DNA of 64,000 nt. It comes from Amycolatopsis acidiphila. Its GTDB lineage: Bacteria; Actinomycetota; Actinomycetes; Mycobacteriales; Pseudonocardiaceae. Location of the stretch: contig NZ_CP090063.1 in assembly GCF_021391495.1 (NCBI RefSeq), forward strand, positions 2,046,001 to 2,110,000, given 5' to 3'. The position numbers and the translations under genes were made by a program. Below, piece by piece: positions 1 through 64,000 of the stretch (positions are counted from its first letter, which is position 1; every line of letters starts with the position of its first letter). A model generated the notes under the pieces. It ran no database searches and was not told the origin of the DNA. It saw only the letters and a program-made list of their open reading frames with translations.

Positions 1-154
1 CGAGCCGTTCCTCCAGCCGCGCCAGGCGGCTCTGCACCGTGTTCCGCGACAGGCCGGTCTGCTCGGCCAGCGCGATCGTCGTCGCGCGAGGGTCCTCGGT
101 CAGCGCGAGCAGCAGCCGGGCGTCGGTCGCGTCGATCCGGTCGGGGTTGGGCAT
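1..154 (-). CDS. Lrp/AsnC family transcriptional regulator (N-terminal part; gene runs off the left edge)
   Basis: Only the first 51 codons are inside the window. They begin with ATG at 154-152 and encode an AsnC-type winged HTH: a short start (MPNPDRIDATDARLL), then a helix-turn-helix ending in LSRNTVQSRLARLEERL, characteristic of Lrp/AsnC proteins. The ligand-binding RAM domain lies outside. The gene is divergent from the 2-oxoacid dehydrogenase E1 gene at 286. A 15-bp inverted repeat lies between them, so this protein probably senses an amino acid and controls that enzyme. The family assignment is firm; the effector is unknown. Confidence 0.88.
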   Translation of the reverse strand, partial: MPNPDRIDATDARLLLALTEDPRATTIALAEQTGLSRNTVQSRLARLEERL

Positions 155-190
155 GATGCTCGCTTTCGGTTCGCCGGACACTTGTCATGC

Positions 191-205
191 TGAGCATTCT
201 GCTCA
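191..205. promoter_or_regulatory. Putative Lrp/AsnC operator
   Basis: Perfect inverted repeat TGAGCA-TTC-TGCTCA in the divergent intergenic region between the Lrp/AsnC gene and the E1 gene. Lrp/AsnC proteins commonly bind about 15-bp imperfect palindromes of this layout. Assigning it to the neighbouring regulator is inference from position and symmetry. Confidence 0.55.
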
Positions 206-285
206 ACGCATCGGTGTCACATTGTGCATCAGAACCAAAGGTGCTGTCATGTTTTGGACTTGTGCCCATAAGACGAGGTGGAGAA

Positions 286-2607
286 ATGACCAGCGTTGCC
301 GCGGCGCGCCCGCAGGGCGAGGCCGACCGGTCCGAGGTGCTGCGAGAGGTCGAGCAGCGCGTCCTGTGGCTGTCGACGTCGATCATCCAGCACGCGAACC
401 GGGTGCGCCCCAACACCTCCGGCCTCAAGGTGGGCGGGCACCAGGCGTCGAGCGCCTCGCTGGCGTCGATCATGACCTCGCTGTGGTTCCGGCACCTGCG
501 TCCCGAGGACCGGGTCTCGGTCAAACCGCACGCCTCGCCGGTGCTGCACGCGATCAACTACCTGCTCGGCGAGCTGGACGAGTCGTACCTGACGACGCTG
601 CGCGAGTTCGGCGGGCTGCAGAGCTATCCCAGCCGTGCCAAGGACCCCGATCCCGTCGACTACTCCACAGGCTCGGTCGGCATCGGCGCCACCGCCCCGA
701 TCTGGGGCGCGGTGGCCAGGCGCTACGTCGAGAACACCGTCGGCGGGGCGGGCACCGGCCGGCAGTACTCCCTGCTCGGGGACGCCGAGCTGGACGAGGG
801 CGCGGTGTGGGAGGCGATCCTCGACCCGGGGGTGGCCGAGCTCGGCGAGGTCGTCTGGATCGTGGACCTCAACCGCCAGTCGCTCGACCGGGTCGTGCCG
901 AACATCGCCGCCGGGCGGCTGCAGGGGATGTTCGCCGCGGCCGGCTGGCAGGTGCTCACGCTGAAGTACGGGCACCTGCTGGAGGAGCTGTTCACCCGGC
1001 CCGGCGGCGCGGCCCTGCGGGCGCGCATCGACGAGATGCCCAACCCCGAGTACCAGCGCCTCCTGCGCTGCGACGCCCAGCAGGTGCGCGACCGGCTGCC
1101 CGGCGGTGACGCCGAGATCGCGCGGCTGGTGTCCGAAGTGGACGACGGCATGCTGCTCGCCGCGATCCGCAACCTCGGCGGGCACGACCTCGACGCACTG
1201 GACAGCGCTTTCCGGTCCATCGAGGACACCCGGCCCACGGTCATCTTCGCCTACACCATCAAGGGCCGGGGCCTGCCCACGCAGGGGCATCCGCAGAACC
1301 ACTCGTCCCTGCTGAGCGACCAGCAGTGGCGGGCGCTGGCGGCGGAGCTCGGCGAGGACGCCGAGCGGCCGTGGCGCCGGTTCACCGACGGTCCCGCCGC
1401 GCGGCTGTGCGCCGAGACGGCGGCGAGGCTGCGCCGCCCGGAGTATCCGGCCCGCAAGCCGCCGGAGCTGCCCGTCGACATCGGGCGCACCCCGTCCGGC
1501 ACCACGACCAGCCAGGCCGCGCTGGGCCGGGTGCTGCTGGATCTCACCCGCGAGGCGCCGGAGGCCGCCAAACGCGTGGTCACGGTGAGCCCCGACGTCA
1601 GTTCCACGACCAACCTCGGCGGCTGGGTCAACAAGGTCGGCGTGTGGTCGGTGGCCGAGCGGGTGGACTGGTTCGCCGACGACGCCGAGACCATCCTGCA
1701 CTGGCGGGAGAAGCCGACCGGGCAGCACATCGAGCTGGGGATCGCCGAGACGAACCTGGTCGGCCTGCTCGGCGAGCTCGGCGCGACCTGGAGCCGCTGG
1801 GGGCAGCCGCTGCTGCCGATCGGCGTGCTCTACGACCCGTTCATCGAGCGCGCGCTCGAACCGTGGTCGTTCGGCATCTACGCCGGTGGACAGTCCATTG
1901 TGGTCGGTACGCCGTCCGGGGTGACGCTGGCGCCGGAGGGCGGCGCGCACCAGTCGATCACCACGCCTTCGCTGGGGATCGAGCAGCCCGGCTGCGTGAC
2001 CTACGAGCCCGCGTTCGCGATCGACGTCGAGTGGACCCTGCTGGCCAGTCTCGCCCGGCTCGGCAAGCCGGACGGCGGCTCGGCGTACCTGCGGCTGTCC
2101 ACCCGGCCGATCGAGCAGACCCTGGCCGCCGTCCCGGCCGACTCCGCCGCCAGGGAGCGCCGCCGGTCGCAGGCCGTCGCCGGGGCCTACCCGTTGCGGC
2201 GGACGGAGAAGCCCAAGGTGACGCTGGCCGTGATGGGGGCGATGGTGCCGGAGGCGCTGGCGGCGGCCGAGCGGCTCGAGGCGTCGGGCGTGCCCGCGGA
2301 CGTCGTGTGCGTGACGAGCCCGGGCCTGCTGTTCGAGGCTCTTTCGGCGCGCCAGGGCCGGTCGGACGCGCCGAGCTGGATCCTCGACCAGGTGTTCCCC
2401 GCGGCGCGGGCCACCCCGCTCGTCACGGTCCTCGACGGGCACCCGCACACGCTCGCGTTCCTGGCGAACGTCAACCGGGTGCCGCACGCCGGGCTCGGGG
2501 TGACGCGGTTCGGGCAGTCCGGGTCGCTGGAGGAGGTCTACCGCTACCACGGCATCGACACCGACAGCATCATCCGCGCGGCACTCGATGTGGGGGACCA
2601 GTCGTAA
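286..2607 (+). CDS. Homodimeric 2-oxoacid dehydrogenase E1 component (AceE/MdeB-like, thiamine diphosphate dependent)
   Basis: A 773-residue transketolase-fold protein of the homodimeric pyruvate dehydrogenase E1 type. The thiamine diphosphate motif is at about 165-196 (GDAELDEG ... N), and a HASP segment near residue 82 matches the AceE N-terminal region. It is shorter than AceE (about 890). Reaction expected from the family: oxidative decarboxylation of a 2-oxoacid and transfer to lipoyl-E2. No E2 or E3 gene is nearby, so it would have to use the housekeeping ones. The ATG at 286 follows a GAGGTGGAG Shine-Dalgarno; an in-frame upstream ATG at 187 is rejected because it sits at the putative operator. 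The divergent Lrp-type regulator recalls the Pseudomonas mdeR-mdeB pair (2-ketobutyrate dehydrogenase E1), so the substrate may be 2-oxobutyrate or a branched 2-oxoacid rather than pyruvate. Confidence 0.85.
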   Translation: MTSVAAARPQGEADRSEVLREVEQRVLWLSTSIIQHANRVRPNTSGLKVGGHQASSASLASIMTSLWFRHLRPEDRVSVKPHASPVLHAINYLLGELDESYLTTLREFGGLQSYPSRAKDPDPVDYSTGSVGIGATAPIWGAVARRYVENTVGGAGTGRQYSLLGDAELDEGAVWEAILDPGVAELGEVVWIVDLNRQSLDRVVPNIAAGRLQGMFAAAGWQVLTLKYGHLLEELFTRPGGAALRARIDEMPNPEYQRLLRCDAQQVRDRLPGGDAEIARLVSEVDDGMLLAAIRNLGGHDLDALDSAFRSIEDTRPTVIFAYTIKGRGLPTQGHPQNHSSLLSDQQWRALAAELGEDAERPWRRFTDGPAARLCAETAARLRRPEYPARKPPELPVDIGRTPSGTTTSQAALGRVLLDLTREAPEAAKRVVTVSPDVSSTTNLGGWVNKVGVWSVAERVDWFADDAETILHWREKPTGQHIELGIAETNLVGLLGELGATWSRWGQPLLPIGVLYDPFIERALEPWSFGIYAGGQSIVVGTPSGVTLAPEGGAHQSITTPSLGIEQPGCVTYEPAFAIDVEWTLLASLARLGKPDGGSAYLRLSTRPIEQTLAAVPADSAARERRRSQAVAGAYPLRRTEKPKVTLAVMGAMVPEALAAAERLEASGVPADVVCVTSPGLLFEALSARQGRSDAPSWILDQVFPAARATPLVTVLDGHPHTLAFLANVNRVPHAGLGVTRFGQSGSLEEVYRYHGIDTDSIIRAALDVGDQS

Positions 2608-2680
2608 CACCCCGGGCAGGACCGGCGACTGATGGTCGTCAGCGCGCGTCCAAACGCGACGGTCCTACCGGTGAGGGGTT

Positions 2681-3544
2681 ATGAAACCGCAAAGAATGCG
2701 CCGAAGAGCCACGATGTTCACCCTGGTGGCGGCTGGTGCCACGGCGTTGTCCGTGGCACCGGCGGCCGCGGCTCCGCAGTCGAGCTCGGCCGAGGTCAGT
2801 CCCGCCACGGTCGCGCAGGGACAGACCTTCACGGTCACCGAGCAGATCTACAACTCGCAGGACTTCACCATCACATCCGCGCGGGCGGCGATCTACAGCA
2901 CGCAGCGGGGCATCGCGGACGTGGCGGATCTGGTGTCCTGCACCGGAACGACGAGCGACTGCTACGTGTTCGGCAGCAGCTTCCGTGGCCCGGTTGGTGA
3001 TTTGCCCGCAGGGGAGAGCCGGACGGTCACGTTCACCTTCCGCGCCAAGGACGACGTCGATCCCGGCACGGTCGCGCTGCAGACGCAGCTCGTGGGCGAC
3101 AACTACGCGCTGGACACGCTGGCCGGGCCGGACCTGACGATCACCGGTGTCCCGAAGACCGCGGACATCGGCGTCTCCGTGCAGGCTTCACCGCCGGGGA
3201 TCCTCACCTCGAAGATCACGTACACGATCACGGCGACCAACAAGGGGCCCGGTGCCGCGACCGATGTCCGGCTGTCCTCGACGTACGCGCCGGGCCTGAT
3301 CTACGCCGGTTCGACCACCTGCTCCCGCGTCGGCTCGACCCGCCAGGTCACCTGTGCCGTCGGGTCGCTGTCCTCGGGCGCCGGCAAGACGGTGAGCTTC
3401 TCGGTGAACGCCGGGCTGCTCGCGCTGGGCCCGCTCACCACCACGGTGACGCGGCAGGCGAGCACGCCGGCGGACCCGAACGCGGCCAACGACAAGGCCG
3501 CGGTCACCTGCCACGCACTGACAGGTCTGCTCGTGCGGTGCTGA
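2681..3544 (+). CDS. Secreted DUF11-repeat protein
   Basis: 287 residues. The start has a classic Sec signal: basic MKPQRMRRR, a hydrophobic stretch, then an Ala-rich end with probable cleavage near residue 31 (AAAAPQ). Two beta-sandwich modules follow, about 35-150 and 155-275. The second is a recognisable DUF11 domain (TYTITATNKGPGAATDV, later ADPNAANDKA). Such domains occur in cell-surface or secreted actinobacterial proteins of mostly unknown role. A GGTGAGGGG ribosome site precedes the ATG, and a strong hairpin follows the stop. There is no sortase motif or C-terminal membrane anchor, so it is probably released. The two Cys at the C-terminus could form a disulfide. Molecular function unknown. 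Confidence 0.8.
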   Translation: MKPQRMRRRATMFTLVAAGATALSVAPAAAAPQSSSAEVSPATVAQGQTFTVTEQIYNSQDFTITSARAAIYSTQRGIADVADLVSCTGTTSDCYVFGSSFRGPVGDLPAGESRTVTFTFRAKDDVDPGTVALQTQLVGDNYALDTLAGPDLTITGVPKTADIGVSVQASPPGILTSKITYTITATNKGPGAATDVRLSSTYAPGLIYAGSTTCSRVGSTRQVTCAVGSLSSGAGKTVSFSVNAGLLALGPLTTTVTRQASTPADPNAANDKAAVTCHALTGLLVRC

Positions 3545-3551
3545 CGCGGAC

Positions 3552-3586
3552 GCGCGCCCACGTGGCTTTCTCCCGCGTGGGCGCGT
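3552..3586 (+). terminator. Hairpin terminator candidate after the DUF11 gene
   Basis: Stem 3552-3565 pairs with 3573-3586, with core arms CGCGCCCACG and CGTGGGCGCG and a 7-nt loop. It begins 7 nt after the stop codon. There is no U-tract, which is usual for actinobacterial terminators. Confidence 0.6.
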
Positions 3587-3599
3587 ATTCGTGGTAGTC

Positions 3600-3962
3600 A
3601 TGGGTTCCGGGTTCGATCTTCACCACGTGCAGCTCGCCATCCCGGCGGGCGGCGAGGACGTGTGCCGGAGGTTCTACGTCGGCGTGCTCGGGTTGCGGGA
3701 GATCGCCAAGCCGCCACCCCTCGCGGCGCGCGGTGGCCTCTGGGTGGGCGCCGACGAGCTCGAGATCCACCTCGGCGTCGAGGCGGACTTCCGGCCGGCG
3801 CGCAAGGCGCATCCGGGCATCCTGGTGGCCGACCTGGACGCGCTCGCGGCCCGGCTCACGGCCGCCGGGACCGAGGTCACCTGGGACGACGGCTTCCCGG
3901 GCCACCGCCGGTTCTACGCCGCCGACCCGCTGGGCAACCGGCTGGAGTTCCTGGACCGCTGA
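3600..3962 (+). CDS. VOC (glyoxalase/dioxygenase fold) family protein
   Basis: 120 residues forming one vicinal-oxygen-chelate module. It opens with FDLHHVQLAIP, whose His is a typical metal ligand, and closes with YAADPLGNRLEFLD, the usual end with a metal-binding Glu. The ATG at 3600 is chosen over a GTG at 3591 because the domain begins right after it. It stands alone between a terminator and a convergent TetR gene. Family members range from glyoxalases to antibiotic-binding proteins; nothing here fixes the substrate. Confidence 0.75.
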   Translation: MGSGFDLHHVQLAIPAGGEDVCRRFYVGVLGLREIAKPPPLAARGGLWVGADELEIHLGVEADFRPARKAHPGILVADLDALAARLTAAGTEVTWDDGFPGHRRFYAADPLGNRLEFLDR

Positions 3963-4010
3963 CTCCGGCGTGGCGGTGCAGCCGGCGAGCCCCACGTGTC
4001 CGGTTCGAGC

Positions 4011-4607
4011 TCACCCCCGCGCGCTGCCTCGCAACGCGGCGATCCCCAGGTCCATCGCGGCCTCGAGGTGCCGCGTGCTGCCCGTCGAGAGCATCACCAC
4101 CACTCCGCCCTGGATGCCGGCCAGCAGGGCGGCCGCGGACTGGTCCGGGTCCACCGACGCGCCGATCTTCTGCTGCCGCTGCATCTCGCGGATGCCCGCG
4201 GCGATCTCGGCCTGCCACTGGTCCAGCAGCTGCGTCACCACGGCCTGCGCCCCCGGCGTGCTCCGCCCCAGCTGGGAGATCAGCACGCTCAGCGGACAGT
4301 GCTGCCCCTGCTTCCGGTACCGGTCCACGACCCTGTCCCGCCACGCGTGCCACGCCCGCCACGACGACAGCTCGCCCAGCTCGGGCTGCTGGTCATCGAG
4401 CACCCGGCCTGACTCGTAGCGCGCCACCGCGAGCAGCAGCTCCTCCTTGCCGCCAGGGAAGTAGTGGAACACCTGGCTCTTGCTCGTCCCCGTGCGCGCC
4501 CGCACGTCGTCCAGCGTCGTCACCGCCACGCCGCGCTCGCGGATCTCCGCCGCCGCCCCCTCGACGATGCGCTGCCGGGTCGCCGCCCCCTTCGCGGTCA
4601 GCTTCAC
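4011..4607 (-). CDS. TetR family transcriptional regulator
   Basis: 198 residues. The N-terminal HTH (about 8-55) contains TLDDVRARTGTSKSQVFHYF, a canonical TetR recognition-helix region; the rest is an alpha-helical ligand domain. The GTG start at 4607 has a strong GAGGAGGC site upstream. It is divergent from the SDR gene at 4695, and the 87-bp gap carries inverted TGGACT half-sites, so it likely represses both itself and the SDR. The ligand is unknown. Confidence 0.85.
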   Translation of the reverse strand: MKLTAKGAATRQRIVEGAAAEIRERGVAVTTLDDVRARTGTSKSQVFHYFPGGKEELLLAVARYESGRVLDDQQPELGELSSWRAWHAWRDRVVDRYRKQGQHCPLSVLISQLGRSTPGAQAVVTQLLDQWQAEIAAGIREMQRQQKIGASVDPDQSAAALLAGIQGGVVVMLSTGSTRHLEAAMDLGIAALRGSARG

Positions 4608-4623
4608 GTCGCCTCCTCATTTA

Positions 4624-4673
4624 TGGACTTGCGGGTCCAATTTTAGCGTGCCACGTTTGAACTGCACAGTCCA
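4624..4673. promoter_or_regulatory. Putative TetR operator region between the TetR and SDR genes
   Basis: TGGACT at 4624-4629 and its reverse complement AGTCCA at 4668-4673 bracket the divergent promoters. Within this span TGGAC...GTCCA (4624-4639) and ACTG-CA-CAGT (4661-4670) are shorter palindromes. Position and symmetry suggest paired operator sites for the adjacent TetR. Confidence 0.5.
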
Positions 4674-4694
4674 GAACGTATCGAGGAGCAGCAC

Positions 4695-5432
4695 ATGAAC
4701 GCACGTCTGGCCGGCCGGACCGCACTGGTCACTGGCTCGACCGACGGCATCGGCGTCGGCATCGCACAGGCCCTCGCCGCCGAAGGTGCGAACGTCGTCG
4801 TCAGCGGCCGCAACGCCGAACGCGGCGCACAGGTCGTCAAGAGCATCGCCGACAAGGGCGGCCAGGCCAGGTTCGTCGCCGCGGACCTCGGCGACGGCGA
4901 GGGCGCCCGTGCGCTCGCCGAAGCCGCCGGGCCGGTCGACGTCCTGGTCAACAACGCCGCCCTGCTGATCATGCCCCAGCCCACGGGCGAGGTCGCCGAG
5001 GAGCTCGTCGACCGGGCGCTGGCCACCAACATCAAGGCCGCGTTCCTGCTGACCGGCCTGATCGCCCCGGCCATGGCCGCCCGCGGCGGCGGCGCGATCG
5101 TCAACCTCGGTTCGGTCAACGGGTTCAACGGGAGCGCGCAGTCCGCGCTCTACAGCATGACGAAGGCCGCGGTCCACTCGCTGACCAAGTCGTGGGCGGC
5201 GGAGTACGGGCCGGGCGGGGTGCGCGTCAACACCGTGGCACCCGGCCCGACGCGCACCCCGCGGAACGCCGGGGTCATGGACCACATCGAGCCGTTGATC
5301 GCCCGGACGCCATCGCGCCGGATGGGCACGCCGGAGGAGGTCGGGGCCGCCGTCGTGTTCCTGGCGAGCGACGAGGCCGCGAACATCCACGGCGCGACGC
5401 TGTCCGTCGACGGCGGCCTGGCCGCCGTCTAG
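4695..5432 (+). CDS. Short-chain dehydrogenase/reductase (SDR) family oxidoreductase
   Basis: 245 residues, the classical SDR length. Visible motifs: TGSTDGIG nucleotide-binding loop near residue 14, NNAA around 90, and a Ser plus YSMTK active site near 150-160 on the SVNGFNGSAQSALYSMTKAA segment. The C-terminus (GATLSVDGGLAAV) is typical of FabG-like enzymes. The reaction would be NAD(P)H-dependent alcohol/ketone interconversion; the substrate is unknown. A GAGGAGCAGCAC site precedes the ATG. The neighbouring divergent TetR suggests induction by a small molecule. It ends in a CTAG shared with the convergent LCP gene. Confidence 0.88.
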   Translation: MNARLAGRTALVTGSTDGIGVGIAQALAAEGANVVVSGRNAERGAQVVKSIADKGGQARFVAADLGDGEGARALAEAAGPVDVLVNNAALLIMPQPTGEVAEELVDRALATNIKAAFLLTGLIAPAMAARGGGAIVNLGSVNGFNGSAQSALYSMTKAAVHSLTKSWAAEYGPGGVRVNTVAPGPTRTPRNAGVMDHIEPLIARTPSRRMGTPEEVGAAVVFLASDEAANIHGATLSVDGGLAAV

Positions 5433-6388
5433 TTCACGCACGAACCGGTGCCGGTCCCGCCGGTCCCGCCGGTGAAGTCCCGCACGAACGCCTGTACCTG
5501 CGCCGGGTCGACCTGGAACGCGTTCACCTGAGACACGAAACCGTTGTCGCCCACCGGGATCGTGGCCACGCGCAGGTCGTGGACCTGGCTCAGGCTGCCC
5601 GCGAGGTCCAGCAGGTTCCAGCCCTGGTCCACGCGCACGCTGTCCCGCACGGTGGTCAGGAACCCCTGGTCGGCGAGCTTGCCGCCGGTGACCACCTGGT
5701 TCGCCAGCGAGCGCAGGAAGCTCTGGAGCCGCACGATGCGGTCCAGGTCACCGTTGGGCAACCCGTGGCGCTGGCGCAGGAACGCCAGCGCCGCGGGGCC
5801 CGCGAGCACCTGCTGCCCGGCGGGGAAGGACGTGCCGGAGAACGGGTCGTGCACCGCGTTGCGCAGGCACACCGGTACTCCGCCGACGGCGGTGCTCAGC
5901 TTGGCGAACCCGGCCATGTCGACCAGCACGAAGTGGTCGGCCTGGGTGCCGGTCAGCTCCCGCACGGCGCCGAGCAGCGTCGACGCGCCGCCGCGGGCGT
6001 AGGCCGAGCCGAGCTTGCCCATCCCGAGCCCGGGCAGGTCCACCCACGAGTCGCGGGGCAGGGAGATGGCCGAGGCCGACCCGTCTCCGCCGAGCCGCCC
6101 GAGCACGATCGAGTCGGCGTTGCCGCCGTCGTCGAGGCCCACCAGGAGGATGTTCTGCGTGGTCGCGGGCGGTGTCGCGACCGGCGGCGCGCTCCGGTGC
6201 AGTGCCTGTGGGACCACCACGGCCGTGATGGCGGCGACGACCGCGGCGACCGCGGCGACCAGGATGAGCCCACGGCGGCGGGGCCGAGCCCGGCGCCGTT
6301 CGAGCTCGGCCAGCACGAGCCGGGGGTCGACGGCACGGTCGGCCTCGGCGGCGAAGGCCTCGCGGATGAGACGTTCGGTCGAGCTCAT
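5429..6388 (-). CDS. LCP (LytR-CpsA-Psr) family membrane protein paired with a sigma factor
   Basis: 319 residues: a cytoplasmic segment of about 38 residues, one membrane helix (about 40-62), then an extracytoplasmic LCP domain. LCP hallmarks include the SLPRDSWVDLPG segment, GKLGSAYARGG, and FLRQRHGLPNGDLDRIVRLQ with its Arg/Asp residues. LCP enzymes attach polyprenyl-linked glycopolymers to peptidoglycan. The gene overlaps the upstream sigma gene by ATGA, so they are co-translated. Because a sigma factor is normally followed by an anti-sigma factor, the short cytoplasmic segment may bind the sigma factor; that is inference. The first LCP motif (GGNADSIVL) is somewhat divergent from the usual form. 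Confidence 0.8.
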   Translation of the reverse strand: MSSTERLIREAFAAEADRAVDPRLVLAELERRRARPRRRGLILVAAVAAVVAAITAVVVPQALHRSAPPVATPPATTQNILLVGLDDGGNADSIVLGRLGGDGSASAISLPRDSWVDLPGLGMGKLGSAYARGGASTLLGAVRELTGTQADHFVLVDMAGFAKLSTAVGGVPVCLRNAVHDPFSGTSFPAGQQVLAGPAALAFLRQRHGLPNGDLDRIVRLQSFLRSLANQVVTGGKLADQGFLTTVRDSVRVDQGWNLLDLAGSLSQVHDLRVATIPVGDNGFVSQVNAFQVDPAQVQAFVRDFTGGTGGTGTGSCVN

Positions 6389-6894
6389 GACAGCGCCTCC
6401 CGGAAGGTGGGGTCGGGCGCGCCGGCACGCAGGGTGCCGAGCGCGCGGGAGATGTGCGAGCGCACGGTCCCGGCGGAGCAGCCGAGCACCCCGGCGATCT
6501 CGGCGTCCGTGCAGTCCTCGTAGAAGCGCAGCAGGATCGCGGCGCGCTGCTTGCGCGGCAGCGTCGCGATGCGGGCGCGCATGGCGTCCCGTTCGGCGTA
6601 GGAGTCGGCGTGATCACCGCTCGGCGTGCCGATCGCGTCCAGCGTGGCGTGGGTGGACGCGATCGTGCGCGCCGCACGCCGCCGGCGCCACGAGAGGTAC
6701 TCGTTGGTCACCATCTTCCGCAGGTAGCTCTCCGGCGCCTGCATCGCGGCGATCCGTGCCCACCGGGCCTGCGCGCGCACCAGCACCTCCTGCACGACGT
6801 CCTGCGCCAGGTACGGGTCGCAGGTCAGCGCGGTGGCGAAGCGCAGCAGCCGGTCCAGCCGGTCGGCCACGAACTGCTCGAAGCGGTCGGGCAC
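6385..6894 (-). CDS. SigE-family ECF RNA polymerase sigma factor
   Basis: 169 residues. Region 2 carries AQDVVQEVLVRAQARW, and region 4 carries LPRKQRAAILLRFYEDCTDAEIAGVLGCSAGTVRSHISRAL. These match the short SigE-type group common in actinomycetes. The GTG at 6894 is chosen because CAGAAAGGAG lies just upstream; an open frame extends further but has no domain signal. The stop overlaps the start of the LCP gene by 4 bp. The pairing suggests a cell-envelope stress function, but the target regulon cannot be read from this window. Confidence 0.87.
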   Translation of the reverse strand: MPDRFEQFVADRLDRLLRFATALTCDPYLAQDVVQEVLVRAQARWARIAAMQAPESYLRKMVTNEYLSWRRRRAARTIASTHATLDAIGTPSGDHADSYAERDAMRARIATLPRKQRAAILLRFYEDCTDAEIAGVLGCSAGTVRSHISRALGTLRAGAPDPTFREALS

Positions 6895-6962
6895 GCCAGC
6901 TCCTTTCTGCTCGATCGGGGTATGCGGACCGGACAACGCGACGGGACCCCCGGATTGTTGAG

Positions 6963-8350
6963 TCAGCGGGCGAATTCTTTTCGCAGCCGCGCCAGACCCT
7001 GGTCGATCCGCTCGGCCTGGATCGCGCCGTACCCCAGGACCAGCCCGTGCCGGACCGGCTCCTGGGCGCAGTAGGACGCGAGCAACTCGACTCGCACGTC
7101 GTCGGCCCCCGCCGGGACCGGACCGTCGGCGAGCGCGCAGACGTGCAGTCCCGCGGCGGAGGGCACCAGCTCCAGCCACGGCGCGAAGTCGCGCCGGAGG
7201 ATGCCGGTGACCAGCTCGTGGCGCCGGGCGTACTCGCGCGTCGCCTTGCGGATGTGCCGGGTCAGCAGCCCCTCCTCGACGAACCGGGCGAGCGCGGCCT
7301 GCGTGGTGAGGTCGCCGTGCCAGTCGGTGAGCTGCTTGGCCGTGTGCAACGCGGGGCGCAATGCGGCGGGCGCGATGACGAACCCCAGGCGCAGCATCGG
7401 CAGCAGCGTCTTCGAGAACGAGCCGACGTAGACGACGCGGCCCGTGCGGTCGAGGCTCTGCAGCGGTTCGAGGGGACGGCCGGAGAAGCGGAACTCGCTG
7501 TCGTAGTCGTCCTCGACGATCAGCGCGTCCCGCCGCTCGGCCCAGGCGAGCAGCGCGGTGCGGCGCGCCAGCGACATCGGGACGCCGAGCGGGAACTGGT
7601 GCGACGGCGTGACGTGGATCAGCCGCGCGGCGGGCGGGATGGCGTCGACGCACAGGCCTTCCCGGTCGACCGGCACGCCGGCCACCCGCGCGCCGAGCGA
7701 CCGGAACAGCCGGCGCGCCGGGGGATAGCCCGGTTCCTCCACGGCCACGCAGCTGCCGGGCTCGACGAGCACCCGGCCGAGGATGTCGAGCGCCTGTTGC
7801 GCGCCTGCGTGACGAGCACGTCCGAGGCGTCCGCGCGGACCGAGCGCGAGGCGCCGAGGTGGTGGGCGATGGCGGCGCGCAGTCGCGGATGCCCGGCCGG
7901 GTCGCCGTATCCCGCCGGATCGACGGCATTCGCACGCAGGGTGTGCCCGATGAGCCGGCGCCAGGTCTCGATCGGGAACAGCCGTCCGTCCGGCACCCCG
8001 ACGCTGAAGTCGAACGCCTTCGGACTCGCGGATTCCAGCGCCGGGATGTCCTGCCACACCTTGCGGACCTGGGTGCCGGTGCCCCGCGGGGCGCGGCGGC
8101 CGCGGCGGGCCGTGGCGCCGGTGACGAACGTGCCCGCTCCGACCCTGCCGACGAGGAACCCTTCGGCGACAAGGCGTTCGTATGCGGCGGCGACGGTGTT
8201 GCGGGAGACGTCCAGCGTGCCGGCGAGCTCCCGGGTCGGCGGCAGGCGCTCGCCCGCGGCGAGGCGGCCGTCGAGGATCGCGTCCAGCAGCTCGCGGTAG
8301 ATGCGGGCGACCAGGTCACCGCGGCCGGTGAGGTTGACCTGCAGGTCCAT
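6963..8350 (-). pseudogene. MocR/GabR-type GntR-aminotransferase fusion regulator, frameshifted
   Basis: Starting from ATG 8350, residues 1-70 are a GntR winged HTH (LPPTRELAGTLDVSRNTVAAAYERL) joined to a fold-type I aminotransferase domain, the MocR architecture (usual length about 460). The reading frame breaks near 7804-7806: the expected DVLVTQGAQQALD becomes DVLVTQARNR because one base is missing in a C run. Downstream the other frame continues perfectly, with DDYDSEFRF and the PLP-lysine region VGSFSKTLLPMLRLGF, to the stop at 6963. Either a real 1-bp deletion or a sequencing error; the single lesion and intact remainder fit both. If intact, it would be a PLP-responsive activator of the divergent MFS gene. 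Confidence 0.8.
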
Positions 8351-8360
8351 CCCGGCAGTG

Positions 8361-8411
8361 TATTGGCCCAAACAAATCTGTTGATATTGGCGCTGGGACC
8401 TGACCAATATC
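8361..8411. promoter_or_regulatory. Putative MocR operator repeats
   Basis: In the 78-bp gap between the MocR and MFS genes, TATTGG occurs at 8361-8366 and again at 8385-8390 as a direct repeat 24 bp apart. GATATTGG (8383-8390) is also inverted as CCAATATC (8404-8411). MocR proteins typically bind direct plus inverted repeats of this kind in divergent promoters. Confidence 0.45.
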
Positions 8412-8428
8412 GTTCTAGCGTCATCGCC

Positions 8429-9615
8429 ATGACCTCCTCCGCCCGGGCACTCGCCTTGGCGCAGCTGGCCAACTCCGTCGGCGACGGCGCCTGCTTCGTG
8501 TGCTCGGCCCTCTACTTCACGCTCGTCCTGGGCTTCTCGGCCGCGCAGGTCGGGCTCGGGCTGACGGTCGGCTGGGCCCTCGGCGCGGTCGCGGGCGTCC
8601 TTGCCGGGCACGTGGCCGATCGCCGGGGAGCGCGGGGGACGGCGGTGTTCCTCGCCGCCGCGACGGCCGTGTCCCTCCTGCTGTTCCTGCTGGAGGACTC
8701 GTTCGCGTTCTTCGTGCTCTCGGCCTGTCTGTACTCGGCCTGCCGGTCCGGGCTTTCCGCCGCACGGCAGGCATTGCTCGCGGGTCTGGTCGGCTCGTCG
8801 GAGCGGACCCGGACGCGCGCCCGGCTGCAGTCGGCGCAGAACGTGGGTCTCGCGGTGGGCGCCGCGCTCGGCGGTATCGCGTTGAGCGTCGACACCCGGG
8901 AGGCGTTCCTGGCGGCCTTCGCGCTCGACGCGGCGACGTTCGCACTCGCGGGCCTTGCCCTGCGCCGGCTTCCCTCGGTCGCTCCGTGCGGGCGGTGCGC
9001 GGGGAGCCGGCGCTGGCCGTGCTGCGCGACCGGCCGTATGCCGTGCTGGCGCTGGTGAACGCCGTGATGCTGCTGTACATGCCGATGCTGAGCCTGGTGG
9101 TGCCGCTGTGGATCGCGCACCGGACGGTCGTGCCGCACTGGCTGATCTCGGTGCTGCTGATGCTGAACACGGTGAGCGTGGCGCTGTTCCAGGTGCGGGT
9201 CGCATGGCGGGTGACCGGCCCGCACAGCGCGGCGCGGTTCGTGCGGTACGCGGGACTGGCGTTGCTGGCCTCGTGTGCGGTGTTCGCCCTCTCGGCGACG
9301 GGGGGCCCGGCCTGGGCGGCCGCGCTGATCCTGCTGGGCGCGGTCGGATTGCAGGTGATCGGGGAGCTGCTGCTGGCGTCCGGGGCGTGGGAGATCGGCT
9401 TCGGCCTCGCGCCGGAGGACAAGCAGGGGCAGTACCAGGGCTTCTACGGCGCGGGCGTGCCGGTCGCGCGGATGCTGGGGCCGCTGCTGCTCACCGGTCT
9501 TGTCCTGACGCTGGGCCCGGTCGGCTGGCTGGTGCTCGGCGCGCTGTTCGCCACCGCGGGCTGTGCGACGATGCCCGCGGTGCGCTGGGCCAACGGTCGG
9601 ATTGCAACACGGTAA
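8429..9615 (+). pseudogene. MFS transporter, frameshifted
   Basis: From ATG 8429 about 185 residues encode six hydrophobic helices of an MFS transporter, with loop 2-3 motif HVADRRGARG. The frame then shifts by one base within about 8965-8990 (LRRLPS | SVRAVRGEPALAVLRDRPY). The remaining six helices continue in the next frame to the stop at 9615. As with the divergent MocR gene, the total matches a normal MFS length (about 395) if one base is restored. The substrate is unknown. Two single-base losses in one divergent pair is notable and is discussed in the findings. Confidence 0.78.
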
Positions 9616-9655
9616 ACAGGTGGGCACCCGCCGGCGTGCCGGGAAAGATCACCGG

Positions 9656-10981
9656 GTGATCATCAGCAGGCAGGACGTCGACGAGCGGCTCGGGGCACTG
9701 TCGGTCGCGGCGCGGTGGGGCAACGGCGCCGCCGCCACCGAAGCCATGGCAGGAGCCGGTCCGGAGCTGTGGCTCGCCGTGGACGAGGCCGTGCGGCGCT
9801 GGTGGAAGCTGCCCGGCGGCCAACGGCCCGCCGAGATCGTGCTGCGGGCCTTGTCGCGTGACGGCTACATCCGCGAAACCGCCATCGCCGACACCGGTCG
9901 GCTGGACGAGCGGCTCGCGTTGCCCGTGCTCGCGATCCGCGCGGCCGACTGGGTGCCGCAGGTGCGCGAGGCCGCCCGGCGCGCCTGCCTGAGCCACCTC
10001 GCCCGCGACCCCATGGCCGCCCTCACCCTGCTCCCGATCGCCTCGCGGCTGCGAAGACGGGCGCACGGCGAATGGCTCGCCGCCACCCTCGGCGAAACAC
10101 TCGCCCGCACGCCCGAAGTTCTCACCGCCGCACTCGTCTCGCCGGAGCGGCTCACCCGTCGTGCCGCGTATGCCACCGGCGGCCTGGGTCCCGGCCGGCT
10201 GAAAGCCGGACTGCGCGACGCCGACCTCCCGATCCGCCTGAGCTGTGCGAAGGCTCTCGCCGGCAGCGAGGACCCCGAGGTCCGGCAGCTGTTGCGCACC
10301 AGCGGGACGGCCGCCCTGCGCGCACTGGCGATCAGGAACCGCGACGACGCCCTCGCCGCGTTGACCGACCGCAGCTCCCTGGTGCGCGCGCACGCGCAGC
10401 TCGCCCTGCGCCGCGGCGGCGAGGATCCCGCCGTCCACTACCGGAAGGTGCCCGGAGCCGACGCGGTCGCGGGTCTCGGGGAAACGGGCACGGACAGCGA
10501 CGCGCCGGCGCTGCTGCCGTTCCTCGGCCACGAGCGGCCCGGTGTGCGGGCCGAAACGATCCGCGCGCTGCGCCGTCTGCGCTGCATCCCCCGCACCGAA
10601 CTCGTCGCGCTGCTGGTGGCGGACCCCGCACCACGGGTGGCGCGGCAGGCGATGCTTTCGCTGCTCGGCTGCGCCGAGCTGATCGACGAGCGCACCCTGC
10701 TGGACCTGCTCGACGGCGACCGGCGGCACCTCGCGCACCGCCTGCTGTGCGCCCGCGACACCTGGACCCGCGTCGTCGTCGACCTGCGGCTGGCGCTCGA
10801 CCCGGCCCAGCCGCTGCGCGAGAACGCCCTGCGCGACCTGCGGAACTGGCTCACCCACCAGTCCGCGCGCAGCTACACCTCGCCGGGTGGCACCCGCGCG
10901 GGTGAGCTCGCCCAGCTGGTCGCCAGGGCCGAACCCCTGCTCGGCGCGCGGCAGGTGCGGCACTTGCGCATGTTCCTCTAG
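9656..10981 (+). CDS. HEAT-repeat-like protein
   Basis: 441 residues made almost entirely of paired helices of about 30 residues with recurring patterns such as VPQVREAARRACLSHL, LPIRLSCAKALAGSEDPEV and RPGVRAETIRALRRL. This is the signature of HEAT/PBS-lyase-like repeats, which act as protein-interaction scaffolds. There is no signal peptide or catalytic motif. GTG 9656 is taken as start because the ordered sequence begins there. It converges with a small membrane protein gene, sharing the CTAG at 10978-10981. The partner protein is unknown. Confidence 0.72.
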   Translation: MIISRQDVDERLGALSVAARWGNGAAATEAMAGAGPELWLAVDEAVRRWWKLPGGQRPAEIVLRALSRDGYIRETAIADTGRLDERLALPVLAIRAADWVPQVREAARRACLSHLARDPMAALTLLPIASRLRRRAHGEWLAATLGETLARTPEVLTAALVSPERLTRRAAYATGGLGPGRLKAGLRDADLPIRLSCAKALAGSEDPEVRQLLRTSGTAALRALAIRNRDDALAALTDRSSLVRAHAQLALRRGGEDPAVHYRKVPGADAVAGLGETGTDSDAPALLPFLGHERPGVRAETIRALRRLRCIPRTELVALLVADPAPRVARQAMLSLLGCAELIDERTLLDLLDGDRRHLAHRLLCARDTWTRVVVDLRLALDPAQPLRENALRDLRNWLTHQSARSYTSPGGTRAGELAQLVARAEPLLGARQVRHLRMFL

Positions 10982-11175
10982 ATCTTGCGTTGCGCCGCGT
11001 AGAGGCACGCGAGCGCGATGAGCGTGAAGAAGGCGGCCGCGGTCCACGCCCACCAGGCGGTCATGGTGACCGCGAGGTAGACCTGCATGCCGGCAGTGGC
11101 GACGAAGACGAGCGAGCACAACAGCCACCACCAGCGGCGGTACCGCGCGCCGGTGGCGCCAGAGTGGATGTGCAC
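10978..11175 (-). CDS. Small two-helix membrane protein
   Basis: 65 residues with two clear transmembrane stretches, about 15-36 (WWWLLCSLVFVATAGMQVYL) and 40-60 (AWTAAAFFTLIALACLYAA). A basic N-terminus and a short basic tail (QRKI) predict both ends cytoplasmic. GTG start at 11175. I do not recognise the family; small proteins like this are common and uncharacterised in actinomycetes. Convergent with, and overlapping by 4 bp, the HEAT-repeat gene. Confidence 0.6.
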   Translation of the reverse strand: MHIHSGATGARYRRWWWLLCSLVFVATAGMQVYLAVTMTAWWAWTAAAFFTLIALACLYAAQRKI

Positions 11176-11247
11176 GACGCCTCACCTCGACCGGTTGGGG
11201 TTATGCACGGTTATCGGCGCAGGCCCCGGGCCGTTACGGGATACGCG

Positions 11248-11616
11248 TCACGCGTCGGCGAGTGCGGCCTCGCAGGTCGTGTACAGGTCGAGCACCTCGT
11301 CGAGGCCGGTCATGCTGAACGCGCGTTGCGTTTCGCGAGCCGAGGCGACGATCCGCACGCTCCCGCCGGACCCGGTCCGCTCGTGCGCGGTGACCAGCGC
11401 CGCCAGCCCGGCCGAGCCGAGGAAGTCCACCTTGCCCAGGTCCACCACCACCGCCCGCGGACTGTGCTCGCGGATCTCCTCCAGGCACTGGGTGAGCTGC
11501 GGCGAGGTGAGCATGTCGAGATCTCCGGCCACCGTGAGCACCGCGACTTCGGGCTCGGCCCAGTGTGTCGTGAGGCTGAGCGAACCGGGGTGGGGACCAG
11601 GTGGCTGCGTCGTCAC
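11248..11616 (-). CDS. STAS-domain anti-sigma factor antagonist
   Basis: 122 residues forming a single STAS domain (about 18-115). The segment VVVDLGKVDFLGSAGLAALV contains the conserved Ser (SAG) that is phosphorylated by anti-sigma kinases in SpoIIAA/RsbV proteins. The role expected from the family is partner switching: the dephosphorylated form sequesters an anti-sigma factor. GTG 11616 is preceded by GGGAGGTC. It is divergent from a degenerate GHKL protein gene that carries a SigF-type promoter, so the pair probably belongs to the general-stress sigma circuit. Confidence 0.83.
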   Translation of the reverse strand: MTTQPPGPHPGSLSLTTHWAEPEVAVLTVAGDLDMLTSPQLTQCLEEIREHSPRAVVVDLGKVDFLGSAGLAALVTAHERTGSGGSVRIVASARETQRAFSMTGLDEVLDLYTTCEAALADA

Positions 11617-11970
11617 GCGGAGACCTCCCTGTTCGGCGCCTCACGGCGCGACGGGCGTTACGGACCAGACCAGGGACACGGTCGCGACGTGCACGTCGAA
11701 CCCACCCTGATCGCGCCTTTCCCCGGGCGAGGGCAGGCGGAACGGCTGTGGGCTCAACCGTGGTAGTGCAGCGTAGTCGTGATCTTGCATCCCGCAACCG
11801 CGCGGCCGGTCACGACGTGGCGCTTACAGTAACCCCAGGCGATCGCGGCCCGTAGCCCGGATGTGTTGCGATGCGGTCGAAGCAACTTCCGTGGTCGCTC
11901 TGTGTTTCCGGTACCTGACACCCGGGTATCCGCCGCTCGCATGGAGAGGTCAGCGGAGGTGATCGCCCGG
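11617..11970. other. 354-bp intergenic region between the STAS and GHKL-like genes
   Basis: No convincing gene. The right part holds the SigF/SigB-type promoter (11904-11929) and the Shine-Dalgarno of the GHKL-like gene. Nothing recognisable in the left 280 bp. Confidence 0.6.
11904..11929 (+). promoter_or_regulatory. SigF/SigB-type stress promoter
   Basis: GTTT at 11904-11907, a 16-bp spacer, then GGGTAT at 11924-11929. This matches the actinobacterial SigF/SigB consensus GTTT-N15-17-GGGTAT exactly. The expected transcription start is about 11936, giving a leader of about 35 nt to the ATG at 11971. Confidence 0.78.
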
Positions 11971-12414
11971 ATGTGCGCGGCGCGGGGGCACGGCGAGCAA
12001 ATGGAACGGCTCACTCTCGGTGGGCTGACCGACCTGGGGAAGGTGCGGGAGGCCGTGCGGAAGCTGCTCCTCGACTGTGCCCAGGACGACGTCATCGACG
12101 CCGTGCTGGTCGCCGACGAGCTGGGCACCCTCGCGTGCGAGTACGGGAACCTGCCCGCGGCCATCAGCGTGATCCGGTCCTACGGGCAGCCGTCGCTGCG
12201 GGTCGCCGTGAACGCCGCGCACCTTTCGCTGCCCACCTCGACCAGCCGGTCGCGGACCACCAGGCACCTGCTGGAGGCGTGTGCCATGGACTGGGGGATC
12301 GGCAACGAGGGTGTGCAGATGATCCTCTGGGCCTGCGTGGCGCTGCCGAGCGCCCAGGCCGGGGAAGACGGGGACCACGACGGTTTTCCCGCGCCGCGGA
12401 TGTTCCAGTCCTAG
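11971..12414 (+). CDS. Degenerate GHKL (HATPase)-like anti-sigma regulatory protein
   Basis: 147 residues. The fold order resembles RsbW-type anti-sigma kinases: VREAVRKLLLDCAQDDVIDAVLVADELGTLACEYGN aligns with the N-box region (usually ELVTNAVRHG), and the C-terminal LLEACAMDWGIGNEG with the last beta strand. However, the N-box Asn is replaced by Leu and no glycine-rich ATP lid is visible, so ATP binding is doubtful. The ATG at 11971 is chosen because GGAGGTGATC, an unusually long match to the 16S rRNA tail, lies 6 nt upstream. Transcription is probably from the SigF-type promoter at 11904. It could be a non-kinase binding partner in a partner-switch system; this is inference. Confidence 0.55.
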   Translation: MCAARGHGEQMERLTLGGLTDLGKVREAVRKLLLDCAQDDVIDAVLVADELGTLACEYGNLPAAISVIRSYGQPSLRVAVNAAHLSLPTSTSRSRTTRHLLEACAMDWGIGNEGVQMILWACVALPSAQAGEDGDHDGFPAPRMFQS

Positions 12415-12466
12415 GGAGCGTCCTCCCGTCGGCAGATTAGCTGCCCGGAGCGCGCCGTTCAAGGTG

Positions 12467-12567
12467 CTAATACGTATTAGTGCTGTGCCCCGGTCGGACC
12501 GGACAGGAACCGGCCCTTTTCTTGACTTCCGCTCGCGCGTCGCTGAGCCTCTGCTAATCCGCATTAG
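12467..12567. promoter_or_regulatory. Paired LacI-type operators and promoter of the catabolic operon
   Basis: Two palindromes, CTAATACGTATTAG (12467-12480) and CTAATCCGCATTAG (12554-12567), share the form CTAATnCGnATTAG with the central CG typical of LacI-family operators. Their starts are 87 bp apart, suitable for a DNA loop. TTGACT at 12532-12537 is a good -35; with a 17-bp spacer its -10 would fall at 12555-12560, inside the second operator, so binding there would block RNA polymerase. The LacI gene starts 18 bp further on. Confidence 0.75.
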
Positions 12568-12585
12568 CGACGAGGAGGTGCGGAG

Positions 12586-13587
12586 TTGGCAGCGCGAGGC
12601 AGGATGCCGAGGCAGGCGGACATCGCCCGGATCGCGGGGGTGTCCCAGGCGACCGTGTCCGTCGTGCTCGGCGGGAACAGCGCCGTGCGGATGGCCGAGT
12701 CGACCCGGCGCCGGGTGCTGGAGGTCGCCGAACAGCTGGGCTACGTGCCGCACCCCGTGGCGACGCGGCTGGCGTCGGCGCGGTCGAACCTGCTCGGGCT
12801 CTACACCTTCCGCGCCACGTTCCCGACCGACGTCGCCGACTCCTACTACCCGATCCTGGTCGGCGTCGAGGAGGAGGCCGCCGCGCTGGGGCAGGACCTC
12901 ATCCTGTTCACCGGCACGAGTGGTCCCGGCGCCTCCCACGAGGCCGCCATCCGCCGCACCCGGATGGCCGACGGCTGCCTCTTCTTCGGCAGGCACGTGC
13001 CCGAGGAACCCGTCGCGCGGCTGGTCGACTCCGGGTTCCCGCTCGTCTACATCGGCCGCCGCGCCGAGCTGGACGGGCGGATCCCCTACGTCGGCGCCGA
13101 CTACGTCAGCGCGTCGGCCGAGGTGCTCACCCGGCTGAAAGGGCTGGGACACCGCGAGATCCGCTACGTCCGCGAGTCCGACGAGGCGCCCTCGTCCACC
13201 GACCGGCAGCGTGGCGTGCTGGAGGCCGCGCCGGAGACGACGGTCGTCCGCATCGACGGCCCCGAACTGGACCCCGGCACGGTGCGTGCCTGGGTTCGCG
13301 ACGGCGTCACCGCGGTCGTCGTCGAGGGAACCGACACCGGCGCCGCGTACACCGCCGTGCGCAAGGCGATCGACGCCGCCAGACTGTCCACACCGGACGA
13401 TCTCTCGCTGGCCGTGCTCGGCGGTCCGCCGGAGGTGAGCGGTTTCGCGGTGCCGATGCGGGAGATGGGCCGTCGCGCGGTGCGCCTGCTCGTCGACCTC
13501 GTGACCGAGCGGCAGACCACACCACAGCAGCTGCTGTGGTGCCCACCGGTGGCCGGCTCGACCGTTGGCGCACCACGAACCCGTTAG
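12586..13587 (+). CDS. LacI family transcriptional regulator, first gene of the hydantoinase-type operon
   Basis: 333 residues. The N-terminal HTH reads RQADIARIAGVSQATVSVVLGG, followed by a hinge region (GYVPHPVATRLASARSNLLG) and a periplasmic-binding-protein-like sensor domain to the end. TTG 12586 is the likely start because GAGGAGG lies 7 nt upstream; an ATG six codons in lacks such a site. It is preceded by two matching operators, so it is probably autoregulated. Only 8 bp separate it from the FAD oxidoreductase gene, so regulator and enzymes are transcribed together. The inducer is unknown, presumably the operon substrate or an intermediate. Confidence 0.86.
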   Translation: MAARGRMPRQADIARIAGVSQATVSVVLGGNSAVRMAESTRRRVLEVAEQLGYVPHPVATRLASARSNLLGLYTFRATFPTDVADSYYPILVGVEEEAAALGQDLILFTGTSGPGASHEAAIRRTRMADGCLFFGRHVPEEPVARLVDSGFPLVYIGRRAELDGRIPYVGADYVSASAEVLTRLKGLGHREIRYVRESDEAPSSTDRQRGVLEAAPETTVVRIDGPELDPGTVRAWVRDGVTAVVVEGTDTGAAYTAVRKAIDAARLSTPDDLSLAVLGGPPEVSGFAVPMREMGRRAVRLLVDLVTERQTTPQQLLWCPPVAGSTVGAPRTR

Positions 13588-13595
13588 GACGGAGC

Positions 13596-15215
13596 ATGCC
13601 TGAACTCGACACCGAGATCCTCGTCGTGGGTGGAGGCGTCGGCGGCGTGGCCGCCGCGCTGGCCGCCGCTCGCGCGGGCCATCGGGTCGTGCTGACCGAG
13701 GAGACCGACTGGCTCGGCGGGCAGTTCACCGCCCAGGCGGTGCCCCCGGACGAGAACCCGTGGATCGAGCGCTTCGGCGGCACCGCGACCTACCGGCAGG
13801 TGCGCGAGGGGATCCGCGGCTACTACCGCCGCAACTACCCACTGCGCGCGGAGGCCGCCCGGCTGACCGACCTCAACCCGGGCGCCGGGCGGGTCAGCAA
13901 GCTGTGCCACGAGCCGCGCGTCGCGCTCGCGGTGCTGGAGGAGATGCTCGCGCCGCACCGCGCCGCCGGGCGGATCACCGTGCTGCTCGAACACCGGCCG
14001 GTGGCCGTGGACGTCACCGGGGACCGGGTGGACGCCGTCACCGTCGAGAAGGCCGGGGAGCGCACGACGATCCGGGGCGGCTACGTGCTCGACGCGACCG
14101 AGAACGGGGACCTGCTGCCGATGGCGGGGGCCGAGTTCGCCGTCGGCGCCGAGTCGCGCGACGAGTACGGCGAACCGCACGCACCCGAGCAGGCGGACCC
14201 GGGCAACCTGCAGGGCATCACCTACTGCTTCGCGGTCTCGCACCACGCCGGGCAGCAGCACGGGATCGACCGGCCCGCGATGTACGACTTCTGGCACTCC
14301 TACCGGCCGGACTTCTGGCCGGGCCCACTGCTCGGGTTCCTCGCGCCGGACCCGCGCAGCCTCGAAGCGCACGAGCGGACCTTCGACCCCAACCCGGACG
14401 CGGACCCGCTCGCGATCACCGCCGACCAGAGCGCGGACGCGGGCGACAAGGAGCTGTGGGGCTTCCGCCGCATCCTCGCGCGCGGCCTGCACCAGCCGGG
14501 CGCGTTCGAGTCGGACATCACCCTGGTGAACTGGCCGCTCAACGACTACTGGCTGCGGCCCGCGCTGGAGATCGACGGCATCGCGGGTCCCGACGACGTG
14601 GCACGCGCGCACTACGAGGCCAAGCAGCTGTCGCTCTCGGTGCTCTACTGGCTGCAGACGGAGGCGCCGCGGCTCGACGGCGGCACCGGCTTCCCGGGCC
14701 TGAAGCTGCGCCCGGACGTCGTCGGCACGGCGGACGGGCTCGCGAAGTCCGCGTACGTCAGGGAATCCCGGCGCATCCGCGCGGTCACCACCGTGACCGA
14801 GCACGACGTGTCGCTGGACATCCTCGGCCCGACCGGGCGGAAGTTCCACCCGGACTCGGTGGGGGTCGGCAGCTACCGCATCGACCTGCACCCGTCCACG
14901 TCCGGCGACAACTACGTCGACATCGCGAGCGTGCCGTTCGAGATCCCGCTCGGCGCGCTGCTGCCGCGGCGGGTGCGGAACCTGTTGGCCGCCGCGAAGA
15001 ACATCGGCACGACGCACATCACCAACGGGTGTTACCGGCTGCACCCGGTGGAGTGGAACATCGGCGAGGTCGCGGGCCACCTCGCCGGGTTCGCGCTGCG
15101 GCGCGGCAGCGAACCGCACCAGGTCCGCGAGAACGACAAGCTCTTCGAGGAGTTCGGCCGGGTCCTGGACCAGGCCGGCGTCGAGCGCCACTGGCCCGAG
15201 GTCCGCGGCTACTAG
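13596..15215 (+). CDS. FAD-dependent oxidoreductase
   Basis: 539 residues. A Rossmann FAD-binding motif opens the protein (EILVVGGGVGGVAAALAAARAGHRVVLTEE), followed by DWLGGQFTAQ, typical of the FAD_oxidored/PF12831 class. A further FAD contact lies near the C-terminus (LLAAAKNIGTTHITNGCYRLHPVEWNIG). No membrane segment or signal peptide is visible. The start is ATG 13596 with GGACGGAG upstream. It lies between the LacI gene and a hydantoinase-type gene, suggesting that it oxidises a cyclic or amide substrate before ring opening. The exact reaction cannot be deduced. Confidence 0.75.
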   Translation: MPELDTEILVVGGGVGGVAAALAAARAGHRVVLTEETDWLGGQFTAQAVPPDENPWIERFGGTATYRQVREGIRGYYRRNYPLRAEAARLTDLNPGAGRVSKLCHEPRVALAVLEEMLAPHRAAGRITVLLEHRPVAVDVTGDRVDAVTVEKAGERTTIRGGYVLDATENGDLLPMAGAEFAVGAESRDEYGEPHAPEQADPGNLQGITYCFAVSHHAGQQHGIDRPAMYDFWHSYRPDFWPGPLLGFLAPDPRSLEAHERTFDPNPDADPLAITADQSADAGDKELWGFRRILARGLHQPGAFESDITLVNWPLNDYWLRPALEIDGIAGPDDVARAHYEAKQLSLSVLYWLQTEAPRLDGGTGFPGLKLRPDVVGTADGLAKSAYVRESRRIRAVTTVTEHDVSLDILGPTGRKFHPDSVGVGSYRIDLHPSTSGDNYVDIASVPFEIPLGALLPRRVRNLLAAAKNIGTTHITNGCYRLHPVEWNIGEVAGHLAGFALRRGSEPHQVRENDKLFEEFGRVLDQAGVERHWPEVRGY

Positions 15216-15239
15216 AACCCACCAACTGGAGGTGTGGCA

Positions 15240-17390
15240 ATGACGCAACATCCCCCCAGACATGTCCGGATCGGCATCGATGTCGGCGGCACGTTCACCG
15301 ATGCCGTCGTCGTCGACGCCCGGTCCTTCGAGCTGCTCGGCCAGGTCAAGGTCCCGACGAGCCACGACCACGCGGACGGTGTCGCGCACGGCATCCTGGA
15401 GGCGCTGGAAAAGCTCCAGGCCGACGTCGGCATCGGCGCGCGGGACGTGTCCTTCCTCGCGCACGGCACGACGCAGGCCACCAACGCCCTGCTCGAAGGA
15501 GACGTCGCGACCGTCGGCATCGCCGGGATCGGCGCCGGGTTCGACGGGTTCGCCACGCGGCGGCTCACGGCACTCGGCAAGCTCGAGCTGGCGCCTGGCC
15601 GACGCCTGCCGATCCGGTACGCGGCGGTGCGCGACGCGAGCGACCCGGTCGCGGTCAAGGAGGCGCTCGCGCGGCTGCGCGCAGAGGGCGCGGAGGTGAT
15701 CGTCGCCGTCGAACCGTTCAGTGTGGACGATCCCGAAGGCGAGCAAGCCGTCCTGGACGCCGCGCGCGAACAAGGTCTGCTCGGCACCTCCACGCACGAG
15801 ATCACCAGCCTCTACGGGCTGACGAAGCGGGCACGCACAGCGGTGCTCAACGCGGGCATCATGCCGCGCATGGTCTCCACCGCCGACCTCGTGGAGGCCA
15901 GCGTCCAGCGCGCCGGGATCACCGCGCCGCTGATGGTCATGCGCGGCGACGGCGGCGTCATGTCGTTGCCGGAGATGCGGCGGCGGCCGTTGCTGACAGC
16001 GCTTTCCGGCCCGGCGGCGGGCGTCGCGGGCGCACTGATGGGGGAGAAGCTCAGCGAAGGGGTCTTCCTGGAGACCGGCGGCACCTCGACCGACATCAGC
16101 GTCATCCGGCGCGGCCGGGTCCAGGTGCGGCACGCGCATCTCGCCGGCCGCGAGACGTACCTGCCCGCGCTCGACGTGCGGACCGTCGGCATCGGCGGCG
16201 GCTCGCTCATCCGGTTCTCCGGCCGCGCGGTGACCGACGTCGGCCCGCGCAGCGCGCACATCGCCGGCCTCGCGTACGCGTGCTTCGCCCCCGCGTCGGC
16301 CCTCACCGACGCGAAGCTGGTCACGATCTCGCCGCGTCCCGACGACCCCGCGGACTACGTCGCGCTCGAAGCGCCCGACGGCACCCGCTACGCGCTCACA
16401 TTGACCTGTGCGGCGAACGCCCTCGGCATCGTGCCGGCCGGTTCCTACGCGCGGAGCGAGCCGGAGTCCGCGCGGCTCGCCGTGCAGCCGCTCGCCCAGG
16501 CGCTCGCCGTCCCGGTGGAGGAAGCCGCCAGGACCGTGCTGCGGCAGGCGATCAAGCCGGTGCGGGACGTGGTCGACGAGCTGGCCCGCGAGTACCAACT
16601 CGACCACCTGACGCTCGTCGGCGGCGGTGGCGGAGCGGCGGCCGTGACGCCGTTCCTGGGCGAGGAAGCCGAGCAGGACTGGCGGATCGCCGCGCACAGC
16701 GAGGTGATCAGCCCGCTCGGCGCGGCACTCGCGCTGGTGCGGGAGTCGGTGGAGCGGATCGTGCCCGGTCCGTCCAATGCGGACATCCTCGCCGCACGGG
16801 CCGAAGCCGAGGCCGCGGTGATCGCGCAGGGCGCGGACCCGTCCGGTGTCGAGGTCGACGTGACGGTCGACCCGCGGCGCAACCTCATCCGCGCCATCGC
16901 CACGGGCGCGACCGAGCTGCGTACGAAGGACCGTGCGTCCACAGTGGACGAAGGCGTGGTGCGCGGCGAAGTGGCACGCAGCATCGGCGTCCCGGTGGCC
17001 GAGGTCGAGGAGCTGGCCGCGGCGGGGCAGCACCGGGTGTTCGGCGCCCGGGCCAGGCGCAAGGGGCCGCTCGGCAGGTTCGCCGCGCCGGTGCGGTACG
17101 TCCGGGTGGTGGACGGCGAAGGCGTGATCCGCCTGCACAGCACGGGCGCCGCGGTCGAGCAGACCGATGTCGCGTCCGCGCAGAGCCGTCTCGCGACGTT
17201 GGTCGACCAGCACACCCATTACGGCGACGGCGGTTCGCGCGCGCCCGCGCTGTGGCTGCTCGCCGGGCCGAAGATCGCGGACCTGTCCGGGGTCCTCGAC
17301 CGGGACCAGCTGGTCGCCCTGATCGGCGCCGAGCTCAAGACGCGGGCACCGGCGGAACCGGTCGTCGCGATCCTGGAGGACCGGAAATGA
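15240..17390 (+). CDS. Hydantoinase/oxoprolinase family protein (HyuA-like)
   Basis: 716 residues. The N-terminal RIGIDVGGTFTDAVVVD is the ASKHA-fold phosphate-binding motif of HyuA/OplA proteins. Further motifs are FLAHGTTQATNALLEG, LSGPAAGVAGAL, LETGGTSTDISVI and TVGIGGGSLIRF. Relatives couple ATP hydrolysis to opening of hydantoins or 5-oxoproline, or act in acetone and acetophenone carboxylases. No HyuB partner is present here, which is unusual because many relatives need one. GGAGGTG precedes ATG 15240. The stop overlaps the next gene by ATGA. Substrate unknown; an N-heterocyclic lactam or imide is plausible. Confidence 0.82.
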   Translation: MTQHPPRHVRIGIDVGGTFTDAVVVDARSFELLGQVKVPTSHDHADGVAHGILEALEKLQADVGIGARDVSFLAHGTTQATNALLEGDVATVGIAGIGAGFDGFATRRLTALGKLELAPGRRLPIRYAAVRDASDPVAVKEALARLRAEGAEVIVAVEPFSVDDPEGEQAVLDAAREQGLLGTSTHEITSLYGLTKRARTAVLNAGIMPRMVSTADLVEASVQRAGITAPLMVMRGDGGVMSLPEMRRRPLLTALSGPAAGVAGALMGEKLSEGVFLETGGTSTDISVIRRGRVQVRHAHLAGRETYLPALDVRTVGIGGGSLIRFSGRAVTDVGPRSAHIAGLAYACFAPASALTDAKLVTISPRPDDPADYVALEAPDGTRYALTLTCAANALGIVPAGSYARSEPESARLAVQPLAQALAVPVEEAARTVLRQAIKPVRDVVDELAREYQLDHLTLVGGGGGAAAVTPFLGEEAEQDWRIAAHSEVISPLGAALALVRESVERIVPGPSNADILAARAEAEAAVIAQGADPSGVEVDVTVDPRRNLIRAIATGATELRTKDRASTVDEGVVRGEVARSIGVPVAEVEELAAAGQHRVFGARARRKGPLGRFAAPVRYVRVVDGEGVIRLHSTGAAVEQTDVASAQSRLATLVDQHTHYGDGGSRAPALWLLAGPKIADLSGVLDRDQLVALIGAELKTRAPAEPVVAILEDRK

Positions 17391-17899
17391 GCGACGTCGA
17401 TCTGGCCGCCGAGCTGCTGCGCGCCACGCCGATCCACGAGCGCCGCAGCGAGGAGCAGTTGCGGGCGTGGGCGGAGATCGCACTGTCCTATGGGGACGAG
17501 CTGGCCGACCGGCCGGACCCGGACGAGGAGATCGAGGTCGTCGAGCGCGACGGTGGCCTGCGCGAGGGCGAGCTGCTGCTCGCGGAGTACCAGAAATCCA
17601 CCGTGACGCTGTACCGGGACTCCTTGGCACGAGTGGAAAAGCTGGCCGCGCGCAAGGGGTGGGCGGTGTCGCGCGAAGGGCTGCGCAGGGCGGCCGTCGC
17701 GCACGAGCTCGTCCACCACCGCCTCGACGTCCGCGAGCTCAACCGCAGGCTCGGGCACACCGCCGCGCGGCTGGGCAGGCTGCGCATCCGGGGGCACGTC
17801 GCCGGGGCCGACGAGATCGTCGCGCACCGGTTCGCCCACCGCCGCAGCGGCCTCGGCGTCAGCCCGCTGCTGCTCACCACCGCACTCCGAGGAGACTGA
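17387..17899 (+). CDS. Small metallopeptidase-like protein with an HExxH motif
   Basis: 170 residues, no signal peptide. It contains HELVH at about 106-110, and about 33 residues later DEIVAHRFA (Glu about 143). The spacing and the ExxAxxFA pattern recall the third zinc ligand of ImmA/IrrE-type gluzincins. The preceding EYQKSTVTLYRDSL strand-like segment also fits such folds. I do not recognise a named family. It is translationally coupled to the hydantoinase-type gene (ATGA overlap) and followed by the permease after 2 bp, so it is an integral part of the operon. Possible roles: a hydrolase for the pathway, or a protease that acts on the regulator. Both are speculative. Confidence 0.6.
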   Translation: MSDVDLAAELLRATPIHERRSEEQLRAWAEIALSYGDELADRPDPDEEIEVVERDGGLREGELLLAEYQKSTVTLYRDSLARVEKLAARKGWAVSREGLRRAAVAHELVHHRLDVRELNRRLGHTAARLGRLRIRGHVAGADEIVAHRFAHRRSGLGVSPLLLTTALRGD

Positions 17900-17901
17900 C
17901 C

Positions 17902-19176
17902 ATGGGTATCGCGATTCTGGCCCTGATGGCCGTGGGCGTGGTCCTGATGCTGACCCGCGTGCTGCCCACCGCGTTCGCGCTCGTGCTGCTGGCACTGGGC
18001 ATCTCGATCCTGGCGCGGGCGCCGTGGACGGGGGACAAGAACAGCATCCTGACCGCGGTGCTGCAGAACGGCGCGCCCGCGCTCGCGTCGACGATGATCG
18101 CCGTGCTGCTCGGTTCGTGGCTGGGAGCGCTCCTGGACGAGACCGGCATCGCCGCGACGCTGGTCCGCAAGATCGTCGAGTTCGGCGGCGAGCGGCCGTC
18201 GGTGGTGGCGCTGGGCGTGTTCGCGGTGTCGATCCTGTGCGGCAGCATCACCGGCTCCGCACCCGCCGCGATGCTCGCCGGTGTGGTCGGCATCCCCGCG
18301 ATGAGCGCCGTCGGCGTCTCCCCGGTCGTCGCCGGTGGCACGGTGCTGATGGGCGTGGGCGCGGGGTCGCCGCTGGAGCTGCCGGTGTGGCAGTTCCTCG
18401 CCGACGCGCTCGGCTCGCCGGTGGCCGACGTCCGGTCGATCATGATCAAGCTGTTCCCGGTGGCGCTGGTCGTCGGCATCGCGTACGTCCTCATCGAGAC
18501 GCGCCGCAGGGGGGCGCGGCACGCGTGGGCGGTGAAGCTGGACCGGCCGAAGGCACGCGTCCGCCGCGGCGACGCGCCCTGGTACGCGCTGCTCACCCCG
18601 CTGGTGCCGATCGTGCTGGCGCTCGGGTTCGCCGTCCCGATCGTCCCGTCGCTGCTGGCGGGCCTGGTGTACGCGCTGGTCACGACGACCAAGTGGGGCG
18701 AGCTCAACGGGCGCGCACTGCGCTCGCTGTACAAGGGGTTCGAGGTGGCGGCGCCGCCGATCGCCCTGTTCGTCGCGATCGGCATGCTGCTCGCGGCGGT
18801 GAAGCTGCCGGGCGCGAAGAGCGCGCTGACGCCGATCGTGTCGGCGATCAGCCCGTCCGGCGCGGTGTGGTTCGTCGTGGTGTTCGCGATCCTCGTGCCG
18901 CTGTGCCTGTTCCGCGGGCCGCTCAACGTGTTCGGGCTCGGGGCCGGGGTCGCCGGGGTGCTGGTGACCGGCGGGATCTACCCGCTGCCGGCGGTGGTCG
19001 GGCTGATGGCCTCGTACAACCAGGTGTTCGGCGTGTCGGACCCGACGAGCACGCAGACCGTGTGGGCCGCGCAGTACGCCGGGGTGCGGCCCGAGAAGGC
19101 GATGATCTCGACGCTGCCGTACACCTGGGTCGTCGGGCTGGGCGGGATGATCCTGACCGCGGTGCTGTACCTGTGA
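17902..19176 (+). CDS. GntP/CitMHS-like membrane permease
   Basis: 424 residues with about 11-12 hydrophobic helices and few charged loops. It starts in the membrane (GIAILALMAVGVVLMLTRVLPTAFALVLLAL). Gly-rich re-entrant-looking segments such as CGSITGSAPAAMLAG and GVGAGSPLELPVW are characteristic of ion-transporter superfamily permeases that carry organic acids. A GGAGACTGACC site overlaps the previous stop. In this operon it is the obvious importer of the substrate. It overlaps the hydrolase start by GTGA. Exact substrate unknown. Confidence 0.72.
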   Translation: MGIAILALMAVGVVLMLTRVLPTAFALVLLALGISILARAPWTGDKNSILTAVLQNGAPALASTMIAVLLGSWLGALLDETGIAATLVRKIVEFGGERPSVVALGVFAVSILCGSITGSAPAAMLAGVVGIPAMSAVGVSPVVAGGTVLMGVGAGSPLELPVWQFLADALGSPVADVRSIMIKLFPVALVVGIAYVLIETRRRGARHAWAVKLDRPKARVRRGDAPWYALLTPLVPIVLALGFAVPIVPSLLAGLVYALVTTTKWGELNGRALRSLYKGFEVAAPPIALFVAIGMLLAAVKLPGAKSALTPIVSAISPSGAVWFVVVFAILVPLCLFRGPLNVFGLGAGVAGVLVTGGIYPLPAVVGLMASYNQVFGVSDPTSTQTVWAAQYAGVRPEKAMISTLPYTWVVGLGGMILTAVLYL

Positions 19177-19925
19177 TCACGACGTCCGACGGGCTGCGGC
19201 TGGAGTCGGCGTGGCAGCCCGGTGGCGGGCAGGCGGTGGTGCTGGCGCACGGCATCACCGCCGACCTCGACGAGCAGGGGCTGTTCGTGGCACTGGCCGG
19301 ACGCCTTGCCGCGGCGGGGTTTTCGGTGCTGCGGTTCTCGTTCCGCGGGCACGGCGGGAGCGACGGGGAGCCGCGGGACATGACGGTCGCGGGGGAGCGG
19401 CTGGACCTGCGGGCGGCGGTGGACTCGGTCGGGAGCCCGGTGTCGATCGTCGCGTCGAGCTTCGGCGCGGTGAGCACCGCGCTGTCGCTGGCGTCGCTGC
19501 CGGTGCGGTCGGTCGTGTTGTGGCAGCCGGTGCTGGACCTGCGCGGAACGTTCCTCTCGCCGTCGTTGCCGCGTGCCCGTGCGTTGTACGAGGACAAGAC
19601 TTCGTTGCGGGAGAAGGGTTTCCTCGACATCGAGGACAGGTTCGAGCTGGGTGCCGGGCTGTTCGAGGAGTTCGCGGTCCTGGACCCGCTGGCCGCGTTC
19701 CTGGCGAGTGACGTCCCGGCGTTGGTGGTGCACGGGGATGAGGACGAGCACATCTCGTACGAGGTGGCGCGCGAGGCGGCGGCGTGCAGAGGGCGAACGG
19801 ATTGGTACCCGGTGGCCGGGGATGGGCACGGATTCCGGCGGACGGGGTCGGAGGTGGTGGAGGTGACGGCGCGGTGGCTGGTGAGGCAGGCGGGTTTGCG
19901 CGACTCGACCACCTGCATGAGGTGA
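19173..19925 (+). CDS. Alpha/beta hydrolase
   Basis: 250 residues. The core order is visible: oxyanion segment LAHGITADLDEQGLFVALA, an RFSFRGHGGSDG strand-turn, a nucleophile elbow IVASSFGAVS (ASSFG rather than the usual GxSxG), acid region VVHGDEDEHISYE and catalytic His in GDGHGF. It resembles serine hydrolases that cleave esters, amides or C-C bonds. Start GTG 19173 overlaps the permease stop. As the last gene of the operon it probably hydrolyses a downstream intermediate; the non-standard elbow should be noted. Confidence 0.78.
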   Translation: MITTSDGLRLESAWQPGGGQAVVLAHGITADLDEQGLFVALAGRLAAAGFSVLRFSFRGHGGSDGEPRDMTVAGERLDLRAAVDSVGSPVSIVASSFGAVSTALSLASLPVRSVVLWQPVLDLRGTFLSPSLPRARALYEDKTSLREKGFLDIEDRFELGAGLFEEFAVLDPLAAFLASDVPALVVHGDEDEHISYEVAREAAACRGRTDWYPVAGDGHGFRRTGSEVVEVTARWLVRQAGLRDSTTCMR

Positions 19926-20258
19926 CGTAGGCGGCTTTTCCTGGCTCATCTTTGAGCCTGCCCGTCCGGCGAGGACTCTCTTGATCTTTAGAGCCGCGCG
20001 CTGCGCGCGGGTGGCTGGGGTACGCCCGTCCCACCCCGATCGCTGAGTGTTCAGCGGTCGGCCCACCGGGTCAAGGCGGGAAAGATGCCTTGACCCGGCG
20101 TGTCCACCGCTAGGGACGCTGGGGATCGGGGTTAGGGAGCGGGCTGGGTGCGGGCGTTCTTGGCTGCCGTTGCCGGATCGCCATTTGTGGGTGGTTGGGC
20201 GTTGTCGGGTTCGCCGTGGCCGGGCCAACGCGCCGAAACCCCACCACCCGGCACGGCG
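19926..20258. other. 333-bp convergent intergenic region rich in nested inverted repeats
   Basis: No supported gene. Hairpins in order: CCGCGCG-CTG-CGCGCGG near 19994-20010, CGCTGA-GTGT-TCAGCG at 20041-20056, and the 12-bp stem at 20066-20098. ACCCCGATC (20033-20041) can also pair with GATCGGGGT (20124-20132), enclosing the others. Further right, GGGTGG...CCACCC and CGTTG...CAACG arms pair across about 20188-20252. Likely a bidirectional terminator block between convergent genes; a structured RNA is possible. Confidence 0.5.
20066..20098. terminator. Strong hairpin, probable bidirectional terminator
   Basis: Perfect 12-bp stem CCGGGTCAAGGC (20066-20077) with GCCTTGACCCGG (20087-20098) and a 9-nt loop (GGGAAAGAT). 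It lies between the ends of the hydrolase gene and the convergent PEP mutase-like gene. There is no U-tract. Confidence 0.55.
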
Positions 20259-21152
20259 TCAACCCTGTCCGAAGCGTCGCCCGATCTCCGTCACTTCGGG
20301 CAACCCGGCGAACTCCGTGAACTCCCCGAACCCCGGCAGTCCCGCCACCGCGTTGATCGGCGTGCCGTCCTGCGCGATCTGCGCGTAGACCTCCCGCACG
20401 GCACGCGTCGCCGCGAGGAGGGCCGCGATCGGGCAGATCACGAGCCGGAAACCCAGCTCCCGCAGGCGTTCCATGCTCGTCGGCGGGGTCTTGCCACCCT
20501 CGGCCCAGTTGAACAGCAACGGAAAACCCTCGAACTCCGCCGCCACGTGTTCGATCTCCTCGTCGGTCTGCAGGGCCTCCACGAAGAGCGCGTCCGCACC
20601 CGCGTCCCGGTAGCGCCGCGCCCGGTCGATCGCCGCGTCGACGCCTTCCACCGCACGTGCGTCGGTGCGGGCGATCAGCACGAAATCGGGGTTCCGCCGC
20701 GCGGCGACGGCCGCCCTGATCTTGTCGACCGCCGTATCCACGGGTACCACCTGTTTACCCTCCAGGTGCCCGCACCGCTTCGGCGCCACCTGGTCCTCGA
20801 GATGGATGCCCGCCACCCCGGCTGCCTCGTACTCCCGCACCGTCCGGATCACGTTCAGCGCATTGCCGTAGCCGGTGTCGGCATCGGCGAGCACCGGCAG
20901 GTCGACCGCCGCCGTGATGTGCCGCGCGGTGTCGACCATCTCGGTCATCGTGAGCAGGCCGACGTCCGGCCGCCCGATCAGCGAGGCCGTCACCCCGAAC
21001 CCGGTCATGTACACGGCCGGGAACCCCGCCTCCTCGGCCAGCCGTGCGCTCAGCGCGTCGTACGCGCCCGGCGCCACGACCGGCTCACCTCCGGCCAGCA
21101 GCTCCCGCAGCCGCTTCGGTCCGTCGCATCCGTCACTGAGCAGGCTCGCCAC
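20259..21152 (-). CDS. Isocitrate lyase/PEP mutase family protein
   Basis: 297 residues, a complete TIM barrel. Recognisable points: PGAYDALSARLAEEAGFPAVYMTGFG, the Mg-binding DADTGYGN, LEDQVAPKRCGH (the KKCGH-type active-site loop with catalytic Cys), and RTDARAVEGVDAAI. The length fits methylisocitrate-lyase-like, oxaloacetate decarboxylase or carboxy-PEP mutase subfamilies; the substrate cannot be chosen from sequence alone. GTG 21152 is preceded by GGAGGG. It stands alone. Confidence 0.83.
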   Translation of the reverse strand: MASLLSDGCDGPKRLRELLAGGEPVVAPGAYDALSARLAEEAGFPAVYMTGFGVTASLIGRPDVGLLTMTEMVDTARHITAAVDLPVLADADTGYGNALNVIRTVREYEAAGVAGIHLEDQVAPKRCGHLEGKQVVPVDTAVDKIRAAVAARRNPDFVLIARTDARAVEGVDAAIDRARRYRDAGADALFVEALQTDEEIEHVAAEFEGFPLLFNWAEGGKTPPTSMERLRELGFRLVICPIAALLAATRAVREVYAQIAQDGTPINAVAGLPGFGEFTEFAGLPEVTEIGRRFGQG

Positions 21153-21208
21153 CGTTGACCCTCCGTAGTCGTCCCCACCACCCTATCTCGTGGCGAAGCG
21201 GCTCGAAG

Positions 21209-21234
21209 GTTTCGTCGTTCCCCTTCGCGGGCAG
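21209..21234 (+). promoter_or_regulatory. Weak SigF/SigB-like promoter candidate
   Basis: GTTT (21209-21212), 16-bp spacer, GGGCAG (21229-21234). The -35 and spacing match the SigF pattern, but the -10 has two mismatches to GGGTAT. It lies upstream of the small gene at 21275 and the USP gene. Low confidence. Confidence 0.3.
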
Positions 21235-21274
21235 GCAAAAGAGCAGGCGGGAGAGTCGAAGGGTGGGAGCGAAC

Positions 21275-21550
21275 ATGACTGTGACAACGGTGAAGACACC
21301 GAACCTTGCCGAGATCGCGGCGGAGGAGCTCGCCGCCGCGGTCGCCGCCGCGCTGCGTCCCGACGACGCGCCGCTCGACTACGGCCCGTGCCGACGGGGG
21401 GTCGGCGCGGCCGTGGAGCGGCTGGGCGCGGCGCTGCGCGAGCTGATCAGCGAGCTGACCCCGAGGGCACCGTCCTCACCCGACAGTGCCGTCGCGCGGG
21501 CGACCGACCTGGCGGCGGACATCCGGTTCGTCCGCCCGGTCGGGCTGTGA
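21275..21550 (+). CDS. Hypothetical 91-residue protein
   Basis: Short, Ala-rich, acidic alpha-helical protein (EIAAEELAAAVAAALRPDD; later GVGAAVERLGAALRELISEL). No cysteine cluster, membrane helix or known domain that I recognise. ATG 21275 follows GGTGGGAGCGAAC. It lies upstream of, and in line with, the universal stress protein gene (125 bp apart). The amino-acid composition and codon use look like real coding sequence. Confidence 0.5.
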   Translation: MTVTTVKTPNLAEIAAEELAAAVAAALRPDDAPLDYGPCRRGVGAAVERLGAALRELISELTPRAPSSPDSAVARATDLAADIRFVRPVGL

Positions 21551-21675
21551 GCCAGGGCTGGAGGTAACCGCAGGACACGGCCGAAAGTCCCTCGGGATCG
21601 AGGCCCAACGCCTGCGGCGCGCCCGCCACCCATCTCGTACGTTCGCTTCCAGGGCGGGGCGGAAGGTGGCAGACG

Positions 21676-22500
21676 ATGGTGGAGGCAGCGGTCCGGGGCC
21701 CGGTCCTGGTGGGTGTGGACGGGTCCGGCGCGGCATTGCGGGCAGTGTGCTGGGCCGCGGACGAGGCAGTGCGCCGGAAGGCGCCCTTGCGGATCGTGCA
21801 TGCGGGGGCGCAGGGGGACGGATGCACGGCCGAAGCCGCCGCGATGGTGGCGCCGGGGGTAGAGCTGACCACGGCGGTTTCGGCCCAGCCGCCACTGAGG
21901 GCGTTGCTGGAGGAGTCGGAGACCGCCAGGATGCTGGTCCTCGGGCCGACCGGGCTGGACGCCGTGCCCGGCGTGCCCGCCGGCTCGCTGCCCGCGAAGC
22001 TCGCGGCGCACGCGCACTGTCCGGTCACCGTGGTGCGGGGCGATGAAGACCGCCCGGCCGGGCCGGTGGTCGCGGGGATCGACGGCGGCCCGCTGACCGA
22101 GGTCGTCATCGCCACGGCGTTCGAAGAGGCGGCGAACCGGGGTGTTCGGCTGGTCGCCGTGCACTCCTGGAGTGATGCGGACTTCCAGGGCGTGTCGTTC
22201 GACGGGTTGCGCTACCTGGGCTGGGAACCGGTCGCCGACGCCGAGCGCGTGCTGGGGGAGAGCCTCGCAGCCTGGCAGGAGAAGTACCCCGAGGTCGTGG
22301 TGGACCGGGTGGCCGTGCGCGATCGGCCCCGGCACCTGCTGCTGGAATGGAGCCGGCGCGCACAGCTGGTCGTCGCCGGGCATCGGGGCCGCGGCGGGTT
22401 CGACGGCCTGGCGCTGGGCTCCGCCGCCCAGGCACTCGTCGACCACGCGCACGGCCCCGTGCTCGTCGTCAGGCAGCCGGGAAGTCGGTGGAACGGCTGA
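21676..22500 (+). CDS. Tandem universal stress protein (UspA family)
   Basis: 274 residues with two Usp domains (about 8-120 and 128-268). The second has the ATP-binding signature GHRGRGGFDGLALGS (G-2x-G-9x-GS), whereas the first is degenerate (GPTGLDAVPG). Both start with a VGVDGS/AGIDGG-type strand. Tandem Usp proteins in actinomycetes are induced in dormancy and hypoxia. GTG or ATG alternatives nearby are less likely than ATG 21676. Its 3' end overlaps the convergent SDR gene by 32 bp. Confidence 0.85.
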   Translation: MVEAAVRGPVLVGVDGSGAALRAVCWAADEAVRRKAPLRIVHAGAQGDGCTAEAAAMVAPGVELTTAVSAQPPLRALLEESETARMLVLGPTGLDAVPGVPAGSLPAKLAAHAHCPVTVVRGDEDRPAGPVVAGIDGGPLTEVVIATAFEEAANRGVRLVAVHSWSDADFQGVSFDGLRYLGWEPVADAERVLGESLAAWQEKYPEVVVDRVAVRDRPRHLLLEWSRRAQLVVAGHRGRGGFDGLALGSAAQALVDHAHGPVLVVRQPGSRWNG

Positions 22501-23305
22501 CCTCGGCCCACCGCTGCGCCTCCTCGGCGCGCGAGCGCGAGGACTGCTCGGCCCGGGCGAGCGCGTCCGAGCCCAGCAGCAGCCGCAGCGGCGGTTCGTC
22601 GAGCTTCGCGATGTCCACCAGGGCCTTCGCGCCGCGCGCCGGGTCGCCGGGCCACGTGCCGGCCGTGCTCTCGCGGAACCGGTGGATCTCCCCGACGGTC
22701 TGCTCGTAGTCCTCGCCGACCGCCGGCCGCCGCATCGACGAGCCGCCCCAGTCGGTGCGGAACGCGCCCGGCTCGACGATCGTCACCTTGACACCGAAGG
22801 GCTTCACCTCGGCGGCGAGCACCTCCGAGAAGCCTTCGACACCGAACTTCGCGGTCTGGTACGCGCCCATACCGGGTGTGCCCCCGACGCGGCCGCCGAT
22901 GGAGGAGAACTGCAGGAACAGCCCGGAGCGCTGCGCACGCAGCACCGGAAGCGCGGCCCGCGTGACGTTGACGACGCCGAACAGGTCCGTCTCGATCTGC
23001 GCGCGGAAGTCGTCCTCGGTCATCTCCTCGATGGGTGCGCTGTCGGCGTAGCCGGCGTTGTTCGCGACCACGTCGAGCCGGCCGAACTCGTCGACCGCGG
23101 TCCGCACCGCCGCGCGAGCCGCCGCCGCGTCGGTGACGTCGAGCGCGACGGCGCGCACCTGCTCGCCGTACTTGTCGACGAGCTCCTGCAGCTGTTCGGG
23201 ACGGCGCGCGGTCGCGACGACCCGGTCGCCGTCTTCGAGCGCCGCCAGGGCGAGCTCCCGGCCGAAGCCGCGGGAGCTGCCGGTGATGAGCCAGGTCTTG
23301 GTCAT
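22469..23305 (-). CDS. SDR family oxidoreductase
   Basis: 278 residues. TGSSRGFG cofactor loop, NNAGYA motif, Ser (SSIGG) and YQTAK active site (GAYQTAKFGVEGF) are all intact. The subfamily resembles classical SDRs with a C-terminal extension that occur with TetR regulators. It lies 14 bp downstream of a decayed SDR gene and would be transcribed with it from the TetR-controlled promoter at 23849-23890. Substrate unknown. Confidence 0.86.
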   Translation of the reverse strand: MTKTWLITGSSRGFGRELALAALEDGDRVVATARRPEQLQELVDKYGEQVRAVALDVTDAAAARAAVRTAVDEFGRLDVVANNAGYADSAPIEEMTEDDFRAQIETDLFGVVNVTRAALPVLRAQRSGLFLQFSSIGGRVGGTPGMGAYQTAKFGVEGFSEVLAAEVKPFGVKVTIVEPGAFRTDWGGSSMRRPAVGEDYEQTVGEIHRFRESTAGTWPGDPARGAKALVDIAKLDEPPLRLLLGSDALARAEQSSRSRAEEAQRWAEVSRSTDFPAA

Positions 23306-23319
23306 GTCTTCCTTCTTCC

Positions 23320-23832
23320 TCAGTGCACGGAGCGGATGGTGCCGCCGTCGACCCGCAGCGTCGCGCCGCTCACGTAGTCGGCGACGGGGCTCGCCAGGTA
23401 GGCCACCGCGGCGGCGATCTCTTCGGCGCGGCCCGAGCCACGGGCCGACGCCAGCTCGGCGAGGAGCTTTCGACGCTGTCCACGAGGATCGCGCCGGGCG
23501 CGACCACGTTGGACGTCACGCCGGTGCCCGCGACCTCGTGGGCGAGCGAGACCGCGAGGTTGTGCCGTGCGGCGTAGGCCCGCAGCCAGATCTCCGGGGT
23601 CGCGTCCGTCCATGACACGTGGTCGTAGCTGCCGGCGTTGTCGACCAGGATGTCCACCGGTCCCGCGGCTGCCGCCACGGCGTCCGCGCCCTCGTCGGTC
23701 GCCAGATCGCCGATCGCGAGGTCGGCGCCGATGGCGGTGGCAGCCGCGGCGAGCAGCGTGGCGATCGGTTCGCCGAGACCCGGAACTCGATCCCGTCACG
23801 AGGGCCCGCCGGCCCGTCAGCTGCAGATCCAT
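23320..23832 (-). pseudogene. Decayed SDR gene (two frameshifts and internal deletions)
   Basis: The start MDLQLTGRRALVTGSSSG is a normal SDR N-terminus, and the end ADYVSGATLRVDGGTIRSVH is a normal C-terminus, but they are in different frames from the middle (AAGPVDILVDNAGSYDHVSWTDATPEIWLRAY). The first shift is near 23778, the second near 23467 (one base lost at DSVE|KLLAEL). Only about 170 residues remain against about 260 expected. Part of the Rossmann half is missing. WLRAY joins directly to AARHNLAVSLAHE, so the segment with the catalytic Ser and YxxxK is gone. This is genuine decay rather than a single sequencing error. Confidence 0.82.
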
Positions 23833-23848
23833 GTCTTCTCCCGGCTAT

Positions 23849-23890
23849 GTCTACCACTGTAGACCTCGCTTTGAGTCTACACTCGTAGAC
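23849..23890. promoter_or_regulatory. Tandem TetR operators
   Basis: Two near-identical palindromes, GTCTAC-CACT-GTAGAC (23849-23864) and GTCTAC-ACTC-GTAGAC (23875-23890), 26 bp apart. They fill the gap between the decayed SDR start and the TetR start, and the second directly abuts the TetR ATG. Each has perfect 6-bp arms with a 4-bp spacer. They very likely bind the adjacent TetR. Confidence 0.78.
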
Positions 23891-24463
23891 ATGACTTCTG
23901 CGGACCGTGCCAGACCCGCGCGGAAGGCGGCCGCGACGCGGGAGGCGATCCTGCGCTCGGCACAGGCCGCCTTCACCCGAGGGGGCTACGACGGGGTCGG
24001 CGTGCGGGAGATCGCCGAGGGGGCGGGCGTGACGGCGATGCTCGTCAACCGGTACTTCGGCTCGAAGGAGCGCCTGTTCGCCGAAGCGGTCGAAGTGACC
24101 TTCGCGACGCCGACGCTGCTCACCGACGACGCGACGTCCCTCAGCCGTGACGTCGCGAAGGCGCTCACGTCGTCCGACGGCCGCAGCGTCAACGGCTTCC
24201 TGCTGATGCTGCGGTCGGTGTCGAACCCGCGCGCGGTGGAGATCCTGCGCGACGCGATCAACCGGCACTTCCGGCGGCGGCTGGCGGCCCTGTTGCCGGG
24301 TGAGCGCGTCGAGGAGCGGGCTGCGCTGTTCCTGTCCGTGATCGCGGGCTTCCAGCTCATGCACAACGTCGTGGGCGACTCGGCGCTGGCGAACGCGGGG
24401 GAGCGGCTGGAGCGGCTGTTCCGGGTCCTGACCGAAGCGGACGGCCAGGGCGTGCCGGAGTAG
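23891..24463 (+). CDS. TetR family transcriptional regulator
   Basis: 190 residues. HTH region TREAILRSAQAAFTRGGYDGVGVREIAEGAGVTAMLVNRYFGSKERLF is textbook TetR. The ATG at 23891 follows the second operator with no space for a Shine-Dalgarno, so the mRNA may be leaderless. It should repress itself and the divergent SDR operon (decayed SDR plus the intact SDR at 22469). Ligand unknown. Confidence 0.87.
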   Translation: MTSADRARPARKAAATREAILRSAQAAFTRGGYDGVGVREIAEGAGVTAMLVNRYFGSKERLFAEAVEVTFATPTLLTDDATSLSRDVAKALTSSDGRSVNGFLLMLRSVSNPRAVEILRDAINRHFRRRLAALLPGERVEERAALFLSVIAGFQLMHNVVGDSALANAGERLERLFRVLTEADGQGVPE

Positions 24464-24472
24464 CTTCCGGGG

Positions 24473-24973
24473 ATGGCGAACAGGGGCCCGTTGACCGGCG
24501 GGGAGAAGGAAAGTCTGCGGCACAGCCTCGACCGGCATCGGGACGTGGTGCTCTGGAAGGTCGAGGGCCTGGACGACGCGCGGTTGCGGGAGCGCAGGAC
24601 GCCGTCGGGCACGACGCTCCTGGGACTGGTCAAGCACCTGGGCGCGATGGAGTACAGCTGGTTCTGCGGCACCTTCGGGGTGGAAACCGAGCCGCTGCCG
24701 CTCGACGACGAAGACCCCGAGGCCGACCTGCGGGTGGAGCCGCACGAGACGGCCGAGGAGATCGTGGCGTTCTACCGGCGGGCCCGCGCCGCCGCGGACG
24801 AAGTGATCGAGGCGCGGGGGCTCGACGAGCAGGGCACGGCGTGGTTCGGTTCGGCTGTGTCGCTGCGGTGGGTGCTGATCCACATGATCGAGGAGACCGC
24901 GCGGCACGCGGGGCACCTGGACATCGTGCGCGAGCTGATCGACGGCAGCACCGGCGACCACCAGCGGTCATGA
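24473..24973 (+). CDS. DinB/DUF664 family protein
   Basis: 166 residues, four-helix-bundle DinB-like protein. The three metal-ligand histidines are visible: LVKHLGAMEYSWF and HMIEETARHAGHLDIVREL. Members bind a divalent metal, and some are bacillithiol or mycothiol S-transferases; actinobacterial DUF664 proteins are mostly uncharacterised. It begins 9 bp after the TetR stop and is probably cotranscribed. Confidence 0.78.
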   Translation: MANRGPLTGGEKESLRHSLDRHRDVVLWKVEGLDDARLRERRTPSGTTLLGLVKHLGAMEYSWFCGTFGVETEPLPLDDEDPEADLRVEPHETAEEIVAFYRRARAAADEVIEARGLDEQGTAWFGSAVSLRWVLIHMIEETARHAGHLDIVRELIDGSTGDHQRS

Positions 24974-24975
24974 CA

Positions 24976-24991
24976 GTCCTCGGCCGAGGAC
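24976..24991. terminator. Short palindromic hairpin after the DinB gene
   Basis: GTCCTCGGCCGAGGAC, a 16-bp perfect palindrome 2 nt after the stop codon; it can fold as a 6-bp stem with a GGCC loop. Candidate terminator. The following 110 bp to the end of the convergent molybdenum enzyme gene contain nothing else I recognise. Confidence 0.4.
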
Positions 24992-25101
24992 CCGGGTGAC
25001 CTCCGCGAGCGCCTGCGCCGAAGTGGCCGGCCAGTCGGTCCCCCGCCGACGAATGGCACGCGCACAGGATTACCCGCTGAAGCGCCTGCGGCGCCAGTGG
25101 A

Positions 25102-27180
25102 TTACAGCAGCTTGTCCAGCGTGATCGGCAGGTCGCGGACGCGCCGTCCGGTCGCGTGGTACACCGCGTTCGCCACCGCGGCCGCCGCGCCGACGATGCC
25201 GATCTCGCCGATTCCCTTGCTGCCCATCGGGTTCACGTACGGGTCGTGCTCGTCGATCCAGTGCGCCTGGATGTCGCCCACGTCGGCGTTCGCGGCGATG
25301 TGGTACTCGGCCAGGTCGTGGTTGACGACGTGCCCGGTGCGCGGGTCCAGCACGCTGTTCTCGTGCAGCGCCATCGACAGCCCCATCGTCATCCCGCCGA
25401 CGAACTGCGACCGCGCCGTGCGCGGGTTGATGATCCGCCCCGCCGCGAACACGCCCAGCATCCGCGGCACCCGCACCTCGGCGGTGTCGGCGTGCACGCG
25501 TGCCTCGACGAACTGCGCGCCGAACGCGTACATCGCGTACCGCTCCATGTCCTCGTTCGGCCCGGCCGTGGCCCCCGCCGCATCGCCGTCGTCCGGATCC
25601 CCGCCGAACTTGTCGCGGAACACCCGCGCCGCCTCGACGATCGCCCAGCCCCAGCTCGCCATGCCCGAGGACCCGCCGGCCACCGGCGCGGTCGGGTACG
25701 CAGTGTCGCCGATCCGGACCTCGACGTCCTCCGGCGGCACGCCCAGCGCGTCCGCCGCGACCTGCGGCAACGCGGTCCACGTGCCGGTGCCCAGGTCGGC
25801 GGCACCGATTTCGGCGATGTACCGCCCTTTCTCGAAGCGGATGTTCGCCTCGGCACCCGCCTTGAAGTACGTCGGGTAGACCGAAGCCGCGACACCGGTG
25901 CCGACGAGCCACCCGTTCTCCCGGCGCACACCCGGCCGGGGATCGCGCTGCGCCCAGCCGAACCGTTCGGCGCCCTCGCGCAGGCACGCGACGAGGTTCC
26001 GGCTGGAGAACGGGTTGCCGGTCTCGGGGTCGCGCTCCGGCTCGTTGCGGATCCGCAGCTCGATCGGGTCCAGGCCCAGCCGCTCGGCGAGCTCGTCCAT
26101 CGCGACCTCGGGCCCGAACATGCCGGGGCACTCACCCGGCGCCCGCATCCACGACGGCACCGGCACGTCGAGCGCGGCCAGGCGGTGGCTCGTGCCGCGG
26201 TTGGGCGAGGCGTACATCATCCGCGCCGCGACAGCGGTCTGCTCCGCGAACTCCTTGATCTTCGAGGTCTGCTCGACGACGTCGAGCGCGAGCGCCGAAA
26301 GCCTGCCCTCGGAGTCGGCGGCGAGCCGCATCCGCTGGATCGTCGGCGTGCGGTACCCGGCGAGCGAGAACATCTGCTGCCGCGTGAGGGCCAGCTTCAC
26401 CGGCCGGTTCTCCACCGCACGCGCGGCGATCGCGGCCAGCACGACGTTCGCGTGCGGCAACCCCTTCGAACCGAAACCGCCGCCGACGTACGGGCAGATC
26501 ACCCGGACCCGCTCCTGGTCGAGCCCGAAGATCTCCGCGATCGCGTCGCGTGCGGGGTGCACGCCCTGCGTCGAGTCCCACAGCGTCAGCGACCAGCCGT
26601 CCCACAGCGCGGTCGTCGCGTGCGGCTCCATCGGGTTGTTGTGCAGCATCGAGGTCGAATAGGTCTCGTCGAGCGTCACCTCGGCGGCGGCCATGGCGGC
26701 GTCCACGTCGCCTTCGCTGGTGTCGGCCGGAAAGCTCGGGTTGACCTTCTCGGGCTTGTACAGGTCCTCGCGGTCGGCGGACAGCTCGGTGTCGTGCGGC
26801 TCCTGCGCGTAGTCGACGCGGATGAGGTCCGCGGCCTCGCGCGCGATCTCCGAGGTCTCCGCGATGACCACTCCGATCAGCTGCCCGCGGAACGCGACGT
26901 CGCGGTCCTGCAGGATCGCGAGCTCCTTGTCCGCCAGGGAGGCCAGCCGCTCGGCCTCGCCCGCGACGATGACCGAGAGCACGCCGTCGAGGTCGCGCGC
27001 CGTCGAGGCGTCGATCGACTCGATCCGGCCGCGGGCGATCGTCGCCTGCACGGGATGGCAGTACGCCGGGCGCTCCACCGGGGTCTCGTAGGCGTACGTC
27101 GCGGTGCCGGTGACCTTGGACCTGCCGTCGCGGCGCGCGGTGTCGAGGCCGATCGCGTGCGGTTCGAGGAGCCCGGTCAT
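25102..27180 (-). CDS. Aldehyde/xanthine dehydrogenase family molybdopterin-binding large subunit (PaoC/YagR-like)
   Basis: 692 residues. It begins with GLDTARRDGRSKVTGTATYAYE, the standard start of the a/b hammerhead domain. The cofactor-binding half follows, with YVGGGFGSKG, the PNRGTSHRL region and RAPGECPGMFGPEVAMDELAERLGLDP. The C-terminal segment GSKGIGEIGIVGAAAAVANAV supplies the Glu near the molybdenum. It oxidises aldehydes or heterocycles using water. ATG 27180 is preferred over ATG 27186 because GGGAGG lies 7 nt upstream. No signal peptide, so cytoplasmic. It is the third gene of the small-FAD-large subunit operon. Confidence 0.88.
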   Translation of the reverse strand: MTGLLEPHAIGLDTARRDGRSKVTGTATYAYETPVERPAYCHPVQATIARGRIESIDASTARDLDGVLSVIVAGEAERLASLADKELAILQDRDVAFRGQLIGVVIAETSEIAREAADLIRVDYAQEPHDTELSADREDLYKPEKVNPSFPADTSEGDVDAAMAAAEVTLDETYSTSMLHNNPMEPHATTALWDGWSLTLWDSTQGVHPARDAIAEIFGLDQERVRVICPYVGGGFGSKGLPHANVVLAAIAARAVENRPVKLALTRQQMFSLAGYRTPTIQRMRLAADSEGRLSALALDVVEQTSKIKEFAEQTAVAARMMYASPNRGTSHRLAALDVPVPSWMRAPGECPGMFGPEVAMDELAERLGLDPIELRIRNEPERDPETGNPFSSRNLVACLREGAERFGWAQRDPRPGVRRENGWLVGTGVAASVYPTYFKAGAEANIRFEKGRYIAEIGAADLGTGTWTALPQVAADALGVPPEDVEVRIGDTAYPTAPVAGGSSGMASWGWAIVEAARVFRDKFGGDPDDGDAAGATAGPNEDMERYAMYAFGAQFVEARVHADTAEVRVPRMLGVFAAGRIINPRTARSQFVGGMTMGLSMALHENSVLDPRTGHVVNHDLAEYHIAANADVGDIQAHWIDEHDPYVNPMGSKGIGEIGIVGAAAAVANAVYHATGRRVRDLPITLDKLL

Positions 27181-28166
27181 GCGCATACCTCCCGGAGGAC
27201 GGCGATGAGCGTGCGGGTGAGCAGCGGGATCTTGAACCCGTTGCCGCCGTCCAGCCCGTCGAGCGGCCGCGCGTCGGCGAGCTCGGCCTCGGCCGCGGCG
27301 CGGAAGCTGTCCTCTGTGGACGGTGCGCCGCGCAGGGTCTCCTCGGCGCGGTGCGCGCGCCACGGTTTGTGCGCGACACCGCCGAACGCGATCCGCACGT
27401 CCCGCACCGTGGCGTCGGCGACCTCCGCCGCTACCGCGACCGAGACCAGCGCGAAGGCGTAGGACGCGCGGTCGCGGACCTTGCGGTAGCGCGACCGCTG
27501 GGCCATCGGCAGCGCGGGCAGGTCGATCGCGGTGATCAACTCGCCGTGCGCCAGTACCGTGTCCCGCTCGGGCGCGTCGCCGGGCAGGCGGTGCAGCTGC
27601 GTGAACGGGATGGTCCGCTCGCCGTCCGGCCCGAGCACGCGAACCTCGGCCTCGAGCGCGGCGAGCGCGACGGCCATGTCGGACGGGTGCGTGGCGATGC
27701 AGTGCTCGGACGCGCCGAGGATCGCGTGGTACCGCGTGTAGCCGCCGAGCGCCGAGCAGCCGCTGCCCGGCTCGCGCTTGTTGCACGGGGTGGTGACGTC
27801 CTGGAAGTACACGCACCTGGTGCGCTGCAACGGGTTTCCGCCCGTAGTCGCCATGTTCCGCAGCTGCCCGCTGGCGCCGGCGAGCAACGCCTGCGCCAGC
27901 ACGGGGTAGCGCTCGCGCACCCGGCGGTCCGCCGCGAGGTCACTGTTGGGCACGGCCGCACCGATCGACAGGCCGCCGTCGCGCTCGGTGATCTCCTTCG
28001 ACGTCAGCGAGCGGACGTCGACCAGGAGACCGGGCTGCGCGACCCCCAGCTTCAGGTGGTCGACGAGATTGGTGCCACCGGCCAGAAAAGTGGCCGCGGG
28101 GTTGCCGGCGACGGTTCGCACGGCCGTCCGGGCGTCGGCGGGCGCCTCGTAGGCGAACGGCTTCAC
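27177..28166 (-). CDS. FAD-binding subunit of the molybdenum aldehyde dehydrogenase (PaoB/YagS-like)
   Basis: 329 residues. FAD-binding features include ATFLAGGTNLVDHLKLG and the ATTGGNPLQRTRC segment. A Cys-bearing stretch from RCVYFQDVTTPCNKREPGSGC resembles the extra 4Fe-4S insertion of the PaoB subgroup of aldehyde oxidoreductases, which separates it from ordinary CoxM proteins. It passes electrons from the Fe-S subunit to the external acceptor. GTG 28166. ATGA and GTGA overlaps on both sides prove translational coupling. Confidence 0.86.
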   Translation of the reverse strand: MKPFAYEAPADARTAVRTVAGNPAATFLAGGTNLVDHLKLGVAQPGLLVDVRSLTSKEITERDGGLSIGAAVPNSDLAADRRVRERYPVLAQALLAGASGQLRNMATTGGNPLQRTRCVYFQDVTTPCNKREPGSGCSALGGYTRYHAILGASEHCIATHPSDMAVALAALEAEVRVLGPDGERTIPFTQLHRLPGDAPERDTVLAHGELITAIDLPALPMAQRSRYRKVRDRASYAFALVSVAVAAEVADATVRDVRIAFGGVAHKPWRAHRAEETLRGAPSTEDSFRAAAEAELADARPLDGLDGGNGFKIPLLTRTLIAVLREVCA

Positions 28167-28657
28167 CGGGCCTCACCGGCCTGCCGCACGGCCGAGACGA
28201 TGTTGACGTACGCGCCACAGCGGCACAGGTTCCCGCTCATCCGCTCCGCGACCTCTTCGCGGGTCAGCTCCGGTTCGGCATCGAGGTCCTCGGTGACGTG
28301 GCTGGGCCAGCCGTTCCCGACCTCGTCGAGCACCGCGGCCGCCGAGCAGATCTGGCCCGGCGTGCAGTACCCGCACTGGAACGCATCCTGGTCGATGAAC
28401 GCCTGCTGCAGCGGATGGGTCAGCCCGGCTGCGGTGACGACCTCCGCGCCGTCGTGGGCGATAGCGAGGGTGAGGCAGGAGAGCACCCGCCTGCCGTCGA
28501 GCAGGACCGTGCAGGCGCCGCACTGCCCGTGGTCGCAGCCCTTCTTCGGGCTCAGGTTCCCAACCCGCTCGCGCAGGGCGTCCAGCAGGGTCGTGCGGGG
28601 ATCGATCGGGATCCGGCGCTCCGCACCGTCCACGCGCAGCGTTGTCGAGGCCTCCAT
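28163..28657 (-). CDS. (2Fe-2S)-binding small subunit of the molybdenum aldehyde dehydrogenase (PaoA/YagT-like)
   Basis: 164 residues. The plant-type ferredoxin domain has GCDHGQCGACTVLLDG plus a downstream Cys; the second helical domain has QCGYCTPGQ and NLCRCGAY. Together they hold two 2Fe-2S clusters. Unlike E. coli PaoA it has no Tat signal, so the enzyme is cytoplasmic. First gene of the operon; ATG 28657. The divergent crotonase gene begins 48 bp away. Confidence 0.9.
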   Translation of the reverse strand: MEASTTLRVDGAERRIPIDPRTTLLDALRERVGNLSPKKGCDHGQCGACTVLLDGRRVLSCLTLAIAHDGAEVVTAAGLTHPLQQAFIDQDAFQCGYCTPGQICSAAAVLDEVGNGWPSHVTEDLDAEPELTREEVAERMSGNLCRCGAYVNIVSAVRQAGEAR

Positions 28658-28705
28658 CCCGGAGGCCTACCCGTGCTGGTCGGCAGCAAACCCTAGGCTG
28701 CGAAG

Positions 28706-29476
28706 GTGACGACACTCGATCTCGAACCGTCCGGGCTCGCCGTGCTGACGATCGACGCCGGACCGCTGAACCTCTACACCCCCGAACTGCACGAGGACCT
28801 CGACGCCGCGCTCGACCGGCTGCCCGCGGACACGCGAGCCCTGCTGATCCGGGCCGACGGCAAGATCGTCAGTGGCGGGGTCGACGTCGGGCAGTTCGCC
28901 GCACAGGAAAGCCCCGAACAGGCGAAGGTCCTGTTCGACCGGATGCTGACGCTGCCGGACCGGATCGCCGCACTGGAGTTCCCGACGGTGTTCGCCGCGC
29001 ACGCGCTGTGCCTGACCTGGGCTTTCGAGCTCGCAGTCGCCTGCGACATCATCCTCGCCGCGGAGCGCGCGAGCTTCGGGCTGGTCGAGAAGGTCGTGGG
29101 GCTGACCCCGACCATGGGCGGCACCCAGCGGCTCGCCGCGCGGGCCGGCGTCGGGCGTGCCAAGGAGTTCGTGATGACCGGCGAGCGCTACCCGGCGGCG
29201 ACGCTGGAGCGGTGGAACGTCGTGAACCGGGTGCTGCCCGACGAGGGGTTCGACGACGCGGCCCGCGCGTTCGCCGCGTCGCTCGCCGAAGGTCCGACGA
29301 GGGCGCACGCCGCGACCAAGCGCGTGCTCGACCACTTCCAGCACGGCGGCGTGCCCGAGGCCAACGCGCACATCACCACGATCGCGGCCGACCTCTACCG
29401 GACCGAGGACCTGCGCTCGGCCGTGCGGTCGTTCCTCGCCGAGGGCCCCGGCAAGGCGACCTTCACCGGCCGCTGA
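28706..29476 (+). CDS. Enoyl-CoA hydratase/isomerase (crotonase) family protein with unusual oxyanion region
   Basis: 256 residues of crotonase fold. ADGKIVSGGVDVGQFA corresponds to the first oxyanion loop, and SFGLVEKVVGLTPTMGGTQRLAARAG to the conserved helix with the catalytic Glu. The second oxyanion element, normally GxAxGGGxE, reads AHALCLTWAFELAVACD: the glycines are replaced by bulky residues. The protein may therefore not be a standard hydratase. GTG 28706. It is divergent from the aldehyde dehydrogenase operon and overlaps the convergent TetR gene by 14 bp. Confidence 0.75.
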   Translation: MTTLDLEPSGLAVLTIDAGPLNLYTPELHEDLDAALDRLPADTRALLIRADGKIVSGGVDVGQFAAQESPEQAKVLFDRMLTLPDRIAALEFPTVFAAHALCLTWAFELAVACDIILAAERASFGLVEKVVGLTPTMGGTQRLAARAGVGRAKEFVMTGERYPAATLERWNVVNRVLPDEGFDDAARAFAASLAEGPTRAHAATKRVLDHFQHGGVPEANAHITTIAADLYRTEDLRSAVRSFLAEGPGKATFTGR

Positions 29477-30086
29477 CGTCGTACGCGGCCAGGAAGACCC
29501 GGGCCCCCGCGTCGGCGAACCGCTCCAGTTCGCGCGGCGCAGGAGTGTCCGCGAACATCGCCTCGTCCAGCGGCTGGCCCAGGACCAGGAACGCGAAGTG
29601 CCCGGCCGCGAGCCGGGGGTCGTCGACCGCCAGCAGGCCGCGCTCGGCCAGCCGCGCGAAGCAGTCGGCGAGCCGCGTCAGCGTGCCGCCGATGGCGCGG
29701 TCGTAGTAGCCGCGGGTCAGCGCAGGCAGCCGCCCGGACTCGCCGATGATCAGCCGGCGTAGCTGCACGACCTGGGGCTGCAGGACGGCGACGAGGTACT
29801 GGCGGGCGAGCGCGTGCAGGTCGTGTGCCAGGTCCGTGGTCTCGGCCAGCGACCTGATCTCCTCGCCGAACGGCTCGGCCACCCGCTCCAGCGTGCCCTG
29901 GATGATCTCGCCGAACAGCGTCTCCTTGTCGGCGAAGTGCTTGTAGACGGTCTGCTTCGACACCGCCGCCTTCGCCGCGACCTCGTCCATGCTCGTGCCC
30001 TGGTAGCCCTTCGCGAGGAAAAGCTCGGCGGCGGCGCCCAGGATCGACTGGTGTTTGCGGGCGGATCTGGTCAGCTCCTCGGTCAC
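29463..30086 (-). CDS. TetR family transcriptional regulator
   Basis: 207 residues. The HTH is ILGAAAELFLAKGYQGTSMDEVAAKAAVSKQTVYKHFADKETLF, the AcrR-like type with the YKHF recognition helix. The ligand domain is Leu-rich. GTG 30086 lies 8 bp from a perfect 21-bp palindrome at 30095-30115 in the divergent gap with the DUF1905 gene, so it likely controls that gene and itself. Its 3' end overlaps the crotonase gene. Confidence 0.88.
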   Translation of the reverse strand: MTEELTRSARKHQSILGAAAELFLAKGYQGTSMDEVAAKAAVSKQTVYKHFADKETLFGEIIQGTLERVAEPFGEEIRSLAETTDLAHDLHALARQYLVAVLQPQVVQLRRLIIGESGRLPALTRGYYDRAIGGTLTRLADCFARLAERGLLAVDDPRLAAGHFAFLVLGQPLDEAMFADTPAPRELERFADAGARVFLAAYDVSGR

Positions 30087-30094
30087 GGGTCTAC

Positions 30095-30115
30095 AGTACT
30101 GGACCGTCCAGTACT
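30095..30115. promoter_or_regulatory. Perfect TetR operator
   Basis: Ten-base arms AGTACTGGAC and GTCCAGTACT are perfectly inverted around a single central C. The site sits in the 45-bp gap between the divergent TetR (29463-30086) and DUF1905 (30132) genes, leaving no doubt about its symmetry. Binding by the adjacent TetR is inferred. Confidence 0.82.
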
Positions 30116-30131
30116 AACAGAGGGAGACGCC

Positions 30132-30581
30132 ATGAAGTTCCGTGCCGAGCTCGAGCTCAACGGCAAGACCGCCACCGGGATCCAGGTGCCGGACGAGGTG
30201 GTGGGCGAGCTGGGGTCCAAGCGCCCCGCGGTGCGCGTGACGATCAACGCCCGGCACACCTACCGCAGCACGGTCGCGTCGATGGGCGGGCGGTACCTGC
30301 TGCCGGTCAGCGCCGAGCACAGACAGGCGGCCGGCGTCGCGGCGGGCGACGAGGTGGAGGTCGAGCTGGTGGCGGACACGGCGCCCCGGGAGGTGACGGT
30401 GCCGGCGGACCTCGCCGCCGAGCTGGGCAAGGACGAGACGGCGAAGAAGTTCTTCGACGGGTTGTCCTACAGCCACCAGCGCGCCTACGTGCAGTGGATC
30501 GAGGACGCGAAGAAGGCCGAGACCCGCCAGCGGCGGGTGGGCCAGGCGGCCGAGATGCTGCGCGAAGGCCGCCGCCGATAA
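30132..30581 (+). CDS. DUF1905/YdeI (OmpD-associated) domain protein
   Basis: 149 residues. The N-terminal half (about 1-95) is a DUF1905 beta-barrel-like module (FRAELELNGKTATGIQVPDEVV; GGRYLLPVS). The C-terminal half contains the YdeI-like helix FFDGLSYSHQRAYVQWIEDAKKAETRQRR. Such proteins are widespread, of unknown biochemical role, and often TetR-regulated. AGGGAGACGCC precedes the ATG. Confidence 0.8.
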   Translation: MKFRAELELNGKTATGIQVPDEVVGELGSKRPAVRVTINARHTYRSTVASMGGRYLLPVSAEHRQAAGVAAGDEVEVELVADTAPREVTVPADLAAELGKDETAKKFFDGLSYSHQRAYVQWIEDAKKAETRQRRVGQAAEMLREGRRR

Positions 30582-30661
30582 TTTCTCACCGACGATGTCG
30601 AGAACCTCGCGCCCGCTCCGACCACTTCGCGAGAGGATGCCGGAGACGAAGGAGCGAGACC

Positions 30662-31026
30662 ATGAAATACCTGCTCATCATGCACATGAACCCCCGGATC
30701 TGGGAGTCGCTGACCGAGGCCGAGCGCCAGTCGGTGATGGAGGGGCACGGGAAGTTCATCGAGACGATCCGCGAGTCGGGCGAGCTCGTCAGCACCGAGG
30801 CGCTGGGCGACCCGTCGGCGAGCGCGGTCGTGCGGGTGCGCGACGGGGCACCGGTCGTGACCGACGGGCCGTACCTGGAGACGAAGGAGTACCTGGGCGG
30901 GTACTACCTCGTCGACGTCGAGAACAAGGAACGCGCGTACGAGCTGGCGGCGCTGATCCCGGACGCGTCCGTCGACGGGCTCGGCATCGAGGTGCGGCCG
31001 GTGATGTTCTCGGCCGGCATGGAGAT

Positions 31027-31030
<4 letters not shown>
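30662..31030 (+). CDS. YCII-related DGPF-domain protein, partner of the ECF42 sigma factor
   Basis: 122 residues. The start MKYLLIMHMNP and the motif VVTDGPYLETKEYLGGYYLVD (DGPF-type) identify the family. DGPF proteins occur almost always next to ECF42 sigma factors, as here, where the sigma gene starts inside the stop codon (GTGA overlap). GACGAAGGAGCGAGACC precedes the ATG. The biochemical function is unknown; it may signal to the sigma factor. Confidence 0.85.
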
Positions 31031-32238
<1,208 letters not shown>

Positions 32239-32262
32239 TTGCCGGCGCCCGCCGCCGAGCGC

Positions 32263-32727
32263 TCAGGCCTTCGCGAGCCACGGGTAGCGTGCCGTGTCCT
32301 TGCCCGCGTAGTCCGGGTCCAGGTAGACGAACACCCGCTGGATCTTCCAGTCGCGGATCTCGAACACGTCGCACCACCGGCCCGCGCCCCAGTCGGGCAC
32401 GCCCGCGCGCCAGGGGCCGTCCTGGTGCTCGCCATAGCTGGTGCCCTCCACGACGACCGTGTCCGAGCCGGAGAAGATCCAGTTGAAGGTCGCGTAGTCG
32501 TGCCGGATCGCGCGGATCGTGCCGCCCACGTCGCCGAACAGCTTCCCGATCTCCGCCTTGCCGTTCGCCAGGCCCCACTTGGGGAAGCACGCCTGCGCGT
32601 CCTCGGCGAACAGGTCGAGGATCCCGCCGCCGCCGCTCGTGACACCACCGTTGTCGAAGGCCTTCAGGTACTCCAGTGCGACCGACTTCCGTTGCTCGTC
32701 GGTCATGGTCTGGGTCGACAGCGCCAT
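32263..32727 (-). CDS. SnoaL-like/NTF2-fold protein
   Basis: 154 residues: an N-terminal helix (DEQRKSVALEYLKAFDNGG), then the cone-shaped beta-sheet pattern of NTF2-like proteins, with LDLFAEDAQACFPKWG, GPWRAGVP and WCDVFEIRDWKIQRVFVYLDPDYAG. Members include polyketide cyclases and ketosteroid isomerase-like enzymes; the substrate is unknown. ATG 32727 is chosen because GAAGGAG lies 7 nt upstream. It converges with the ECF42 gene. Confidence 0.75.
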   Translation of the reverse strand: MALSTQTMTDEQRKSVALEYLKAFDNGGVTSGGGGILDLFAEDAQACFPKWGLANGKAEIGKLFGDVGGTIRAIRHDYATFNWIFSGSDTVVVEGTSYGEHQDGPWRAGVPDWGAGRWCDVFEIRDWKIQRVFVYLDPDYAGKDTARYPWLAKA

Positions 32728-32820
32728 CGCTGACTCCTTCCGCCGCTGCGACGGTAACCCGATCTCCTCGCGGCGGACAGGTTCTTGACAGGATGCGGCT
32801 CGCCCAGGCAGTCTGCTGGA

Positions 32821-32844
32821 CCACTGACCTAGTGGACTAGTGGA
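32821..32844. promoter_or_regulatory. Repeat cluster upstream of the MHS transporter
   Basis: CCACT-gacct-AGTGG (32821-32835), followed by overlapping direct repeats CTAGTGGA CTAGTGGA. This compact symmetric cluster, 19 bp before the MHS transporter start, looks like a regulator site, but no local regulator gene is obvious. Confidence 0.35.
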
Positions 32845-32862
32845 TGAGCCAATGGAGGCGAT

Positions 32863-34185
32863 ATGCCGCGCACGCCCAGTCCTGTCCGCACGCACCGCCG
32901 CCGGGCCGTCGTCGCCAGTACCGTCGGCACGACGATCGAGTGGTACGACTTCTTCCTCTACGGCACCATCGCCGCACTCGTGTTCCCGAAGCTGTTCTTC
33001 CCCACCGGATCCGCGGGCGCGGGCGTGCTCGAATCGTTCGGCACGCTGTTCGTCGGTTTCGCGGCGCGGCCGGTCGGTGCCGCGATCTTCGGCCACTACG
33101 GCGACCGCGTCGGCCGCAAGGCCACCCTGGTCACCACGCTCCTGCTGATGGGCATCGCCACGGTGCTCGTCGGCGTCCTGCCCGGCTACGCGGCGATCGG
33201 CCCGGCCGCGCCCGTCCTGCTGACCCTCCTGCGCGTCGTGCAGGGCATCGGCGTCGGCGGCGAGTGGGGCGGCTCGGTGCTGATGGCGATGGAATGGGGC
33301 GGCAAGGGCCGCCGCGGTTTCCTCGCCAGCCTGCCCCAGCTCGGCGTGCCGCTCGGCCTGCTGCTCTCGACCGCGGCGGTCAGCGCGTGCACCGCGCTCA
33401 GCGGCGGCGGGTTCGAGAGCTGGGGCTGGCGGGTGCCGTTCCTGCTCAGCATCGTGCTCATCGGGATCGGCCTGTGGGTGCGGCTGAAGGTGCTGGAGAG
33501 CCCGGAGTTCGCGGAGGTCAAGCGCACCGTCGCGGTCGAGCGGCGGCCCGTGCTGACCGCCATCCGCCGCCATCCCAGGGAAATTCTCACCTCGGCGTTC
33601 GTGCGGTTGTCCGAGCAGGCGCCGTTCTACCTGTTCATCACGTTCGTGCTCACCTACGGCACCAAGGAACTGGCCCTGCCGCGGACCCAGCTGCTCGACG
33701 ACACCATGATCGCGGCGGGCGTCGGGCTGGTGAGCGTGCCGCTGTTCGGGCACCTGTCGGACCGCTTCGGGCGCCGGCTCGTCTACGGCGCCGGCATCGT
33801 GTGCACCGGGCTCTACGCCTTCCCGTACTTCGGGTTGCTCGACACCCGGTCCGCCGGGCTGGTCCTGCTGGCCATCGTGGTCTCGCTGATCGTGCACGAC
33901 CTGCAGTACGGGCCGCAGGGCGCGCTGATCGCCGAGAGCTTCGGCACCAGCGTGCGTTACAGCGGGGCCGGGATCGGCTACCAGCTCGCGTCCGTCATCG
34001 CCGGGGGACCGGCGCCGCTGATCGCCGCCGCGGTCCTGCAGCACACCGGTTCCAGCACGGGGATCAGCTGGTACATCGTCGGCTGCGCGGTGGTGTCGCT
34101 GGCCGCGCTGATCCTCATGCCCCGGCGCGAGGCTGCCGGGGAGAGCGCTGCCACCGAGACGGCGGCGGCGCGCGCGGCGGGATAG
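32863..34185 (+). CDS. MFS transporter, metabolite:H+ symporter (MHS) family
   Basis: 440 residues, 12 predicted helices. The start STVGTTIEWYDFFLYGT is the MHS (KgtP/ShiA/ProP-type) hallmark. Also visible are the loop 2-3 motif GHYGDRVGRKATL and QGIGVGGEWGGSVLMAMEW. Such proteins import dicarboxylates, shikimate, proline/betaine or aromatic acids with protons. GGAGGCGAT precedes the ATG. A repeat cluster lies just upstream. Confidence 0.87.
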   Translation: MPRTPSPVRTHRRRAVVASTVGTTIEWYDFFLYGTIAALVFPKLFFPTGSAGAGVLESFGTLFVGFAARPVGAAIFGHYGDRVGRKATLVTTLLLMGIATVLVGVLPGYAAIGPAAPVLLTLLRVVQGIGVGGEWGGSVLMAMEWGGKGRRGFLASLPQLGVPLGLLLSTAAVSACTALSGGGFESWGWRVPFLLSIVLIGIGLWVRLKVLESPEFAEVKRTVAVERRPVLTAIRRHPREILTSAFVRLSEQAPFYLFITFVLTYGTKELALPRTQLLDDTMIAAGVGLVSVPLFGHLSDRFGRRLVYGAGIVCTGLYAFPYFGLLDTRSAGLVLLAIVVSLIVHDLQYGPQGALIAESFGTSVRYSGAGIGYQLASVIAGGPAPLIAAAVLQHTGSSTGISWYIVGCAVVSLAALILMPRREAAGESAATETAAARAAG

Positions 34186-34214
34186 GAATTCGTCCTTCGG
34201 GGTATTGCTCGGCC

Positions 34215-34460
34215 ATGATGAAGGTGACCGCAGCTGATCTCAGGGCCCTCCTTCAGTCCGGAGCGGGCACGAACCTCGTCCTGGAAGGCGGGCAGGTCCT
34301 CGTCGTACCGCCCGGACAGGCCGCCGAGCACGAAGGCGCGCTGACCGTGGCGTCGTGGGAGGACGTGCGCCGACGGCTGGGTGACGACGCACAGGACGAG
34401 CGGGCGCTCCAGGAGCAGGCGGAGATCCTGACCACCGAGATCACCGAGCTGGGTGCGTGA
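34215..34460 (+). CDS. Small hypothetical protein upstream of an MFS gene
   Basis: 81 residues. The N-terminal part resembles a small beta module (GTNLVLEGGQVLVVPPGQA); the C-terminal part is a charged helix (DVRRRLGDDAQDERALQEQAEIL). No known domain recognised. Its stop overlaps the following MFS gene (GTGA), so they are translated together. GGGTAT at 34200-34205 lies just upstream and could be a SigB-like -10, with only a weak -35. Confidence 0.55.
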   Translation: MMKVTAADLRALLQSGAGTNLVLEGGQVLVVPPGQAAEHEGALTVASWEDVRRRLGDDAQDERALQEQAEILTTEITELGA

Positions 34461-35896
34461 TGACCACGGCCACCGGAGTCATCACCACCTCGATCCCGGC
34501 GAGACTCGACCGCCTGCCCTGGTCCCGGTTCCACTGGCGGATCCTGATCGGGCTGGGCACGGTCTGGATCCTCGACGGCCTCGAGGTCACGATCGTCGGG
34601 TCCGTCGCCGACCGGATGACCGAGAACGGCAGTGGCGCCGGGATGGGCTCCGGCGACGTCGGCGTCGCCGCCGCGTTCTACGTCGCCGGTGCCTGTCTCG
34701 GCGCCCTGCTGTTCGGGCAGCTGACCGACCGCTACGGCCGAAAGAAGCTGTTCCTGGTCACGCTCGGGGTGTACGTGGTCGCCACGGTCGCCACCGCGTT
34801 CACCTTCGCGCCCTGGTTCTTCTTCCTCGCGCGCTTCGTGACCGGCGCGGGCATCGGCGGCGAGTACTCGGCGATCAACTCCGCGATCGACGAGCTGATC
34901 CCGGCGCGGCTGCGCGGCCGGGTCGACCTCGTCGTCAACGGCACCTACTGGGGCGGGTCCGCCGCCGGCGCGGCGCTGGCGCTGGCGCTGCTCGACACGT
35001 CGATCTTCCCGATAGGACTGGGCTGGCGGCTCGCGTTCGGCCTCGGCGCGCTGCTCGGCGTGCTGATCCTCGTCGTGCGGCGGCACGTGCCGGAGAGCCC
35101 GCGCTGGCTGTTCATCCACGGCCGCGAGGACACGGCCGAGGAGATCGTCGGCGGCATCGAGAAAGAGGTGGAGCGCGAGAGCGGCGAGAAGCTCGAAATG
35201 CCCACGGAGACGCTCAAGATCCGGCAGCGGAACAGCATCCCTTTCCGCACCATCGCGCGGACCGCGTTCAAGACCTACCCGCGCCGGGCGGCCCTCGGGC
35301 TGGCGCTGTTCGTCGGGCAGGCGTTCCTCTACAACGGGATCACCTTCAACCTGGGCACGATCTTCAGCACGTACTACGGCACCACGTCGAGCTTCGTACC
35401 GGTGTTCATCGTGATCTACGCGATCGGCAACCTGCTGGGCCCGCTGCTGCTGGGCCGGCTGTTCGACACGGTCGGTCGCCGTCCGATGATCACCGTCAGC
35501 TACCTCGGGTCCGCGGTGCTGAGCGTGCCGCTGATCTTCGTGTTCCTCAGCGGTGCCGGTGGCCCGTGGGGCTTCCTCGTCCTGCTGGTGGCGACGTTCT
35601 TCCTGGCCTCGGCCGGGGCCAGCTCGGCATACCTGACGGTCAGCGAGATCTTCCCGATGGAGACGAGGGCGCTCGCCATCGCCTTCTTCTACGCGATCGG
35701 CACCGGGGTCGGCGGGATCGTCGGGCCGCTGATGTTCGGCTCGCTGGTGGAGGCGAACGACCGTGGCCTCGCCGCGGTCGGGTTCGCCGTCGCGGCCGTG
35801 GTCATGGCCGTCGGCGGTGTCGCCGAGCTGTTGTTCGGGGTCAAGGCGGAGAACGCCTCGCTGGAGGCCATCGCGAAGCCGCTGACCGCGCAGTGA
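34457..35896 (+). CDS. MFS transporter (sugar-porter-like)
   Basis: 479 residues. The N-terminus has WRILIGLGTVWILDGLEVTIVGSVA. Motif A (GQLTDRYGRKKLFLVT), VTGAGIGGEYSAINSAIDELIPARLRGR and PESPRWLF (a sugar-porter-type PESPRWL) are clear, as is GRLFDTVGRRPMI in the second half. The set fits the SP or AAHS-like groups that move sugars or organic acids. GTG 34457 or ATG 34460 may be the start. The 60-residue central loop is highly charged. Cotranscribed with the small gene before it. Confidence 0.85.
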   Translation: MMTTATGVITTSIPARLDRLPWSRFHWRILIGLGTVWILDGLEVTIVGSVADRMTENGSGAGMGSGDVGVAAAFYVAGACLGALLFGQLTDRYGRKKLFLVTLGVYVVATVATAFTFAPWFFFLARFVTGAGIGGEYSAINSAIDELIPARLRGRVDLVVNGTYWGGSAAGAALALALLDTSIFPIGLGWRLAFGLGALLGVLILVVRRHVPESPRWLFIHGREDTAEEIVGGIEKEVERESGEKLEMPTETLKIRQRNSIPFRTIARTAFKTYPRRAALGLALFVGQAFLYNGITFNLGTIFSTYYGTTSSFVPVFIVIYAIGNLLGPLLLGRLFDTVGRRPMITVSYLGSAVLSVPLIFVFLSGAGGPWGFLVLLVATFFLASAGASSAYLTVSEIFPMETRALAIAFFYAIGTGVGGIVGPLMFGSLVEANDRGLAAVGFAVAAVVMAVGGVAELLFGVKAENASLEAIAKPLTAQ

Positions 35897-35900
35897 CGGC

Positions 35901-36743
35901 TCAGCGCCGGTGCGACGGCTCGTGCCGCAGGTCCGCCAGCCGAAGGCTCTCCCCGCGCCGGAGCATCCGCACGGCGGTCGCCGGCTTCTGCTCGGCGACC
36001 GCTTGCAGGAAGTTCGACACCGGCGAGGTGAAGTTCGCGTAGTCGTCGAAGTGCACCGGCACGGCGTGCGCGGGCCGCAGCAGTTCCAGCAGCCGCACGC
36101 CCTGGCGGTCGTCCATCGTGACGAGCACCCCGAGCACGCGGGTGCCGCCCAGGTGCACGATCGCGAGGTCGAGGTCCGGGTAGCGCTCACGGATCTGGTG
36201 CAGCTCGTGGTACATGACCGTGTCGCCGCTGACGTAGAGCCGCAACGGCCGGGTGTCCGGCGACGCGGTGTAGGTCCAGATGCTGCCCATCACCGGCGGC
36301 AGCACCCGGGCGAGCGGGCCGGGCGCGTGCTGCGCGGGCACGGCCGTCACGGTGAGCGAGGCGTCGCCGTCGGTCAGCGTCTCACTGGACCACGTCTGCA
36401 GCGCGACCGTCGCCCGGAACCCGCGGCGGCTCAGCCGGTGGGCGGCGTGCGCGGTCGTCAGCAGCGGGACGTCCGCGGCGAGATCCCGGCGGGCGACCCG
36501 GTCGAAGTGGTCGCCGTGCAGGTGCGACAGCACCACGGCGTCCAGCGGCGGCAGCTCGCGCAGCTGGGCCGCGGGCTCCGTGCGGCGGCGGGAGAACAGG
36601 CCCTGGCCGAAGTAGCACCACTGGCCGCGGTGGAGGAAGTTCGGATCGGTCAGCACGGTGAACGGCCCGAGCCGCAGCAACGTGGTCGCGGTGCCGATGA
36701 AGGTCAGGGAGTCGCCGGCGGGCAGCGCGAGGGGTTCAGGCAT
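35901..36743 (-). CDS. Metallo-beta-lactamase-fold hydrolase (UlaG-like)
   Basis: 280 residues. The zinc-ligand motif HLHGDHFD (HxHxDH) near residue 93 and later His residues (VPAQHAPG, GDTVMYHE, VPVHFDDY) match the MBL fold of the UlaG/N-acyl-phosphatidylethanolamine-phospholipase-like class. Cytoplasmic. ATG 36743 begins where the fold starts (ALPAGDSLTFIGTATTLLRL). Divergent by 31 bp from the catalase-like gene. Substrate unknown. Confidence 0.82.
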   Translation of the reverse strand: MPEPLALPAGDSLTFIGTATTLLRLGPFTVLTDPNFLHRGQWCYFGQGLFSRRRTEPAAQLRELPPLDAVVLSHLHGDHFDRVARRDLAADVPLLTTAHAAHRLSRRGFRATVALQTWSSETLTDGDASLTVTAVPAQHAPGPLARVLPPVMGSIWTYTASPDTRPLRLYVSGDTVMYHELHQIRERYPDLDLAIVHLGGTRVLGVLVTMDDRQGVRLLELLRPAHAVPVHFDDYANFTSPVSNFLQAVAEQKPATAVRMLRRGESLRLADLRHEPSHRR

Positions 36744-36774
36744 AGTCCGGGGGCTACCCGGCAATCCTGGCCGC

Positions 36775-37416
36775 ATGCCACCACTTCGCACCGCGTTCGA
36801 CGCACTCGCCCGGCTGCGCGACGCCCGCGCGTTCCATCCCAAGGGCGCGCGCGTCGACGGCGAGCTGACCACCCTCGACGCCGGCCCGTGGCCACTGCCC
36901 GCCGGCAGTGCGCAGGTGGCGGCGCGGTTGTCCAAGGGCGCCGGTGTGCCGGACGGCTTCCGCGACGTGCTCGGGCTGGCGGTGCGCGTGCCGCTCGAGA
37001 CCGGGCCGTGGGACCTGACGTTCTCCACGATCGGCTCGCTGACCCGGATCCTGCCGTTTCCCGCGCGCGGGTGGTGCGACGCGTCCTACAGCAGTTTGGC
37101 GCCCTACCGGGTCGGCGGGCAGCTGCGGTGGCTGCTGGCGCGGGCGGCGCGGGACCAGCCGAAGGTGGACGCGTCGCTGCGGGCCGCCCGGCGCCTGGTG
37201 CGCGGCGGCGGGTTCGAGCTGGTCCTGTCCTCGGCGACGGCGATCGGGGTGCCGCAGCCGATCGCCCGGCTGCGGCTGCACACCGTCTGCGATGACGCCG
37301 GGCAGCCGACCTTCGATCCGATGCTCAACCATCCGCCCGGCGTGACTCTGTACCCGGACTGGCTGACGAAGGCGCGGGAGCTCGCCTACGCCGGTAGCCG
37401 CGCGGGGCGTGCCTGA
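36775..37416 (+). CDS. Catalase-superfamily-like hypothetical protein
   Basis: 213 residues. Segments such as AARLSKGAGVPDGFRDVLGLAVRVP, YSSLAPYRVGG and LRLHTVCDDAGQPTFDPMLNHPPG resemble proteins with a reduced catalase-like barrel. The catalytic His-Asn pair and the proximal haem Tyr of true catalases are not evident, so a catalase role is unlikely. Shares a 31-bp divergent promoter region with the MBL hydrolase. Function unknown. Confidence 0.55.
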   Translation: MPPLRTAFDALARLRDARAFHPKGARVDGELTTLDAGPWPLPAGSAQVAARLSKGAGVPDGFRDVLGLAVRVPLETGPWDLTFSTIGSLTRILPFPARGWCDASYSSLAPYRVGGQLRWLLARAARDQPKVDASLRAARRLVRGGGFELVLSSATAIGVPQPIARLRLHTVCDDAGQPTFDPMLNHPPGVTLYPDWLTKARELAYAGSRAGRA

Positions 37417-37558
37417 CGCCCGGTCTTTCCCGATTTCGACCGCTCGGTCCAGACGTCGACCGTGCGGCGTGGCGAGGGGCGTCGTGCTCAAGTCTCGGCC
37501 GTGCTGGCAGCCGAGGAGGGCCGTGGTGCCGCCGCGACCGCCCGGGCGGGGACGCTCG

Positions 37559-38104
37559 CTAGTCCTTGCCGAGGGCCTTGCGGATCGCGTCGCGGGCGCG
37601 GTCCATGATCGCGACCGGGGCGCCGAGCAGGGCGTTCGCCGCCGCGCCCTCCACGCCCGGATGCGGCCGGGTGGGGGCGACCGCTTCGGCGGCCTTCACC
37701 GTGTCGGCCATGGCGCGCAGCCGCTTCTCGTCGTAGGCCTTGCGCAGCAGCGGGAACTCGTCGTGCTCCTCGTGCTCGGCGTGCGCGAGGACGTCGTCGC
37801 GCAGCTGGAACAGCAGCGTGTCGAAGCCCTCGGCGTCCGGCCCCATCTCGTCCAAAGTGGACAGCAGCTCCTTAGCGCGGTGCTCCTCGCCGACCCTGGC
37901 GTCCACCACCGGCTCGCCGCCCTGCTGCTTGCGGACCTCCGGGTGGACCAGCTCCTCCTCGGCGGTCTCGTGCACCGACAGCAGCCGCACGAGCTCGCGG
38001 AACGCCCCGGCGCGCTCGTCGTCCTTGGCGCGCTCGACCTCGCCGAAGAGACGGCGGATCTCCTGGTGCTGTTGCTCGAGCAACGTGATGACGTCGTTCG
38101 CCAC
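37559..38104 (-). CDS. Hemerythrin-domain protein
   Basis: 181 residues. The di-iron ligands are visible along a four-helix bundle: LEQQHQEIRRLF, SVHETAEEELVHPEV, GEEHRAKELL and HAEHEEHDEFPLL. Actinobacterial relatives sense or store oxygen, NO or iron and belong to the SigF regulon. Consistent with that, a SigB/SigF-type promoter (GGTT-N15-GGGTAC) lies just upstream. GTG 38104 has GAAGGAGG in front. Confidence 0.87.
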   Translation of the reverse strand: MANDVITLLEQQHQEIRRLFGEVERAKDDERAGAFRELVRLLSVHETAEEELVHPEVRKQQGGEPVVDARVGEEHRAKELLSTLDEMGPDAEGFDTLLFQLRDDVLAHAEHEEHDEFPLLRKAYDEKRLRAMADTVKAAEAVAPTRPHPGVEGAAANALLGAPVAIMDRARDAIRKALGKD

Positions 38105-38136
38105 GGTGTTCCTCCTTCGGGGATGTCCAGGGGTGA

Positions 38137-38161
38137 GTACCCGGCGTCCGGCGGGGTAACC
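38137..38161 (-). promoter_or_regulatory. SigB/SigF-type stress promoter for the hemerythrin gene
   Basis: Read on the minus strand: GGTT (38161-38158), 15-bp spacer, GGGTAC (38142-38137). It fits the actinobacterial consensus GNNT-N14-16-GGGTAC/T. The expected start near 38130 gives a leader of about 26 nt including the Shine-Dalgarno. Confidence 0.62.
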
Positions 38162-38169
38162 GGGCCGCC

Positions 38170-38577
38170 ATGGCAGAGGAAGAACCGGCGCCCGATCGCA
38201 GCACCCTCGGCAGCCGGATCGTGACGAAGGCGACGGAGTGGCTGGGTTCGGTCGCCACCGTCCTCGCGGCGGTCCTGCTGGTGCTGGCCTGGCTCGTGGG
38301 GCTGCTGTTCACCCACGACCTGGAGAACTACCAGCTGATCCTCAACACCGCGACCTCGATCGCGACGTTCGTGATGGTGTTCATCATCCAGTCCGCGCAG
38401 AACCGCGACAGCCGCGCCATGCAGGCCAAGCTCGACGCCCAGAACCGGGTGCTGGCGGCGATCGCGAAACACGGCGAGGTGGCGGACCCGCAGGAGCTGC
38501 TCGACCTGGTGGCGCTCGAAGAGGCGCCCGAACGGCAGATCCAGTCCTACCAGCACCACGTGCGCCGGCGGTACTGA
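38170..38577 (+). CDS. Low-affinity iron permease-domain membrane protein
   Basis: 135 residues. Two membrane helices (about 28-50 and 58-76) and the signature TNNT-like variant NTATSIATFVMVFIIQSAQNRDSRAMQAKLD identify the low-affinity iron permease (PF04120) family, whose bacterial members are small and uncharacterised. A helical cytoplasmic tail follows. Divergent from the hemerythrin gene, so both iron-related genes share the intergenic region. Confidence 0.8.
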   Translation: MAEEEPAPDRSTLGSRIVTKATEWLGSVATVLAAVLLVLAWLVGLLFTHDLENYQLILNTATSIATFVMVFIIQSAQNRDSRAMQAKLDAQNRVLAAIAKHGEVADPQELLDLVALEEAPERQIQSYQHHVRRRY

Positions 38578-38680
38578 CGCGCACCGCGACAGCGCGACCG
38601 GTGGCCTCACCGATGCCGGGCGCGGCGGAACGGCTCCAAGATTCCACGCCTGATCCTCGAACCGCATTCGGCGGACAGCC

Positions 38681-39901
38681 GTGATGCAGGCGGAACGAGT
38701 TGTCGTGGAAGGTGGTCGTCCAGGCGTGCTGGAGGAACGAAGACGCCGGCTGGCCGCGTTGCTGCGCCCCGAACTGCCCGGCCTCGTCGAGGAGATGACG
38801 CGCGAGATCCGGCGGGCCGTGCCCGAATACGGCCGCCCGCTCGACGACGCGCACGCCGGGGTGTTGCGGGAGCGGGTGCAGTACGCGGTCAAGCTGTTCG
38901 TCGATCTGCTCGAACATTCGCAGCCGGCGCGTACCGACGCCGAACGCGTCTTCCGCGGCGTCGGCCGTGCCGAAGGGCATTCGGGCCGCACGCTCGATCA
39001 GCTGCACGCGGCGCTGCGGGTCGGCGGCCGGGTCGCCTGGCGCCGGGTGGCCAGGGTCGAACAGCAGCGCTCGCTGCCCGCGGTGGACGTGTCGTGGCTG
39101 GCGGACCGGCTGTTCGTCTTCCTCGACGAGCTGGCCGGGGTGGCGGTGCGGGGCTATCGCGAGGTGCAGGCCCAGGCCTCCGACGCCGGGCGCGGCATGC
39201 GCCGCAGGCTGCTGCAGCTGATGCTCAACCGGCCCGGCGCCTCGGTCTCCGCCGTGGCCGACCTCGCGCGGACCATCGGCTGGACCGTGCCCGAGCAGTG
39301 CGCACTGGTGGCGATCGACGCCGAGCCCAGCGGGCACCTGCGCCCGGACCCCGTGCTGGGTCCCGACGTGCTCGCCGACCTGCGCGAACCCGAGCCGTGC
39401 CTGCTGCTGCCCGGCCCGGTGACCAGCGACCGGCTGCAGCGGCTGTCCGCCGCCTTCCACGGCGCGCGGGTGGCGGTCGGGCCGACCGTGCCGGTCGCCG
39501 AGGCGCCGGCTTCGCTGCGCTGGGCCCGGCAGGCGCTGCGCCTGGTCGCGGACGGGGTGCTGCCCGACGTGCCGGTGACGGTGTGTGCCGAGCACTGGTC
39601 CACGCTGTGGCTGCTCAGCGATCCGGCCCTGCTCAAGCAGGTCACCAAGCGGCGGCTCACCCCGCTCAACGGGTTCCCGCCAAAGCAGCGCGCGCGGCTG
39701 GCCGGCACGTTGTTCGCCTGGCTGCAGGCGCAGGGCAACGTGCAGGAGGCGGCGACGAAGCTGCGGGTGCATCCGCGGACGGTGCGCTACCGGATGCGCC
39801 AGATCGAGGACGCGTTCGGCGGGGACCTGCACGACCCGGCGGCGCGGTTCGAGATCGAGGCCGCGCTACGGGCGCTCGACCTGCTGGGTATCGGGTACTG
39901 A
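38681..39901 (+). CDS. PucR family helix-turn-helix regulator
   Basis: 406 residues. The N-terminal half is an RsbR-like helical sensor (RRRLAALLRPELPGLVEEMTREIRRAVPEYGR). The C-terminus is a PucR HTH: LFAWLQAQGNVQEAATKLRVHPRTVRYRMRQIEDAFGG. GTG 38681 or ATG 38684 may start it. No clear target: the following DUF202 genes are in the same direction but 57 bp away. Confidence 0.85.
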   Translation: MMQAERVVVEGGRPGVLEERRRRLAALLRPELPGLVEEMTREIRRAVPEYGRPLDDAHAGVLRERVQYAVKLFVDLLEHSQPARTDAERVFRGVGRAEGHSGRTLDQLHAALRVGGRVAWRRVARVEQQRSLPAVDVSWLADRLFVFLDELAGVAVRGYREVQAQASDAGRGMRRRLLQLMLNRPGASVSAVADLARTIGWTVPEQCALVAIDAEPSGHLRPDPVLGPDVLADLREPEPCLLLPGPVTSDRLQRLSAAFHGARVAVGPTVPVAEAPASLRWARQALRLVADGVLPDVPVTVCAEHWSTLWLLSDPALLKQVTKRRLTPLNGFPPKQRARLAGTLFAWLQAQGNVQEAATKLRVHPRTVRYRMRQIEDAFGGDLHDPAARFEIEAALRALDLLGIGY

Positions 39902-39957
39902 GCACGACCGCCCCGGCCGGCGCCACGCCGACCGGGCAACGCCTACCGTGGGCGATC

Positions 39958-40329
39958 ATGCCGGACATGAAGCGTCGCCCGCACTGGTACGAGGAGGGAC
40001 AGGAACCGGACTACCGGTTCACCCTGGCCAACGAACGCACCTTCCTCGCCTGGCTGCGCACCGCACTCGCGCTGCTGGCGGGTGCGGTCGCGCTCGCCCA
40101 GCTCGTGCCGCCGTTCAGCGTCGCCGGGCTGCGGACCGGGCTGGCCGTGCTGCTGGCCGTCACCGGCACCGTGCTCGCGGCGTTCTCCTACCGGCGGTGG
40201 GCGCGGGTGCAGCGCGCGATGCGCAACGGCAGGCCGCTGCCGATGACCTGGCTGCCGTTCGTGGTCGGCTGGGCCGCGGCGCTGTGCGGGGTCGTGGTGC
40301 TCGTGCTCGTGCTGACGCATCCGCGATGA
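39958..40329 (+). CDS. DUF202 (YidH) family membrane protein
   Basis: 123 residues. It starts with RFTLANERTFLAWLRTALALLAGAVAL, the DUF202 signature (NERTxLAWxRT), and has three membrane helices. Function unknown. Overlaps the next DUF202 gene by ATGA; the two may form a heteromeric complex. Confidence 0.86.
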   Translation: MPDMKRRPHWYEEGQEPDYRFTLANERTFLAWLRTALALLAGAVALAQLVPPFSVAGLRTGLAVLLAVTGTVLAAFSYRRWARVQRAMRNGRPLPMTWLPFVVGWAAALCGVVVLVLVLTHPR

Positions 40330-40607
40330 GCGATCGGGGGCTGCAACCCGAGCGCACCGCGCTGGCCTGGCAGCGGACCGGGCTGGCCGCGGCCGTCGTG
40401 GCCGTGCTGCTGGTGCGCGACGGCGTCGTGCACGGTTCGGCGTGGGGGATCGCGGCCGGCGCGTGCGCGGCCCTGGCGGTGCCGCTCTCGGCGCTCGCCG
40501 CCAGGGCGACGCCCAGCGCGTGGACGCGGTTGACGCTGGTGACGGGCGCGGTGGTGGCCTCGGGGCTGTGCACGGTGGTCCACCTGCTGCTGCACTACGA
40601 CGGGTGA
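40326..40607 (+). CDS. DUF202 family membrane protein
   Basis: 93 residues, three short helices, with the LQPERTALAWQRTGLAAAVVAV start typical of the YidG-like branch of DUF202. Coupled to the preceding YidH-like gene, the standard arrangement in bacteria. Its end overlaps the convergent GntR gene by 13 bp. Confidence 0.85.
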   Translation: MSDRGLQPERTALAWQRTGLAAAVVAVLLVRDGVVHGSAWGIAAGACAALAVPLSALAARATPSAWTRLTLVTGAVVASGLCTVVHLLLHYDG

Positions 40608-41326
40608 CGCCGCAACCGGACCCGGTAGGAGTAGTGCTCCGGCAGGAAGTGGCTGATCGCGAGCTCCACCGGCTGGCCGGAGGACGAGAGGTACAGCCGG
40701 TCGATCCGCAGCAGCGGCCTGCCGACCTCGCAACCCAGCTGCTCGGCGATCTCGGGCGTGGCGAGGCCGACGGTCACGCTCTGCTCGGCCTCGGTGATCG
40801 GGTCGGGCAGCCGGCCTTCGAGCAGGCCGATGATCGTCGCCCGGCTGCGCGCGCCCGGTTCGGTGACCTCGGGCGCGGACTCCAGCAGTTTCGCGACGGC
40901 TGGCGGCAGGAACATCGTGGTGAGGCAGAACGGGATCTCCTCGTGCACGCGCAGGAACTCCAGCCTGCCCACCCGGTCCGAGTGCAGCCGCAGCCTGCCC
41001 GCCGCGTCCACCTCGATCTGCCGCCGCAGCGGCGCGACCACCCGCATCTCGGTGTCGATCGACAGGCCCATCAGGTCCTCGATCGAGCCGAACTGCCGCA
41101 GGTACTGCTCCTCGGTGGGCGCGGCGAACGTGCCACGTCCCGGCACCCGGTACACCATGCCCTCGGCCACCAGGTCCTGGAACGCGCGGCGCACGGTCTG
41201 GCGGCTGACCCGGTGGCTGTCGGCGAGCTCGGCTTCGGTGGGCAGGCGCACGCCGTCGGGGAACTCGTGCCGCAGGATGGCGTCGCGCAGCTCGCGGGCG
41301 AGGCGGACGTACGCGCTGTCGGCCAT
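40595..41326 (-). CDS. GntR (HutC subfamily) transcriptional regulator
   Basis: 243 residues. HTH about 8-70 (LPTEAELADSHRVSRQTVRRAFQDLVAEG), then a UTRA ligand domain (IEVDAAGRLRLHSDRVGRLEFLRVHEEIPFCLTTMFLP). It starts 1 bp inside the acyl-CoA dehydrogenase stop (TGATG), forming a two-gene operon. Two copies of TTTGTACGGCC(G)AAA in the divergent promoter region upstream are its probable operators. It likely senses an organic acid or acyl compound from the pathway. Confidence 0.87.
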   Translation of the reverse strand: MADSAYVRLARELRDAILRHEFPDGVRLPTEAELADSHRVSRQTVRRAFQDLVAEGMVYRVPGRGTFAAPTEEQYLRQFGSIEDLMGLSIDTEMRVVAPLRRQIEVDAAGRLRLHSDRVGRLEFLRVHEEIPFCLTTMFLPPAVAKLLESAPEVTEPGARSRATIIGLLEGRLPDPITEAEQSVTVGLATPEIAEQLGCEVGRPLLRIDRLYLSSSGQPVELAISHFLPEHYSYRVRLRRHPS

Positions 41327-42513
41327 CAGGCGTCCAGGCCGCCCCGGCTGACCAGCTGCCGGGCGATGACGTTGCGCTGGATCTCGTTCGTGCCCTCGCC
41401 GACGATCATCAGCGGCGCGTCCCGGAAGTAGCGCTCGACGTCGAACTCGGTCGAATACCCGTAGCCGCCGTGGATGCGCACGGCGTTCAGCGCGATCTGC
41501 ATCGCGGTCTCCGACGCGAACAGCTTCGCCATCCCGGCTTCCATGTCGACCCGGCGCCCGGCGTCGGCCTCGCGGGCGGCGTGCAGCGTGAGCTGCCGGG
41601 CGGCGGTGAGCGAGGTGGCCATGTCCGCGAGGTAGTTGCCGACCGACTGGTGCTGCCAGATCGGCTTGCCGAACGACTCGCGCTCCTGCGCGTACCGCAG
41701 GGCGTCCTCGAACGCGGCCCGCCCGACGCCCAGCGCCCGGGCCGCGACCTGCAGGCGACCGGTCTCCAGGCCCTTCATCATCTGCGCGAAGCCCTTGCCC
41801 TCGACGCCGCCGAGCAGCCGTCCGGCGGGCACCCGGTAGTCCTCGAACGCCAGCTCGCAGCTCTCGACGCCCTTGTAGCCGAGCTTGGGCAGGTCACGCG
41901 AGACCGTCAGGCCGGGACCGTGCTCGGCGAGCAGGATCGACACGCCCTTGTGCTTGGGCTCGGCGGCGGGATCGGTCTTGCACAGCAACGCGATCAGGCC
42001 CGAGCGGCGGGAGTTGGTGATCCAGGTCTTGGTGCCGTTGACGACGTACTCTCCCCCGCCGGCTACGCCCCCACTGCCCTCGCGGCGGGCGACAGTCCGC
42101 ATGGCCTGCAGGTCGGAGCCACCGCCCGGCTCGGTCAGCGCCATGGTCGCACGCAGTTCGCCGGTCGCCATCCGCGGCAGGTAGGACTGCTTCTGCTCGT
42201 CGGTGCCGAAGTGCAGCAGCAGCTTCGACACCACCGTGTGCCCGCCCATCGCGCCCGCGAGGCTCATCCAGCCGCGCGCCAGCTCCTCGGTGATCAGCAC
42301 GTAGCAGGGCGTGGACACCGGTGTGCCGCCGTACTCCTCGGGGATCGCCAGGCCGAAGATCCCCAGCTCCTTCATCTGGTCGATGAGCCGTTCGGGATAG
42401 GTGTTGGCGTGTTCGAGCTCCCGGGCGACCGGCCGGACCTCCTTGTCGACGAACTCGCGCACGGTGCCGACCGCCAGCTGCTCGTCCTGGCTCAGACTGT
42501 CGAGGGTGCTCAT
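41326..42513 (-). CDS. Acyl-CoA dehydrogenase
   Basis: 395 residues of standard ACAD length. MALTEPGGGSD and KTWITNS bind the flavin and substrate; the C-terminal RIHGGYGYSTEFDVERYFRDAPLMIVGEGTNEIQR contains the usual catalytic-Glu region and FAD contacts. It lies divergent from the MaoC, CitE and CoA-transferase genes and shares their regulator. In relatives of the itaconate locus an acyl-CoA dehydrogenase is also present; its exact substrate is unknown. Confidence 0.9.
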   Translation of the reverse strand: MSTLDSLSQDEQLAVGTVREFVDKEVRPVARELEHANTYPERLIDQMKELGIFGLAIPEEYGGTPVSTPCYVLITEELARGWMSLAGAMGGHTVVSKLLLHFGTDEQKQSYLPRMATGELRATMALTEPGGGSDLQAMRTVARREGSGGVAGGGEYVVNGTKTWITNSRRSGLIALLCKTDPAAEPKHKGVSILLAEHGPGLTVSRDLPKLGYKGVESCELAFEDYRVPAGRLLGGVEGKGFAQMMKGLETGRLQVAARALGVGRAAFEDALRYAQERESFGKPIWQHQSVGNYLADMATSLTAARQLTLHAAREADAGRRVDMEAGMAKLFASETAMQIALNAVRIHGGYGYSTEFDVERYFRDAPLMIVGEGTNEIQRNVIARQLVSRGGLDA

Positions 42514-42520
42514 GTCGTTA

Positions 42521-42624
42521 TTTGTACGGCCAAATCCTGGTGCCGGTCAATGGCCCGCCTCTGGGAAAGGTTGACGAGAACGCCGTCCCCGACACACACT
42601 GACCGGAGCTTTGTACGGCCGAAA
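42521..42624. promoter_or_regulatory. Pair of putative GntR operators in a divergent promoter
   Basis: TTTGTACGGCCAAA (42521-42534) lies 7 bp before the acyl-CoA dehydrogenase start, and TTTGTACGGCCGAAA (42610-42624) lies 12 bp before the MaoC gene start. The GT...AC core with flanking TTT/AAA fits GntR-family sites. One copy serves each promoter. Confidence 0.7.
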
Positions 42625-42636
42625 CGAAGGAGTGGC

Positions 42637-43470
42637 ATGGACCTGGGCGCGCACGTGGTGGACTGGCGGCCGGGCCCGGTGACCTCGGCCGACGAGCTGC
42701 CCCCCGGCCCCGCCGCCGCGCTGTCCGCGGTGTTCGACCAGCCGCCGCCCGGCGGGGCGCTGCCGCCGCTGTGGCACTGGCTGTACTTCCTCGACTGGCC
42801 CGCGCAGGGGGAGCTCGGCGAGGATGGCCACCCCCGTGACGGCCACTTCCTGCCGCCGATCCCGGACCGCCGCCGGATGTTCGCCGGTGGCAGGCTCGAG
42901 GTGCAGCGGCCGCTGGTGCCCGGCACGCCTGCCGAGCGGGTCAGCAGCCTCGGCGAGGTCACGGTCAAGCAGGGCAGCACCGGCGAGATGATGTTCGTGA
43001 CCGTGCGGCACGAGATCAGCCAGGACTCGCGGCTGTGCGTCGTCGAGGAACAGGACATCGTCTACCGTTCGGGTGAGGACGAGCGGCGGCGCGGAATGCT
43101 TTCGGCGAGCGCGGAGGAGGCGCCGGAGTCCGATGCGGAGTGGCAGCTCGCCCTGCGACCCGACTCGCGGTTGCTGTTCCGGATCAGCGCGCTGACGGCG
43201 AACGCGCACCGCATCCACTACGACGAGCCGTACGTGCGCGAGGTCGAGGGCTACCCGGGGCTCGTGGTGCACGGGCCGTTGCTGGTGCTGCTGATGCTGG
43301 AGCTGGTGCGGGACAAGCAGGTGCGCTCGCTGTCCTACCGGCTGCGCCGCCCGGTCTTCGCCGGGGAGCACCTGCGGGCGCTGGGCGGTCCGGAGAACGG
43401 CGGGGCGAGCCTGCGCATCGCGACCGCCAGGGAGGAACGCAGTGCGACGGCCGAGGTGAGCTTCGCATGA
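42637..43470 (+). CDS. MaoC/FAS1-type hydratase, probable itaconyl-CoA or mesaconyl-CoA hydratase
   Basis: 277 residues with a double hot-dog fold. The second half carries ALTANAHRIHYDEPYVREVEGYPGLVVHGPL, the hydratase active-site segment (Asp/His) of the mesaconyl-C4-CoA and itaconyl-CoA hydratase group. It hydrates an unsaturated dicarboxylyl-CoA to a 3-hydroxyacyl-CoA. GAAGGAGTGGC precedes ATG 42637. Its stop overlaps the CitE gene (ATGA). With the CitE-type lyase and CoA-transferase next to it, itaconyl-CoA hydratase (Ich) is the best specific guess. Confidence 0.78.
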   Translation: MDLGAHVVDWRPGPVTSADELPPGPAAALSAVFDQPPPGGALPPLWHWLYFLDWPAQGELGEDGHPRDGHFLPPIPDRRRMFAGGRLEVQRPLVPGTPAERVSSLGEVTVKQGSTGEMMFVTVRHEISQDSRLCVVEEQDIVYRSGEDERRRGMLSASAEEAPESDAEWQLALRPDSRLLFRISALTANAHRIHYDEPYVREVEGYPGLVVHGPLLVLLMLELVRDKQVRSLSYRLRRPVFAGEHLRALGGPENGGASLRIATAREERSATAEVSFA

Positions 43471-44255
43471 CCGTCCAGTTCGGACAGATCGTCGCCGCGC
43501 GGGCCCTGCTGTTCGTGCCGGGCCACCGGCCCGACCGCTTCGACAAGGCCGTCGCCTCCGGTGCGGACGGCGTCATCCTCGACCTCGAGGACGCCGTCGC
43601 GCCCGCTGACAAGGATGCCGCCCGCGAGCACGTCGACGAGTGGCTTTCCCGTGGTGGCAAAGCCCTGGTCCGGATCAACGGCAGTGACACGCCCGAGTTC
43701 GAGGCCGACCTGGCGGTGGTGGCGCGCCGCGGCTGCCCGGTCGTGCTGCCCAAGGCCGAGGACCCGTCGGTGCTCGCGGGCATCGAGGCGCCGCTGGTCC
43801 CGATCATCGAGACCGCCGCCGGGATCGAGGCGGCGACGGCGTTGTGCGCGGTCAAGAACGTCGCGCGGGTCGCCTTCGGCAGCGTCGATCTCGCGACCCA
43901 GCTCGGTGTCCGGCACGACGACGAGATCGCGCTCGGCTACGCCCGGTCCCGGCTGGTGCTGGCCAGCACCGCCAACGGGATCGCGCCGCCGATCGACGGT
44001 GTCACCACGGATCTCGGTGACGAGAACGTGCTCGAAGCCGACATCCAGCACGCCCGGCGGCTGGGCTTCGGCGGCAAGCTGTGTATCCACCCGAAGCAGG
44101 TCGCGGCTGTGCGCAAGGGTTTCGCGCCCACGGAGGCGGAGCTCGCCTGGGCGCGCCGGGTGCTGGAGGCGGGCGAGTCGGTGTCCGCCGTGGACGGTCA
44201 GATGGTGGACCGGCCGGTGCTGGAACGGGCGCGGCGGTTGCTCGCGCAGCAATGA
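43467..44255 (+). CDS. CitE/HpcH-type lyase, probable citramalyl-CoA lyase
   Basis: 262 residues, TIM barrel. RALLFVPGHRPDRFDKAVASGADGVILDLEDAV and RINGSDTPEFEADL are the N-terminal metal and substrate motifs; VAFGSVDLATQLGV and GKLCIHPKQVAAVRKGF close the barrel. Family members cleave citramalyl-CoA, malyl-CoA or beta-methylmalyl-CoA to acetyl-CoA or propionyl-CoA plus a 2-oxoacid. In this context (S)-citramalyl-CoA to acetyl-CoA plus pyruvate (Ccl) is likely. ATG 43467. Confidence 0.82.
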   Translation: MTVQFGQIVAARALLFVPGHRPDRFDKAVASGADGVILDLEDAVAPADKDAAREHVDEWLSRGGKALVRINGSDTPEFEADLAVVARRGCPVVLPKAEDPSVLAGIEAPLVPIIETAAGIEAATALCAVKNVARVAFGSVDLATQLGVRHDDEIALGYARSRLVLASTANGIAPPIDGVTTDLGDENVLEADIQHARRLGFGGKLCIHPKQVAAVRKGFAPTEAELAWARRVLEAGESVSAVDGQMVDRPVLERARRLLAQQ

Positions 44256-44266
44256 GGAGGCCTGGG

Positions 44267-45457
44267 GTGGCGCTGCCGCTGGAGGGATTCACCGTCGTCA
44301 GCCTGGAACAGGCCGTGGCCGCGCCGCTCGCGACCCGGCACCTGGCGGACCTGGGCGCGCGGGTGCTGAAGATCGAACGGGTCGACGGCGGGGACTTCGC
44401 CCGCGCGTACGACAGTTCCGTGCGCGGGATGGGCTCGCACTTCGTGTGGCTCAACCGCGGCAAGGAGTCCGTGTCGCTGGACGTGAAGAGCGCGGAGGGG
44501 CTGGCGCTGCTGCGGGCGCTGATCGAACGCGCGGACGTGTTCGTGCAGAACCTGGCGCCCGGGGCGGCCGCGCGGCTCGGGTTGTCGGCGGCGCAGCTGC
44601 GGGCCGGGCGCCCGGAGCTGGTCGTTGTCGACATGTCGGGATACGGCTCGTCGGGTCCGTACCGGGACCGGAAGGCGTACGACCTGCTGGTGCAGAGCGA
44701 AGGTGGGCTGGTGTCGATCACCGGCACGCCGGAGGCGCCGGCCAAGACGGGCATCCCGACGGCGGACATCGGGGCGGGGATGTACGCGTACTCCGGGGTG
44801 CTCGCGGCGCTGGTGCGGCGCGGGCGGACGGGCGAGGGCGCGCACATCGAGGTGTCCATGCTCGACGCGGTCGCGGAGTGGATGGGGCATCCGCTGTACC
44901 TGGCCGCGCACACGGGGGAGCAGCCGCCGCGGGCCGGCCTGAGCCATCCGGTGATCGCCCCGTACGACGCGTACCCGGCGGCGGACGGGACCGAGGTGCT
45001 GATCGGGATCCAGAACGACCGCGGCTGGGTACGGCTGGTGACGGACGTGCTGGGGCGGCCGGAGCTGGCGGTGGACCCGGAGTTCGCGACGAACGTGGCC
45101 CGGGTGCGCAACCGCGCGCAGGTCGACGCGATCGTCGCGGCGGGCACGAAGGCCTTCCCGGCGGACGAGCTGGTCCGCCGCCTGGACGAGGCGGGCATCG
45201 CCTCCGCGCGGTTGAACACGGTGCGGCAGCTGATCGAGCATCCGCAACTGTCCGAACGCGACCGCTGGCGCTCCGTCGAGACGCCGGTGGGGCCGATCCA
45301 GGCGATGCTCCCGCCGACGACGTTCGCCGACACGGAGGCGAGCATGGGCCCGGTCCCGGCGCACGGTCAGCACACGGCCGCGGTCCTCGCGGAGTTGGGG
45401 TGCGGGGAGGCGGAGATCGCGGGGCTGTCGGAGCGCGGAGTCGTCTTCACGGGGTGA
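44267..45457 (+). CDS. Class III CoA-transferase (CaiB/BaiF), probable itaconate or citramalate CoA-transferase
   Basis: 396 residues. LEGFTVVSLEQAVAAPLATRHLADLGARVLKIE is the typical start. The catalytic Asp is in GIPTADIGAGMYAYSG; GYGSSGPYRDRKAYD and RGRTGEGAHIEVSMLDA are family segments. It would activate the free dicarboxylate using succinyl-CoA or acetyl-CoA. GTG 44267 is preferred because AGGAGG lies 6 nt upstream, although an ATG at 44252 overlaps the CitE stop. Third gene of the operon. Confidence 0.82.
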   Translation: MALPLEGFTVVSLEQAVAAPLATRHLADLGARVLKIERVDGGDFARAYDSSVRGMGSHFVWLNRGKESVSLDVKSAEGLALLRALIERADVFVQNLAPGAAARLGLSAAQLRAGRPELVVVDMSGYGSSGPYRDRKAYDLLVQSEGGLVSITGTPEAPAKTGIPTADIGAGMYAYSGVLAALVRRGRTGEGAHIEVSMLDAVAEWMGHPLYLAAHTGEQPPRAGLSHPVIAPYDAYPAADGTEVLIGIQNDRGWVRLVTDVLGRPELAVDPEFATNVARVRNRAQVDAIVAAGTKAFPADELVRRLDEAGIASARLNTVRQLIEHPQLSERDRWRSVETPVGPIQAMLPPTTFADTEASMGPVPAHGQHTAAVLAELGCGEAEIAGLSERGVVFTG

Positions 45458-45478
45458 CCCCGGGATTGCCGCCAACCC

Positions 45479-48400
45479 TCACCACGTGTCCACGACCCGC
45501 GCCTTCGGGGTGCCCGGGGTCAGGAGCGTGCTGATCCAGTGGCGCGACTCGGCCGGGTCGATGACGTCGTCGATCTCGAACGCGGAGGCCACGTTCGTCG
45601 CCTTGCCGCGGGCGTACTCCGCCGCCACCATCTCCTCGAAGCGCGCCTGCCGCTCGGCCGGATCGCCGATCGCCGCGAGCTCCTTGCGGTAGCCGAGCCG
45701 GACGGCGCCCTCCAGGCCCATCGGGCCGAACTCGCCCGTCGGCCACGACACGATGAACCGCGGCACCCGGAAACCACCCGCGGCCATTGCCTGCGCGCCG
45801 AGGCCGTACCCCTTGCGCAACACGATCGTGCCGAACGGCACCGACAGTCCCGCGGCGTTGACGAACATCCGGCTCACGTGCCGCACCGTCGCGGTGCGCT
45901 CGGCGTCCGGGCCGACCATGAACCCCGGCGTGTCGCACAGGGACAGCACCGGCAACCCGTAGGCATCGCACAGCTGCAGGAACCGCGCGATCTTGTCCGC
46001 CGCGGGGGAGTCGATCGCGCCACCCAGGTGCGCCGGGTTGTTCGCGATCAGCCCGAGCGGCCGCCCCGCCACCCGGACCAGCGCCGTGATCGCGCCCTGG
46101 CCGAAGTCGCGCCGCAGCTCCAGCACGGAGTCCACATCGGACAACCCGTCGATCACCCGCCGGACGTCGTACACCCGCAACCGGTTCTCCGGCACCGCGT
46201 GCCGCAGCAACCGCTGGTCCGGCGCCTCCCACGTCGCGGCCGGGCCCTGGAAGTACGGCAGGTACCGCCGCGCGAGCCGCACGGCGTCGGCGTCGTCCTC
46301 GGCCATCAGGTCGATCACGCCGTTCGTCCGCTGCACGCCGGTCGGGCCGACCTCGTCGGGATGGAACACCCCGAGCCCGCCGCCCTCGATCATCGCCGGG
46401 CCGCCCATGCCGATCGACGCCTCGGGCGTCGCGATCACCACGTCCGAACATCCCAGCAGCGCGGCGTTTCCAGCGAAGCACCGCCCGGACGCGATGCCGA
46501 CCAGCGGCACCTTGCCGTTCAACCGGGCGTAGAGCGCGAACGCCATGCAGTCCAGCCCGGTCACGCCGCTGCCGTCGGTGTCGCCCGGGCGCCCGCCACC
46601 GCCCTCGGCGAACAGCACCACCGGCAGCCGCGCCTGCTCGGCCAGTTCGAACAACCGGTCCTTCTTCGCGTGCCCGCGCTGCCCCTGCGTCCCGGCGAGC
46701 ACCAGGTAGTCGTAGGACATCGCGATCACCCGGTGCCCGTCGATCGTGCCGACGCCGCCGACCAGGCCGTCCGCGGGCGTGTTCGCCATCAGGTCCTCGG
46801 CACTGCGCCGCCGTCGCTGCGCCGCGATCGCGAGCCCGCCGTACTCGACGAAGTCCTCGCACAGGTCCGCGATGTTCTCCCGCGCGGTGCGACGGCCCGC
46901 CGCGTGCCAACTGTCCACTTTGGTCCCACGGGCGTCGTCCAGCGTCAGCGCACGGCGTTCCCGCAATGCGGCGAGGTCCGGGCGGGGCGTGTCGAGATCC
47001 AGCTCCTGCGAGCCGCCGCCCTCCTCCGCCGCGACCTCGCCCGGGGTCAGGACGGCGAGCCGCTGGCCCGCCGTGACGACGTCGTCCGGCTTGACCAGCA
47101 GCTCGGCGATCACCCCGCCGGTCTGGGCGACGACGGGATGTTCCATCTTCATCGCCTCGAGCACGAGCAGCACCGCCCCGCTCGCCACCGCCTCGCCCGC
47201 GGACCGGTGCACCTCGACGACCGTGCCGGTCATCGGCGCGGTCACCACGGCCGCGTCCTGCTCGACCGCCGGCGCCTCGGGCAGCACCTCGTCGACGAAC
47301 GTCGTGTGCGCGTTGCCGACTTCCGGGCGGGACAACAGGTCCCGCAGCAGCTCGCGATTGGTCGCGGCGCCTTCGACGCGGAACTCCTTGAGGGCGCGTC
47401 GAAGCCGGCGCGCCGCTCCCTCCAGCGTCACGTCGTGCGCGATGACCTTCGCGAGCGTCGGGTCGTACCGCGGGTTGAGCCGGTAGCCGGAGTAGCCGCA
47501 GCCGTCGACCCGCAGCCCCCGCCCACCGGGCGGCTCGTACGCGTCCAGCCGCCCGGAGGCGTGCACGCGGGCCTGGATCGCGAATCCTTGCGGCACGGGG
47601 GTTTCCGTGATCCGTTCGCCGGTCAGCTGCAGCCGCACGAGGTCCAGGCCGGTGACCTCCTCGGTCACCGTGTGCTCGACCTGCAGGCGCGGGTTGACCT
47701 CGAGGAAGTACCACTCGCCGTCGGCGACCAGGAACTCGACCGTGCCGAGCCCGCGGTAGCCCGCGCGGCGGGCGAGCGCCGTGGCCGCGCCCGCGAGCGC
47801 CTGCCGGGTCTCCGCGGCCAGCCCGGGCGCGGGCGCGATCTCGACCAGCTTCTGCCTGTGCCGCTGGAGACTGCAGTCGCGGTCGCCCAGCACGACGTCG
47901 TCGCGCAGCTGGACCTCGATGTGCCGGGCGCGCGGCAGATACCGCTCCACGAACACCTCGTCGTCGCCGAACGCCGTCCGCGCCTCGGAACGGCACCGGC
48001 GCACCGCTTCGGCGAGATCCTCGCCCGGCCGCACGACCCGCATCCCGCGCCCGCCGCCGCCCGCGACGGCCTTGATCATCACCGCCGAGCCCGCGGCGAG
48101 GAACGCCTCGGCCCCCTCGACGCCGCCGCCGTCGAGCACCGGGATGCCCAGCTCCCTGGCCAGCGCCCGGGCGCGGGTCTTGTCACCGAGCAGTTCGAGC
48201 GTGCCGGGGTCCGGGCCCACCCAGGTGAGCCCGGCTTCCTGGCAGGCGCGGGCGAAATCGGCGTTCTCCGACAGGAACCCGTAGCCGGGGTGGACCGCGT
48301 CGCAACCGGAGGACCGGGCCGCGGCGAGCAGGGCCGCGCCGTCGAGATAGCCGGCGGGGCCGGTGCCGGGAAGGCGCACGGCGTTCTCGGCGAGCCGGAC

Positions 48401-48520
48401 GTGCAACGCCTCCGCGTCGTCCTCGGCGTACACCGCCACCGCGTCGAGATCGAGATCGGCGGCCGCGCGCAGCACGCGGACCGCCACTTCACCACGATTG
48501 GCGATCAACAGGCGGTTCAC
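45479..48520 (-). CDS. Single-chain acyl-CoA carboxylase (biotin carboxylase-BCCP-carboxyltransferase fusion)
   Basis: 1013 residues. Residues 1-410 are biotin carboxylase with the ATP-grasp loop GGGGRG near 154-159 and EVNPRLQVEHTVTEE near 274. Residues about 425-492 form the biotinyl domain; EAMKMEH has the biotin Lys near 458. Residues about 515-1013 are a carboxyltransferase with both halves (DYLVLAGTQGQRGHAKKDR; PVLSLCDTPGFMVGPDAE). This architecture is like single-chain long-chain acyl-CoA carboxylases of mycobacteria. It is convergent with the CoA-transferase gene. The substrate is unknown; neighbours suggest branched or dicarboxylic acyl-CoA. Confidence 0.88.
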   Translation of the reverse strand: MNRLLIANRGEVAVRVLRAAADLDLDAVAVYAEDDAEALHVRLAENAVRLPGTGPAGYLDGAALLAAARSSGCDAVHPGYGFLSENADFARACQEAGLTWVGPDPGTLELLGDKTRARALARELGIPVLDGGGVEGAEAFLAAGSAVMIKAVAGGGGRGMRVVRPGEDLAEAVRRCRSEARTAFGDDEVFVERYLPRARHIEVQLRDDVVLGDRDCSLQRHRQKLVEIAPAPGLAAETRQALAGAATALARRAGYRGLGTVEFLVADGEWYFLEVNPRLQVEHTVTEEVTGLDLVRLQLTGERITETPVPQGFAIQARVHASGRLDAYEPPGGRGLRVDGCGYSGYRLNPRYDPTLAKVIAHDVTLEGAARRLRRALKEFRVEGAATNRELLRDLLSRPEVGNAHTTFVDEVLPEAPAVEQDAAVVTAPMTGTVVEVHRSAGEAVASGAVLLVLEAMKMEHPVVAQTGGVIAELLVKPDDVVTAGQRLAVLTPGEVAAEEGGGSQELDLDTPRPDLAALRERRALTLDDARGTKVDSWHAAGRRTARENIADLCEDFVEYGGLAIAAQRRRRSAEDLMANTPADGLVGGVGTIDGHRVIAMSYDYLVLAGTQGQRGHAKKDRLFELAEQARLPVVLFAEGGGGRPGDTDGSGVTGLDCMAFALYARLNGKVPLVGIASGRCFAGNAALLGCSDVVIATPEASIGMGGPAMIEGGGLGVFHPDEVGPTGVQRTNGVIDLMAEDDADAVRLARRYLPYFQGPAATWEAPDQRLLRHAVPENRLRVYDVRRVIDGLSDVDSVLELRRDFGQGAITALVRVAGRPLGLIANNPAHLGGAIDSPAADKIARFLQLCDAYGLPVLSLCDTPGFMVGPDAERTATVRHVSRMFVNAAGLSVPFGTIVLRKGYGLGAQAMAAGGFRVPRFIVSWPTGEFGPMGLEGAVRLGYRKELAAIGDPAERQARFEEMVAAEYARGKATNVASAFEIDDVIDPAESRHWISTLLTPGTPKARVVDTW

Positions 48521-48553
48521 GCCTCGCAGCGTCTCCGGCCCGGCGGGCGGCTG

Positions 48554-49075
48554 TCAACGGTCGTAGTAGGACGAACCCTGGTCGTACGGCCGGGTCTGGT
48601 CCCACTCGCGCACCGGCGGCGCGGCGGCGACCTGCTTGTTGGCGCGCTTGAGCGCACTGCCGGCCGTGCTGATCAACAGCAGCGTGACGACGAGGCCGAT
48701 CACCAGGTTCAGCAGCGCGGTGGCGATCTTGGTCTCGTAGCTGACCGCCAGGCTCAGCGGCAGCACGACGGCGATCAGCGTCAGCAGGACCATGATCCAG
48801 CCGAAGAACGTGGTCGGCTTCGGGGTGGCGACCGAGAGCAGGTGGATCAGCCCGGTGGCGGCGAGCGCGACGAGCGCGGACACGATCGCGTAGGTGGCGG
48901 TGTTCGCGTTGCCCCACAGGCCGGAGCCCTTGGGCGCGAGGATCGCGACCCCGGCGAGCCCTCGCGCGATGAGGATGCCCACGATCGCGACCAGTGCCGC
49001 GACGAGCGCCGTGGCGACGCCGCCGGCCCACAGCCGGGCCGGGTCGAGCCGAACCTGCTGGCTGTAGTCGCTCAT
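48554..49075 (-). CDS. DUF6069-like integral membrane protein
   Basis: 173 residues with four membrane helices (about 20-42, 57-80, 88-108, 117-138) and a hydrophilic tail rich in Gln, Tyr and Arg (REWDQTRPYDQGSSYYDR). ATG 49075 is chosen because GGGAGGG lies 7 nt upstream. Small four-helix proteins of this type are common in actinomycetes and lack a known role. It lies alone between the carboxylase and the proline regulator. Confidence 0.6.
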   Translation of the reverse strand: MSDYSQQVRLDPARLWAGGVATALVAALVAIVGILIARGLAGVAILAPKGSGLWGNANTATYAIVSALVALAATGLIHLLSVATPKPTTFFGWIMVLLTLIAVVLPLSLAVSYETKIATALLNLVIGLVVTLLLISTAGSALKRANKQVAAAPPVREWDQTRPYDQGSSYYDR

Positions 49076-49108
49076 TGTGTTCCCTCCCACCGAGACGACC
49101 CGCCAGTA

Positions 49109-50704
49109 CTACCCGCGGCGCGTTCCCGGTAAACGCGTGGCGAGCAGCAGTTGCAGGTGGCAGACCAGGCGTTCGCGCGGGTCGTCGAGGTGCAGCCCGC
49201 TCACGGCGGTCACCCGGCGGAGACGGTGCCGGAGGGTGTTGGGGTGGATGTGCAGGTCCGTCGCGGCGGCGCGGACGTCGCCGAGCGCTTCGAGGTACGC
49301 CAGCAGGGACGGCACCAGCTCCGTTCCGTGCTCGGCGTCGTGCCCGACGAGGGCGGTCACCGCCGGGTCGCGCAGGTCCGGGTTCGCCTCCACCAGCGAC
49401 AGCGTCTCGTCGAGCAGGATCTCGGCACGCAGGTCGGAGATCGTCGCCATGTCGCGCTCCGGGGTGCGCGCCATCGCGTCGAGCACGCGGTCGGCCTCGT
49501 GCCGGGAGGTCACCACGTCGCCCAGCGCCGGCGCCACGGAGCCGATGCCCGCCTGCGCCCGGACCCCGGCGCGGCGCAGCACGCCGACGACGTGCCCGGC
49601 GAGCGTGGTCAGCGACGAGCCGGCCTCGGGCAGCACCGCGTACACCCGCGAGCCCACCGTGCCGACGAGCGCACCTCGCCGGTACGAGGTCGCATGCACC
49701 GATACGACGTTGCTGATCTCCAGCTGGTGCAGCTCGTGCTCGGAGCGGTCGCGCTCGATCTCGCGTGCCGCGAACGCCAGCACGGCGGCCGGGGCCGACG
49801 GGTCCAGGCCGAGCTGGCCCGCCACCAGGTCCGCACTGACCCGCCCTTCGAGCAACCCCTCGACCAGATCCTCCCGCGGCCGCACGCTCGGCGACCGCCG
49901 CCGCAGCAGCTGCACGGCCGCGAGCCGCGCGGCGCCGAGGAGAGCGCTTTCCGCGCGCTCGGCGAACGGCCGCGCGCCCTCCTGCACCCAGATCGTGCCG
50001 AGGTGCTGGGTGCCCGCGCGGATGCCGACCGCGAGCCGCCGCCGGATCCCCAGCTCCGGCCGCTCGTCGACGCGCACGACCTCCTCGCCCGAGCGCAGCC
50101 GCTGGTACACGCCCCATTCGCGCAGCAGGGCCAGGTACTGCTCGGGGCCTTCCCAGCCCAGGATCGACAACCTGCGCAGCTCGTCGATCTCGTCGTCGGA
50201 ACGCGAGTAGGCGAGCACCCGGTTGCCCGCGTCCTCGATGGTCACGCTGCCGGAGGTCAGCACCGCAACCGTTTGCGCCAGCGCGAACAGGTCGCCGCCC
50301 TCGGCGGGGGACTCCGCGGCCAGGTTCGCCGCCTCCAGCACCTCGCGCAGCAGGGTCTGCAGCTGGTCCCAGCGCATCCGCGGCCGGACGGTCAGCAGCG
50401 CGATCCCGCTGTCCTCGGCGGCGGCGCGCAGGTCGTCGAGCCTGCCGTCGTTCTTCACCACGGCCGCCGCCGCGCCCGCCCGTGCGGCGGCCCGCACCGA
50501 CCGCACGGCCTCCCGTCCGCGTGCGCCCACCACCAGCACCAGCTCGCCGGGGAAGGCGCCCACCTCGTCGTCGGGGTCGAAGATGCCGACGCCCTGGACC
50601 AGCGTGTCGAGGCTGCCCGCGACGCGCTCCAGCAGCGGTTCGCCGACCGCGAGGAGCAGCTGCCGCAGCGGCAGGCCCAGGCTTGTGCGATCGGACAATG
50701 CCAT
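49109..50704 (-). CDS. PucR family regulator of proline catabolism
   Basis: 531 residues: N-terminal PucR purine-catabolism-like domain, a central GGDEF-like module, and a C-terminal HTH (LEALGDVRAAATDLHIHPNTLRHRLRRVTAVSGLHLDD). It is divergent from the P5C dehydrogenase and proline dehydrogenase genes. The same layout in mycobacteria (PruC next to pruA-pruB) uses a PucR-type activator that responds to proline. Ortholog assignment is by context. ATG 50704; only 61 bp separate it from the P5C dehydrogenase gene. Confidence 0.83.
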   Translation of the reverse strand: MALSDRTSLGLPLRQLLLAVGEPLLERVAGSLDTLVQGVGIFDPDDEVGAFPGELVLVVGARGREAVRSVRAAARAGAAAAVVKNDGRLDDLRAAAEDSGIALLTVRPRMRWDQLQTLLREVLEAANLAAESPAEGGDLFALAQTVAVLTSGSVTIEDAGNRVLAYSRSDDEIDELRRLSILGWEGPEQYLALLREWGVYQRLRSGEEVVRVDERPELGIRRRLAVGIRAGTQHLGTIWVQEGARPFAERAESALLGAARLAAVQLLRRRSPSVRPREDLVEGLLEGRVSADLVAGQLGLDPSAPAAVLAFAAREIERDRSEHELHQLEISNVVSVHATSYRRGALVGTVGSRVYAVLPEAGSSLTTLAGHVVGVLRRAGVRAQAGIGSVAPALGDVVTSRHEADRVLDAMARTPERDMATISDLRAEILLDETLSLVEANPDLRDPAVTALVGHDAEHGTELVPSLLAYLEALGDVRAAATDLHIHPNTLRHRLRRVTAVSGLHLDDPRERLVCHLQLLLATRLPGTRRG

Positions 50705-50765
50705 ACGCGCAACAGTAGCCGATCGGCCAGTCCGGAGAGGCCGGTTCGCTGCCTAGCCTTGCCGC

Positions 50766-52391
50766 ATGGACGCCCTGACCCACCCGCCCGCGCCGAGCAA
50801 CGAGCCGGCCCGCGACTACGCCCCCGGCTCGCCGGAACGAGCGAGCCTGACCGCGAAACTGGCCGAGCTCGCCGGCCAGGAGTTCGAGCTGACGGCCACC
50901 ATCGACGGCGAGCAGCGGATGGCGGGTGGTGCGCCGATCGACGTGGTGCAGCCGCACAACCACGCGCACGTCCTCGGCACGATGCACAACTCGACGCACG
51001 AGGACGCGAAGGCCGCGGTCGCCGCCGCGTTGCGCGCCGCCCGGAGCTGGCGCGAGCTGCCCTTCGACGAGCGCGCCGCGGTCCTGCTCCGCGCTGCCGA
51101 CCTGCTGTCCGGCCCGTGGCGCGACACGATGAACGCCGCGACGATGCTCGGCCAGTCGAAGACGGTCGTGCAGGCCGAGATCGACTCGGCGTGCGAGCTG
51201 GCCGACTTCTGGCGGTTCAACGTGCACTTCGCCCGCCAGATCCACGCCGAGCAGCCGCAGAGCGGGCCCGGCACCTGGAACCGCACCGACTACCGCCCGC
51301 TCGAGGGCTTCGTCTACGCGGTCACCCCGTTCAACTTCACCGCCATCGCCGGAAACCTGCCGACCGCGCCCGCGCTGATGGGCAACACGGTCATCTGGAA
51401 GCCCTCGCCCACGCAGGGCCTCGCCGCGCACCTGACCATGCGGCTGCTCGAAGAGGCAGGCCTGCCGCCGGGCGTGCTCAACCTGCTCCCCGGCGACGGC
51501 CTCGCCGTGTCGGACGTGGTGCTCGCCGACCCCGCGCTCGCCGGCATCCACTTCACCGGCTCCACCAAGACCTTCCAGCACCTGTGGTCGACGGTCGGCG
51601 CCAACCTCGCCGGCTACCGCACCTATCCGCGGCTGGTGGGGGAGACCGGCGGCAAGGACTTCGTGGTCGCGCACGCGTCCGCCGATGTCGACGTGCTGCG
51701 CACGGCGCTCGTCCGCGGCGCTTTCGAGTACCAGGGCCAGAAGTGCTCGGCCGCCTCGCGTGCCTTCGTACCGCGGTCGGTGTGGGCGAAGCTGAAGGAC
51801 GATCTGGTGTCCGAAGTGGACTCGCTGACGATGGGCGACGTCACCGACTTCCGCAACTTCCTCGGCGCGGTGATCGACCGCCGCGCCTTCGACCGGCTGG
51901 ACGGCGTGCTGAAGCGGGCGAACGCGGCGGCGGACGTGGACGTGGTCGCCGGTGGCCGCGCCGACGACTCGGAGGGCTACTTCGTACGCCCCACCGTGAT
52001 CGTGGGCGAGGACCCGTCGAACGAGGTCTTCTCCACCGAGTTCTTCGGCCCGGTCCTCGCCGTGCACGTCTACGACGACGCCGACTACGCCGCGGTCCTG
52101 CGCCACGTCGACGAGGGTGCGCCGTACGGCCTGACCGGCGCGGTGATCGCCACCGACCGTGCTGCCGTGCACCAGGCGAGCGAGGCCCTGCGGTTCGCGG
52201 CGGGCAACTTCTACGTCAACGACAAGCCGACCGGGGCGGTGGTCGGGCAGCAGCCCTTCGGAGGTGCGCGCGCGTCGGGCACCAACGACAAGGCCGGCTC
52301 GATCTACAACCTCCAGCGCTGGGCCAGCCCCCGCTCGATCAAGGAGAACCTGCGGCCGCCGACGACCAGCGGCTATCCGCACCAGTCCTGA
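50766..52391 (+). CDS. pruA: 1-pyrroline-5-carboxylate (L-glutamate gamma-semialdehyde) dehydrogenase
   Basis: 541 residues, class 4 aldehyde dehydrogenase length. The catalytic Cys lies in FEYQGQKCSAASRAFV, with NAD-binding VTPFNFTAIAGNLPTAPALMGNTVIWKPS and general-base region FVVAHASADVD. The C-terminal GQQPFGGARASGTNDKAGS is typical of this family. It converts glutamate semialdehyde to glutamate with NAD+. It forms an operon with proline dehydrogenase, 13 bp apart. Confidence 0.93.
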   Translation: MDALTHPPAPSNEPARDYAPGSPERASLTAKLAELAGQEFELTATIDGEQRMAGGAPIDVVQPHNHAHVLGTMHNSTHEDAKAAVAAALRAARSWRELPFDERAAVLLRAADLLSGPWRDTMNAATMLGQSKTVVQAEIDSACELADFWRFNVHFARQIHAEQPQSGPGTWNRTDYRPLEGFVYAVTPFNFTAIAGNLPTAPALMGNTVIWKPSPTQGLAAHLTMRLLEEAGLPPGVLNLLPGDGLAVSDVVLADPALAGIHFTGSTKTFQHLWSTVGANLAGYRTYPRLVGETGGKDFVVAHASADVDVLRTALVRGAFEYQGQKCSAASRAFVPRSVWAKLKDDLVSEVDSLTMGDVTDFRNFLGAVIDRRAFDRLDGVLKRANAAADVDVVAGGRADDSEGYFVRPTVIVGEDPSNEVFSTEFFGPVLAVHVYDDADYAAVLRHVDEGAPYGLTGAVIATDRAAVHQASEALRFAAGNFYVNDKPTGAVVGQQPFGGARASGTNDKAGSIYNLQRWASPRSIKENLRPPTTSGYPHQS

Positions 52392-52404
52392 GAGGGGAAC
52401 CACC

Positions 52405-53331
52405 ATGCTCCGCTCCGCGTTGATCGCCGCCTCCCGCTCGGCCGGCTGCCGGTCGGTCGTCGAGCGCACCCCGCTCATGCGCCCGATCGTGGACAGGTTC
52501 GTCGCGGGCTCCGCCGTGGACGATGCCGTCCGAGTCGCGCACGAGCTGGCCGCGGACCGGCTGATCTCCTTCGACCACCTCGGCGAGGACACCCTCGACC
52601 GCGCGCAGGCGGAACAGACCGTCGAGGCCTACCGGACCGTCCTCGCCCGACTGGACGCGGAAGGCCTCGGCGGCAAGGCGGAGGTGTCGGTCAAGCTGTC
52701 CGGACTGGGCCAGGCACTGGCGGTGGACGGCGAGAAGATCGCGCTGGAGAACACGCGGCGGATCTGCGAGGCGGCGGCAGCCGCGGGCACGACCGTCACG
52801 GTGGACATGGAGGACCACACCACCACCGACTCGACGCTGTCGATCGTGCGCGCGCTGCGGGCGGACTTCCCGGCCACGGGCACGGTCCTGCAGGCGTACC
52901 TGAAGCGCACGGAGGCCGACTGCGCCGACTTCGCCGGGCCGGGTTCGCGCATTCGGTTGTGCAAGGGCGCCTACGACGAACCGGCTTCGGTCGCCTACCG
53001 TGACAAGTCCGAAGTGGACGCTTCGTACGTCCGCTGTCTCAAGGTGCTGATGGCCGGCCAGGGCTACCCGATGGTCGCGACCCACGACTCGCGGCTGATC
53101 GAGATCGGGGAGCGGCTGGCCGGGCAGGCCGGGCGCTCGCGCGACGGGTACGAGTTCCAGATGCTCTACGGCGTGCGGCCGCAGGTGCAGGCACAGCTGG
53201 CCGCGCGCGGGCTGCGGATGCGGGTGTACGTGCCCTACGGCACCGAGTGGTACTCCTATTTCATGCGCAGGCTCGGCGAGCGCCCGGCGAACATGGCGTT
53301 CTTCCTGCGCGCGCTCACGCGCCGCGGCTGA
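52405..53331 (+). CDS. pruB: Proline dehydrogenase (monofunctional)
   Basis: 308 residues, monofunctional ProDH as in other actinobacteria. FAD and substrate motifs: SVKLSGLGQAL, VDMEDHTTTDSTL, RLCKGAYDEPASVAY, ATHDSRLIEI, EFQMLYGVR, and YVPYGTEWYSYFMRRLGERPAN with the substrate-binding Arg pair. It oxidises proline to P5C, handing electrons to quinone. GAGAGGGGAACCACC precedes the ATG. Second gene of the proline operon. Confidence 0.93.
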   Translation: MLRSALIAASRSAGCRSVVERTPLMRPIVDRFVAGSAVDDAVRVAHELAADRLISFDHLGEDTLDRAQAEQTVEAYRTVLARLDAEGLGGKAEVSVKLSGLGQALAVDGEKIALENTRRICEAAAAAGTTVTVDMEDHTTTDSTLSIVRALRADFPATGTVLQAYLKRTEADCADFAGPGSRIRLCKGAYDEPASVAYRDKSEVDASYVRCLKVLMAGQGYPMVATHDSRLIEIGERLAGQAGRSRDGYEFQMLYGVRPQVQAQLAARGLRMRVYVPYGTEWYSYFMRRLGERPANMAFFLRALTRRG

Positions 53332-53379
53332 ACTGCTAGTCTTCCGGAGGCCGTGCGAGAGAACGAGGAGGTGGTACCC

Positions 53380-53430
53380 GTGAACGTATCGACATGGGTG
53401 CTTCCCTCCGGGGTCACGGTCGGACGATAG
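53380..53430 (+). CDS. 16-codon leader ORF upstream of the alpha/beta hydrolase
   Basis: GTG 53380 to TAG 53430 encodes VNVSTWVLPSGVTVGR. GAGGAGG at 53365-53371 gives an excellent ribosome site with 8-nt spacing. The stop codon falls in the loop of a perfect hairpin (53421-53438), and a second hairpin overlaps it and ends at the hydrolase Shine-Dalgarno. This is the classic layout of a regulatory leader peptide. The peptide is not one I recognise. Confidence 0.55.
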   Translation: MNVSTWVLPSGVTVGR

Positions 53431-53463
53431 GTCGTCCGGGAGCGCCGTTCACGAGCACTCCCG
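53421..53463 (+). promoter_or_regulatory. Overlapping hairpins, candidate translational attenuator
   Basis: Hairpin A: CGGACGA (53421-53427) with TCGTCCG (53432-53438), loop TAGG containing the leader stop. Hairpin B: CGGGAG (53437-53442) with CTCCCG (53458-53463), adjoining the GAAAGG ribosome site of the hydrolase. A and B share 53437-53438, so they exclude each other. A third pairing, CCGGAGG (53344-53350) with CCTCCGG (53405-53411), folds over the leader's own ribosome site. Confidence 0.5.
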
Positions 53464-53475
53464 AAAGGCACGACC

Positions 53476-54201
53476 ATGCGATTCACTTCCGAACAGCGCT
53501 TCGACGACGGTGTCCTCGAACGCGAATTCACCCTCGGTGAGGTCCCCGGCATCCTGTGGACGCGGGGGTCCGCACCGGCCCCGCTGATCCTGCTCGGCCA
53601 TCCCGGCGGACTGCACAAGATGTACCCGCGGCTGGTGGCCCGGGGCCGGCACTGCGCGGCGGAGGGCTTCGCCGCGGCCACCATCGAGCTTCCCGGGAGC
53701 GGTGAGCGACCCCGTTCCGCCGCCGCCGAGGAGGCCCGCGCCGACCTGCGCCGGGCGCTGGCGGCCGGCGAGCCGGTCGACGACGAGATCGTCGAGCGGC
53801 TTGTCCTTCCGCTGGTGGAAAAGGCGGTCCCGGAATGGCGGGCCGTCCTGGACGTCCTCCTTTCGCTGCCCGAGATCGGTGGCCCGGTCGGGTACGCGGG
53901 AGGGGTGATCGCCATCGGCCTCCGGCTGGCGGTGGTCGAGCCGCGCATCTCGGCCGCCCTTCTGTTCGCCGGGAGTTTCGTGCCTCGCGCCATGTTCGAG
54001 GAGGCCCGCCAGGTCACCATTCCGCTGCACGTGCTGTTGCAGTGGGACGACGAGGGAAACGACCGGCAGCTGGCCCTGGACCTGTTCGACGCGTTCGGCT
54101 CCACGGAGAAGACGTTGCACGCCAATCTGGGCGGGCACACCGGCGTCCCGCAGTTCGAGGGGGACGCCGGGAACCGGTTCTTCGCCCGGCACCTGAAGTG
54201 A
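53476..54201 (+). CDS. Alpha/beta hydrolase family protein
   Basis: 241 residues. LILLGHPGGLHKMYPRLVARGRHCAAEGFAAATIELPGSGERPR is the oxyanion and beta-strand region; after a lid of about 60 residues come GGPVGYAGGVIAIGLRLA (elbow with Gly in place of an obvious Ser), LLQWDDEGNDR (acid) and LGGHTGVP (His). The nucleophile is therefore unclear: the elbow reads GYAGG, so a Ser is missing at the expected place. ATG 53476 with GAAAGG 7 nt upstream. It is 144 bp from proline dehydrogenase, with a leader ORF between. Possibly a resistance or detoxification protein. Confidence 0.65.
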   Translation: MRFTSEQRFDDGVLEREFTLGEVPGILWTRGSAPAPLILLGHPGGLHKMYPRLVARGRHCAAEGFAAATIELPGSGERPRSAAAEEARADLRRALAAGEPVDDEIVERLVLPLVEKAVPEWRAVLDVLLSLPEIGGPVGYAGGVIAIGLRLAVVEPRISAALLFAGSFVPRAMFEEARQVTIPLHVLLQWDDEGNDRQLALDLFDAFGSTEKTLHANLGGHTGVPQFEGDAGNRFFARHLK

Positions 54202-54309
54202 GGCCGGGCCGTCAGGCCGGCAGCAGACCCGGTGCGGGACCTCGTCGCGGAGCCGGCCCCGCACTCCAGCCCCTGACACGCTCCTAGCGCCGTTCCGGGC
54301 AAACCGGCT

Positions 54310-54338
54310 ATTTTAGACAAACAAGACACTTCAGTCAA
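54310..54338 (-). promoter_or_regulatory. Near-consensus housekeeping-type promoter, antisense to the hydrolase
   Basis: On the minus strand: TTGACT (54338-54333), 17-bp spacer, TAAAAT (54315-54310). This differs from the textbook sigma-70 consensus by one base in the -35 and one in the -10, unusually strong for such GC-rich DNA. Transcription would begin near 54303 and run leftwards over the hydrolase coding strand; no minus-strand gene follows. Confidence 0.55.
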
Positions 54339-54410
54339 GCGTGCCCTAGATCGGCAGGTTTTCCCTTTCCCCGACGCCGGAAGGCTGGACAGGGCCGCGC
54401 GGGTGGCGTA

Positions 54411-54439
54411 TTCATTAGGAAGGCCACATACGGTATACA
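54411..54439 (+). promoter_or_regulatory. Probable promoter of the OFA transporter
   Basis: TTCATT (54411-54416), 17-bp spacer, TATACA (54434-54439); a good -10 with a weaker -35. It would give a leader of about 113 nt before the ATG at 54559. Confidence 0.4.
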
Positions 54440-54558
54440 GCCTACAGTGTCCACCATTCGCAGTGCCGGTCGGCGCGCGGGGCGCACTGCGGTTGTCCGG
54501 TGGCGGACAAGGGAACCAGCGGCCAGGGAAGCCGGCTTCAGCGTCGAAAGAGGCTCTC

Positions 54559-55944
54559 ATGGAACAAAGCCCTGCAGGCTATTCCGAAGTAACGGACGAA
54601 AACGGACGGACCTACCGCGTCGGTGAGTCGCCACAAGCCCTTCTCGGCAGGTCCCGGGTGTGGATGATGTGGCTGCCCTGGGTGGCCATGTTCGCGGTGA
54701 GCTCCTTCGAATACGGCTGGGGAGCCGTGGAGGAGACCCTGGAGGATCGGTACGGCTGGACGCTGACCGACGCTTTCTGGCTCGCCAGCATCTGGGCGGT
54801 CTTCCAGGCCGGGGTGGCGTTCCCGGCCGGGCGGCTCCGGGAGAAGGGCATCGTCTCCGCGCGCACCGCCATGGTGACCGGGGCGATCTGCTGCGGTATC
54901 GGCTACTTCACGATCGCGCACGTGGGCAACCTCGCGCTCGCGTTCGTCGGGTACTCGGTGCTCGGCGGGATCGGGGCCGGATTGGTCTATGCCACCTGCA
55001 TCAACATGGTGGGCAAGTGGTACCCGGAGAAGCGGGGCGCGCGCGTGGGCTTCGTCAACGGCGCCTTCGCCTACGGCAGCGTGCCGATCATCTACGTGTT
55101 CTCCTACCTCATGCATCCGGGCAACGTGTCGGTGATCCTCGATGTCGTCGGCGTCTACATGCTCGCGGCCGTGCTGGTGTGCGCGCTGATGTTCAGGGAC
55201 CCGCCCAAGAACTGGTGGCCCGCGCACATCGACCCGCTGCGCTGGTCGGCCGGCGGCCGCACCGCGGCGGTGCGCAGCCTCGTCAAGAACCCGCCCGCGG
55301 TGCGCCAGTTCGCGCCGATGGAGGCGATCCGCAGCGGGATGCTGCCGCTGATGTGGGTCTGCATGGTGGTCATCGGGATGGTGTCGTTGTTCGGCATCAA
55401 CTTCGAGGTGCCGTTCGCGAAGGAGAGCGGGTTCGGCCCGTTCGTCGTCGCGTCGTCGGCCGGGGTGCTCTCGATCGTCAACGGAACCGGCCGGGCACTG
55501 GTGGGCTGGGTCTCCGACACGATCGGCAGGCGCCAGACGCTGACGATCGTGCTGGTGATCGCCGCGATCGCGCAGTTCGGCGTGCTGTACGCGGGCAACA
55601 CGCACAACCTGTGGCTGTTCATGGTGGCCGCGTTCCTCACCGGGTTCGGCAGTGGCGCGTTCTACCCGCTGTTCGCCACGCTCGTGCCGGACTACTTCGG
55701 CGAGAACCACAACGCCACCAACTACGGGATCGTCTACAGCTCCAAGCTCGTCGGCGGCATCGGCGGTGGTGGCGTCGCCGCCGCCGTGGTCGTGGCCTGG
55801 GGCTACACCGGGGCATATCTGCTCGCAGGTGGGTGCGCGCTGCTCGCGGCGCTGCTCAGCCTCTTCCTCCGGCAGCCGGGCAGGCGGAGCGGGCGCGTCC
55901 AACCCGTCGTCGAGGAGATCGGCGGCACGGCGATCGCGAGCTGA
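54559..55944 (+). CDS. MFS transporter, oxalate/formate antiporter (OFA)-like
   Basis: 461 residues, 12 helices. FEYGWGAVEETLEDRYGWTLTDAFWLASIWAVFQAGVAFPAGRLREKG and GYSVLGGIGAGLVYATCINMVGKWYPEKRGARVGFVNGAFAYGS are typical of OFA proteins; the second half has GWVSDTIGRRQ. OFA members exchange oxalate, formate or other small carboxylates. An unusually long hydrophilic N-terminus of about 35 residues precedes the first helix. It ends at a very strong terminator hairpin. Confidence 0.82.
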   Translation: MEQSPAGYSEVTDENGRTYRVGESPQALLGRSRVWMMWLPWVAMFAVSSFEYGWGAVEETLEDRYGWTLTDAFWLASIWAVFQAGVAFPAGRLREKGIVSARTAMVTGAICCGIGYFTIAHVGNLALAFVGYSVLGGIGAGLVYATCINMVGKWYPEKRGARVGFVNGAFAYGSVPIIYVFSYLMHPGNVSVILDVVGVYMLAAVLVCALMFRDPPKNWWPAHIDPLRWSAGGRTAAVRSLVKNPPAVRQFAPMEAIRSGMLPLMWVCMVVIGMVSLFGINFEVPFAKESGFGPFVVASSAGVLSIVNGTGRALVGWVSDTIGRRQTLTIVLVIAAIAQFGVLYAGNTHNLWLFMVAAFLTGFGSGAFYPLFATLVPDYFGENHNATNYGIVYSSKLVGGIGGGGVAAAVVVAWGYTGAYLLAGGCALLAALLSLFLRQPGRRSGRVQPVVEEIGGTAIAS

Positions 55945-55957
55945 GCTCGCCCCGGAA

Positions 55958-55996
55958 CCGGGCGCCGCGCACACTTCCCGGGTGCGCGGCGCCCGG
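55958..55996. terminator. Very strong bidirectional terminator hairpin
   Basis: Perfect 15-bp stem: CCGGGCGCCGCGCAC (55958-55972) with GTGCGCGGCGCCCGG (55982-55996) and a 9-nt loop. It sits 13 bp after the OFA stop and 8 bp before the end of the convergent PAP2-DAG kinase gene. Confidence 0.8.
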
Positions 55997-56004
55997 TCTC
56001 GTCG

Positions 56005-57432
56005 TCAGCGGGGCCGGTACACCGTGAGCGCGTGGGGCTGCTTGGTGATCCGCACTGCCGGGTCGACGCTGGTGAACTCGCCGTCGAGGGTCAGGTACAG
56101 CAGGCCGTCGGGCGCGGTGATCTCGAGCTCGCGCACGGCGGTGCCCTCGTAGGGGCCGGACCAGCGCAGCGTGCCGAGCAGCACCGCCAGCGCGACCCGG
56201 GTGCGGGCGAACGGCCGTTCGGCGTCGACGATCCGGACGTCGAGCAGCCCGTCGTCCAGCCGGGGGCGGGCCGTCGGCGCGAAGCCGAGCGGCAGGTACT
56301 GGCCGTTGCCCGCGAACACCATCCACACCCGGCGCCGCCGCCCGTCGATCACCAGGTTCTGCGGTTGGGTCCGGCGCAGCAGGTGCACGAGGCCGACCAG
56401 GACGGCAGGCCACTTCCCGAGCCGTTTCTCCCACTTCTCGCGGTAGCGCACCAGTTCCGTGTACACCCCGGTGCTGCAGGTGTTGACGAACACGTGCTCG
56501 TCGACGCAGCCGAGGTCGATCCGGCTCGCGGCACCGGCCTGCACCGCGGAGATCGCCTCTTCGACGTTTTCCACGCCCAGGTCGCGGGCGAAGTGGTTGA
56601 GCGTGCCGGCGGGGATCACGAACAGCGGGACGTCGTGCTCGGCGGCGGTCTTCGCGGCGATGTTGATCGAACCGTCCCCGCCCGCGACGCCGAGGACGCG
56701 GCCGCGCTCGGCCGCCTCGGCCAGCACCTTCGCGAGATCGGCGCCGTCCTCGGGCTGGACGATCTCCGCGTCCGGCAGCCGCCGCCGGAGCAGGTCCACG
56801 AGATCGCCGTTGGTGCTGCCCGCGGCGGAGTTCACCACCACGATGACGCCCTCGCCGGTGGGCGCGGCGGGCGCGGCGACCAGGGCGGCGTCGGCGGGGC
56901 CGGCCGGGGTGCGCGGCCACCACCACATCGTCAGGGCACCGGCACCCGCACCGAGCGCGAACCCGGCGAGCACGTCGGTGGGGTAGTGCGCGCCGGTGAC
57001 CACGCGCGAGGCGCCGACGCCCGCGGCGAGCAGGCCGACCGGCACGGCGAGCAGCGGCCATTCGAGGGCGACGCCGGTCGCGAACGCGGCGGCCGAGGCG
57101 GAGTGCCCCGACGGGAACGAGGTGGTGACGGGGATCCGGCGCAGGCGGCGGCCGACCGGGGTCAGCTCGAGCGGTGGCCGGGGGCGGCGGACGGCCTGCT
57201 TGCTCACCACGTTGGCGGCGAAGCTGGCCACTCCCAGCGCGATCATGCCGCGCAGCCCGGCCCGCCGCGCGCGGCGGTTGCCGGTGGCGGCGAGCGCCGC
57301 GCTGACACCCCACCACAACCGCCCGTAGTTCGCCGCGCGGCCCAGCGGGGGCAGCACACTCAGCGCGCGGGTGTCGGCCGCGCCCAGTCGCCGCAGGACC
57401 CAGCGATCGGCCGCGGGCAGTCTTCGCCACAT
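56005..57432 (-). CDS. PAP2 phosphatase-diacylglycerol/lipid kinase fusion protein
   Basis: 475 residues. Residues 1-175 are a PAP2 membrane phosphatase: KQAVRRPRPP, SFPSGHSAS and SRVVTGAHYPTDVLAG are its three phosphatase motifs. Residues about 190-475 form a DAGK-like lipid kinase domain with VVNSAAGSTNGDLVDLL, GGDGSINIAAK (GGDGT-type) and PAGTLNHFARDLG. The fusion joins lipid phosphate removal with lipid phosphorylation, suggesting a role in undecaprenol or phosphatidate recycling. ATG 57432. Confidence 0.9.
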   Translation of the reverse strand: MWRRLPAADRWVLRRLGAADTRALSVLPPLGRAANYGRLWWGVSAALAATGNRRARRAGLRGMIALGVASFAANVVSKQAVRRPRPPLELTPVGRRLRRIPVTTSFPSGHSASAAAFATGVALEWPLLAVPVGLLAAGVGASRVVTGAHYPTDVLAGFALGAGAGALTMWWWPRTPAGPADAALVAAPAAPTGEGVIVVVNSAAGSTNGDLVDLLRRRLPDAEIVQPEDGADLAKVLAEAAERGRVLGVAGGDGSINIAAKTAAEHDVPLFVIPAGTLNHFARDLGVENVEEAISAVQAGAASRIDLGCVDEHVFVNTCSTGVYTELVRYREKWEKRLGKWPAVLVGLVHLLRRTQPQNLVIDGRRRRVWMVFAGNGQYLPLGFAPTARPRLDDGLLDVRIVDAERPFARTRVALAVLLGTLRWSGPYEGTAVRELEITAPDGLLYLTLDGEFTSVDPAVRITKQPHALTVYRPR

Positions 57433-57478
57433 GCGCTGTAGCCTACGTAATCCGGGGCGATCGTGATCTACTCAGCCG

Positions 57479-58156
57479 GTGACGGTGCGGACCTGGGTTG
57501 TGCTCGCGGCTGTGTCGTTGCTGGTGGCGGGTTGCTCGGGCGGGGCGCAGCCCGTGGTGTCGGACGACTTCGACGGCGTGTCGCTCGACCGCGCGAGCTG
57601 GGTCGCGTACGACGGGTACAACCACGCGTCGGGGGAGACCTGGCGGGCCGCGCAGTGCACGGTCTCGGGCGGGGTGCTGCGCCTGCACGCCGACGATACG
57701 GGGATCTGCGGGATCGCGTCGCGCACCCAGAAGACCTACGGGAAGGCGGAGGTCCGGGCGCGGTTCTCCGCGCCGGCGGGGCGCGGGCTGGCGCCGGTGT
57801 TCCTGTTCTGGCCGCAGAACGACGAGGACTGGCCGCAGGCGGGCGAAATCGACTGGCTGGAGTGCTACGACACGACCCGGCAGTCGTTCGGGTCGTGGAT
57901 CCACTACGCCGGGCCGTCGGACAGCGACGAGTCCGACCGCGCCGGCGACTTCCGGGTCGACATGAGCCAGTGGCACACCTACGGCGTCGAGTGGACCTCC
58001 TCGGCGGTGCGTGTGTCGGTCGACGGGCAGGTGTGGCACGTGTACACCGAGCACCTCCCGAGCGGGCCGATGCACCTGGCGTTGCAGGTCAACCGTATTG
58101 GCCCGGTGTCGGGCGAGGCCGACGTGGAGATCGACTGGGTGCGGCAGTCCGGGTGA
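57479..58156 (+). CDS. Secreted glycoside hydrolase family 16 lipoprotein
   Basis: 225 residues. The lipobox LLVAGC at residues about 15-20 predicts a lipoprotein. The GH16 beta-jelly roll follows; the catalytic pattern GEIDWLE (ExDxxE, with two acidic catalytic residues and one Asp) is near residue 123. GH16 enzymes cleave beta-1,3/1,4-glucans, agars or related polymers. Start GTG 57479, with a weak ribosome site. It is divergent from the PAP2-DAG kinase gene by 46 bp. Confidence 0.87.
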   Translation: MTVRTWVVLAAVSLLVAGCSGGAQPVVSDDFDGVSLDRASWVAYDGYNHASGETWRAAQCTVSGGVLRLHADDTGICGIASRTQKTYGKAEVRARFSAPAGRGLAPVFLFWPQNDEDWPQAGEIDWLECYDTTRQSFGSWIHYAGPSDSDESDRAGDFRVDMSQWHTYGVEWTSSAVRVSVDGQVWHVYTEHLPSGPMHLALQVNRIGPVSGEADVEIDWVRQSG

Positions 58157-58196
58157 TCTGCTGCTGTCATCACCCGGTTGAGCGACACTGACAGGT

Positions 58197-58433
58197 ATGG
58201 CGCACCGTCGTAAGGCCCGGGTCGTCCGCTGGCCGGTGTCCTCCTCGGTGATCAAGACTGTCGGCTACGACCCGGCCCGCAGGCTCCTCGACGTCGAGTT
58301 CCACAACGAGCACGTGTACCGGTACGAGGGTGTGGAGAGCACCGTCTACGCCGAGTTCATGGCGGCGGATAGCAAGGGCCGGTTCTTCAACGAGCACATC
58401 CAGCACGGGTACGAGTTCGAGCGCCTCACCTGA
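58197..58433 (+). CDS. KTSC-domain protein
   Basis: 78 residues. WPVSSSVIKTVGYDPARRLLDVEFHNEHVYRYEGVESTVYAEFMAADSKGRFFNEHI is a complete KTSC domain (PF13619), a small fold often linked to lysyl-tRNA synthetase or found alone, with unknown function. The end overlaps the convergent biotin carboxylase gene by 8 bp. Confidence 0.82.
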   Translation: MAHRRKARVVRWPVSSSVIKTVGYDPARRLLDVEFHNEHVYRYEGVESTVYAEFMAADSKGRFFNEHIQHGYEFERLT

Positions 58434-59754
58434 GCCACTCCTCCAGCCAGCGGGTGTGCACCGGGCCGGGGGCGAGCTGCGGCAGCAGGCGGGCGTGCAG
58501 CCCCGCGGTCGAGGGCACGCCCTCGAAGCGCAGCTCGGCCACGGCCTGCCGGGCCCGGGAAAGGGCTTCCTCGCGGGTGGCGCCCCAGCAGACCAGCTTC
58601 GCGATCATCGAGTCGTAGAACGGGCTGATCCGGTCGCCCGCCGTGAAGCCCGTGTCCACCCGCACGCCGGGGCCGCCGGGCAGGTCGAACACGCTCAGCT
58701 CGCCCGGCGCCGGCCGGAAGTCCGCGTCCGGGTCCTCCGCGTTGATCCGCAGCTCGACCGCCGCGCCGGTCAACGCGAGATCGTCCTGCGCGAAGGAAAG
58801 CGGTGCGCCGGAAGCGATCCGCAGCTGCTCGGCCACCAGATCCACCCCGGTGACGCACTCGGTGATCGGATGCTCCACCTGGATCCGGGTGTTCATCTCG
58901 ATGAAGTGGAACTGCCCGTCCTCGGCCAGCAGGAACTCCACGGTGCCCGCGTTGCGGTACCCGACGTGCCGCGCGAGCCGGACCGCCGCGTCGGTGATCG
59001 CCGTGCGGACCTCGGCGGGCAGGCCCGGCGCGGGTGCCTCCTCGATCAGCTTCTGCCTGCGGCGCTGCACCGAGCAGTCGCGTTCGAAGGCGTGCACCGC
59101 GTTGCCGTGGTGGTCCGCTAGCACCTGCACCTCGATGTGCCGCGCCCGCTCGATCAGCCGCTCCAGGTACACCGTCCCGTCGCCGAACGCGGCGGAGGCC
59201 TCGGCCTGCGCCGTCGGCAGCACCGCGGCCAGCTCGTCCGGCGCGCCGACCGGTCGGATCCCGCGCCCGCCGCCCCCGGCGGAAGCCTTGACCAGCAACG
59301 GAAAGCCGACCTCCGCGGCGGCGGCTTCGGCGGCCTCGACCGAGGTCACCGGGTCGCTTCCCGGGACCACCGGCACCCCGGCCTCCTGCGCCATCCGCCG
59401 CGCGGTCGCCTTGTCGCCCATCTTCTCGATGACCTCGGCGGGTGGCCCGACGAACGTCAGGCCCGCCTCGGCGACCCGGCGGGCGAACGCGGCGTTCTCG
59501 GCGAGAAAGCCGTAGCCGGGATGGATCGCGTCCGCGCCCGACCGCTTCGCCGCGTCGAGCACGGCGTCGGCGTTGAGGTAGGACTTTGCCGCGGGCGAAC
59601 CACCGATGTGCACGGCGTCGTCGGCGAGCTCGACCCACCGCGACGCCGTGTCGGCGTCGGAGTAGGCGGCCACGGCCTCGAACCCGGCGTGGTGGCACGC
59701 GCGGATGATCCGCAGCGCGATCTCGCCCCGGTTCGCGACCAGCACCCGCCTCAT
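58426..59754 (-). CDS. accC: Biotin carboxylase subunit (AccC-type) of the oxoprolinase-like locus
   Basis: 442 residues, AccC length. VLVANRGEIALRIIRACHHAGFEAVAAYSDAD, AIHPGYGFLAENAAFARR, ATP-grasp GGGGRG and IEMNTRIQVEHPITECVTGVDLV identify biotin carboxylase. It carboxylates the biotin on the BCCP encoded directly upstream (ATGA overlap). Because a housekeeping carboxylase should exist elsewhere, this copy is probably dedicated to the PxpB/PxpC carboxyltransferase-like pair of the same operon. ATG 59754. Confidence 0.9.
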   Translation of the reverse strand: MRRVLVANRGEIALRIIRACHHAGFEAVAAYSDADTASRWVELADDAVHIGGSPAAKSYLNADAVLDAAKRSGADAIHPGYGFLAENAAFARRVAEAGLTFVGPPAEVIEKMGDKATARRMAQEAGVPVVPGSDPVTSVEAAEAAAAEVGFPLLVKASAGGGGRGIRPVGAPDELAAVLPTAQAEASAAFGDGTVYLERLIERARHIEVQVLADHHGNAVHAFERDCSVQRRRQKLIEEAPAPGLPAEVRTAITDAAVRLARHVGYRNAGTVEFLLAEDGQFHFIEMNTRIQVEHPITECVTGVDLVAEQLRIASGAPLSFAQDDLALTGAAVELRINAEDPDADFRPAPGELSVFDLPGGPGVRVDTGFTAGDRISPFYDSMIAKLVCWGATREEALSRARQAVAELRFEGVPSTAGLHARLLPQLAPGPVHTRWLEEWLR

Positions 59755-59987
59755 TCGCCGACCTCGGCGATGTCCTGTCCCATCGAGACCTCGTCGCCGT
59801 CGTCGATGAGGAACCTCCTGACCGTGCCCGCCTCCTCGGCCTTGAGCTCGTTGAAGGTCTTCATCACCTCGATGACCGCGATGGTCTGGCCGGGCGTGTA
59901 GCTGCCGCCCTCCTCGACGTACGGGTCGGCGTCGGGCGAGGGGCGGCGGTAGAACACACCGGGCATGGTGGCCTTGATCGTTCCCAT
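59751..59987 (-). CDS. accB: Biotin carboxyl carrier protein
   Basis: 78 residues, a short BCCP consisting only of the biotinyl domain with no Pro/Ala linker. EVMKTFNEL carries the biotin Lys at residue 43 (EAMK is written EVMK, as in many AccB-like proteins). GAGGAACTC precedes ATG 59987. Translationally coupled to biotin carboxylase. It carries carboxybiotin for the PxpB/PxpC-type enzyme upstream. Confidence 0.9.
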   Translation of the reverse strand: MGTIKATMPGVFYRRPSPDADPYVEEGGSYTPGQTIAVIEVMKTFNELKAEEAGTVRRFLIDDGDEVSMGQDIAEVGE

Positions 59988-59996
59988 GAGTTCCTC

Positions 59997-60968
59997 CTAG
60001 CTCACAAGGGATTTGATGCGATCCAGCCGGGAGCGGCGGTCGCGTCGCGCGGCGAGCGCCGCGGCGAGGTCGACGGGGACGAACGACACCAGGTCGCCGG
60101 TCCTGGCCTGTGCGATCCGGTCGCGGTCGGCGGAGACGACCGTGCCGATCGTCGCGTAGCCGCCGCCGGTGACCGCGTCGTTGAGCAGCACGATCGGCTC
60201 GTCGCCGCCGGGCACCTGGATCGAGCCGACGGGATAGCCGAGGTCGACGACGTTCGCCGGGTCGCTGCCCGCGCCGAACGGCTGCTCGCGCTCGACGAAG
60301 TCGAGCTTTCCGCCACGCAGCCGGTAGCCGACCCGGTCGGCGTCCTTGGTGATCTTCCACTCGGTCCCCAGGAACGATTCCATCCCGGCGTCGGTCAGCC
60401 GGTACGAGCACAGGCCCACGACTGTCCGAAGTGGAGTGACCGAGGGATGTTCCGGGCGCAGCTCATCGGGCACCCGTACGCCGGGCCGGGCGCCGCTCGC
60501 CTCGCCGAGCGGGAGCCGGTCGCCTTCGGCGAGCTTCCGCCCGTCGAGACCGCCGAGCCCGGTGAGCGTGTAGGTCGAGCGCGACCCGAGGTACTCGGGC
60601 ACCGCGATCCCGCCGCTCACGGCGATGTACGGCCGGGCGCCCGCGGTGATCATGGCGAACGACAGCACGTCGCCCGGCTTGACCGCGAAGGCTTCCCACG
60701 TCGGCACCGGTTCGCCGTTGAGGCTCAGCGGCGCTTCCGCACCGGTCACGGCGACGATCCGCGAGTCGGTGAACTCGAGCTTCGGCCCGATGTAGGTCGC
60801 TTCGAGCGTGGCGGCGCCTTCGGGGTTGCCGACGAGCAGGTTGGCCGCACGGTGGGAGAACTGGTCCATCGCGCCCGACGGCGGCATCCCGATCTCGTAG
60901 AACCCGTCGCGCCCGGTGTCCTGCACCGTGGTGGACAGGCCGGGGGAGTGCACGATCAGCTCACTCAT
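59997..60968 (-). CDS. pxpC: PxpC (5-oxoprolinase subunit C)/biotin-dependent carboxyltransferase family protein
   Basis: 323 residues. VHSPGLSTTVQDTGRDGFYEIGMPPSGAMDQFSHRAANLLVGN is the KipA/PxpC signature; FGAGSDPANVVDLGYPVGSIQVPGGDEPIVLLNDAVTGGGYATIG is the second. It forms a heterodimer with PxpB resembling the urea carboxylase transferase domain. It is coupled to PxpB by ATGA, and 9 bp from BCCP. ATG 60968. Confidence 0.88.
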   Translation of the reverse strand: MSELIVHSPGLSTTVQDTGRDGFYEIGMPPSGAMDQFSHRAANLLVGNPEGAATLEATYIGPKLEFTDSRIVAVTGAEAPLSLNGEPVPTWEAFAVKPGDVLSFAMITAGARPYIAVSGGIAVPEYLGSRSTYTLTGLGGLDGRKLAEGDRLPLGEASGARPGVRVPDELRPEHPSVTPLRTVVGLCSYRLTDAGMESFLGTEWKITKDADRVGYRLRGGKLDFVEREQPFGAGSDPANVVDLGYPVGSIQVPGGDEPIVLLNDAVTGGGYATIGTVVSADRDRIAQARTGDLVSFVPVDLAAALAARRDRRSRLDRIKSLVS

Positions 60969-61867
60969 CGGTACAGCACCTCCAGCAGCTCGCTGTTGAG
61001 CGCGTCGGGGTCGGCGAGGAACTCGGCAGGGCTGAACTCGAACTCGCGGATGCGGTAGGCGAAGGTGCCGGCCTCGACCTCGGCACGCACCTGGTCGAAC
61101 TCCGCCCGGTCGATCGCCCGGTACCGGAAGACGTCCCCCGCTCGTGGGAACACGCTGCGCTCGCGGAAGTCCGGCAGCGTCTGCGACACGTCGAGCACCG
61201 GCGCCGGCGCGATGCCGAACAGCTGGTAGCCGCCCGCGCCCCGCACGGGGTAGACCACGGAGAACGCGCCGCCGTAGCCGAACGCGCGTTCCGGCGTGTC
61301 GGTGCGCGGCCGGACGTACTTGGGCACCTCGATCTGCCGGTCGCGGGGCACCATCTGGTAGCAGAACGGCAGGCCGGGCACGAAGCCGAGCATCGTGACG
61401 ATGTACGGCGCACCGGCGAGCGCGTCGATCAGCTGCGGCACCCCGGCGTAGCCGTTGATGCGGGCCGCGTACTCGAGGTCTGTCGCGTCCGGGTCCTGGT
61501 GGCGGTCGCGGAAGCGCAGCAGCGTCTCGCGGGTCCACGGGTCGTCGTAGAGGATCGGCACGTCCACGACGCGGGTCGGCAGCACCTGGTCGGCGGTCAG
61601 CGCGGTCGCCGACTCCTCCAGCGCGCGCAGCTGCTCCACCAGCTCCGCGGGGTGAAGCACGTCCGGGTCGAGCCGGATCAGGTAGGAGGCGTTGGACGGG
61701 CAGATGTCGATCACGCCGGGCACGGACCGCGCACGCAGGGCGGCGGTGATGGTCATGGCCTTGAAGTTCGCCTCCAGGCTCATCGCCTGGTCGATCTCGA
61801 CGAACACGAACTCGTCGCCGCCGTACTCGTAGCGGGCGGGCGGCAGCACCAGGTCGGTCGTGGTCAC
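60965..61867 (-). CDS. pxpB: PxpB (5-oxoprolinase subunit B)/KipI family protein
   Basis: 300 residues. The C-terminal half has YIVTMLGFVPGLPFCYQMVPRD and RTDTPERAFGYGGAFSVVYPVRGAGGYQLFG (the KipI/PxpB cyclophilin-like core), while the N-terminal half is the second cyclophilin-like lobe. GTG 61867 is chosen because GAGGAGGGTGCC precedes it. Relatives form the ATP-dependent 5-oxoprolinase with PxpA and PxpC. It is divergent from pxpA, separated by 138 bp. Confidence 0.88.
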   Translation of the reverse strand: MTTTDLVLPPARYEYGGDEFVFVEIDQAMSLEANFKAMTITAALRARSVPGVIDICPSNASYLIRLDPDVLHPAELVEQLRALEESATALTADQVLPTRVVDVPILYDDPWTRETLLRFRDRHQDPDATDLEYAARINGYAGVPQLIDALAGAPYIVTMLGFVPGLPFCYQMVPRDRQIEVPKYVRPRTDTPERAFGYGGAFSVVYPVRGAGGYQLFGIAPAPVLDVSQTLPDFRERSVFPRAGDVFRYRAIDRAEFDQVRAEVEAGTFAYRIREFEFSPAEFLADPDALNSELLEVLYR

Positions 61868-61921
61868 GGCACCCTCCTCTCGGGTTGGGCTCACCTTTGC
61901 CGTCCGGCTGCCTCGACGCTA

Positions 61922-61961
61922 TTGGACATCCGGGACAGGTGCCCGCCCACGCGTTGTCCAA
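61922..61961. promoter_or_regulatory. Inverted repeat in the divergent pxp promoter
   Basis: TTGGACA (61922-61928) and TGTCCAA (61955-61961) are perfect inverted 7-mers 33 bp apart, about three helical turns, between pxpB and pxpA. A possible regulator site for both transcripts; the regulator is not in the window. Confidence 0.45.
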
Positions 61962-62005
61962 CCGGGCGAATTGCCGTCGCGCCCCGGGGCTCGCACGCTG
62001 GAGGC

Positions 62006-62773
62006 ATGAAGAAGCTGATCGATCTCAACGCCGATGCCGGGGAGAGCTTCGGGCGGTGGCGCCTCGGCGACGACGAGCACCTGCTACCGCTGGTCAGCTC
62101 GGTGAACGTGGCCTGCGGCTGGCACGCCGGGGACCCGGCGACGATGCGCCGGTCGGTCGAGCTGGCGCGCGAGGCCGGGACGGCGCTGGGCGCGCACCCC
62201 GGGCTCCCGGATCTCGCGGGCTTCGGCCGGAGGTCGATGGCCCTCTCCCCGGCGGACGCGGCCGACGCGTGCCTGTACCAGTACGGCGCCCTGCGCGGGT
62301 TCGCCGACGCGCTCGGCGTACCGGTCGCGCACGTGAAGCCGCACGGGGCGTTCTACGGGCTGACCATGCGGGACCCGGAGGTGACCGACGCGATCGTGCA
62401 GGCGTGCCGGGCGGTGTCGCCGGAGCTGATCGTGGTGCTGCTCGCGGGCGAGACGGCTGCCAGGGCGGAGGCGGCGGGTGTGCGGGTGGCGCGCGAGGCG
62501 TTCGCCGACCTGGAGTACGACGACAACGGGCACATCATCATCGAGCCGCAGCCGCTGGCGAAGGACCCGCGGGCTTGCGCCGACCGGGTGCTGGACATCC
62601 TCGACGGCCACGTCACGTCGGCCGGCGGCAAGCGCGTCGAGGTGGACGCGGACACCATCTGCCTGCACGGGGACCGCCCGAACGCGGTCGAGATCGCGGC
62701 GGCGATCCGCGACCGCCTGGCCCCGGCGGAGGTGACGGTGGCGCCGATCGCGGAGGTACTCGCGGCGCGGTAG
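62006..62773 (+). CDS. pxpA: PxpA (5-oxoprolinase subunit A)/LamB-YcsF family protein
   Basis: 255 residues. LIDLNADAGESFGRW (usual form DLNCDLGE), NVACGWHAGDP, ALGAHPGLPDLAGFGRR, KPHGAFYG and LHGDRPNAVEIAAAI are the YcsF/PxpA conserved stretches with metal- and substrate-binding His and Asp residues. It hydrolyses the activated lactam ring (5-oxoproline to glutamate in characterised systems). GCTGGAGGC precedes ATG 62006. Only one PxpA serves two PxpBC pairs in this window. Confidence 0.88.
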   Translation: MKKLIDLNADAGESFGRWRLGDDEHLLPLVSSVNVACGWHAGDPATMRRSVELAREAGTALGAHPGLPDLAGFGRRSMALSPADAADACLYQYGALRGFADALGVPVAHVKPHGAFYGLTMRDPEVTDAIVQACRAVSPELIVVLLAGETAARAEAAGVRVAREAFADLEYDDNGHIIIEPQPLAKDPRACADRVLDILDGHVTSAGGKRVEVDADTICLHGDRPNAVEIAAAIRDRLAPAEVTVAPIAEVLAAR

Positions 62774-62785
62774 GGCTGCCCGCCC

Positions 62786-63754
62786 TCAGACCTCGTCCAG
62801 ATGTGCCGGGTCCAGGACGAACTCCGTGTGCGCCGCCAGCGCGTCCGCCGCCTCGGGGGTCACCTCGCGGAAGCGCACGGTGTCCTGCCCGGGCCGTAGC
62901 TGCCCCACCTTCCACAGCGCCGCGTGGACGACCGTCGCGATCACCGTGAACCCACCCGAGCTGGGGCCGTCGGGGCCGAGGATCGTGGGCACGTCGCCGT
63001 TCACGATGACTCCGCCGAGGGGGTAGCTTGCGTCCAGCACGTTCGACGGGTGGTCCCCGGCGAGCCCCGCCCCGTCGCGCGCCCATGCGAAGTCGTGCGG
63101 GTTGAGCAGCACCCCCAGCCGGTCGGAGTTCAGGTTCACCCGCCACCGTGCCGACGTGAACTCGCGCCAGTCCGCCGCGGTCAGGAACTGCGGGTCCGCC
63201 TGCGGCCCGCGCACCACCTCGAGCTCCCAGTCCCGGTGGTGGACCGGCCGCAGTGACTGCGGCACCCGCAGCTTCCGCCCGCGCCCCGCGCCGACCGGCA
63301 GCAGATCGCCCCGGATGAGCGCTCGCCCGTCGAGCCCGCCGATGCCGCCCATCGTGTGCAGCGCCCGCGCGCCCAGCACCGGCGGCACGTCGATCCCGCC
63401 GGAAACCGCCAGGTACAACCGGAAACCGGCCCCCGGCGGCGCACCCGAGGCCAGCACGTCGCCCGGCGCGACCTCCAGCGCCTCCCACAACGGCACCGGC
63501 GCCCCGTTCAGCGACGGGCTGCCCGCGCCGCAGAACGCGACCACTCCGGCGAACCGCGCCCGCGCGGTGAACCGGCCCACCGGGATCTCCAGCCCCGCCG
63601 CGCCTGGATCATTGCCCACCAGGACATTGGCCAGCCGGAACGCGAGGTGGTCGACCGGCCCGGCCGGGAACAGCCCGCGCGCCTGGAGCCCGACGCGGCC
63701 CGGGTGGTCCTGGATGGTGACCTGCGTGCCCGGCTCGATGATCTCCAGGGTCAC
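62786..63754 (-). CDS. Second PxpC/biotin-dependent carboxyltransferase family protein
   Basis: 322 residues. PGTQVTIQDHPGRVGLQARGLFPAGPVDHLAFRLANVLVGN matches PxpC, and DHPSNVLDASYPLGGVIVNGDVPTILGPDGPSSGGFTVIATVV matches its second signature. It is clearly diverged from the copy at 59997 (different lengths and motif details such as GAGSDPANVVD versus GDHPSNVLD). Convergent with pxpA and coupled to the PxpB-like gene at 63751 by an ATGA overlap. Confidence 0.88.
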   Translation of the reverse strand: MTLEIIEPGTQVTIQDHPGRVGLQARGLFPAGPVDHLAFRLANVLVGNDPGAAGLEIPVGRFTARARFAGVVAFCGAGSPSLNGAPVPLWEALEVAPGDVLASGAPPGAGFRLYLAVSGGIDVPPVLGARALHTMGGIGGLDGRALIRGDLLPVGAGRGRKLRVPQSLRPVHHRDWELEVVRGPQADPQFLTAADWREFTSARWRVNLNSDRLGVLLNPHDFAWARDGAGLAGDHPSNVLDASYPLGGVIVNGDVPTILGPDGPSSGGFTVIATVVHAALWKVGQLRPGQDTVRFREVTPEAADALAAHTEFVLDPAHLDEV

Positions 63755-64000
63755 TGCCGCCCCAGATGGCCGGCCACGGAAAACGGCTCCTCCGCGATCT
63801 CGTACCGGTACCGGTTTTCCAGCACCAGCCTGCGGATCTCGGTCAGCTCGTCCTCCTCGACCCGGAAGAACCGCAGCCGGTCCCCGGCCCGCACCAGGAA
63901 CGGCGACGCGGCGAACACGTCGTTGTGCGCGAGGGCGTCGAAGATCGGGACGGTGCGGCCGATCAGCTGGTAGCTGCCGGGCGACTCGACGGGGAACACC
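63751..64000 (-). CDS. Second PxpB/KipI family protein (C-terminal part; gene runs off the right edge)
   Basis: About 83 C-terminal residues are visible, beginning FPVESPGSYQLIGRTVPIFD, the last beta strands of the KipI/PxpB core, and ending FSVAGHLGRQ. The N-terminus lies beyond the window. Stop codon overlaps the second PxpC start by ATGA, so it is the partner of that protein. Confidence 0.8.
   Translation of the reverse strand, partial: VFPVESPGSYQLIGRTVPIFDALAHNDVFAASPFLVRAGDRLRFFRVEEDELTEIRRLVLENRYRYEIAEEPFSVAGHLGRQ

What the first reader, a model, noticed from the sequence alone, without database searches (positions are those of the whole stretch)
12467..19925. LacI-controlled operon of FAD oxidoreductase, HyuA-like enzyme, HExxH protein, permease and hydrolase: a candidate undescribed catabolic system
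Six genes are packed with 2-24 bp gaps or 4-bp overlaps behind a promoter flanked by two identical-type LacI palindromes. The set does not match hydantoin, allantoin, 5-oxoproline or caprolactam loci I know: there is no HyuB partner, and a metallopeptidase-like protein is translationally coupled. The logic fits import of an organic acid or amide, flavin oxidation, ATP-driven ring opening and hydrolysis.
Basis: partly seen in the sequence, partly recalled or inferred. Interest (0 to 1): 0.72.

Follow-up and report, generated by a model that had tools for sequence, protein, structure and literature searches.

The report
Sugar-type operon with HyuB-less HyuA
A soil-type actinobacterium carries a conserved, locally regulated set of genes, with relatives in gut bacteria and salt-loving archaea, that probably imports and breaks down an unidentified acidic sugar-derived compound using a HyuA-type enzyme that lacks its usual HyuB partner and sits beside a small zinc-peptidase-like protein instead.

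Summary
LacI, FAD oxidoreductase (PF12831), HyuA-like protein, HExxH protein, permease and alpha/beta-hydrolase lie on one strand (gaps 8, 24, -4, 2, -4 bp) behind two palindromic operators with no other exact match in the 8.18-Mb genome. Permease, HyuA, HExxH and FAD enzyme recur under other regulators in unnamed Coriobacteriia-like genomes and on haloarchaeal plasmids. The hydrolase is accessory; a secreted GH43-like protein, not found in this genome, is a commoner companion in relatives. HyuB is absent: none in 8 of 8 Coriobacteriia-like genomes holding a HyuA of this clade, and the seven HyuB genes of this genome sit beside other HyuA genes. The HyuA clade lacks the GxxPGP adenosine motif. 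The HExxH protein models as an IrrE-like zincin and occurs in 26 of 27 testable loci of the main branch. Context suggests a carbohydrate-derived anion. Best reading: import, flavin oxidation, ATP-type activation, the zincin perhaps replacing HyuB. Chemistry and substrate are unproven. New variant of a known kind.

The parts
12466..12481 (.). operator 1 (palindrome GCTAATACGTATTAGT)
   Evidence: a pair of such sites upstream of lacI in the window and in 15 of 15 loci's actinomycetes, 77-91 bp apart, up to 3 mismatches
12553..12568 (.). operator 2 (palindrome GCTAATCCGCATTAGC)
12586..13587 (+). LacI-family repressor, first gene of its own operon (autoregulation inferred)
   Evidence: PF00356 46.6 bits over cut-off 27, PF13377
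13596..15215 (+). FAD-dependent oxidoreductase, PF12831
   Evidence: E 8e-108; 71-87% identity in 17 actinomycete loci
15240..17390 (+). HyuA-like ASKHA-fold protein, 716 aa, no HyuB partner
   Evidence: PF01968/PF05378; model pLDDT 86.8 matching N-methylhydantoinase and acetone carboxylase beta; GxxPGP absent
17387..17899 (+). HExxH protein, IrrE-like zincin; 4-bp overlap with HyuA
17702..17716 (+). HExxH zinc-site codons (H106-H110); proposed third ligand E143 at 17813-17815
17902..19176 (+). permease, ion-transporter (IT) superfamily-like
   Evidence: weak DcuC match 30.4 bits; family profile hits isethionate TRAP permease 9pym, E 3.2e-6
19173..19925 (+). alpha/beta-hydrolase, accessory member of the operon
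   Evidence: PF12697; found in L010-L012, L018, L020, L028; not testable in L013-L017 and L023, whose stretches end too early

Best explanation
The segment is a LacI-repressed catabolic operon for one acidic, carbohydrate-derived compound. Steps, from shown to inferred: (1) LacI binds two dedicated operators and shuts off the operon including its own gene (operators shown, repression inferred); a sugar-like inducer releases it (inferred). (2) The IT-superfamily-like permease imports an anion (family shown by a profile match, substrate inferred). (3) The PF12831 flavoenzyme oxidises it (family shown, reaction inferred). (4) The HyuA-like ASKHA protein uses a nucleotide triphosphate to activate a carbonyl or carboxyl of the oxidised product, and the IrrE-like zincin, not HyuB, provides the metal site that hydrolyses the activated bond (inferred from fold, conserved residues and near-constant linkage). 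(5) The accessory hydrolase, and in relatives a secreted GH43-like protein, feed or trim the substrate (inferred).
For: Conserved order with dedicated operators. HExxH in 26 of 27 testable loci of the 28-member branch (25 by pattern; L078 by eye; tree), across actinomycetes, Coriobacteriia-like genomes and haloarchaea, with His-Glu-x-x-His and a third Glu kept at 20-29% identity. No HyuB in 8 of 8 Coriobacteriia-like genomes with a HyuA of this clade; all 7 HyuB of G000 beside other HyuA. In a characterised family member, caprolactamase, CapA binds ATP and CapB carries the metal site (PMC8453981 passages). Carbohydrate context: LacI, ROK-like and IclR regulators; secreted GH43-like protein in 14 of 15 loci; ROK kinase + NanE in L077, PfkB kinase in L079; LacI-FAD-GH43-like beside a solute-binding protein in L094.
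Confidence: 0.4

Rival explanations
1. The HyuA-like protein has become a sugar- or sugar-acid kinase of the ASKHA fold: permease, flavin dehydrogenase and kinase make an ordinary sugar-acid pathway, and the zincin has a side role such as processing or regulation.
For: No HyuB; canonical adenosine motif lost; sugar-type regulators and neighbours; Foldseek also lists ASKHA sugar kinases, from 5e-7.
Against: The fold matches N-methylhydantoinase, acetone and acetophenone carboxylase and caprolactamase far better (E 4e-29 to 1.5e-19) than any other ASKHA protein (7.8e-8 or weaker), though superpositions are loose (rmsd 8-14 A); near-constant zincin linkage unexplained; L077 and L079 already have a ROK or PfkB kinase nearby.
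Confidence: 0.25
2. The HExxH protein is an ImmA/IrrE-type regulatory protease that inactivates a repressor or another protein, and HyuA needs no partner.
Confidence: 0.15
3. The HyuA-like clade is an ATP-driven accessory of a membrane transporter, not a catabolic enzyme: its neighbours are an IT-like permease in one branch and an FTR1-type iron permease in part of the other.
For: FTR1 beside the Deinococcus copy (annotation) and PF03239 over cut-off in 4 of 4 proteins tested from L050-L053; IT-like permease in all 27 main-branch loci not cut by a contig end, and in L079 and L080.
Against: The branches differ at the GGTST(D/N) position; the Pseudomonadota copies L032 and L066 show no IT-like permease; PF12831 enzyme and sugar-type regulation are unexplained.
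Confidence: 0.07
4. Ordinary hydantoinase/oxoprolinase operon whose HyuB is supplied from elsewhere in the genome.
For: G000 has seven HyuB genes.
Against: All seven are paired with another HyuA, and 8 of 8 Coriobacteriia-like genomes have none.
Confidence: 0.03

Closest known systems
ATP-dependent caprolactamase CapAB / 5-oxoprolinase / N-methylhydantoinase family (HyuA + HyuB)
   Same: HyuA fold, DxGGTFTD phosphate-1 motif, GGTST core of phosphate-2
   Different: no HyuB, no GxxPGP adenosine motif, Glu for the phosphate-2 Asp, zincin neighbour, carbohydrate-type context
Acetone and acetophenone carboxylases
   Same: HyuA-like subunit; Foldseek E 5e-27 to 4e-24
   Different: no HyuB-type subunit in the loci; other carboxylase subunits were not sought
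IrrE/PprI/ImmA (M78) metallopeptidases
   Same: zincin-like model, HExxH plus downstream Glu
   Different: below the Pfam M78 cut-off (no family for the window protein; 17.8 of 22 bits for L056); linked to HyuA rather than to a repressor
LacI-regulated carbohydrate operons of actinobacteria
   Same: LacI, paired operators, secreted GH43-like protein in most relatives
   Different: IT-like permease and HyuA/zincin pair instead of the usual ABC importer and sugar kinase (usual layout recalled, from no call)

Membership tests
HyuA/HyuB ATP-dependent hydantoinase/oxoprolinase | HyuA domains PF05378 + PF01968 | tested here: met
   108.5 and 199.9 bits, over cut-offs
HyuA/HyuB ATP-dependent hydantoinase/oxoprolinase | phosphate-1 motif DxGGTFTD | tested here: met
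   DVGGTFTD in the window; DVGGTFT invariant in the 34 rows of A7
HyuA/HyuB ATP-dependent hydantoinase/oxoprolinase | phosphate-2 motif D(M/V)GGT | tested here: not met
   ExGGT in the window and in the clade members printed except L056 and L057, which have D
HyuA/HyuB ATP-dependent hydantoinase/oxoprolinase | adenosine motif GxxPGP | tested here: not met
   GPRSAH in its place in all clade members printed except L033, whose frame is broken; alignment to the PDB members breaks at 335 and resumes near 382; motif definition from PMC8453981
HyuA/HyuB ATP-dependent hydantoinase/oxoprolinase | HyuB partner (PF02538) | tested here: not met
   none in the relatives' loci by tblastn with one HyuB; none in the window and 0 of 8 Coriobacteriia-like genomes by family profile
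HyuA/HyuB ATP-dependent hydantoinase/oxoprolinase | ATP-dependent amide hydrolysis | not testable with these tools
   needs enzyme assay
M78 (IrrE/ImmA) metallopeptidase | HExxH with distal Glu | tested here: met
   invariant in the 47 aligned sequences; L078, not in that alignment, has Asp for the Glu
M78 (IrrE/ImmA) metallopeptidase | Pfam M78 match over cut-off | tested here: not met
   no family for the window protein; 17.8 of 22 bits for L056; L057 instead reaches Zincin_1 (22.6 of 22.4 bits); other weak, unrelated matches also appear
M78 (IrrE/ImmA) metallopeptidase | IrrE-like fold | tested here: inconclusive
LacI family repressor | LacI HTH plus periplasmic-binding-like domain over cut-off, with palindromic operators | tested here: met
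FAD_oxidored (PF12831) | Pfam match over cut-off | tested here: met
   361.8 of 27 bits; also in relatives L045, L047, L055, L056, L058, L077, L078
DcuC C4-dicarboxylate transporter | NCBIfam DcuC_1 over curated cut-off | tested here: not met
   30.4 of 100 bits
IT (ion transporter) superfamily | sequence-profile relation to a solved member | tested here: met
   9pym, E 3.2e-6, the only hit
GH43 (for the protein of relatives, not in the window) | PF04616 over cut-off | tested here: inconclusive
   25.9 and 24.4 of 32.2 bits here; precomputed PF04616 for part of the 120 homologues listed; L094 member instead touches GH32N, 21.6 of 22.1 bits

The most novel reading that the evidence does not exclude
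A HyuB-independent branch of the HyuA superfamily in which a small IrrE-like zincin took over the metal-site role of HyuB, giving a two-protein ATP-driven amidohydrolase used in an unrecognised carbohydrate-acid pathway shared by soil actinobacteria, gut anaerobes and haloarchaea.
Probability: 0.28. Interest if true: 0.78.

Novelty: new variant of a known kind. Interest (0 to 1): 0.6.

Why it matters
The HyuA clade is large: 7,877 protein clusters scored E <= 1e-100 out of 7,996 candidates scored, with a query that also held members of the second branch; named hits among the 120 listed include Gemmiger and Suilimivivens, gut bacteria by my own knowledge. Where named, its members are called 'hydantoinase' or 'hydantoinase/oxoprolinase', although the members studied here lack HyuB and a defining adenosine motif, so the annotation may mislead. 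A HyuA working with a zincin would be a new partnership for this enzyme class, and the single-locus operators make induction and substrate directly testable.

Tried and rejected
Filing it as hydantoin, 5-oxoproline or caprolactam catabolism: rejected on HyuB and motif tests. Pyrimidine (Rut) pathway: suggested by the Pseudomonadota locus L032, where a luciferase-type monooxygenase, an isochorismatase and an alpha/beta-hydrolase follow the HyuA gene, but that copy belongs to the other branch, without FAD enzyme or HExxH hit. Sialic acid or ManNAc pathway: NanE and a ROK kinase follow the module in L077; AGE epimerases are annotated near it in L056 and L057; too thin to assert. DUF4127 in L078 and L094: no paper in the library. 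A viral-contig scan for Bacillota-type loci found none. No Bacillota chromosome context could be reached, so what may be the largest part of the clade was not inspected for neighbours. Two of the eight plasmid hits (H5, H7) were not opened. Promoter scan found nothing. PHROGs gave nothing useful for the HExxH protein.

Errors found and how they were handled: the FAD query was one base out of frame (13597 instead of 13596), so FAD rows are not used (replace them); the LacI query was out of frame and its LacI rows are not used (replace them). The home-made gene calls sometimes chose the antisense frame in high-GC DNA, so presence is taken from tblastn. L033, whose HyuA is read in two frames, was left out of the tree, and five of seven own-genome HyuA pieces (short, or of another type) were left out too. 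L091 is the same stretch as L030 and is not counted twice. The name 'Coriobacteriia-like' is my inference from genome size and gene content; no call names those genomes.
Full report
WHAT IS THERE. Six genes run on the + strand from 12586 to 19925: LacI 12586-13587, FAD oxidoreductase 13596-15215, HyuA-like 15240-17390, HExxH protein 17387-17899, permease 17902-19176, alpha/beta-hydrolase 19173-19925. Gaps are 8, 24, -4, 2 and -4 bp. Pfam gives LacI + Peripla_BP_3, FAD_oxidored (8e-108), Hydant_A_N + Hydantoinase_A, nothing, nothing, Abhydrolase_6; NCBIfam gives no match over its cut-offs for any of the six. The genome (G000, 8.18 Mb, one contig, unnamed; the best HyuA relatives are Amycolatopsis) has nine further matches to PF01968 over the cut-off.

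CONTROL REGION. Two palindromes, 12466-12481 and 12553-12568, match GCTAATNCGNATTAGC with at most one mismatch; shuffles give 0.02. In the whole genome CTAATNCGNATTAG without mismatch occurs only at these two places, and the reversed-pattern control gives 0. In 15 of 15 actinomycete loci (L018-L031, L033) a pair of such sites, each with at most 3 mismatches, stands upstream of lacI, 77-91 bp apart. These loci come from related genera and are not independent. Of three loci added later, L090 has a clear pair 90 bp apart; L044 and L054 have only poor or oddly spaced sites. The regulator is thus local and lies inside its own operon. No sigma-70-like promoter was recognised.

CONSERVATION. A scan of genome contigs with the HyuA protein gave 16 loci. 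The 15 actinomycete loci were compared by tblastn (one query of each was out of frame and its rows are not used). All 15 have LacI (in two pieces in L031), FAD enzyme and HyuA in this order; 14 also have HExxH and permease, and in the fifteenth (L023) the contig ends just after HyuA. L044, L054 and L090 repeat the full order. Among 100 genomes from genus to order, own genome included, 9 matched the HExxH protein, and the 8 others all have HyuA and permease on either side: patchy but together. The hydrolase is found in L010-L012, L018, L020 and L028; it cannot be judged in L013-L017 and L023, whose stretches end too early. A secreted, Tat-type GH43-like protein stands divergent to lacI in 14 of the 15 loci (not L018), also in L090, and downstream of the permease on the same strand in L044; L054 shows none in 18 kb. 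The window's own genome gave no match, while the same query matched 6 of 197 genomes of the class; 3 of those 6 hold the whole module, L094 has LacI and FAD enzyme without HyuA, and L092 and L093 have neither nearby.

OUTSIDE ACTINOMYCETES. In 396 actinobacterial genomes drawn evenly, 11 including the own genome had such a HyuA at E <= 1e-60; 8 of 197 in the class of G402 at E <= 1e-100; 2 of 397 in the phylum of L032, its own genome included; 8 plasmid records, from three haloarchaeal genera, Selenomonas, Deinococcus and Streptomyces, of which six were opened. I call the G402 class Coriobacteriia-like by inference; no call names it. Loci L045-L048 read ROK-like regulator (NagC/Mlc-like below cut-off), permease, HyuA, HExxH, FAD enzyme. 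Haloarchaeal plasmids L056-L058 have 'citrate transporter', HyuA and a HExxH protein with the same 4-bp overlap, a PF12831 enzyme (confirmed for L056 and L058) beside them and an IclR regulator nearby. The permeases of eight non-actinomycete loci align with the window's at 27-34% identity. A protein search with the HyuA family, both branches in the query, gave 7,877 clusters at E <= 1e-100 among 7,996 scored; named hits among the 120 listed include Gemmiger, Suilimivivens and haloarchaea.

TWO BRANCHES OF THE HyuA CLADE. A FastTree tree of 38 clade members, rooted by hand on two classical HyuA, has a branch of 28 (local support 0.946), all with GGTS(T/S)D at the second phosphate motif, all with a FAD enzyme in the locus, and with the permease in all 27 whose neighbourhood is not cut (PF12831 checked in window, L045, L047, L055, L056, L058, L077, L078). 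The other ten have Asn there and no FAD-enzyme match: six stand with FTR1-type iron permeases (annotated in Deinococcus L059; PF03239 over cut-off in L050-L053; L049 grouped with them by eye), two are Pseudomonadota (L032, L066) and two Coriobacteriia-like (L079, L080, which do have the permease). A pattern scan for HExxH followed by ExxA(H/N/M) in 39 loci hits 28, one protein each, just downstream of HyuA. In the 28-branch it hits 25; L078 has the protein with Asp for the Glu, by eye; L023 is cut; L055 (Selenomonas) has no hit: 26 of 27 testable. L033, outside the tree, is also hit. In the other branch 2 of 10 (L079, L080). In L078 the HExxH gene follows the FAD gene, three genes after HyuA. 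The pattern can miss divergent members, as it did L078.

NO HyuB. One HyuB from the own genome finds none in the relatives' loci by tblastn. By family profile, 0 of 8 Coriobacteriia-like genomes (completeness 98-99%) holding a HyuA of this clade (in G997 only of the Asn branch) have any HyuB, while 6 of 14 control genomes and G000 do. The seven HyuB of G000 lie next to seven other HyuA genes. So this HyuA does not need HyuB in those genomes.

THE HyuA PROTEIN. The model (pLDDT 86.8, pTM 0.85) matches N-methylhydantoinase, acetone and acetophenone carboxylase subunits and caprolactamase (E 4e-29 to 1.5e-19, 675-783 alignment columns, but TM about 0.5 and rmsd 8-14 A), with other ASKHA proteins at 7.8e-8 or weaker. 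The sequence profile breaks off against those structures at GPRSA-335 and resumes near 382: the canonical GxxPGP adenosine motif is replaced by GPRSAH, and the phosphate-2 Asp is Glu in all clade members printed but L056 and L057. In caprolactamase D11A and D295A cut product formation, and the partner CapB carries the metal site D41/H99/D102/H124 (passages of PMC8453981). Nucleotide use by this clade is therefore likely but not shown, and specificity may differ.

WHAT THE SUBSTRATE MIGHT BE. Regulators are LacI, ROK-like and IclR. Neighbours include ROK kinase + NanE (L077), a PfkB kinase (L079), a xylose-isomerase-like TIM barrel and a ketopantoate-reductase-type enzyme (L080) and DUF4127 (L078); each was seen in one locus. 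In L094 LacI, FAD enzyme (59% to the window's) and GH43-like protein stand with a solute-binding protein of a type common for sugars, next to DUF4127 and a sulfatase. The permease family relates to the isethionate TRAP permease. Together: an anionic carbohydrate derivative, possibly an amino-sugar acid. This is inference from context; no single neighbour is constant enough to name the compound.

MECHANISM AND RIVALS. Best reading (0.4): import, flavin oxidation, then ATP-type activation by HyuA with the zincin in the place of HyuB. The main rival (0.25) is a sugar-acid kinase. The zincin could instead be a regulatory protease (0.15). A transporter accessory role is possible but thin (0.07), and a trans-acting HyuB is nearly excluded (0.03).

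PRIOR KNOWLEDGE. Searches of the open-access library with combinations of hydantoinase, oxoprolinase, FAD-dependent oxidoreductase, LacI, operon, transporter, gut, gene cluster, ASKHA, sugar acid, N-acetylmannosamine and glycoside hydrolase, and with DUF4127, listed no paper whose title or abstract start describes such a module; only listings and starts of abstracts were seen, except passages of PMC8453981. Subscription papers and preprints are not held, so a description may exist.

Noticed in passing
L049-L053, L059 (Deinococcus taeanensis plasmid): HyuA relatives of the Asn branch stand in FTR1-type iron permease operons (PF03239 in L050-L053) with small lipoprotein-like and membrane-anchored proteins (by eye); what a HyuA-like protein does there is unexplained.
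   Followed up: partly
L078:11880-13349; L094:13027-14745: DUF4127 (PF13552) occurs inside a HyuA/HExxH operon of a Coriobacteriia-like genome and beside a LacI-FAD-GH43-like cluster; no paper on DUF4127 in the library.
   Followed up: partly
L019:6161-7180 and 14 further loci: A Tat-type secreted GH43-like protein, 835 homologues at E <= 0.001, shares the LacI control region in relatives but was not found in the window's genome.
   Followed up: partly
L032:9992-15245: In a proteobacterial MAG the Asn-type HyuA is followed by a luciferase-type monooxygenase, an isochorismatase and an alpha/beta-hydrolase that resemble a pyrimidine (Rut) cluster (naming by eye).
   Followed up: partly
window 20259-21152 (-): PEP mutase/isocitrate lyase-family protein (methylisocitrate lyase-like, below NCBIfam cut-off) convergent with the operon; not seen beside it in the actinomycete loci.
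   Followed up: no
L033 HyuA, FAD and permease; L031 LacI: Genes read in two frames or pieces in these assemblies, from sequencing error or decay; only described, L033 left out of the tree.
   Followed up: no
G000:C1:1301310 and 2803706: Two shorter HyuA-like genes (PF01968) with no HyuB beside them and with GPDSVGY where the clade has GPRSAHI: another HyuB-less type in the same genome.
   Followed up: no
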